NCBI GenBank assembly: GCA_040755755.1
Contig: JBFLZW010000053.1
Coordinates: 1 to 25,794 of the forward strand
Length of the DNA stretch: 25,794 bases
Direction: 5' to 3'
DNA from: a bacterium
GTDB lineage: Bacteria > SZUA-182 > DTGQ01
Made by a program: the position numbers and the translations under genes. Below the pieces are notes generated by a model. It had not been told where the DNA came from and searched no databases. It saw only the letters and a list, made by a program, of their open reading frames with translations. This document shows positions 1-25,794 of the stretch, piece after piece (within the stretch, counting starts at the first letter, position 1; each line of letters opens with the position of its first letter).

Positions 1-124
1 CTGGCATGATAATCACTCCTTTCAGACCTTTTTTGATACCTCTTCTCTGGTACCAAGGATATTTTACCATGTCCGAACCTCTTTTTGTTTTCTATGTGGT
101 CGCGTATTTATGGCGACCTGTACT
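1..124 (-). repeat. Left copy of 124-bp inverted terminal repeat, probable IS end
   Basis: This stretch is the exact reverse complement of 25671-25794, and identity stops sharply at 124/125. Read leftward it has a small inverted repeat near its inner edge (GGTCGC, 9 nt, GCGACC), then a Shine-Dalgarno AAAGGAG and an ATG at 7-5, so a gene starts and runs off the contig. An outer hairpin followed after about 100 bp by a gene start is what an insertion-sequence end would look like. The transposase itself is not visible, so the family cannot be named. The equal length of both copies suggests the contig was cut at a fixed assembly overlap inside a multicopy element. Confidence 0.75.
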
Positions 125-230
125 TAGCCAAGTCTGTCCGGGATTCTCTGTCCATAAGCTGAAGTAACTACTAGGTTCAAAGGGGCAAAGGTACAGAGGC
201 ACATATTACAACGAGGCATGGAAGAATGAT

Positions 231-303
231 CTCCCGCAAAGACGCAGAGGCGCAAAGAATGACCGAAAATGATGTCCTCTGCGTCTCAGCGTCTCTGCGG
301 GAG
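231..303. repeat. 73-bp imperfect palindromic intergenic repeat
   Basis: Arms 231-257 and 277-303 pair with about 23 of 27 positions matching (CTCCCGCA...GCGGGAG at the tips), around a spacer of about 19 nt. Each arm is itself built of GACGCAGAGGCGC-like steps. Short GC-rich palindromes of this kind resemble REP/MITE-type dispersed elements, which is inference. The rest of 125-455 holds no ORF that I can support and no convincing promoter. Confidence 0.6.
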
Positions 304-455
304 AAATACAATACTGCCGTTGTCATCTTTCCCATACGAGCAATTATATTTTTATTTTGCAGGTAAATGTGCTAATATTGGAAATGGGTGAAAACCGTCA
401 AAAGGGATAAGGGATTACTATCACCAATACTATCTCTGCAAAGGAGGATTAACCT

Positions 456-662
456 ATGCCCTTTGGAATCGGAATGGCGGAATTATTGGTTATTCTGGTA
501 ATTGTTTTGATTATTTTCGGGGCTGGAAAATTGCCGGAAATCGGCAGCGGACTTGGGAAAGCGATCCGGAATTTCAAGGATGCGACGACATCTTCAGGGT
601 CGCATGAATCCCGGAGTAAGATCGTGGAAAATACCAAAGATACCAGGAAGGAGATTGAGTAA
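456..662 (+). CDS. tatA: Sec-independent protein translocase subunit TatA/TatE
   Basis: This 68-aa protein is the pore-forming type subunit of the twin-arginine pathway, which exports folded and often cofactor-bearing proteins. It has the family layout: a short N-terminus, one membrane helix (about residues 8-22, rich in Ile, Val and Leu), the [10 protein letters not shown] hinge (residues 21-30), an amphipathic helix with [10 protein letters not shown], then a charged tail. The ATG is preceded by AAAGGAGG with good spacing. The length is short but normal for small TatA proteins. No tatB or tatC lies beside it, so the partners must be elsewhere. TatA and TatE cannot be told apart by sequence alone. 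Confidence 0.92.
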
Positions 663-683
663 AAATTCAAATACTCACCCTGC

Positions 684-722
684 CTGTCCTTCCCCCTCAG
701 GGAGAAGGATGGAAGAGGGTTA
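684..722. repeat. C-rich/G-rich dispersed repeat, copy A
   Basis: This tract, with CCCCCTCAGGGAGAAGGATG at its centre, lies just behind tatA. It resembles 23453-23490 (CTCCCTTGAGGGGGAAGG...), at roughly 70% by eye. Both form a CCCTnnAGGG stem. It may be a degenerate intergenic repeat family. No coding sense is apparent. Confidence 0.35.
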
Positions 723-797
723 TCCTTCACAAGACGAGTAAGCTATTTTAATCGAAAAACTCCCGTGGGGAGTTGTGCAGGGAGATAGTGGAAGATT

Positions 798-1901
798 TTG
801 CCGTCAAAGGTTTATTTTATCGACATTCGCTCTTCGGCAAGCAGCGACCTTTTCGGCAAGCTGGCCTCAGTGCTTGATATCCCTGAGGTGAGCGAAAGAT
901 TGCGGTTTCAGGGTTTGCTGGCCATAAAGCTGCATTTTGGTGAACGGGGGGGATGGGGATATATTCATCCCAAATTCGTCAAAGCCCTGGTGGATGAAGT
1001 AAAAAGGCGGGGCGCAAGACCCTTCCTGACAGATTCAAACAGCGTCTATGCAGGAGGCCGGGCCGAAGCCATAAGCCATATTGAGACAGCAATATCGAAT
1101 GGGTTCACCTACCCGGTCGTCAGCGCCCCGATTATAATTGCCGATGGGGTGAAGGGTGAAAGCGTCCGTAAGGTACTGGTTAACCTGAAGCACTACCGTG
1201 AGGTTGAGATTGCCTCGGCTGTTTGCGCAGCGGATAGTATTATTTGTCTGTCCCATTTTAAGGGACATGAGTTGACCGGATTCGGTGGAGCGCTGAAAAA
1301 CATGGGCATGGGCCTGGCTTCAAAAGCCGGGAAACTATCCATGCACTCAACGGTTGCTCCTTATATTGCCAGGGACTGCCGGGGGTGCGGATTCTGTGTC
1401 ACGCACTGCGTTGCTCATGCCATTTACCTGAACGAAGGCCGGGCCTGGGTCGATACTGAAAAATGTGTCGGGTGTGGTCAGTGCCTTGTCAATTGTCCGG
1501 GCAAAAATATCAGAATCCGCTGGAATGAGTCCATCCAAAACGTCCAGGAAAAGATCTGTGAATATGCCTATGGGGTAACTCAGTCCGTGGTCCTTCCCGT
1601 TCTCTACATTAACTTTATCATTAATGTGACGCCGGATTGTGACTGCTGCAATCATTCCGATCTGCCCATCGTTCCGAACCTGGGGATATTGGCCTCTCAT
1701 GATCCGGTAGCTATTGACCAGGCATCAGTGGACATGGTAAATGCAAGTGAAGGGATCAGGCAGACGGCTTTAAAGAAAGGCTTTGGCAAAGGCGGAGATA
1801 AGTTTCGCGGGGTACATCCGAAAGTGGATTGGAGTATCCAACTCAGGTATGGAGAGGATATTGGCCTGGGGACGAGGAACTATGATCTCGTTTCCTTATA
1901 A
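798..1901 (+). CDS. DUF362 domain protein with two 4Fe-4S clusters
   Basis: This 367-aa protein has a DUF362 fold (residues about 1-185 and 255-345) interrupted by a ferredoxin insert. Cluster 1 uses C194, C197, C200 and C204; cluster 2 uses C223, C226, C229 and C233, followed by Pro. A further CDCC lies near residue 277. DUF362 proteins are thought to be redox or iron-sulphur proteins, but their substrate is not established, so no reaction is assigned. The start is TTG with weak SD options (GGGAG at 780, GGAAG at 790). The N-terminal SKVYFIDIR fits the family start, so the TTG is plausible. The gene stands alone and converges on the ferredoxin gene across a strong hairpin. Confidence 0.85.
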   Translation: MPSKVYFIDIRSSASSDLFGKLASVLDIPEVSERLRFQGLLAIKLHFGERGGWGYIHPKFVKALVDEVKRRGARPFLTDSNSVYAGGRAEAISHIETAISNGFTYPVVSAPIIIADGVKGESVRKVLVNLKHYREVEIASAVCAADSIICLSHFKGHELTGFGGALKNMGMGLASKAGKLSMHSTVAPYIARDCRGCGFCVTHCVAHAIYLNEGRAWVDTEKCVGCGQCLVNCPGKNIRIRWNESIQNVQEKICEYAYGVTQSVVLPVLYINFIINVTPDCDCCNHSDLPIVPNLGILASHDPVAIDQASVDMVNASEGIRQTALKKGFGKGGDKFRGVHPKVDWSIQLRYGEDIGLGTRNYDLVSL

Positions 1902-1928
1902 GAAACTTTTCTCCTGATGGGATTTTTC

Positions 1929-1963
1929 CCCGGTCCTGGTGAAGACTGTTCACCAGGACCGGG
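1929..1963. terminator. Hairpin between convergent genes
   Basis: A perfect 15-bp stem (1929-1943 with 1949-1963) closes a 5-nt loop. It sits 28 bp behind the DUF362 stop and 30 bp behind the ferredoxin stop. Neither side has a clear U-tract, although TTTTT lies just before the stem on the plus strand. It is best read as a bidirectional terminator or RNA 3'-end stabiliser. Confidence 0.6.
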
Positions 1964-1992
1964 AGAAACAAACTTTACGAGGAGTTTATCAC

Positions 1993-2169
1993 CTAGTTCA
2001 GGGTAATTGCCTCTTCAGGACAATTGTCAACACACACTCCGCATTCCACACATTCATCTGCATCTTTAACACTCGACCTGTCATCCTTCATGACTAAAAC
2101 CTCATTCGGACAGTCTTCAATGCAAACTCCGCAGCCTGAACATTTATCGGTATCGATTACTGGCGGCAT
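1993..2169 (-). CDS. Small 2[4Fe-4S] ferredoxin
   Basis: This 58-aa bacterial-type ferredoxin has two classic motifs: C10-C13-C16-C20-Pro and C40-C43-C46-C50-Pro. It would carry single electrons at low potential in the cytoplasm, and the 2-oxoacid:ferredoxin oxidoreductase elsewhere in this window is an obvious possible partner (inference). I chose the ATG at 2169 because AGGAGG lies at 2178-2183, 8 nt upstream. The GTG at 2178-2176 overlaps that SD and is unlikely to be used. It lies beside the response regulator on the same strand, 117 bp away. Confidence 0.9.
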   Translation of the reverse strand: MPPVIDTDKCSGCGVCIEDCPNEVLVMKDDRSSVKDADECVECGVCVDNCPEEAITLN

Positions 2170-2286
2170 TCTTTTCACCTCCTTTTTCAGTTATTGGACT
2201 CTTCGTCCCTTATAGGGAGGGATCCTCCCCTGGCCATGGCGGCCATGAAATTGAGAGGTACTTTTTCCGATACTGATACCCGGTGC

Positions 2287-2667
2287 TTAAGACACTCTGG
2301 GGCTTTCACGGAGGGCCTTGTTAATAACCCGCCGCAATTCTTCCAGGTGGATAGGTTTATTCAAATATTCAAAGGCCCCAAGATTCATTGCCTTCAGATA
2401 AGAATTAACTTCTCCGTAGGCAGTGACAATTACAACGCCGATGTTCTTGTTTTTCTTCCTTAATTTTTCAAGAACCTCGATGCCGTCCATCTCCGGCATG
2501 CGAAGGTCAGTTATAATTAAGTCAAAGTTGTTATTCTCAGCCTCTATCAGGGCTTTCTTTCCGTTTTCAGCAGTATGAACCGTGTAACCTTCTTTCGTTA
2601 AAATTTTACTCAGACCCTCTCTCGAGTTCTGTTCATCATCAACGACAAGTACTCTTTTAGAAATCAT
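2287..2667 (-). CDS. Single-domain response regulator (CheY-like receiver)
   Basis: This 126-aa protein is a receiver domain only. It has the acidic pair D10/D11, phospho-acceptor D54 (within TDLRMPEMDG), T82 and conserved K104 (NKP). There is no output domain, so it must act by protein contact or in a phosphorelay. No histidine kinase is encoded nearby. An AAAGGGGTGAAAGG stretch precedes the ATG. The family is certain; the pathway cannot be told from the sequence. Confidence 0.92.
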   Translation of the reverse strand: MISKRVLVVDDEQNSREGLSKILTKEGYTVHTAENGKKALIEAENNNFDLIITDLRMPEMDGIEVLEKLRKKNKNIGVVIVTAYGEVNSYLKAMNLGAFEYLNKPIHLEELRRVINKALRESPRVS

Positions 2668-2831
2668 TTCCTTTCACCCCTTCTGTTTAAGGATAGAGAT
2701 GAATGCAGCCTGCTTTGCGGGCATTAATACTGATTCGTCTTAATTCTTTGATAAAGGTGGCATTATATCTGTCATGCCTGTCAGACTTATTATTTTCCCT
2801 TATATCCTGAGTATAACATAATGGAAGGTAA

Positions 2832-2860
2832 TGTCAAATAAATTCAGTTGTTATTTGACA
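2832..2860. promoter_or_regulatory. Perfect 10-bp inverted repeat, operator-like
   Basis: TGTCAAATAA (2832-2841), a 9-nt spacer and TTATTTGACA (2851-2860) form a perfect dyad between the divergent response regulator and pgeF genes. The right arm contains TTGACA, a consensus -35 box pointing toward pgeF, although the matching -10 (near 2878) is weak. It could be a transcription-factor site or an AT-rich hairpin. The rest of 2668-2960 holds a CAGTGATCAGTGAT-type repeat and no gene. Confidence 0.5.
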
Positions 2861-2885
2861 AGGTATCATGAGATGGAGTAGGCTT

Positions 2886-2921
2886 GATCAGTTATCGGTG
2901 GCCAGTGATCAGTGATCGGGA
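2886..2921. repeat. CAGTG(A/G)TCAGTG-type dispersed repeat, copy 1
   Basis: A short run of GGCCAGTGATCAGTGATCGG lies upstream of pgeF. It shares its unit with 11711-11780 and, in inverse orientation, with 13747-13801. It appears only in intergenic DNA in this window. Confidence 0.5.
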
Positions 2922-2960
2922 GAATCCTGATACGGTCCTTATATTGCCAGGGGGAGTAAG

Positions 2961-3737
2961 GTGAAACAGATAACGTTACCAAGGGGAGAAAATTACTTGT
3001 TTAAGCAGAGGGGAGATATCGGCTATTTTGTTTGCCCGGCCCTCGAGGGTTTTGCGGTCCACGGGTTTAGCACCAGGATTCCCTCCTCCGGGCGGAGGAA
3101 TGCAGCCGAGGAGATTTACCACCAGAAACAGCGATTTTATAGCACCCTGCAAATTAAAGCTCCTTCTCTGCTGCACATCCAGCAGGTGCATGGAGACCGG
3201 ATCTTTGTGGCCCGGGATCCTGTGGGGCAGGAAGCTCCGGGAGAGTACGATGGAGCTGTTACCGACTCAACCGGCATTGCCCTGTCGATTGTTACCGCCG
3301 ATTGCCTTCCGATTTTGATCTACGAGCACAGGAAAAAGATTATTGGGGCTGTGCATGCCGGATGGAAGGGGACTGCGCTTGGGATCCTTCGCAATGCTCT
3401 GACCGCAATCCGGCAAAGCCTCGGCGGCAGCCTGCAGGACTGCATCATTCTTTTGGGGCCATCATTGCGGCCATGCTGTTTTGAAATCCAGCACGATGTT
3501 CTTGAAATCCTGAAGGCAAGGCTGACCTGCTGGAGTGAGGTGATCAGGGAGGTCCAGGACAAAATCTATTTCGACCTGCAGCTGGCTAATGTGCTTCAGG
3601 CCAGGGAAATGGGGGTTTTGGAAGAAGGAATTTGGGCCTTGGACCTGTGCACCTTCTGCAGGCCGGAGTGGTTTCACTCTTACCGGAGGGATAAAGGGCA
3701 AACCGGAAGGATGATCTCAATGATCAGCCTGATTTAA
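2961..3737 (+). CDS. pgeF: Peptidoglycan editing factor PgeF (laccase-domain, YfiH family)
   Basis: This 258-aa protein matches the multicopper-oxidoreductase-like DUF152/YfiH family, whose members hydrolyse wrongly incorporated residues from peptidoglycan precursors and can act as zinc/copper purine nucleosidases. Visible motifs are QQVHGD (about residue 75), TADCLP (about 113), VHAGWKG (about 133) and CCFE (about 174); these supply the Cys/His metal site. The start is GTG with GGGGGAG about 5 nt upstream. In many bacteria this gene is followed by yggS and proC. Here yggS is absent and proC follows after 135 bp. Confidence 0.88.
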   Translation: MKQITLPRGENYLFKQRGDIGYFVCPALEGFAVHGFSTRIPSSGRRNAAEEIYHQKQRFYSTLQIKAPSLLHIQQVHGDRIFVARDPVGQEAPGEYDGAVTDSTGIALSIVTADCLPILIYEHRKKIIGAVHAGWKGTALGILRNALTAIRQSLGGSLQDCIILLGPSLRPCCFEIQHDVLEILKARLTCWSEVIREVQDKIYFDLQLANVLQAREMGVLEEGIWALDLCTFCRPEWFHSYRRDKGQTGRMISMISLI

Positions 3738-3748
3738 CCGATTTTTTG

Positions 3749-3777
3749 TTGCAATAGATTGAGGGGAAATGTATAAT
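3749..3777 (+). promoter_or_regulatory. Sigma-70-type promoter upstream of proC
   Basis: TTGCAA (3749-3754) and a perfect TATAAT (3772-3777) are separated by exactly 17 bp. This would start transcription near 3784, giving a leader of about 90 nt before proC. It probably drives the proC-yggT-divIVA-DUF167-mtnA-glmU block. Confidence 0.65.
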
Positions 3778-3872
3778 TTGTGATGATTAGGGTCTTATGT
3801 GCCCGAAATTTACTCTGGAGATGCATTTCCTGACTATCAACCCGCGGGAAAAAACGGGAAAAAGGCAGCGAT

Positions 3873-4697
3873 ATGGGTATCGGCTTTATAGGGGCCGGAA
3901 ACATGGGAGAGGCCCTGATCAAGGGAATACTGAAGGCTCAACTGGCTTCTCCTCATGAGATCGTGATTACCGATGCCAGCCGGATGCGGCGGGCAGAGCT
4001 GGGGGACAGGTATAACGTTACCGTGACCGAAAGCAACAGTGAGGCGGCAGCCCGGTCCGAGGTGATTATCCTGGCGGTCAAGCCCCAGATTATTCATGGC
4101 GTTCTGCAGGAAATCCATGATAGTGCGGATCTGAGCGGTAAATTACTGATATCGATCGCTGCCGGTGTCAGGCTTTCTTCCCTGAGAGCCTGCCTGACTC
4201 AGGATGCGCGGATAATCAGAGTCATGCCCAATACGCCGGCCCTGGTGCTGGAAGGAATGACCGCCATCTGTTCCGACGGAGCGTCTCAGGAAGATTTGGC
4301 GGTAACCGAGCGGATTTTTTCGGCTGTCGGAAAGGTAGCCGTGGTGGGAGAGAACCTGATCGATGCCGTCACCGGATTGAGCGGCAGCGGCCCGGCATAT
4401 GTCGCTGTCATGATTGAAGCGCTGTCCGATGGAGGTGTTTTGATGGGGCTGCCGAGAAAAACAGCGCAGGAACTTGCCCTTCAAACCGTGCTGGGGACAG
4501 CCCGGCTGTTGATGGATGCCCAATACCATCCAGCGGTTTTGAAGGATATGGTTTCATCCCCGGCAGGCACGACCATCCAGGGGATTCATGCGCTGGAAAA
4601 GGGTGGATTGCGGGCCTGCTTAATGGAGGCGGTCAGATCGGCCACGGTCCGATCGAAGGAGCTTGGCCAGGGCGAGCCCGCTTGTCCGGGCCGCTGA
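3873..4697 (+). CDS. proC: Pyrroline-5-carboxylate reductase
   Basis: This 274-aa enzyme reduces 1-pyrroline-5-carboxylate to proline with NAD(P)H, the last step of proline synthesis, in the cytoplasm. The N-terminal Rossmann motif is GFIGAGNMGEAL (residues 4-15). Further landmarks are AVKPQ, RVMPNTPA (about residue 112) and the C-terminal catalytic signature with GLSGSGPAYV (about 168) and SSPAGTTIQG (about 228). The length is typical. The ATG has only a weak SD (AAAAAGGCAG). A consensus promoter lies 96 bp upstream. Confidence 0.95.
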   Translation: MGIGFIGAGNMGEALIKGILKAQLASPHEIVITDASRMRRAELGDRYNVTVTESNSEAAARSEVIILAVKPQIIHGVLQEIHDSADLSGKLLISIAAGVRLSSLRACLTQDARIIRVMPNTPALVLEGMTAICSDGASQEDLAVTERIFSAVGKVAVVGENLIDAVTGLSGSGPAYVAVMIEALSDGGVLMGLPRKTAQELALQTVLGTARLLMDAQYHPAVLKDMVSSPAGTTIQGIHALEKGGLRACLMEAVRSATVRSKELGQGEPACPGR

Positions 4698-4748
4698 TCA
4701 TTGATTTATCAATCCGGAGACGGTTAGGACATGAGGGGGAGATGAGGA

Positions 4749-5048
4749 ATGTTTATTTTAGGGAATCTCTTGTCGGCTATTGCGACTATTATCAATATGT
4801 TTATTTCCTTCTACATATTTATTATTGTAATTTCGGCCTTTATTTCCTGGTTTCATGTTGATCCATACAACCCATTGGTTCAGATGCTGTACCAGATGAC
4901 CGAGCCCGTACTGCGATTTGTACGTCGGCACCTTCCGGTGACCTTCGGTGGGATTGATTTTTCCCCCCTGATTGTTATCGCCGTATGTGTCTTTGTCCAA
5001 AAATTTTTCGTTGCGAGCCTGACGGATATAGCGATGCGGCTTCGATAG
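4749..5048 (+). CDS. YggT family membrane protein
   Basis: This 99-aa protein has two hydrophobic segments (about residues 5-33 and 70-90) flanking the conserved DPYNPLV and EPVLRFVRRHLP region. YggT/CCB3-like proteins are small integral membrane proteins, usually found beside proC, divIVA and DUF167 genes as here. They are linked to envelope or osmotic stress functions and, in plastids, to haem attachment. The exact role in bacteria is unsettled. The ATG follows GATGAGGA closely. It is probably co-transcribed with proC and the DivIVA-domain gene, 18 bp downstream. Confidence 0.85.
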   Translation: MFILGNLLSAIATIINMFISFYIFIIVISAFISWFHVDPYNPLVQMLYQMTEPVLRFVRRHLPVTFGGIDFSPLIVIAVCVFVQKFFVASLTDIAMRLR

Positions 5049-5066
5049 TTAACCAGATAGGAACCT

Positions 5067-5555
5067 ATGATCACTCCATTAGAGATACGGGAAAAGCGGT
5101 TTAAAACTGGATGGCCGGGATTTAGTAAAAAAGAGGTCATCGACTTTCTGGATTTGCTCTCCATAGAGTTTCAGGAGGTTCTCAAAGAGAACCGGGAAGT
5201 GCGCCAGCAGCTCGATGAGGAGCGGGGAAAAAAGGAAAAGCTGATCGAGCGTGAGGGAATGATCAAAGAGGTGCTGATGATCGCCCAGAGCAGCTCGGAA
5301 AAAGTCCGGGAGAACGCCATCCGCGAATCGGAATTGATGATCAAGGAAGCGGAGCTCAAGGCGGAGAAAATTCTGGGAGAGGCGAATCAGAAAAAAGATC
5401 AGATTCTGTGCCAGATTCAGGATTTGAAGAGTCTTTATCAGCAGTTCAGGGCCAAGGTGCAATCCACTTTGGAAATGTACGGGAAGTTGCTGGCCGAAGA
5501 TGACGAGTTCAAAGAAAAAAAAGGGGAAGGAGAGCCCGACATCTCCCCCTTCTGA
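5067..5555 (+). CDS. DivIVA-domain coiled-coil protein
   Basis: This 162-aa protein begins with the DivIVA N-terminal motif (ITPLEIREKRFKT...GFSKKEVIDFLD). A long charged coiled coil, rich in Glu and Lys, runs from about residue 30 to 145. DivIVA-type proteins bind curved membrane and recruit division or envelope factors, and short versions like this are common next to yggT. Near the 3' end is an A-run followed by a G-run (about 5514-5526). The DUF167 gene starts inside this gene, giving a 56-nt overlap. Confidence 0.8.
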   Translation: MITPLEIREKRFKTGWPGFSKKEVIDFLDLLSIEFQEVLKENREVRQQLDEERGKKEKLIEREGMIKEVLMIAQSSSEKVRENAIRESELMIKEAELKAEKILGEANQKKDQILCQIQDLKSLYQQFRAKVQSTLEMYGKLLAEDDEFKEKKGEGEPDISPF

Positions 5556-5844
5556 CAGAGCTACTATCTCGGTTCGAATTCAGCCCAATGCGGCCAAGAG
5601 CGAGCTGGTTGAAATCAGGGACGAGGTACTCAAGATCAGGATCAGTGCTCCTCCTGTAGATGGCAAGGCAAACAAAGAATTTATGAGATTCCTGGCCAGG
5701 GTGCTCAAGGTATCGGCCTCGCAGATATCGATCGTTGGAGGGCAAACGGGCCGGTCCAAGGTCGTCAGGATTCTTGGAATAGATCAGGATACCTGCTGGC
5801 AGCGGTTAACTACAAGTCTTCGAGGAGATGAGCGGATTGGTTAA
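5500..5844 (+). CDS. DUF167 family protein (YggU-like)
   Basis: This 114-aa protein has the DUF167 core from about residue 23: ISVRIQPNAAKSE, the highly conserved APPVDGKANKE (about residue 50), and the GxxSR/K motif as GQTGRSKVV. The fold is known but the function is not. The N-terminal 20 residues are Ser/Lys/Pro-rich and encoded within the divIVA 3' end. No other start exists in this frame before the core, so the long overlap looks real. It overlaps mtnA by 17 nt or less at its own 3' end, so the three genes are tightly coupled. Confidence 0.82.
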   Translation: MTSSKKKKGKESPTSPPSDRATISVRIQPNAAKSELVEIRDEVLKIRISAPPVDGKANKEFMRFLARVLKVSASQISIVGGQTGRSKVVRILGIDQDTCWQRLTTSLRGDERIG

Positions 5845-6919
5845 GAGTATTGAATGGAAAGGCGACTGTATCCGTATCCTGGATCAGCTTCGTTTGCCGG
5901 GAGAGGAGATATATCTCGATTGTGTCACCTACCGGGAGGTTATTTCGGCTATTGCGAAGATGAATATCCGGGGTGCTCCGGCCATTGGCCTGGCTACTGC
6001 CCTGGGAATTGCCCTGGGGGTCCAGGGCATCTGCTGCCAGGATCAGGAGGTTTTTTGCCGTGAAATGGATGCCCTGTGCGATGAGTTTTTTCGCACCCGG
6101 CCAACAGCGGTTAATCTGGTCTGGGCAATCAATCAGTTGAAGGAAGTTGCCCGAAACCATAGCGGGAGCGTAGCGGACCTGAAAGAGGCTATCAAACAGC
6201 GGGCCCTTGAGATTGCGGATTCTGACCTTACAATTAATCAGGAGATCGGCAGGCAGGGAGAGCCCCTGATACCGTATGGAGCGAGAATTCTGACTCACTG
6301 CAATGCCGGAGCGCTGGCTACCGGCGGATATGGCACCGCCCTGGGGGTTATCCGTGCCGCCCATGAGGCGGGGAAAAATATCTCCGTTTATGTGGATGAA
6401 ACCCGGCCTTTTCTCCAGGGGGCCAGGTTAACGGCCTGGGAATTGGTGGAGGAAAAGATCCCGGCCACGCTTATCACCGATAACATGGCCGGTTATTTCA
6501 TGCAGCAGGGCAAAATCGATCTGATCATTGTCGGAGCTGACCGGGTGGCGGCCAATGGAGATGTAGCCAATAAGATCGGGACCTACTCTCTTGGGGTTTT
6601 GGCCAGAGCCCATGATATTCCCCTGTACGTGGCCGCTCCGACATCCACGCTGGATATGACCCTTGCAACCGGCGAGGGAATTCCGATCGAGGAAAGAAAC
6701 CATGAGGAGGTTACCCACCTGTCCGGCATCCGGATCGCTCCTGAAAATATTGCTGTAGCGAATCCGGCATTTGATGTTACCCCTAATAAATACATCAGTG
6801 CTCTTATTACTGAGAAGGGTGTTGTTTATCCGCCATACCCGGAGGGCTTGAAAAAGGTGGTTCAGGCGAATCAAAATTGCCATAAACCGGGAATTCGCTG
6901 GAAGGAGATGGCCGAATGA
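5828..6919 (+). CDS. mtnA: S-methyl-5-thioribose-1-phosphate isomerase
   Basis: This 363-aa enzyme converts 5-methylthioribose-1-phosphate to 5-methylthioribulose-1-phosphate in the methionine salvage pathway. Signature stretches are NIRGAPAIG (about residue 48), THCNAGALATGGYGTALG with the catalytic Cys (about residue 159), VDETRPFLQGARLTAWEL, TDNMAG, and VGADRVAANGDVANKIGTY with the catalytic Asp (about residue 238). It belongs to the eIF2B-related fold. The ATG at 5828 touches GAGGAG with no spacing. The TTG at 5837 sits 9 nt from it and begins right before KSIEW, so it may be the true start. No other salvage gene is visible nearby. Confidence 0.93.
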   Translation: MSGLVKSIEWKGDCIRILDQLRLPGEEIYLDCVTYREVISAIAKMNIRGAPAIGLATALGIALGVQGICCQDQEVFCREMDALCDEFFRTRPTAVNLVWAINQLKEVARNHSGSVADLKEAIKQRALEIADSDLTINQEIGRQGEPLIPYGARILTHCNAGALATGGYGTALGVIRAAHEAGKNISVYVDETRPFLQGARLTAWELVEEKIPATLITDNMAGYFMQQGKIDLIIVGADRVAANGDVANKIGTYSLGVLARAHDIPLYVAAPTSTLDMTLATGEGIPIEERNHEEVTHLSGIRIAPENIAVANPAFDVTPNKYISALITEKGVVYPPYPEGLKKVVQANQNCHKPGIRWKEMAE

Positions 6920-7977
6920 ACCAGCCGAATCGAGCAGCCGTCATTCTGGCCGCAGGCCAGAGCACCAGAATGAAATCTCAACTCAGCAAGGTGCTGCATC
7001 CTCTGTGCGGACGTCCGATTATCCGCTACATAACTGAGCTGGTTGCAGCGGTCGATGCCAGGCCGGCAATAATAGTGCTTGGACATCAGGCGGAGAAAAT
7101 ACAGCAGGAGCTCCATGATGTACCCGTTGAATTCGCCTATCAGAAAGAGCAACTGGGAACAGCCCATGCAGTGTCTCAAACCAGGGAGATGCTGGCTGAT
7201 TTTTCCGGTATCGTCTTGGTCTTAAACGGCGATACCCCGCTTTTAACTCCCCGTGAGGTGACCGACCTGATTCAGTTTCATCAGCGGACGCAGGCCGAAT
7301 GCACCCTTCTGAGCAGTGACGTACCGAATCCCTTCGGCTATGGCCGCATTCTGCGCGATGAAGGGGGAGGAGTTCTGGGAATCGTGGAAGAGAAAGACGC
7401 TTCAGAACAGCAAAAGAAAATTACCGAAATCAACTCCGGAATCTACTGCTTCAATTCTCGGTCCCTCTACAGCGCATTAAGCAAGATCAATAATCACAAT
7501 GCCAAAAAAGAATATTACCTGACTGATTCGGTGGCCATTCTGCGTCAGGAGGGAAAGCTGGTCCAGGCCCTCAAGGCAGCGGATTACCGGACTGTGCTGG
7601 GGATTAATACCAGGATGGAGCTTGCCGAGGCCAGCCGCATCATCCGTCAAAGAATAGCCGCTGACCTCATGGCTGAGGGAGTAACCTTTATTGACCCGGA
7701 TAACACCTATATCGATTACGGTGTCCACGTCGGTCAGGACACGGTTATCTGGCCATACTGCGTGATCGAAGGCCACTCCAGCATCGGTAAAGGCTGCCAT
7801 ATCGGTCCCTTTTCCTGGATTGCCCATGCTGTTCTGGAAGATGGAGTGCAGATCGAGGGAGGGTGCCGCATTCAGGGTGGCATGGTTACTGCCGGATCGA
7901 GAGTACCGTCATCTCTCCCTGTCAGCCACGGGGTAGTTAAAAATTGTATTCATCAGGCGAAAGAAGATTCGCGGTAA
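6916..7977 (+). CDS. GlmU-like UDP-GlcNAc pyrophosphorylase lacking the acetyltransferase end
   Basis: This 353-aa protein overlaps mtnA by 4 nt (ATGA). Residues about 7-235 form a nucleotidyltransferase domain: LAAGQSTRMKSQLSK nucleotide loop, QLGTAHA, LNGDTPLL, FGYGRI, EEKDA and EINSGIY. This is the pattern of GlmU uridylyltransferase. A short left-handed beta-helix follows (about 255-335, VxIGxxT-type hexapeptides), then the protein stops. Full GlmU is about 450-460 aa and carries its acetyl-CoA and catalytic His/Lys residues in the part missing here. So it likely makes UDP-GlcNAc, or another NDP-sugar, from a sugar phosphate but cannot acetylate. The next gene starts 31 bp later, with no remnant of the missing part. 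Confidence 0.85.
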   Translation: MNQPNRAAVILAAGQSTRMKSQLSKVLHPLCGRPIIRYITELVAAVDARPAIIVLGHQAEKIQQELHDVPVEFAYQKEQLGTAHAVSQTREMLADFSGIVLVLNGDTPLLTPREVTDLIQFHQRTQAECTLLSSDVPNPFGYGRILRDEGGGVLGIVEEKDASEQQKKITEINSGIYCFNSRSLYSALSKINNHNAKKEYYLTDSVAILRQEGKLVQALKAADYRTVLGINTRMELAEASRIIRQRIAADLMAEGVTFIDPDNTYIDYGVHVGQDTVIWPYCVIEGHSSIGKGCHIGPFSWIAHAVLEDGVQIEGGCRIQGGMVTAGSRVPSSLPVSHGVVKNCIHQAKEDSR

Positions 7978-8008
7978 GAAAAAGAAAAACAAAGAGAAGT
8001 GAACCACC

Positions 8009-8968
8009 ATGTTAGCAAGATTCTTTCAAAAATCAGACGACGTACATAAGCAGGCGGAAAGTAAGCAACCGGAAAAGGTCACTAAAAAGATATGGTCTGT
8101 GGCCGGAGGCAAAGGGGGAACGGGAAAAAGCATTATCGCCTCGAGCATCGCTGTCCAATTGGCCCGCAGGGGCAAAAAAGTGGTCATCATCGATGCTGAC
8201 CTTGGCAGCGGCAATCTGCATTCATATCTCGGAGTTACCCCGGCTTCCATCACTCTGGCCGATTTTCTCAGGAATCGAACATCCCACCTGACCGATGCCC
8301 TGGTTAACACCCAGTATGAAAATCTCCACCTGATCAGTGATGCCAATGAAGTGCTCGGGCTGGCCAATATCAGCAGCCAGTTAAAGGAAAACCTGATTCA
8401 ACAGATCAAAGACCTTGACTTTGAATATATTATCCTGGATGTGGGTGCCGGTACCGCGTATAATAATATTGATTTTTTCCTCATTTCTGACAATGGGCTT
8501 CTGGTTGCCGTACCTGAGCCGACCTCAATCGAAAACATGTACCGGTTTATCAGAAGTTGCTTGAATCGTAAATTAATGTGCAGGTTTCAGGATTCTCCCT
8601 ACCAGCCCCTCATAGAAAAGGCTGCCTATCCACGAGAAGCTGGAGGATTTCGAACTATTTATGAATTGGTGGAAAAGCTCTATCAACTTGACCCACCGGC
8701 AGCGGAAATAATGGTAGATGAGATTTTAAAATTCAGGCCGCGGTTGATTATGAACCAGGTCCGGTCTCAAATCGATATTCAGGCGGGCGATTCGATTCGT
8801 GATGTAACACGCAAATACCTGGGAGTGAATTTGAATTATATCGGATATGTCACCTATGATGATCATGTCAAATTATCAGCCAGAAAACGGATCCCTTTGT
8901 TTCAGGAATACCCTAACAGCGGAGCGGCGGTATGCATCCGAAATATTGTGAACAGATTTCTTGGATAG
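8009..8968 (+). CDS. MinD/FlhG-type ParA-superfamily ATPase
   Basis: This 319-aa protein has a deviant Walker A motif, residues 35-41 (KGGTGKS), with the signature Lys preceding it. It also has the Walker A'-type DADLGSGNLHSYLG (about residue 63) and Walker B-type YIILDVGAG (about 138). FlhG/FleN-type members have similar DADLG.ANLH wording and regulate flagellar number or other polar structures. No flagellar genes are nearby, so the cargo is unknown. It pairs with the J-domain/HTH gene 40 bp downstream, which suggests a shared role in positioning or regulation. Confidence 0.85.
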   Translation: MLARFFQKSDDVHKQAESKQPEKVTKKIWSVAGGKGGTGKSIIASSIAVQLARRGKKVVIIDADLGSGNLHSYLGVTPASITLADFLRNRTSHLTDALVNTQYENLHLISDANEVLGLANISSQLKENLIQQIKDLDFEYIILDVGAGTAYNNIDFFLISDNGLLVAVPEPTSIENMYRFIRSCLNRKLMCRFQDSPYQPLIEKAAYPREAGGFRTIYELVEKLYQLDPPAAEIMVDEILKFRPRLIMNQVRSQIDIQAGDSIRDVTRKYLGVNLNYIGYVTYDDHVKLSARKRIPLFQEYPNSGAAVCIRNIVNRFLG

Positions 8969-9008
8969 CGGCCCGGGCAGAAAATTTCCTCGAAGAGGTA
9001 GATAATTA

Positions 9009-9659
9009 ATGAAAAAAGTTGAAGAAATGAATTATTACGAACTACTCAATGTCGAATCAACAGCCAGTAAAGAAGAAATCCAGAAAGCCTATAACCTGGC
9101 CTGCCAGACCTATCAGATTGATTCCCTGGCCACCTATTCGGTTGTCTCGGAAGGGGAAAGAAGCCAGATTCAGCAAAGGATCGAAAAGGCCTACCGAATT
9201 TTAATGGATGATCGCGAACGGGCAAAATATGACTACCGGATCGGTATCTCCGGCCAGCGCAAGGCGCAGGACTACCGGCAGACGGGCAACAAAGTCCAGG
9301 GTCCTCTATCCGAGGGAGGAAAAGAACAACCTTCAGCTTCCTCTGGGTGCGGCGCGAATTCATCCGCAAGCGATACCACTGAAGAACCAAAACACCAGGA
9401 GCCCCCTCCGGATATCTCCGACCCCCAATACCTGAAAAAACACAGAGAACGAAAGGGCATCTCCCTCCAGGAGATTTCAGAAGCTACCATGATCAGTATC
9501 CATGCACTGGAAGACCTGGAAAGGGGCGAATACAGCAGATTTCCCGGACGAGTCTACATCGTCGGCTTTTTACGTGCCTATGCTGAATACATCGGCATCG
9601 ATGTGCAGCAGGCCAAAGCTCACTTTGAAGTTCTGTATGCCAATAAGCCGAAGAAGTAG
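9009..9659 (+). CDS. J-domain-like protein fused to RodZ-type helix-turn-helix
   Basis: This 216-aa protein has an N-terminal DnaJ-like domain (residues about 6-78: NYYELLNVESTASKEEIQKAY, later RIEKAYRILMDDRERAKYDYRI), a Ser/Gly/Pro-rich linker (about 80-140) and a C-terminal HTH of the RodZ/HTH_25 type (about 142-212: LKKHRERKGISLQEISEATMI...FVGFLRAYAEYIGID-like). The HPD tripeptide that stimulates Hsp70 is absent; QID stands near that place. So this is probably not an active DnaK co-chaperone but an interaction module. RodZ-type HTHs can bind MreB rather than DNA. No membrane segment is present. Confidence 0.8.
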   Translation: MKKVEEMNYYELLNVESTASKEEIQKAYNLACQTYQIDSLATYSVVSEGERSQIQQRIEKAYRILMDDRERAKYDYRIGISGQRKAQDYRQTGNKVQGPLSEGGKEQPSASSGCGANSSASDTTEEPKHQEPPPDISDPQYLKKHRERKGISLQEISEATMISIHALEDLERGEYSRFPGRVYIVGFLRAYAEYIGIDVQQAKAHFEVLYANKPKK

Positions 9660-9779
9660 ACTTGGTTGCCTCCCATCCGAAAGATTCGGGGAAATCGCAC
9701 CAGGAATGGTGATGTACCCGCTAACCCTGCCCTGAGCGGGAGGATGGTCCTTCTGCCGACACAGATGCAAGCAAATAGA

Positions 9780-9806
9780 GGGTGGGGCTTTTGCCCCACC
9801 AAATAC
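9780..9806 (+). repeat. 27-bp direct repeat flanking the MNT/HEPN cassette, copy 1
   Basis: GGGTGGGGCTTTTGCCCCAC plus CAAATAC. The core GGTGGGGC-TTTT-GCCCCACC is a perfect 8-bp stem with a 4-nt loop. It recurs at 10512-10538 with one mismatch in the same orientation. The copy ends 12 nt before the MNT start. Upstream, 9660-9779 holds only small hairpins, such as CCCGCT...AGCGGG at 9717-9740. Confidence 0.75.
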
Positions 9807-9818
9807 TGCTTACAATAT

Positions 9819-10121
9819 ATGACGAAAGAATTTAAAGAATACTTAAAAAAGGAATTAATAGAAAGCCTAAGTCCTGAACTGGAAGTTCAGAAAATCATAG
9901 TATTTGGTTCATTCGTTAAATCTGAAAACCCAAACGATATCGATGTTGCCATTTTCCAAAGCAGCAATGCATCGTATCTAGAGTTGGCTATGAAATACCG
10001 AAAGTTAACCAGAAAGATCGCGAAAATGATCCCACTGGATATTATTCCAATCAAGCCGGATGCTCAGAATAATTCATTTCTTTCAGAAATTGAGGCCGGA
10101 GAACTCATATATGAAAGATGA
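9819..10121 (+). CDS. MNT-domain nucleotidyltransferase antitoxin
   Basis: This 100-aa minimal nucleotidyltransferase has G30-S31 followed by D40-x-D42 and a third acid at D74, forming the polymerase-beta-like active site. In HEPN/MNT modules the MNT protein is the antitoxin and can AMPylate the HEPN toxin. I start at the ATG at 9819, since the upstream in-frame extension runs through the flanking repeat and lacks homology to the fold. The gene overlaps the HEPN gene by 11 nt. It is clearly more AT-rich than its neighbours, a sign of transfer. Confidence 0.85.
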   Translation: MTKEFKEYLKKELIESLSPELEVQKIIVFGSFVKSENPNDIDVAIFQSSNASYLELAMKYRKLTRKIAKMIPLDIIPIKPDAQNNSFLSEIEAGELIYER

Positions 10122-10494
10122 AGCAAAGTTATGGTTGGATTATGCCAGAGAAAATCTGAAATCTGCAAAGGTATTATTAACAAGCGATTTATATAATCCT
10201 TGCTTACAGAATGTTCAACAAGCCGTCGAAAAAATGCTCAAAGCTTTACTTATTGAAAATTCATGCAAGGTAAAGAAAACTCATAGTATTACTGAATTGA
10301 GGAATATATTAGAAATAAATGGAATTTATGTCAATTTAACCGATGAAGAATGTGATTTTTTAGATTCGATCTATCTCCCCTCGAAATATCCAGTCAGCAA
10401 TGTGCTCCCTTATTATGAATCCAATAATGAGCTTTGTAAGAAGGGAATTTCAATTGCAGAATCTCTCCTCAATCGATTGGGAACTATTCCATAG
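10111..10494 (+). CDS. HEPN-domain toxin of MNT/HEPN module
   Basis: This 127-aa all-helical HEPN protein has WLDYARENLKSAKVLL at the N-terminus, then the hallmark NVQQAVEKMLKALLIE (about residues 31-46), KTHSITEL (about 54) and YLPSKYP (about 89). HEPN toxins of this pairing are often RNases, but I see no clear R-x4-6-H motif here, so catalytic status is uncertain. The start ATG overlaps the MNT gene end, giving translational coupling. Codon and base use are AT-rich like MNT. A second copy of the flanking repeat begins 17 nt after its stop. Confidence 0.85.
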   Translation: MKDEAKLWLDYARENLKSAKVLLTSDLYNPCLQNVQQAVEKMLKALLIENSCKVKKTHSITELRNILEINGIYVNLTDEECDFLDSIYLPSKYPVSNVLPYYESNNELCKKGISIAESLLNRLGTIP

Positions 10495-10511
10495 GAAACC
10501 TTAAAGTAGTA

Positions 10512-10538
10512 GGGTGGGGCTTTTGCCCTACCAAATAC
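10512..10538 (+). repeat. 27-bp direct repeat flanking the MNT/HEPN cassette, copy 2
   Basis: Same orientation as 9780-9806, with 26 of 27 identical; the single change (GCCCC to GCCCT) creates an alternative GTAGGG...CCCTAC pairing. The two copies bracket exactly the two toxin-antitoxin genes. It may also serve as a terminator-like hairpin, though no U-tract follows. Confidence 0.75.
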
Positions 10539-10604
10539 CGCACGCGATCTCATCGCCGATCCTAACTGGCTGCGAATTTATCGCCCGGTGTGCTTCAGAG
10601 CCTT

Positions 10605-11603
10605 TCATATCTGAGCTTCGCGCAAGAACCTGCACGCTTCTTCAGGAGGAGTAGGATTGATATAGAATCCTGTCCCCCACTCAAATCCTGCTACATGAGT
10701 AAGCTTGGGAATGATCTCAATATGCCAGTGATAGAAGCTGGCCTCTTTCTCGTAAAAGGGGGCTGAATGAATGAGGAAATTGTAGGGTGGATTGTTCAGA
10801 GTGCGGGTGATCCGCTGCAGGACGCCCTTCAGCATTTGCCCCAGGGCGCGGAGATGATCCGGAGAGATGGCTTCAAAATAAACAGCATGCGCTTTCGGAA
10901 TGACCCAGGTTTCAAAGGGAAAGCGGGAGGCAAAAGGAGAAAGGGCTATGAAGTGCTGATTCTGATCGATCAGCCTGACCTCCATGTCCAGTTCCTGATG
11001 AATGATGTCGCAAATAACGCACCGGTCCCGGTAGAGGTAATAGGTGTTGGTGCCACGGATCTCCTCGACCACTCTTTTGGGAATGACCGGCAGGGCAATG
11101 AGCTGAGAGTGCGGATGATCGAGCGAAGCCCCGGCCGCGTGGCCCTGGTTTTTGAAAATAAGTACATACTGAAACCGCGGGTCCCGCTTCAGGTCAATGA
11201 CCCGGTCCTGGTAAGCCTGAAGAACCTGAACGAAGTTATCCAGCGGTAAATTGGGCAGGGGTAAATCATGGTGAGGAGTTTCAATGATAACTTCGTGGGC
11301 GCCTACTCCATTCATCTTGTCATAAAGCCCCACCGCCCGCTTGTCCAGCCCGCCTTCGATTCTCAAGGCAGGGAATTTATTCGGCACTACCCTCACTGAC
11401 CATCCGGGCGTATTGGGCCGGGTTCCCGGCTGCCGATAGGCAAGAATTTCAGGAGGCGTCTTCTCCTCATTGCCATTACAAAATGGGCAAAAGCCCGTCC
11501 TTTTTTCTTCCGGTGGCGGAATAAATTCCGATGGCCGCCTGGCCCGCTCAGTGGCAATAATGACCCACCGTCCGATAATCGGATCTTTCCGTAATTCAGG
11601 CAC
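10605..11603 (-). CDS. galT: Galactose-1-phosphate uridylyltransferase
   Basis: This 332-aa HIT-superfamily enzyme exchanges UMP between UDP-glucose and galactose-1-phosphate (Leloir pathway). Visible features are RxDPIIGRWVIIATERARRP at the N-terminus, zinc-type CPFC (about residue 40), VVPNKFPAL, the catalytic HPHSQ with its preceding Asp (about residue 163), CVICD, and YHWHIEIIPK near the C-terminus. The length fits bacterial GalT. The start is GTG at 11603 with AAAGGAGC upstream. No galK or galE is adjacent. Some short GalT-like proteins act on other sugar phosphates, so the substrate is moderately sure. Confidence 0.9.
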   Translation of the reverse strand: MPELRKDPIIGRWVIIATERARRPSEFIPPPEEKRTGFCPFCNGNEEKTPPEILAYRQPGTRPNTPGWSVRVVPNKFPALRIEGGLDKRAVGLYDKMNGVGAHEVIIETPHHDLPLPNLPLDNFVQVLQAYQDRVIDLKRDPRFQYVLIFKNQGHAAGASLDHPHSQLIALPVIPKRVVEEIRGTNTYYLYRDRCVICDIIHQELDMEVRLIDQNQHFIALSPFASRFPFETWVIPKAHAVYFEAISPDHLRALGQMLKGVLQRITRTLNNPPYNFLIHSAPFYEKEASFYHWHIEIIPKLTHVAGFEWGTGFYINPTPPEEACRFLREAQI

Positions 11604-11644
11604 TTGGCTGCTCCTTTGTAAAATATTACATAAATTGTCTAAAA

Positions 11645-11673
11645 ATTGTACAATCAGTTCAATGAAATGTCAA
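11645..11673 (-). promoter_or_regulatory. Sigma-70-type promoter for galT with palindromic -10
   Basis: On the minus strand, TTGACA (11673-11668), a 17-bp spacer and TACAAT (11650-11645) give a near-consensus promoter about 42 bp ahead of the galT start codon. The -10 overlaps a perfect 10-bp palindrome, ATTGTACAAT (11645-11654), which could be a repressor site. The rest of 11604-11915 holds a CAGTGGTCAGTGG-type repeat and no supported gene. Confidence 0.65.
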
Positions 11674-11710
11674 TAGTGCTGAAAGAGGAGCAGGCAGGAG
11701 GGAGTTGCGA

Positions 11711-11780
11711 GTGGTCAGTGAGCAGTGGTCAGTGAAGGAGTCAGGAACCAGAAGAATGGTCAGTGGTCAGTGGTCAGAAG
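11711..11780 (+). repeat. CAGTGGTCAGTGG-type dispersed repeat, copy 2
   Basis: Degenerate tandem units (GTGGTCAGTGAGCAGTGGTC, then TGGTCAGTGGTCAGTGGTCA) cover this intergenic stretch. A 60-codon open frame crosses it but is only repeat sequence. A copy in inverted orientation lies at 13747-13801, so the exported protein and the NiCoT-like gene sit between two inverted copies. Confidence 0.6.
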
Positions 11781-11915
11781 CCGGTGAGCAGGGGGGCAGG
11801 AAGCAGTATACGGCGATCAGGAGGAGAATGGCACGTTTTTTGAGAGCGATAAGCTTTCAGCATGATCACTTGCTCTTTCTACCATAACTCTTCATCAAGG
11901 AAGGATTCGTAAACC

Positions 11916-12863
11916 GTGTCATTCATCGCCGCTCGAAAACAGAACCCAACACGATTGCTGTCAATGCTCATTATCGGCACAACCATCCTCGTGGGTACAC
12001 AGATGATAATCATTCCGGAATCTTTGGCTCAATGGCCTCCGCTTGCCGCTAATGCCTTATACTCCGGGCTGTATCAGCCTTCATTTTCGCTCAATTATTT
12101 TCCATTCGGCAGCTACAACAATAGCTATCCTTTCAACAACTCTCCGGGCTCATATCCCTTCAGCAGCTACAATAGCTCCTTTCCTCTCGGCAGCTCCAAT
12201 CCGTGGTTGCTGAACATGTATCTCAATTCATATCTGAGCACATATCTGAACCCGTATCGGCCCTCCCTCCTGGGATACTCCCTTACTCCTTCTCTCTGGT
12301 CCTGGATATCCGGCCTTTCCCTTCCCCAGCAATGGCCGCCTCCGCCCTTGTCCAGCAGATTTTTTTTCCCCCCTTCTGCCTTGATCGGAAGCCCGGTAAC
12401 TACTCTGGCTTCCGTACAGAATGAAGAGTATGCCGTTTACTCGGCATTGATCAGTTCACTGGATACTCTGAGCCGGGCGGGGGTAATCCTCGGTGAGGTC
12501 CGTATCAGGAACCATACCAGTGCATATTCTTCGGGTAACGATGCCGCCACTCTCAATTATTTAGCCCGGAATCTGGATAAAATAGCCCAGGAGACTATCC
12601 TCGACTACCAGATCAAAAACAGGCAGGAGTATCCGCTCGGTGATGATTTCACTCTCCCCTTCAGCTATAAGCTGGTCGGTGATGAGGAACCCTATCAGGT
12701 AATTGAGCTTTCACGGGTGGGATTTAATCGCCGGGGGGACCAGGCACTTGTTTATGTGGGGCAATTATATGGGCCTGCGGTTGGCTCCGGGTATTACTGC
12801 TTCCTCACAAAAGTAAATGGAGTCTGGGTATACCAAGACGGGACTGTGGCCTGGATTTCATGA
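11916..12863 (+). CDS. Exported protein with Ser/Tyr/Asn/Pro-rich region, function unknown
   Basis: This 315-aa protein starts at GTG with AAGGAAGG upstream. It has an N-terminal basic stretch, a hydrophobic segment (about residues 15-36) and a likely signal-peptidase site after SLAQ. Residues about 50-160 are low-complexity, with repeated SYN/YPF/NPY-like wording and many Pro and Leu. The C-terminal 150 residues (from EEYAVYSALISSL) form a globular domain containing ELSRVGFNRRGDQALVYVGQ, GSGYYCFL and a W-rich end. I recall similar C-terminal domains in uncharacterised exported proteins, but no function is known to me. Confidence 0.75.
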   Translation: MSFIAARKQNPTRLLSMLIIGTTILVGTQMIIIPESLAQWPPLAANALYSGLYQPSFSLNYFPFGSYNNSYPFNNSPGSYPFSSYNSSFPLGSSNPWLLNMYLNSYLSTYLNPYRPSLLGYSLTPSLWSWISGLSLPQQWPPPPLSSRFFFPPSALIGSPVTTLASVQNEEYAVYSALISSLDTLSRAGVILGEVRIRNHTSAYSSGNDAATLNYLARNLDKIAQETILDYQIKNRQEYPLGDDFTLPFSYKLVGDEEPYQVIELSRVGFNRRGDQALVYVGQLYGPAVGSGYYCFLTKVNGVWVYQDGTVAWIS

Positions 12864-12902
12864 CGAGAATAATGACCATATATTTTCTTCCGTTCTCTGC
12901 CC

Positions 12903-13727
12903 TCATATTCCGGCTACAAAGAGCCAAAGTCCTGCCAGACCGCAGATCGCTCCCAGGAGAAAGGCGGACAGGCGATCAATCCTGCTCATCAGATCGATCC
13001 CCTTGCCCCGGTATACAATTCCGAGAAAATAGACGGCCAGAAACAGTCCAACCAGAAAAGCAGCCAGGGAAATCAGTATCCCTGGCAAGGGGAAGACGAG
13101 AGCGGTCATGGAAACTGCTAACAGGGATAATATATTCTGGAGCTTTGCCAGGCGGTTGATCTGCCCGGAGGAGTAATGCTGATGATGATGGCTTCGCTCT
13201 TCCTCCGGGGTATGATAATGCAGATGCTCATGCCGGTGGGCGTGGGGATGCTGATGATCCAAAGGTGTTGATCCGGGTTTATCAATACTGCGGGGAACAT
13301 GGAAATGGTCGGCATGCTCCCCCCCTTCCCTTCCGGCAGATTTAACCGGCTTGGAATGAAGGTGGCCATGCTCGTGCTCATGGGGATGTTCATGCTGATG
13401 GAGCTGCTTTGGCGGCACCCAGAAGAATTCATAAAAGCTCTGCAGCCCCAAAGCCCAAAAAGCGGACCCGAGGGCAGGCCGGGATGACAAACAGGACAGG
13501 CCGGAAAGTTTAATTCTCAATAGCCAGAGCGGGACAACGAAGGTCAAGGCGTGTCCAAGGTGTATCAAGCCTACCTTCAATGAAACCCAGGAAGGCCGCT
13601 GATAAATATCCTGTGCTTTCCTGGAGTTCAGGATATCGATGATATGATCTCCCCTGAGCCCATGAAAGAGTCCGAGGAAAAATATCGCCTGAATGACCCA
13701 AAATGAACCAGTCATAAGGTAGCTCAT
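12903..13727 (-). CDS. NiCoT/RcnA-like membrane protein with His-rich loop
   Basis: This 274-aa membrane protein has HGLRGDH at residues 22-28, the HX4DH nickel/cobalt-binding signature in the first helix, and LIHLGHAL (about 55-62), which resembles the second family motif. A cytoplasmic or periplasmic loop (about 108-185) carries some 23 histidines, many as HxH. Two or three hydrophobic helices follow (about 200-272). It is therefore probably a Ni/Co (or other divalent metal) transporter or efflux protein. It is shorter than classical eight-helix permeases. No clear SD precedes the ATG at 13727; the ATG at 13715 is an alternative. It converges on the exported protein gene. Confidence 0.7.
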   Translation of the reverse strand: MSYLMTGSFWVIQAIFFLGLFHGLRGDHIIDILNSRKAQDIYQRPSWVSLKVGLIHLGHALTFVVPLWLLRIKLSGLSCLSSRPALGSAFWALGLQSFYEFFWVPPKQLHQHEHPHEHEHGHLHSKPVKSAGREGGEHADHFHVPRSIDKPGSTPLDHQHPHAHRHEHLHYHTPEEERSHHHQHYSSGQINRLAKLQNILSLLAVSMTALVFPLPGILISLAAFLVGLFLAVYFLGIVYRGKGIDLMSRIDRLSAFLLGAICGLAGLWLFVAGI

Positions 13728-13746
13728 AAAATAGTTATAGTTGAAA

Positions 13747-13801
13747 GTTATCGGTGTTCAGTTTGTTCACTGACCACTCGCCACTGGCCACTGACCACTG
13801 T
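13747..13801 (-). repeat. CAGTGGTCAGTGG-type dispersed repeat, copy 3 (inverted)
   Basis: The plus strand reads CACTGACCACTCGCCACTGG and CCACTGACCACTG, the reverse complement of the unit seen at 11711-11780. It fills most of the gap between the NiCoT-like gene and ahbC. Confidence 0.55.
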
Positions 13802-13803
13802 CT

Positions 13804-15033
13804 TTACTGCCCACTGCTGCCGCACTCCTGCGGAGTGAGGTAGCACTGAGGATCTTCCATCCAGGGATCGCCGTAAACCCGAAGGGCGCGCACCCGGAAG
13901 GAGCCTCCACAGGCATCAATCCACTGGCACTGACTGCACTTTCCCTTGAGCAGGGGCTTTCGGTTCTTCAATCCGGCCATGACAGGATCTCGAGTATCCA
14001 TCCAGATTTCCGAGAAGGGGCGCTCCCGGACATTGCCCAGCGTATGGTCCAGCCAGAATTGATCCGGGTGTACATTCCCGCAAAAGTCGATTTCACCGAT
14101 GCCGACACCGGTTGAATAAAGCCCTCCGCCATTCCATTTCAGCAGGCTCATGACTTCTTGCGCCCGCTGCGGGTTCTTCTGTTTCAATTTCAGGTACAGA
14201 TAGATCCCATCCACATGGTTGTCTACAGTCAGGATCTCTTTGGCCAGTCCGCGCCTGGCAAAGTCCTCGCTCCGCTGCAGGATAATGTCCATAGCCCTGC
14301 GGGATTCTTCAGCGGTCAGGTCATCGTGCTTGATATCGACTCCCCGGCCGGAATAGACCAGATGATAAAAACAGGCCCGGTCGATGTTTTCAGCCTCAAT
14401 GAAGTCAAAAATCCTGTGCAGATCCTGGGCATTTCTCCGGGTCAGGGTCAAGCGCAGCCCTACCCGCTGATCAACTTCGACGCAATTTCTGAATCCCCGC
14501 ATAGCCCGCTCGAAGGCACCCGCTACACCGCGGAACTGATCATTCACCTCGCCAATCCCATCCAGGCTGATGCCCACATAGGTAAAGCCCGTGTCTTTCA
14601 GTTTCCGGGCAACTTCTTCCGTGATCAGGGTGCCATTGGTTGACAGCGTCGGCTTCACTCCCTGCTCCAGAGCATAAGCGGCCAGTTCGAAAAGGTCCTT
14701 TCGAATCAACGGTTCACCACCGGAAAAAAGAATGGCCGGTACCTTGAATTTGCCAAGATCGGCCAGCATTGTTTTGGCTTCATCCGTGGTCAATTCTCCC
14801 TGATAGGAGATATTTTCAGAATCGGTATAACAGTGAACGCATTTCAAGTTGCAGGTTCTGGTCGAATTCCAGACCACAATGGGCCGCCTTGAGGAAGCGC
14901 TCGGAGGAACCCGGCTGGTCAGACCCTCCCAGCACTGCGGGAGCCTGTGGTGGCTTTTGTGTATCTTTTGGCCATAACGAATGTCATCACTGGGAGTTTC
15001 CTCTCCGCAGTATAGTCTGGTAATATTGATCAT
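13804..15033 (-). CDS. ahbC: Radical SAM/SPASM protein, AhbC-like 12,18-didecarboxysirohaem deacetylase
   Basis: This 409-aa protein is related to AhbC/NirJ, which remove acetate side chains from 12,18-didecarboxysirohaem in the alternative haem route of anaerobes. Evidence: the start MINITRLYCG with a following IRYG; radical SAM cysteines C61-x3-C65-x2-C68; LFSGGEPL; GISLDGIGEVNDQFRG; FYHLVYSGRG; VDNHVDG; VHPDQFW and LGNVRERPFSEIW; and C-terminal SPASM cysteines (CSQCQWIDACGG, DPQCYL). I chose the ATG at 15033, since family members begin there and AAAGGA lies just upstream; the longer frame to 15075 is unlikely. Other ahb genes are not in the window. A role on the neighbouring peptide cannot be excluded. 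Confidence 0.78.
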   Translation of the reverse strand: MINITRLYCGEETPSDDIRYGQKIHKSHHRLPQCWEGLTSRVPPSASSRRPIVVWNSTRTCNLKCVHCYTDSENISYQGELTTDEAKTMLADLGKFKVPAILFSGGEPLIRKDLFELAAYALEQGVKPTLSTNGTLITEEVARKLKDTGFTYVGISLDGIGEVNDQFRGVAGAFERAMRGFRNCVEVDQRVGLRLTLTRRNAQDLHRIFDFIEAENIDRACFYHLVYSGRGVDIKHDDLTAEESRRAMDIILQRSEDFARRGLAKEILTVDNHVDGIYLYLKLKQKNPQRAQEVMSLLKWNGGGLYSTGVGIGEIDFCGNVHPDQFWLDHTLGNVRERPFSEIWMDTRDPVMAGLKNRKPLLKGKCSQCQWIDACGGSFRVRALRVYGDPWMEDPQCYLTPQECGSSGQ

Positions 15034-15061
15034 GACGGTTTTCCTTTCAGTTTCAATGATC

Positions 15062-15137
15062 AGAGAACCTGACAAGCCAGGGGATTGGCGGCGAATTGCC
15101 AGCCAGGGGGTGAAAAATCCGGCCTCTGTGGTTCTCT
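15062..15137 (-). promoter_or_regulatory. Structured leader upstream of ahbC, class unknown
   Basis: Perfect 8-bp arms, AGAGAACC at 15062-15069 and GGTTCTCT at 15130-15137, enclose about 60 nt with further short stems (GGC/GCC-type). The element ends 28 nt before the ahbC start codon, a usual place for a cis-acting RNA. It does not match the cobalamin, SAM, Moco or c-di-GMP riboswitch cores as I know them. It could act from either strand. Apart from this and the precursor leader, 15034-15425 has no gene. Confidence 0.35.
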
Positions 15138-15349
15138 TCCGCTTTGCCTGTCAGCACGCACGGTATATTTGTCTGTACGGTGAATTATGCAGAGTGCATC
15201 CTCATCATAGCTTTTTTTTCCCCATTTTTCAATGCCGACTATCAGCATTCAGAATCCCCTTCAATTTGCCACGATATGTGCCCTTGATAACCGGCCATCC
15301 CGTACGTTAGCGATTTTACCTCCATTATACCGAGAACTAAGATACATCA

Positions 15350-15403
15350 AGTATATGTTTTTCATATACTATATCGAGATAAGGGAAAAGAGATACTCTT
15401 TTC
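15350..15403 (+). promoter_or_regulatory. Two inverted repeats in the leader of the peptide gene
   Basis: AGTATATG-TTTTT-CATATACT (15350-15370) and GAAAAGAG-ATA-CTCTTTTC (15385-15403) are two perfect 8-bp dyads. The second ends 7 nt before the GAGGAGGAG Shine-Dalgarno (15411-15419). They could be operators or leader hairpins that control the peptide gene. Confidence 0.45.
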
Positions 15404-15425
15404 ACTTAATGAGGAGGAGAAAATC

Positions 15426-15821
15426 ATGAAAAGAGAGGGAGAGAAAAATGTCTTTGTATTGCCCAATTCTCAGATAAAATTCACCTTCACTGAGGCATAT
15501 TCCCAGGAGGCGCTGGCTGATCTGACTCGTGATGTAGTAAGAGACCCTGAACTGGCCAGAAGATTCAGGGATGATCTCCAGGATGTCCTCGCCAGGGTTG
15601 GTATTCAGGTGACGAGTAAAAATTCCCGGAGAATTACGGATGAAGACATCCTGGTTGCCCTTGGACATCGGAGCGCTGAAAAGCAGACGGCTGCCGGCCC
15701 GTCCCGGATATTAGGACAGGGGCCTGAATATATCGTCGCTGTAGCTGTAGTAGCCGCAGTATTTCAGGGTTCCTCCAATCTGCCCGCACCCGAGGATGAG
15801 CAGGAGGTGGCCATAACCTGA
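15426..15821 (+). CDS. Candidate RiPP precursor, NHLP/Nif11-like leader
   Basis: This 131-aa protein has a very strong SD. Residues about 23-60 read like the leader of nitrile-hydratase-like or Nif11-like RiPP precursors: EALADLTRDVV, then DPELARRF, then DDLQDVLARVGI. A hydrophilic middle (61-100, containing ITDEDILVALG) is followed by a compact IVAVAVVAAVF segment (103-113) and an acidic Pro-containing tail. A Val/Ala-rich core is typical of peptides that are C-methylated or epimerised by radical SAM enzymes. A B12-type radical SAM gene follows in the same direction after 168 bp. An alternative is a small regulatory or membrane-associated protein. The family is not certain. Confidence 0.5.
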   Translation: MKREGEKNVFVLPNSQIKFTFTEAYSQEALADLTRDVVRDPELARRFRDDLQDVLARVGIQVTSKNSRRITDEDILVALGHRSAEKQTAAGPSRILGQGPEYIVAVAVVAAVFQGSSNLPAPEDEQEVAIT

Positions 15822-15867
15822 GAGGGGGAACGGACAGATTTAATCGATAAGGGAAAAAGGTTAAAGG

Positions 15868-15924
15868 TGCTTCTCCTCAACTGCTGGAAGACGCCAGCGC
15901 GTGACCACCAGTTGAGGAGGAGCA
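15868..15924 (+). promoter_or_regulatory. Nested hairpin between peptide and radical SAM genes
   Basis: A 16-bp stem (15868-15883 with 15909-15924, one G-U pair) contains an inner GCTGG-AAGACG-CCAGC hairpin (15883-15898, sharing its first base with the outer stem). There is no U-tract, so it is more likely an attenuator, processing site or mRNA stabiliser than a simple terminator. Such a structure could raise precursor over enzyme expression. Confidence 0.6.
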
Positions 15925-15989
15925 TTGTACAAAGAGAAAAGAATACGTTCTGAACGCAAGTACAGCCAAAAGGAGGGTGGGAAGCCGGA

Positions 15990-17369
15990 ATGCCCCAGCA
16001 GCCCTGTGTTGTGGTCAGTTGCCCGGTCATGTCTTTCGTAGATAATACCCTGGTCGCATCCATGCAGGATTCCTACCGTGATAGTCCGGCACTCGGTGTG
16101 TATCTGCTGGCAGCTCACCTTCACCGGAAGGGGTATCCGTGTGATGTGCTGGATTGGGTAGCTTCTCCGCAGCTTTCCCTTGAGGATGTTGTCTGCAGGC
16201 TGCTCAACTATGAAGTGGTACTCCTGAGTGCCAATTCACTCAACTGGGCGATAGCCAGGATTCTGGCCCGGAAGGTCAAAGAGCGCAATCCCGGAATCAA
16301 AACCTGCGTCGGCGGACCGCACCCCACCTGCTATCCTCGATCGATCATAGCCAGTGGATGCTTTGACGGTCTTTTCAGAGGAGAAGCGGATCGCTCCATT
16401 CACCTGGTTTGTGAAGTATTGCGATCGGGCAGGGAGCAGGAAATTCCCGGTTTTTTCCTGACTCGAAACGCAGCGGATAAAGCCAGTGCGGTCCAGGTCA
16501 TCCAGGAACCGGACCTGACCCGGTTCGACTGGCGGCCAGCCTATGATCTCATCCCCGACTCCCAATACGGGACCATACCGGTCCTGACCTCCCGGGGGTG
16601 CCGGTTCAACTGCACCTTCTGCTCAACTATCGGACACAGGAACTGGCGATCCTATCCGGCCCAAATCGCAGTCGAACAGCTCCTCTATGCACTCCCGCAT
16701 TGCCAGAGGACCCGCAGCAAAAAGATAAACATTGTTGATAATATCTTTACTGCCGATCATCAGCGAATTCTGGATCTCTGCAAGATGCTGCCGGAAGATG
16801 CCTTCCGCCGCAGGCTGACGTACGATGCCACCATTGACGATCTCAGGGACCAGGAGCTGCTCGAAGCTCTGGAGCCCTTTACCAGTGACCTGCTTGCCGG
16901 TGCGGAAGTCATCAGCCATGACGAGGCCCGGAAAATCCATAAAGCCGTCTCTCCTGAGCTGATCCAGCAGGCGGCCCAAAACCTGCACAAATATAATTTA
17001 GGCCAGAGGACCGTTTTCAGCTTCATCATCGGTTTCCCCTGGCATACAAAAGAAAACTGTATCAATACGCTCGAATTCGTCACCAATCTTATTCTGGACT
17101 ATGGAGTAAGGATTTACCTTCAGTGGTACTGGCCGATACCCGGCTCTGCTCTGTGGGATGAGCTTGAGCGGGAGCGAAAAATCGGGATCGAAGTAGTGGA
17201 TGAACCCGGATTCTTCCGCCGGAGCGAGTGGTTTTATGCGGTCAGAAACATGAGCTCTGAAGATGTCCAGATGGTTGATGAAAGAATACGGCCCGTACAG
17301 ATGCTCCTCTCAATCCGTCATGGCTCACCGGTGCGGCGTCCGCTGGAATATTCACCACCCATGATCTGA
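15990..17369 (+). CDS. B12-binding-domain radical SAM enzyme (BchE/P-methylase-like architecture)
   Basis: This 459-aa protein has an N-terminal cobalamin-binding-type Rossmann domain (residues about 1-150: SPALGVYLLAAHL, VVLLSANS, GGPHPT) that lacks the DxHxxG histidine. A radical SAM barrel follows with C204-x3-C208-x2-C211. Further on are NIVDNIFT, LLAGAEVIS, FSFIIGFPWHTKEN and YWPIPGSALWDE. This architecture is used by C-methyltransferases and ring-forming enzymes acting at unactivated carbons; the substrate here is unknown. The start is ATG with AGGAGGG 12 nt upstream. The peptide gene lies just upstream on the same strand, so it is the likely substrate (inference). No transporter or protease gene follows. 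Confidence 0.85.
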   Translation: MPQQPCVVVSCPVMSFVDNTLVASMQDSYRDSPALGVYLLAAHLHRKGYPCDVLDWVASPQLSLEDVVCRLLNYEVVLLSANSLNWAIARILARKVKERNPGIKTCVGGPHPTCYPRSIIASGCFDGLFRGEADRSIHLVCEVLRSGREQEIPGFFLTRNAADKASAVQVIQEPDLTRFDWRPAYDLIPDSQYGTIPVLTSRGCRFNCTFCSTIGHRNWRSYPAQIAVEQLLYALPHCQRTRSKKINIVDNIFTADHQRILDLCKMLPEDAFRRRLTYDATIDDLRDQELLEALEPFTSDLLAGAEVISHDEARKIHKAVSPELIQQAAQNLHKYNLGQRTVFSFIIGFPWHTKENCINTLEFVTNLILDYGVRIYLQWYWPIPGSALWDELERERKIGIEVVDEPGFFRRSEWFYAVRNMSSEDVQMVDERIRPVQMLLSIRHGSPVRRPLEYSPPMI

Positions 17370-17417
17370 AGGGTCGCAGACAGCAACAGACTGCACGAGA
17401 GGAGCAAAGGGAGAGAC

Positions 17418-17921
17418 TTACGTGTTCTTCCGCAAACCCCAGAGGATATCCTGCCCCGCCTGGATCACCACGATGCCATCGGGCTCAGGATCATGGAAGA
17501 CCATTACCCAATCAGCATCCTTGAGAAAAAACCGTAACCTTGAAGACAGGATTTCTAGGCGCTCAACCGGCTGATGGTCCCGGTCAGCCTCGTGTGCCCA
17601 CAGCTCAGCCATAATCTGTCTGCCTTTTATCATCGGCGGCGAAAGGATCGTGAACATTTTCTCCGGCTGAGTATGGGTTAATACCCATGAAGCTCTCGTG
17701 AGCCTTTTCAGGTGAGCAGGAAGATAACAGCAACTCAGCCAGATGAGACCTATGCCCAACAGCGAAATTATGCTGTATTTGCCGATAACTTCCGGCAGCC
17801 TTCCCGATGCAGGCAGCAAGAGAAGTATGATGGTTATAAGCCACCCCAGGGCCACAGATACCTTGGCCAGTATGGCTTCTTTGCGGAAAACAGCTTTCTC
17901 CTTGTCGGCCTGTATTCCCAT
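17418..17921 (-). CDS. Two-TM hypothetical protein
   Basis: This 167-aa protein has two hydrophobic segments (about residues 21-38 and 47-68) near the N-terminus, the second containing two adjacent Cys, followed by a soluble domain of about 95 residues with FTILSPPMIKGRQIM and DADWVMVFHDPEPDG. I do not recognise the family. It is the last gene of the leftward run that starts with the cytochrome, 32 bp behind the GNAT gene, and it converges on the radical SAM gene. The start SD is weak. Confidence 0.6.
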   Translation of the reverse strand: MGIQADKEKAVFRKEAILAKVSVALGWLITIILLLLPASGRLPEVIGKYSIISLLGIGLIWLSCCYLPAHLKRLTRASWVLTHTQPEKMFTILSPPMIKGRQIMAELWAHEADRDHQPVERLEILSSRLRFFLKDADWVMVFHDPEPDGIVVIQAGQDILWGLRKNT

Positions 17922-17953
17922 GCTGGTTCTCGGCGTATGTCCGGAAAAACCGG

Positions 17954-18403
17954 TTACAGCGTTAATGACATGGCAATTTCATCGCAATCGGGAAATTTCA
18001 CACATTTTATGCAGTCAGACCAGACTTTTTGAGGAAGTTTCGATTTATCAACCTGGTGAAAACCTACCTTTTCAAAAAACTCTTTTTTGTAAGTCAGAAG
18101 AAAGACCTGTTTGATGCCTAATTCCCTGCCTTCATCCAGGCAGCGCAAGGCCAGGGCTTTGCCGATGCCCTGATGCTGGAAGTCTTGATGCACAGCCATG
18201 GAGCGAATCTCGGCCAGGTCTTCCCAAATCACATGAAGGGAGGCAACACCCACAATTTGATTCTCAACCTGATAGACGAAAAATTCCCGGATCCGTTCAT
18301 AAACATCATGCAGGGACAAGGGAATGAGTAAACCATCGGCTGCGTAGAGGTTTACCAGTTGTTGAATCGCTTTTCCTTCACTTACCTTGGGTCGGATAAT
18401 CAT
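17954..18403 (-). CDS. Short ArgA-like GNAT N-acetyltransferase
   Basis: This 149-aa GNAT-fold protein has the acetyl-CoA loop as QHQGIGKAL (about residues 76-84) after EIRSMAVHQDF, then FEKVGFH. The C-terminal region with LPQKVWSDCIKC and FPDCDE is typical of the short, stand-alone N-acetylglutamate synthases (ArgA-like) of anaerobic bacteria, which start arginine synthesis. That assignment comes from the family pattern; no other arg gene is here. Its ATG overlaps the stop of the OFOR gamma gene by 1 nt, so it is translated with that operon. Confidence 0.78.
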   Translation of the reverse strand: MIIRPKVSEGKAIQQLVNLYAADGLLIPLSLHDVYERIREFFVYQVENQIVGVASLHVIWEDLAEIRSMAVHQDFQHQGIGKALALRCLDEGRELGIKQVFLLTYKKEFFEKVGFHQVDKSKLPQKVWSDCIKCVKFPDCDEIAMSLTL

Positions 18404-18960
18404 CAGTCGTTCTCTCCCCTGATGCAGTATTCAATTCCGGTCTGCAACACATTCAGATTCAAAGATACAAGTCCCTGTTCCTGAGAATTCATGAGTAACC
18501 GGATACTTTGTTCAACTCTCTCCCTGGGCACAATTCTTGTCCTGAAGCACAACGCCCCCAGCATCACCATATTGGCCAGCCTCGTATACCCTGACGCTGC
18601 TTTGGCAATTTCCAGGGCAGGTAAAAAAAGCGCGTCCACATCCCGGCGGATCGATTGGGGGCCGACAGGAGTGATGCCAGCCAATAGGAATCCTCCGCTG
18701 ACTACCGTATGAGCATATTTTTCCAGTGCCTGGCTGTTCATGGCGATTAAAATATCCGGCTTTTTCACCAGCGGAGAGCCAATATCCTCATCGGCGATAA
18801 TAACCATGCAATCGGCTATCCCGCCGCGCATTTCCGCACCATAGGAGGGAATCCAGGTCACCTGCCTGCCGTCCAGCATGCCTGCTGTGGCCAATATCTT
18901 GCCCAGAAGAAGCACTCCCTGGCCACCGGAGCCTGAAATCAAAATCCTTTTCTCTTTCAT
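18403..18960 (-). CDS. 2-oxoacid:ferredoxin oxidoreductase, gamma subunit
   Basis: This protein of about 185 aa has the gamma-domain signature GSGGQGVLLLGKIL (about residues 8-21) and SYGAEMRGG (about 40-48). Together with the alpha and beta subunits upstream it would oxidise a 2-oxoacid (2-oxoglutarate or a branched-chain keto acid) with CoA to acyl-CoA, CO2 and reduced ferredoxin. I chose the ATG at 18960; the TTG at 18966 is less likely. It follows the beta gene after 27 bp and overlaps the GNAT gene by 1 nt. Confidence 0.9.
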   Translation of the reverse strand: MKEKRILISGSGGQGVLLLGKILATAGMLDGRQVTWIPSYGAEMRGGIADCMVIIADEDIGSPLVKKPDILIAMNSQALEKYAHTVVSGGFLLAGITPVGPQSIRRDVDALFLPALEIAKAASGYTRLANMVMLGALCFRTRIVPRERVEQSIRLLMNSQEQGLVSLNLNVLQTGIEYCIRGEND

Positions 18961-18987
18961 CTGCAATTTCGATCTCTCTCTTTCGGT

Positions 18988-19719
18988 CTATCCCTTATAG
19001 ACTCCGAGCGGAAACGTCCTGGTCATGGTATCCTCGATCCATTGATTCGCTTCGAGCGGAGTCATCTTCCAGTTGGTCGGGCAGGCGGAGAGAACCTCCA
19101 CCAGGCTGAAACCCCGGTTTTCCATCTGCACCTGAAACGCCTTGCGGATAGCGTATCTGGCCTTTTTGATATGAACGGGATTATTGACTGCAACCCGTTC
19201 GATATAGGCAGGCCCATCCAGTGTGGCCAGAAGCTCGCAGACCCGCAGCGGGAAACCGTCCGTTCGCGGATCACGGCCCTGGGGCGTGGTTTTGGTTACC
19301 TGACCGGCTAAGGTTGTTGGTGCCATCTGGCCTCCGGTCATCCCGTAGGTAGCATTATTGACAAAAATAAACGTAACGTTTTCTCCCCGGTTGGCAGCAT
19401 GGACAGTTTCAGCCATGCCGATCGAGGCCAGATCCCCGTCTCCCTGATAGCTGAAAATGATATTTTCCGGTCTTGCCCGCTTCATGCCGGTAACTGCTGC
19501 CGGAGGACGGCCATGTGCGACCTCGATCATATCGACGTTGAAATAGTCGGAGGCGAATACCGCACAGCCTACCGGAGCAACGCCAATGGTTTTTTCCCCG
19601 ATAGCCAAAAAATCGATCGCTTCGGCAACCAGGCGATGGATGATTCCATGATGACATCCGGGGCAATACCGGAATGGTACATCTTTCAGCGATTTTGGCC
19701 GTGCAAAAACCTGATTCAT
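18988..19719 (-). CDS. 2-oxoacid:ferredoxin oxidoreductase, beta subunit (TPP-binding)
   Basis: This 243-aa subunit binds thiamine pyrophosphate. It carries RYCPGCHHGI near the N-terminus (first cluster/TPP motif), GCAVFASDYFNVD, the HGRPPAAVTGMK stretch, and the TPP/Mg motif GDGDLASIGM...FVNNATYGMTGGQ. The pattern is of KorB/VorA-type beta subunits. I chose the ATG at 19719 with AGGAA upstream; an in-frame ATG at 19746 is possible. In most genomes the alpha gene lies directly upstream; here a toxin-antitoxin module of about 0.9 kb separates them. Confidence 0.9.
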   Translation of the reverse strand: MNQVFARPKSLKDVPFRYCPGCHHGIIHRLVAEAIDFLAIGEKTIGVAPVGCAVFASDYFNVDMIEVAHGRPPAAVTGMKRARPENIIFSYQGDGDLASIGMAETVHAANRGENVTFIFVNNATYGMTGGQMAPTTLAGQVTKTTPQGRDPRTDGFPLRVCELLATLDGPAYIERVAVNNPVHIKKARYAIRKAFQVQMENRGFSLVEVLSACPTNWKMTPLEANQWIEDTMTRTFPLGVYKG

Positions 19720-19803
19720 GATTTTTTCCTGCCCTAACTGCCTCATGGAACCACGGGGTGAAGCTACCCGACCAGAGGTCTCTATTTTTTCAGTTTTAAT
19801 AGA

Positions 19804-20088
19804 TTATTCGTCAAATATCAAAGGATACTTTTCCGGTTCTTCCAGAGAATCTAATTCGATATCGATATCCAGTTCCTTCCAATGCATATGATTAGGTGAA
19901 AAAAATGTAACATGGAAAATTTTCTCCACTGGCAGGTTTTTGAACATGGGAAATTCTTTGAATGAAATAAAATATTCTGATCCTCGAATGAGTATCCATA
20001 TTCCATTTTTATTGATATCAGTTACTTCACATTCTAAAGTGCCTGCTCCACAGTTCGATAAGCTCATATTGAGCCTCGCTTCTTTCAT
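19804..20088 (-). CDS. DUF2442-like protein, third gene of the VapBC module
   Basis: This 94-aa protein has LECEVTDINKNGIWILIRG, FISFKEFPMFKNLPVEKI, HMHWKELDIDIELDSLEEPE and YPL at the end, which I recognise as the DUF2442 pattern. The ATG at 20088 overlaps the PIN stop by 4 nt (ATGA), so the two genes are coupled. The longer frame to 20181 reads through the PIN gene and is not supported. DUF2442 proteins often accompany DUF4160 or other toxin-antitoxin genes as likely antitoxins, so a third-component role is possible. Confidence 0.75.
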   Translation of the reverse strand: MKEARLNMSLSNCGAGTLECEVTDINKNGIWILIRGSEYFISFKEFPMFKNLPVEKIFHVTFFSPNHMHWKELDIDIELDSLEEPEKYPLIFDE

Positions 20089-20498
20089 AGTAATACGTGA
20101 AATCCTGCCTGTCTGAAATGCTTGTCCGTAGCCAGTGCTTCTTTTAATCCATGAGCTTCCATAACAACAAATGATATACAATCAGTCAAACTCCACTCTT
20201 TATCAGAGCGGGCGCAATAAAGTGACAAACCCGCATCAAAAAGTGTCGTGGAAGCAGGAATAACTGTGACATCTTGACTATCCCGCAGTGTTGAAACTGT
20301 ATCTTCGGCTTGTTTCCGAAAATGTAAGGCAGAAAGTCCATCAGCAACTTCAACTAATATATACTCCGTTGTTAGAAGGAGAATATGATTCCGGATCACT
20401 TCATCACGTCGGGAAATGGCTGTCTCATGCCACTTATCACCTTTATGCAATAAGGCGATCAGATAACTTGTATCGAGAAAATAAGTTTTATTCACCAT
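20085..20498 (-). CDS. PIN-domain RNase toxin (VapC-like)
   Basis: This 137-aa PIN domain has the four acidic residues expected for magnesium-dependent RNase activity: D9 (in FLDTSYLIALL), E50, D106 (in SLTDCISF) and D125 (in ATDKHF). VapC toxins cut specific RNAs and are held inactive by the antitoxin encoded upstream. It overlaps the antitoxin gene by 11 nt and the DUF2442 gene by 4 nt. Together these three genes form a compact operon inside the OFOR operon. Confidence 0.88.
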   Translation of the reverse strand: MVNKTYFLDTSYLIALLHKGDKWHETAISRRDEVIRNHILLLTTEYILVEVADGLSALHFRKQAEDTVSTLRDSQDVTVIPASTTLFDAGLSLYCARSDKEWSLTDCISFVVMEAHGLKEALATDKHFRQAGFHVLL

Positions 20499-20727
20499 TA
20501 TCTTTCAAACCACGAGTATAACGGTCAAAGTTTTCTGATAAGTCTGCTGGTCCCATATCAGTAGATAATCGAGTGATAGCTTCCAATGGATGCATCTCTT
20601 TTCCACCAGATACATCTCCTTTTTCATCTGAAATCACTATTACCCACTCTGTATTAGGTTTAATATCTAAAAATTCTCTGGGCAGAAATACCTTTCCATC
20701 AAACGTTGCACGGAGCTTCTTTACCAC
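20488..20727 (-). CDS. AbrB/VapB-type antitoxin
   Basis: This 79-aa protein starts at GTG with GGAGG well placed. The N-terminal VKKLRATFDGKVFLPREFLD resembles the swapped-hairpin/AbrB-like or DUF104-type DNA-binding module. The C-terminal tail (about 50-79) would wrap the PIN toxin. It overlaps the PIN gene by 11 nt. Family assignment is by pattern and position. Confidence 0.72.
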   Translation of the reverse strand: MVKKLRATFDGKVFLPREFLDIKPNTEWVIVISDEKGDVSGGKEMHPLEAITRLSTDMGPADLSENFDRYTRGLKDNGE

Positions 20728-20840
20728 TCTCGTTCCTCCAAACTTATTTTAATCCACGTTATGGCCTTGAGGTTCTTTAAATTTTTGAGTGAAACTTCAG
20801 CCTTCAACGTAAGTTATTTTAATATAAAAACCACACAAAT

Positions 20841-21944
20841 TCAATTCACTTCCGAAAGAGCCTCCATCACCCGCAGGCAATGATGAAAAATCTCCTCATC
20901 GGAAAAGGTTCCCCCTCCCGGACGTCCATAGAAGAAAGTCTGGCAGCAGCCATTGACGGCCAGCCTTACATCCTCGATCATCTGACCGGTATTCATTTCA
21001 ATGGTCAACACCCTGCCGATTTGCGCAGCCCTTGCTGCCAGGGCTGCCGAAGGGAAAGGATACAGGGTAACGGGCCGGAAGAGCCCAAGGGCGATACCCT
21101 GCTTTCTGGCCATACTCACTGCGGCTTTGCAGATTCTGGCCGACAGGCCGTAGGCGACCAGAAGGAGCCTGGCATCCTCAACCCGATATTCCTCATACCG
21201 GACCTCATGAGTTTGGATTTTCCGGTATTTTTTTTCCAGAAGCCAGTTGCGCTCTTCCAGCTCACCCTCTCCCAGGTAGAGTGATTTGATCACCCGCGGG
21301 GGACGGTTTCCGGCACCGGTTAAGGCCCAGGCTTTTTCCGGCAGATTCATTCGAGACCTGCGGCCAGCATCGAGAACCACAGGTTCCATCATCTGCCCCA
21401 AAACACCGTCAGCCAGGATCATCACCGGAATCCGATACAAATCCGCCAGGTCAAAAGCCACAAAGGTCAAATCGTGCATCTCCTGAACCGAGGCCGGGCC
21501 AAGGACAATAGTCCGGTAATCCCCATGCCCTCCTCCTCGGGTGGCCTGGAAATAGTCTCCCTGCGACCCTGAGATATTGCCGAGGCCAGGCCCTCCCCGG
21601 CAGATGTTCACAATGACCGCAGGCAGCTCCGCACCGGCCAGGTAGGAGATTCCCTCCTGCATCAGGCTGATGCCGGGGCTGGAAGAGGAGGTCATACTCC
21701 GGACACCTACAGCCGCAGCGCCAAAAACCATGCTGATGGCTGCCAGCTCACTCTCTGCCTGAACAAAGCATCCGCCCACCTCCGGCATCCTTCTGGCCAT
21801 GTGGGCCGGAATTTCATTCTGCGGTGTAATCGGATAGCCGAAATAGTGACGGCAGCCAGCCAGAATAGCCCCCTCGGCAATGGCTTCGTTTCCGGCCATG
21901 AGGATTTTATTGGAACTTCCCGGTGTTGCCCTTATCCCTTCCAT
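20841..21944 (-). CDS. 2-oxoacid:ferredoxin oxidoreductase, alpha subunit (VorB/KorA-type)
   Basis: This 367-aa subunit has MAGNEAIAEGAILAGCRHYFGYPITPQNEIP-type wording at the N-terminus (residues about 15-45), QAESELAAISMVFGAAAVG, TSSSSPGISLMQEGISYLAGAELP, and CRGGPGLGNISGSQGDYFQA. This is the pyrimidine-domain pattern of VorB/KorA alpha subunits. The exact substrate (2-oxoisovalerate or 2-oxoglutarate) cannot be read. I chose the ATG at 21944, preceded by AAAGGTGA. The longer frame to 22040 would run back into the cytochrome gene. The stop is 113 bp before the antitoxin gene. No delta (ferredoxin) gene is adjacent. Confidence 0.88.
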   Translation of the reverse strand: MEGIRATPGSSNKILMAGNEAIAEGAILAGCRHYFGYPITPQNEIPAHMARRMPEVGGCFVQAESELAAISMVFGAAAVGVRSMTSSSSPGISLMQEGISYLAGAELPAVIVNICRGGPGLGNISGSQGDYFQATRGGGHGDYRTIVLGPASVQEMHDLTFVAFDLADLYRIPVMILADGVLGQMMEPVVLDAGRRSRMNLPEKAWALTGAGNRPPRVIKSLYLGEGELEERNWLLEKKYRKIQTHEVRYEEYRVEDARLLLVAYGLSARICKAAVSMARKQGIALGLFRPVTLYPFPSAALAARAAQIGRVLTIEMNTGQMIEDVRLAVNGCCQTFFYGRPGGGTFSDEEIFHHCLRVMEALSEVN

Positions 21945-21999
21945 GTATTCACCTTTGTATTCACCGTTCCGGGCATTTTCACTGTACCCTCCTTCCCGG

Positions 22000-23235
22000 T
22001 CATTTGCTCTTGCCCTGAGATTTGGGGTTCCCACCTCCAAAGCTGACTTTCAGTATTTTGATCTGCTTTTCGCTCAGGGGCCCGGCCTGGTGCGTGTATC
22101 TTTCGATGTCAGGCTTCCCGGTATTGAGGGGTATCCATTCGCCCTTGCGTTTATCGAGAAATTGGAATTGGAGGATATCGTCAGCTATCGGTATTACCCC
22201 TGACCAGAATTGAATCCTGCCATTTTCGAAGGTAGATACCGGTATCTTTTCCCCTTTTTTGAGCAGTTGTATAGCCGCATTTCCATGACATTCCTGGCAG
22301 TCCCTTCCCTTCTTCATGATGTTATGGGTGAAATAAGGAGTATAGCTTACATAAGTCTTTTTGTCATGGACAAGAACCATGGCCGTGGCCGCAGTCACTT
22401 TTCCCTGATGATTTATCAGCATGAGCGGGTTTGAAGTGGGAATGAAGTTTCCGTTCTGGCTCCTGGTTTTCATGAATTCCGAAAAGTGGCAGTTATAGCA
22501 GGTCAGGACCGCTTTTACGTGGCAGGCATTACAATGAAGCTCTGTGCTTTTCTTGTGCCTCTTGTGTGCTCTGATTTCCGGGTCGAATCTGGGGCCTTTG
22601 GTCTTTTCCCCCACATGGCAGCTCTCACAGGATGTAGTGATAACTCCGGTATCCTGAAAGGATTGCCTGGCCACTCCATCACCATGAATATCCGGATCCT
22701 TATGACAGGTAATGCACGACATCCTGGCAGCGGTATGGACATCTTTGTTTTCATCGTTCTGACTGAGCTCGATGACCAGTTTCTCTTTGAGGTGGCATCC
22801 GAAACAGGTGGCGTTTTTTCGCGCCTCATTGGTGGAGAATCCCACTTTGCCTGTCTTATCCTTTGTCCCATGACACTGATCACAACTGCTGGCATGGCAT
22901 TGGGTGCAACCCGCCTGCGTATAGGGAACTTTGGTCAAGGTCATAAAACCGTTTTTCCCCTCATACCAGTAGCGCATCCCCGCACCCGAAAAATGCAGGC
23001 TCTTCTGATAGTATGATGTCAGACCTGACTCAGCCTGGGCCTGGCCTGGGCAGGTCATGGACAGCAAGAGCAAGAAAGCACAGATATAGAACAATAAGCA
23101 GCCGGGCACGGTAGAGATTTTGCCTTTGATTTGATGCCTGAACTGATGATTGGTTCGATTTTTAACTTGATACTTGACCTGATTTTCAATCTGATACTTG
23201 ACCTGTTTCCTGACCTCGTCCTTATCCTGTCTCAT
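22000..23235 (-). CDS. Exported octahaem c-type cytochrome
   Basis: This protein of about 411 aa has eight CxxCH haem-binding motifs: CTQCH, CDQCH, CFGCH, CITCH, CESCH, CNACH, CYNCH and CQECH. A hydrophobic signal segment (about residues 46-62, CLLFYICAFLLLL) ends in GQAQA, so it is exported. I chose the ATG at 23235 with AAAGGGGTG upstream. The 39 residues before the signal are unusual: an 8-residue repeat (QVKYQIEN, QVKYQVKN, RTNHQFRH) encoded by 24-bp DNA repeats. It likely carries electrons between the membrane and periplasmic or external acceptors. It precedes the OFOR alpha gene by 55 bp, in the same direction. Confidence 0.88.
   Translation of the reverse strand: MRQDKDEVRKQVKYQIENQVKYQVKNRTNHQFRHQIKGKISTVPGCLLFYICAFLLLLSMTCPGQAQAESGLTSYYQKSLHFSGAGMRYWYEGKNGFMTLTKVPYTQAGCTQCHASSCDQCHGTKDKTGKVGFSTNEARKNATCFGCHLKEKLVIELSQNDENKDVHTAARMSCITCHKDPDIHGDGVARQSFQDTGVITTSCESCHVGEKTKGPRFDPEIRAHKRHKKSTELHCNACHVKAVLTCYNCHFSEFMKTRSQNGNFIPTSNPLMLINHQGKVTAATAMVLVHDKKTYVSYTPYFTHNIMKKGRDCQECHGNAAIQLLKKGEKIPVSTFENGRIQFWSGVIPIADDILQFQFLDKRKGEWIPLNTGKPDIERYTHQAGPLSEKQIKILKVSFGGGNPKSQGKSK
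23168..23205 (-). repeat. 24-bp tandem repeat in the cytochrome 5' end
   Basis: TGATACTTGACCTG occurs at 23168-23181 and again at 23192-23205, a period of 24 bp or eight codons, with more degenerate copies toward 23120. It encodes the Lys/Gln-rich octapeptide repeat ahead of the signal segment. Confidence 0.7.
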
Positions 23236-23452
23236 TGGGCCACCCCTTTCACTCGTGTAAGACTGCATTAAAAAGTGCGAAGACCATATGATAATTGCCA
23301 GCGATATCCAAATACTCGATTAATCCAGATGCATGAATCTTCCTTTGCAAGCTTCAGACGTTTTCCATCTTTGATGTTCTCCATCTTTGATGGGAACCTC
23401 CACTCTCTTCCATACGAGGCTCCCATACGGGGAGAACATCCCCTCCCCCTAT

Positions 23453-23490
23453 CTCCCTTGAGGGGGAAGGTTGGATGGGGGTGATGGTTA
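23453..23490. repeat. C-rich/G-rich dispersed repeat, copy B
   Basis: CTCCCTTGAGGGGGAAGGTT continuing into GGATGGGGGTGATGG resembles the repeat behind tatA (684-722). The rest of 23236-23540 shows a CCATCTTTGATG doublet (around 23365-23390) and no gene. Confidence 0.4.
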
Positions 23491-23540
23491 TTTTCACCCT
23501 CCTCGCTGAGAAAAAGAATATGGGGAACATCTGTGCAAGC

Positions 23541-23804
23541 TTATTTGGATTCCCTAAAAGTCCTCAGATCATCTATGATGTCTTTTGAATCACGGCGTGG
23601 AATATCAAGGGCATCTGCTTTTTTCAACACGCCAGATAGTTCATTCCATGCTGATAAGCTTTCCTTTTCCCTGTCTTCCTCTATAGTAACTTTGACCTTC
23701 TTCCCACTTAAGGATTGTGGAACCTTTACCGTAAGAGTCCCGTCCTCTTTTACAATGGCCTCAAATACCTTGTGTTGTATTCTATTATCTTCCCTTGGAT
23801 TCAT
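23541..23804 (-). CDS. Orphan antitoxin-like small protein
   Basis: This 87-aa protein has a central FEAIVKEDGTLTVKVPQSLS, a beta-strand-rich stretch like AbrB/DUF104-type antitoxins, followed by KKVKVTIEEDRE and a helical, charged tail (VLKKADALDIPRRDSKDIIDDLR). It sits 4 bp behind the broken YgiT-type gene and has no toxin gene after it. So it may be what is left of a VapB-type pair. Function is inferred from pattern only. Confidence 0.6.
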   Translation of the reverse strand: MNPREDNRIQHKVFEAIVKEDGTLTVKVPQSLSGKKVKVTIEEDREKESLSAWNELSGVLKKADALDIPRRDSKDIIDDLRTFRESK

Positions 23805-23808
23805 AATC

Positions 23809-24084
23809 TTACTCTTCTAACCAATTTCCTGGCAACTGATAATGATTACGCAGCCAGTTGAGATAAGGCGATAAATTTGAGTTTCCCCTATCCTTCAAAA
23901 GCAAATTCAGCTTCTGGCCCATCTCCTCTAAAAATTGCATGGTTCGCCGGTCATAATATCACTCACCGCAATTCCGGCAGATCAGAACTTTCACCGGGAC
24001 ATAAACGATATCATTATCAATTGGGAATTCTTCTTTTACCTCTGTCATTGAAATTTCATCTCCATGACAGATAACGCACCTCAT
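23809..24084 (-). pseudogene. YgiT-type zinc-finger gene with in-frame TGA
   Basis: The ATG at 24084 follows GGAGAAGGA. The frame encodes MRCVICHGD...VPVKVLICRNCGE (41 codons), then TGA at 23961-23959, then continues YYDRRTMQFLEEMGQKLNLL to a TAA at 23811-23809. CxxC...CxxCGE-R-YYD is the MqsA/YgiT-type zinc-finger antitoxin pattern, in which Arg usually follows GE. A CGA to TGA change would explain the stop. The shortened 41-aa zinc finger could still be made. It normally pairs with the DUF4258 toxin-like gene just upstream, which is also broken. Confidence 0.7.
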
Positions 24085-24098
24085 GGTTTCCTTCTCCT

Positions 24099-24353
24099 TC
24101 AATACTCTCCTGTGACCTCTCCTTTACCGACAGCTTCATTTACCTCGTATTCAAATATTCGACCAAGTTGTTTATTTTCCATTTCAATTATCGCATGTCT
24201 TGTATATAGTATAGCATTAGACTCAAAACATTTCCTTACCTTCTGGATCCAGTTCAGAGGCAACCGCTCGTAAATCCTATAAAAATTCAGTAGCCTACTG
24301 ATCCATTTTATTTGGCGCATAGCTCGTGATTCAATAGATGTCGATGTGGACAT
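24099..24353 (-). pseudogene. Truncated DUF4258-like gene
   Basis: Residues about 38-84 of this frame (KCFESNAILYTRHAIIEMEN...EVNEAVGKGEVTGEY) match the N-terminal half of DUF4258 proteins, MqsR/RelE-fold-type partners of YgiT zinc fingers. Normally the chain continues with a YP-rich segment and a further beta-sheet. Here it stops at once after GEY, 14 bp before the zinc-finger ATG, so the second half is deleted. The upstream 37 residues have no recognisable family, and the start codon is uncertain. Confidence 0.6.
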
Positions 24354-24390
24354 TTCATTTGAGCTTCTCAGCCCATTTTATTTTGCCCAT
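24223..24390 (-). pseudogene. Possible decayed RelE/ParE toxin
   Basis: The frame starting at 24390 overlaps the antitoxin stop (ATGGGCAAAATAA) and reads MGKIKWAEKLK, a RelE-like start. In-frame stops at codons 12, 20, 32 and 38 are followed by further open codons. The position right behind an antitoxin gene supports a lost toxin. The match is short, and this DNA is also covered by the N-terminal part of the DUF4258-like frame, so this is tentative. Confidence 0.3.
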
Positions 24391-24563
24391 TGCTCGACTC
24401 TTTTAAGGAGTTCTTCTGTAGTTAGTAACCTTCCATTCTCGGCATCTTTCAATCCCTCTAAGACTTGAGCGACAAAGTCTATTTCATACATGATATCCTC
24501 TAACGAACACTCGTCAGGTAATCGTTTTATAGTTTCAATGGTTACCTCTTTCAGTGATGCCAT
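24378..24563 (-). CDS. RelB/ParD-type antitoxin-like protein
   Basis: This 61-aa protein (MASLKEVTIETIKRLPDECS...LLKRVEQWAK) resembles the small helical antitoxins whose wording is IxxLPxxxxxEDIMYEIxFxxxVxEGLxDxExGRxxxxEE. I start at the ATG at 24563 with GAAGGGA about 8 nt upstream; the longer frame to 24611 lacks support. It would normally be followed by a RelE/ParE toxin. Only a broken remnant of one may be present. 24564-24743 shows no other gene. Confidence 0.68.
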   Translation of the reverse strand: MASLKEVTIETIKRLPDECSLEDIMYEIDFVAQVLEGLKDAENGRLLTTEELLKRVEQWAK

Positions 24564-24743
24564 TCCAATACATCCCTTCTTAATGTTTAGGCTATCCGAA
24601 TATTTCTTCAAGGGTCTTTGCCTGAGTATAGCAGCTTTTCAGCGATGGAACTGTAGTTGCATAGCATCCATCTTCATTCCTGCTCGATGAGAACGGTGAA
24701 CATGTGGCATACGGATTTTAACAAGGATTTAAATAACTCGCAG

Positions 24744-25670
24744 TTATGCCCAACAAGCGGTGACATCATATTCAAATAACGTTTTTTTAGAATTGCGCTT
24801 TCTAATAGGTTTTATACAAACATTTTTAAATTTTAGAGCTTCTAACATGTCCCTGTAAATTTGTTCTACTGGAAGTTGTATGCCGTAAAAGCTTGAATTG
24901 CCCACTATATAATGAACCTTACTACCAGGAGACAGAACCATGATAACACTTTGAAGGTGATTCCAAATATCCTCAAAATATCTTGCTATATAATTGGCCA
25001 TTAAATATCCATTCTTATTTCCAGAATCAGATATCTTATCAAGTAGGTGCACATAATATAATGGATAGTAACCTTTTGAACTCTTTTTCCATTTTGAAAG
25101 GCGGCTGGTAGCAATCCCCCACGTTCCGCCGATTGCTTCCCAATCCAACTCTCCAGCCTCTTTTCCTTCTTTCAGATATCCAAGCCAGTACATATATGGA
25201 CGTAATTCGCGAATATAGGATATCCTATTTGGATAAGGGGGTGATGTAATGAGGAGATTATATTTTCCGGAAACATATTGTGCTACATTTCGAGAATCTC
25301 CATAAACCACTTCAGTCTTAGATGGTGGATTGTAATTTGCTGATTCCAGAATAATATCCAATTCTCGTAAAAACATCTCATCAAAGCCTTGCACGTTTGA
25401 GAATAAAGGCATCTGCCTTCTCTTGGTATCTTTGAAAGATATTGATTGGTGGTTAAAAGAAGCATTAGATATTTGAATTAACAATCGACAGAAAGCAATA
25501 AGAAGAAGGTTTTTCCCCTCGGATGCATGAGGATATTGATTTTCTATGGCCGATTTTAGATGACATAAATATTCAAGCTCCCTGGGTCCCCACCATCTAT
25601 CAATAGCATGGATAGGAGGAGGAGTGCTTGCCGGGATAGCATGTGATGACATCAATTGAATAATTACCTT
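24744..25670 (-). pseudogene. 5'-truncated TSPPY-type DNA methyltransferase
   Basis: About 308 codons remain. ITSPPYPNRISYIRELRPYMYWLGYL (motif IV, the SPPY catalytic loop of N4-cytosine/N6-adenine methyltransferases) lies near residue 146 of the open frame. Before it are IHAIDRWWGPREL and later YIVGNSSF. The SAM-binding DPF-x-GxGT motif normally found ahead of IDRWW is missing. The frame's only ATG (25685) lies inside the terminal repeat, so the first five codons come from repeat DNA. The gene was therefore probably cut by the element. It is AT-rich compared with the housekeeping genes. No cognate nuclease is visible. Confidence 0.72.
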
Positions 25671-25794
25671 AGTACAGGTCGCCATAAATACGCGACCACA
25701 TAGAAAACAAAAAGAGGTTCGGACATGGTAAAATATCCTTGGTACCAGAGAAGAGGTATCAAAAAAGGTCTGAAAGGAGTGATTATCATGCCAG
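25671..25794 (+). repeat. Right copy of 124-bp inverted terminal repeat, probable IS end
   Basis: Exact reverse complement of 1-124. It begins AGTACAGGTCGCC, carries the GGTCGC...GCGACC hairpin (25677-25697), and ends with AAAGGAG (25773-25779) and an ATG at 25788-25790, the first codons of an outward gene. The bases beyond the repeat differ at the two ends and I see no shared target duplication, which fits two independent insertions of one element. Confidence 0.75.

What the first reader, a model, noticed from the sequence alone, without database searches (positions are those of the whole stretch)
15426..17369. Candidate RiPP locus: leader-like peptide plus B12-type radical SAM enzyme
Seen: a 131-aa peptide with strong SD, a DPELARRF...DDLQDVLARVGI segment like NHLP/Nif11-type leaders, a compact IVAVAVVAAVF segment near the end, and a co-directional 459-aa radical SAM protein (C204/C208/C211) with a cobalamin-type N-terminal domain. 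Known: B12 radical SAM enzymes C-methylate peptides such as polytheonamides. Inferred: the enzyme modifies the Val/Ala segment. No transporter, protease or other tailoring gene is in the operon, so this would be a minimal system.
Basis: partly seen in the sequence, partly recalled or inferred. Interest (0 to 1): 0.75.

Follow-up and report, generated by a model that had tools for sequence, protein, structure and literature searches.

The report
Two-gene methylated-peptide system candidate
A small protein with a leader of a known natural-product type, and the vitamin-B12/radical enzyme encoded next to it, are inherited together in three related uncultured bacteria and, in a diverged form, in a bacterium of another phylum, which suggests a very small pathway that chemically decorates (probably methylates) the peptide's valine/alanine-rich end.

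Summary
Window 15426-15821 (+) encodes a 131-aa, Cys-free peptide. 15990-17369 (+) encodes a 459-aa B12-binding/radical SAM enzyme with C204-C208-C211. The pair is conserved as a two-gene unit in three genomes of one family (peptide 80/61%, enzyme 80/66% identity). Downstream genes differ in each. No peptide homologue lacks the enzyme. The peptide is distantly but significantly related to the NHLP clan of RiPP precursors: its profile beats 300 of 300 shuffles, and four peptides take ranks 1-4 among 164 ORFs. It also carries the NHLP/bacteriocin motif 2 in the expected place (ITDEDILVALGH against LSDEQLDAVAGG). A 31%-identical enzyme in another phylum is followed directly by its own NHLP-clan peptide, again with a Val/Ala/Ile-rich tail. 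Best reading: a minimal proteusin-like RiPP pair in which the enzyme modifies the hydrophobic C-terminal segment, most likely by C-methylation. That chemistry is inferred, not shown. The enzyme is not PoyB/PoyC-type (CX3CX2C, not CX7CX2C), and it falls far below the cut-off of every NCBIfam model. Export would have to be unlinked; a C39 exporter exists elsewhere in the genome. New variant of a known kind.

The parts
15411..15419 (+). Shine-Dalgarno-like GAGGAGGAG region of the peptide gene
   Evidence: sequence
15426..15821 (+). 131-aa Cys-free NHLP-clan-like precursor peptide (stop included)
15507..15629 (+). residues 28-68, the stretch aligned to the Os1348/NHLP-clan profile (motif-1-like DPELARRFRDDLQDVLARVGI)
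   Evidence: hhalign score 28.6, E 3.9e-5, 0 of 300 shuffles reach it
15633..15668 (+). residues 70-81, ITDEDILVALGH, in register with NHLP motif 2 LSDEQLDAVAGG; inferred end of leader
   Evidence: motif from PMC2887384
15714..15782 (+). residues 97-119, GQGPEYIVAVAVVAAVFQGSSNL, conserved hydrophobic segment and inferred site of modification
15866..15926 (+). intergenic stem-loop (18-bp outer stem) between peptide and enzyme genes; single copy in the genome by the pattern used
15990..17369 (+). 459-aa B12-binding/radical SAM enzyme
16074..16388 (+). B12-binding domain, residues 29-133
16584..17081 (+). radical SAM domain, residues 199-364
16599..16622 (+). CX3CX2C motif C204/C208/C211

Best explanation
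A minimal proteusin-like RiPP (or RiPP-like) pair. The 131-aa product is a precursor: residues 1-81 are a folded NHLP-clan-type leader ending in a double-glycine-like site (ALG-H), and residues 82-131 are the follower with the conserved segment GQGPxYIVAVAVVAAVFQGSSNL. The neighbouring cobalamin-dependent radical SAM enzyme, which has no detectable RRE domain, binds the leader and acts on the Val/Ala/Ile-rich segment. The most likely reaction is SAM/methylcobalamin-dependent C-methylation at sp3 carbons. Release or export, if any, would use unlinked machinery such as the C39-ABC/HlyD exporter elsewhere in the genome. Shown: the genes, their conserved pairing, the NHLP-clan relationship, the enzyme class, constraint on both genes, an independent second pairing. 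Inferred: leader/core boundary, binding, site and kind of modification, export, biological role (unknown).
For: Pairing: the peptide is found in only 3 of 386 genomes, and the same 3 hold the only close enzyme orthologues (E below 1e-290; next 4e-80). A further genus of the family, G003, has neither. Genes downstream differ in all three. Independent pairing: the next-best enzyme (G063, another phylum, 31% identity) is directly followed by a 114-aa peptide that matches NF038399 Os1348-family NHLP clan (E 3.2e-5) and PF14407 (E 0.0011). Relationship: hhalign of the window family to the Os1348/NHLP-clan profile scores 28.6, E 3.9e-5; 300 column shuffles average 10.4, SD 2.0, max 17.1. In a ranking of 164 ORFs the four peptides are ranks 1-4. 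Among 626 small ORFs around 46 B12-rSAM loci only the G063, G001 and G002 peptides score above 16. Motif 2 lies at residue 69/70 in all four and is otherwise rare (5 of 1629 small ORFs have it, those four included). Tail: all four have 10 of 14 V/A/I; 7 of 1380 ORFs reach that, the pairs' own peptides included, and 16 Os1348-family members reach at most 6. Enzyme: the best NCBIfam score is ApyD (89 bits against a 750 cut-off), a demonstrated RiPP tyrosine beta-C-methyltransferase (PMC10635010). Tree: the enzyme clade with G063 and G048 has support 100/100. No Cys in any of the four peptides, against thioether or lanthionine chemistry.
Against: No biochemical evidence. The G048 member of the enzyme clade has no NHLP-like peptide within its 14-kb stretch, so pairing is not universal. 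G063's peptide start is my choice of an internal in-frame ATG. The follower segment is conserved, unlike the hypervariable cores of classic NHLPs (PMC2887384). There is no GG, transporter or protease at the locus. Direct comparison of the window family with the G063 peptide alone is weak (hhalign E 0.014, probability 3%). The peptide's structure model is poor (pLDDT 56) and gave no significant fold match. The enzyme's HMM scores are spread over non-RiPP B12 enzymes too (HpnJ, MJ_1487; for G063, BchE leads).
Confidence: 0.55

Rival explanations
1. The enzyme does modify the peptide, but not by methylation: for example epimerisation, C-C crosslinking or another B12-dependent rearrangement.
For: B12 radical SAM enzymes include non-methylases such as OxsB, ThnL and BchE (PMC13331322). 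G063's enzyme scores best against BchE. OxsB is among the closest solved structures. The residue aligned to TokK Trp76 is Leu84, so the lower cobalamin face does not settle the class.
Against: The known peptide-acting B12 radical SAM enzymes read about here (PoyC, ApyD) are C-methyltransferases; ApyD is the top NCBIfam model for the window enzyme.
Confidence: 0.2
2. The peptide is a small protein modified in place, with no leader removal or export; it works inside the cell or at the membrane through its hydrophobic end.
For: No protease or transporter at the locus; GH or GQ instead of GG; strongly constrained C-terminal segment; helix 101-112 predicted, at low confidence.
Against: Motif 2 sits where NHLP leaders end; a C39-ABC exporter with HlyD partner is present elsewhere in the genome.
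Confidence: 0.2
3. The enzyme acts on a small molecule, lipid or tetrapyrrole (HpnJ- or BchE-like), and the peptide is an accessory or carrier protein.
For: Weak HMM similarity to HpnJ, HpnR and BchE; a NirJ1/AhbC-type radical SAM gene lies divergently upstream.
Against: All these scores are far under their cut-offs; the upstream gene is not seen beside the pair in G002, and G001's contig ends there. The partner is an NHLP-clan protein in two phyla.
Confidence: 0.1
4. Chance adjacency of two unrelated genes.
For: Only one bacterial family carries the close homologues.
Against: Joint presence and absence across 386 genomes, different flanks, and a second pairing in another phylum.
Confidence: 0.02

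Closest known systems
[quoted passage not shown] PoyA, MprE, SrpE
   Same: Leader of about 81 aa, motif-1-like helix segment, motif 2 directly before the follower; predicted helices then a strand; modified by separate enzymes
   Different: Does not reach TIGR03793 (no match in the genome at E 0.01 or better); GH in place of GG; conserved rather than hypervariable follower; one tailoring enzyme only; no transporter at the locus
Os1348 family NHLP clan protein (NF038399; Pseudomonas Os17; PDB 6lk7) and Frankia peptide PF14407
   Same: Significant profile similarity over residues 28-68; the G063 partner peptide hits NF038399 at E 3.2e-5
   Different: Of the 16 shorter Os1348-family members examined none has a V/A/I-rich tail; no close relative of the window enzyme lies in the family's flanks
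ApyD, B12 radical SAM tyrosine beta-C-methyltransferase of aminopyruvatide biosynthesis (NF050148)
   Same: Top NCBIfam score for the window enzyme; B12 plus radical SAM; RiPP substrate
   Different: 89 bits against a 750 cut-off; ApyD is longer (model 645 positions) and RRE-containing (PMC10635010); different precursor
PoyB/PoyC (polytheonamide C-methyltransferases)
   Same: B12 radical SAM enzymes acting on a proteusin; PoyC methylates a valine
   Different: Cys motif CX7CX2C against CX3CX2C; polytheonamide is made by several enzymes

Membership tests
RiPP precursor of the NHLP/proteusin class | Score above the TIGR03793 cut-off | tested here: not met
   No match to TIGR03793 in the genome at E 0.01 or better
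RiPP precursor of the NHLP/proteusin class | Statistically significant relation to the wider NHLP clan | tested here: met
   hhalign to the Os1348-family profile, 0 of 300 shuffles; ranks 1-4 of 164 for the four peptides
RiPP precursor of the NHLP/proteusin class | Motif 2 ending in Gly-Gly at the leader/core boundary | tested here: inconclusive
   ITDEDILVALGH in register, but GH instead of GG
RiPP precursor of the NHLP/proteusin class | Conserved partner modification enzyme | tested here: met
RiPP precursor of the NHLP/proteusin class | Post-translational modification and leader removal | not testable with these tools
   needs mass spectrometry
Cobalamin-dependent radical SAM enzymes (class B) | N-terminal B12-binding domain plus radical SAM domain with CX3CX2C | tested here: met
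PoyB/PoyC-type C-methyltransferases | CX7CX2C motif | tested here: not met
   C204-X3-C208-X2-C211; motif from PMC5682303
RiPP maturation radical SAM C-methyltransferase TIGR03975 | Score above cut-off 281.85 | tested here: not met
   49.7 bits
ApyD (NF050148) | Score above cut-off 750 | tested here: not met
   89 bits
Nif11-derived peptides (PF07862/TIGR03798) | HMM match | tested here: not met
   No match at E up to 1 in Pfam or NCBIfam

The most novel reading that the evidence does not exclude
A previously undescribed class of one-enzyme proteusin-like pathways, present in at least two bacterial phyla, in which a stand-alone B12 radical SAM methyltransferase without a detectable RRE iteratively C-methylates a conserved Cys-free Val/Ala/Ile-rich segment, giving a dedicated conserved hydrophobic peptide rather than a variable natural product.
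Probability: 0.35. Interest if true: 0.65.

Novelty: new variant of a known kind. Interest (0 to 1): 0.5.

Why it matters
If right, this is one of the smallest proteusin-like systems: one precursor and one B12 radical enzyme. It would be a tractable model for how such an enzyme without an RRE engages a folded leader and installs methyl groups on unactivated carbons, and it adds an enzyme clade outside the named families. The conserved follower points to a specific function rather than a diversifying natural product.

Tried and rejected
Nif11 membership: no HMM match at E up to 1. Viral relatives: none of the peptide; only generic 21-25% enzyme matches. Plasmids: no peptide match, generic enzyme matches. 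Foldseek and VIA-align with the peptide model: nothing significant; 6lk7 (Os1348) appears at E 3.8, so I did not use it as evidence. The enzyme structure model was too poor (pLDDT 53.5) to search with. PDB sequence hits of the peptide (homeodomains, Crov588) look like composition or helix matches. More pairs around 46 enzyme loci: none beyond those known. A terminator at the intergenic hairpin: no T run in the window, not called by the scan. My motif-1 pattern matched none of the four peptides, so motif 1 rests on the profile comparison alone.

Full report
What is there. The window is a whole contig (C53, 25,794 bp) of a 5.26-Mb, 88-contig assembly. On the + strand a 131-aa ORF (15426-15821) with a strong GAGGAGGAG ribosome site is followed, after 168 bp, by a 459-aa ORF (15990-17369). 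The second has a B12-binding domain and a radical SAM domain with C204-X3-C208-X2-C211. No named NCBIfam enzyme family claims it: ApyD leads with 89 bits against a cut-off of 750, then HpnJ and others. The first ORF has no significant single-sequence family match.

The pair is a real, inherited unit. Homologues of the peptide occur in only three of 386 genomes searched: the window's, one of the same genus (G001, contig JAILZY010000059, 80% identical) and one of the same family (G002, 61%). In each the enzyme follows directly (80 and 66% identical). The close enzyme orthologues are in the same three genomes only. G003, another genus of the family, has neither. Genes after the pair differ: an unknown gene and a GNAT-like ORF in the window, a lyase-like gene (argininosuccinate lyase by my reading) in G001, a nucleotidyltransferase-like gene in G002 (my reading). 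So no third gene is seen to travel with the pair. Both genes are under purifying selection. The C-terminal segment is the most constrained part between G000 and G001 (dN/dS 0.02, from only 2 nonsynonymous and 16 synonymous changes), and is less so towards G002 (0.5-0.6), where it keeps its hydrophobic pattern and GSSNL.

What the peptide is. I collected Os1348-family NHLP-clan members from 386 genomes, built a profile and compared it with the three-sequence peptide family. The score was 28.6 (E 3.9e-5); 300 column-shuffled versions averaged 10.4 and never passed 17.1. Ranking 164 ORFs of seven loci against the profile put the G063, window, G001 and G002 peptides first to fourth. The order motif 1 - motif 2 described for NHLPs (PMC2887384) is present: DPELARRFRDD... 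then ITDEDILVALGH, in register with LSDEQLDAVAGG. A relaxed motif-2 pattern, written after seeing the sequences, is found in all four peptides at residue 69/70 and in 5 of 1629 small ORFs, those four included. In MprE and SrpE the LXXXXL motif sits 12 to 7 residues before the core (PMC10858898); I70-X4-I75 puts the boundary after H81, close to the 81-aa MprE leader (PMC12455567). The AlphaFold2 model is poor overall but shows helices 27-39, 41-49, 51-57 and a strand 60-64, pLDDT near 70, as expected for this fold; it found no significant structural match.

An independent second case. The best enzyme outside the family (G063, another phylum, E 4e-80) is followed by a peptide gene whose product hits NF038399 (E 3.2e-5) and PF14407. 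Its tail (ILAVATGASIVVAVSTPAF) is as rich in V/A/I as the window peptide's: 10 of 14, a level seen in 7 of 1380 ORFs, those of the pairs included, and at most 6 of 14 in 16 Os1348-family members. Direct comparison of the two peptides is weak, so they are related through the clan rather than closely. In the enzyme tree, window, G001, G002, G063 and G048 form one group with support 100/100. The G048 enzyme has no such peptide in its 14-kb stretch, so the group is not strictly paired. Among 626 small ORFs around 46 B12 radical SAM loci, none but the known G063, G001 and G002 partners scores as NHLP-clan (the window's own peptide was scored).

How it probably works. The leader presents the hydrophobic follower to the enzyme, which uses SAM and cobalamin. 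C-methylation is my best guess because PoyC and ApyD, the demonstrated peptide-acting enzymes read about here, do that. Other B12 radical chemistry is possible. The lower cobalamin face does not decide: TokK Trp76 aligns to Leu84, two residues before the invariant Trp86. The absence of Cys from all four peptides argues against thioethers. Export would be unlinked: contig C10 encodes a peptidase-containing ABC exporter (TIGR01193, 524.9 bits, cut-off 523.85) beside an HlyD-type adaptor. Nothing ties that exporter to this peptide.

Between the genes lies an 18-bp outer stem (-40 kcal/mol, z -6.3). G001 has a stem with the same arm sequence apart from matched changes (z -6.2); G002 has a different one. 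It is single-copy in the genome by the pattern used. It may set precursor over enzyme expression; this is inference.

Verdict. It is a minimal variant of a known kind, NHLP-clan precursor plus B12 radical SAM enzyme, in an enzyme clade outside the named families.

Noticed in passing
L122 (G000:C21) 7469-15190: A second RiPP-like locus in the same genome: ABC transporter, C39 peptidase, radical SAM/SPASM protein, a PqqD/RRE-containing protein (PF05402 E 8e-8) and a 51-aa peptide MAYERPSIEALGDAQMGEVMGAWAFALVFVPFLSFTWPFGTGGVGIYLVL shortly after it.
   Followed up: partly
L041:2383-2385 (G002): The G002 enzyme has an in-frame TGA in place of the invariant Trp219 codon while the rest of the frame is intact: assembly error, fresh pseudogene or readthrough; not resolved.
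   Followed up: no
window 15866-15926 and L001:1081-1149: The 3' arm of the intergenic stem repeats the peptide gene's own Shine-Dalgarno variant in both genomes (GGAGGAG in the window, GGAGAAG in G001); the 5' arm could pair with either. One informative position only.
   Followed up: no
L041:1590-1633: The G002 gap holds a different strong hairpin (GCAGGGCTTTAGCCCTGC type), which looks like a dispersed palindromic repeat; its copy number was not checked.
   Followed up: no
window 13804-15075 (-): NirJ1/AhbC-like radical SAM/SPASM protein (562 bits NirJ1, 518 bits AhbC, both below cut-off 650) divergent from the pair.
   Followed up: partly
window 9666-10494 (+): Overlapping nucleotidyltransferase-like and HEPN-like small ORFs, which look like an MNT/HEPN toxin-antitoxin pair; from reading the sequence only.
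   Followed up: no
window 12903-13727 (-): Membrane protein with a very His-rich loop (HEHPHEHEHGHLH..., HRHEHLHYH), weak NicO match (E 0.05); perhaps a metal transporter.
   Followed up: no
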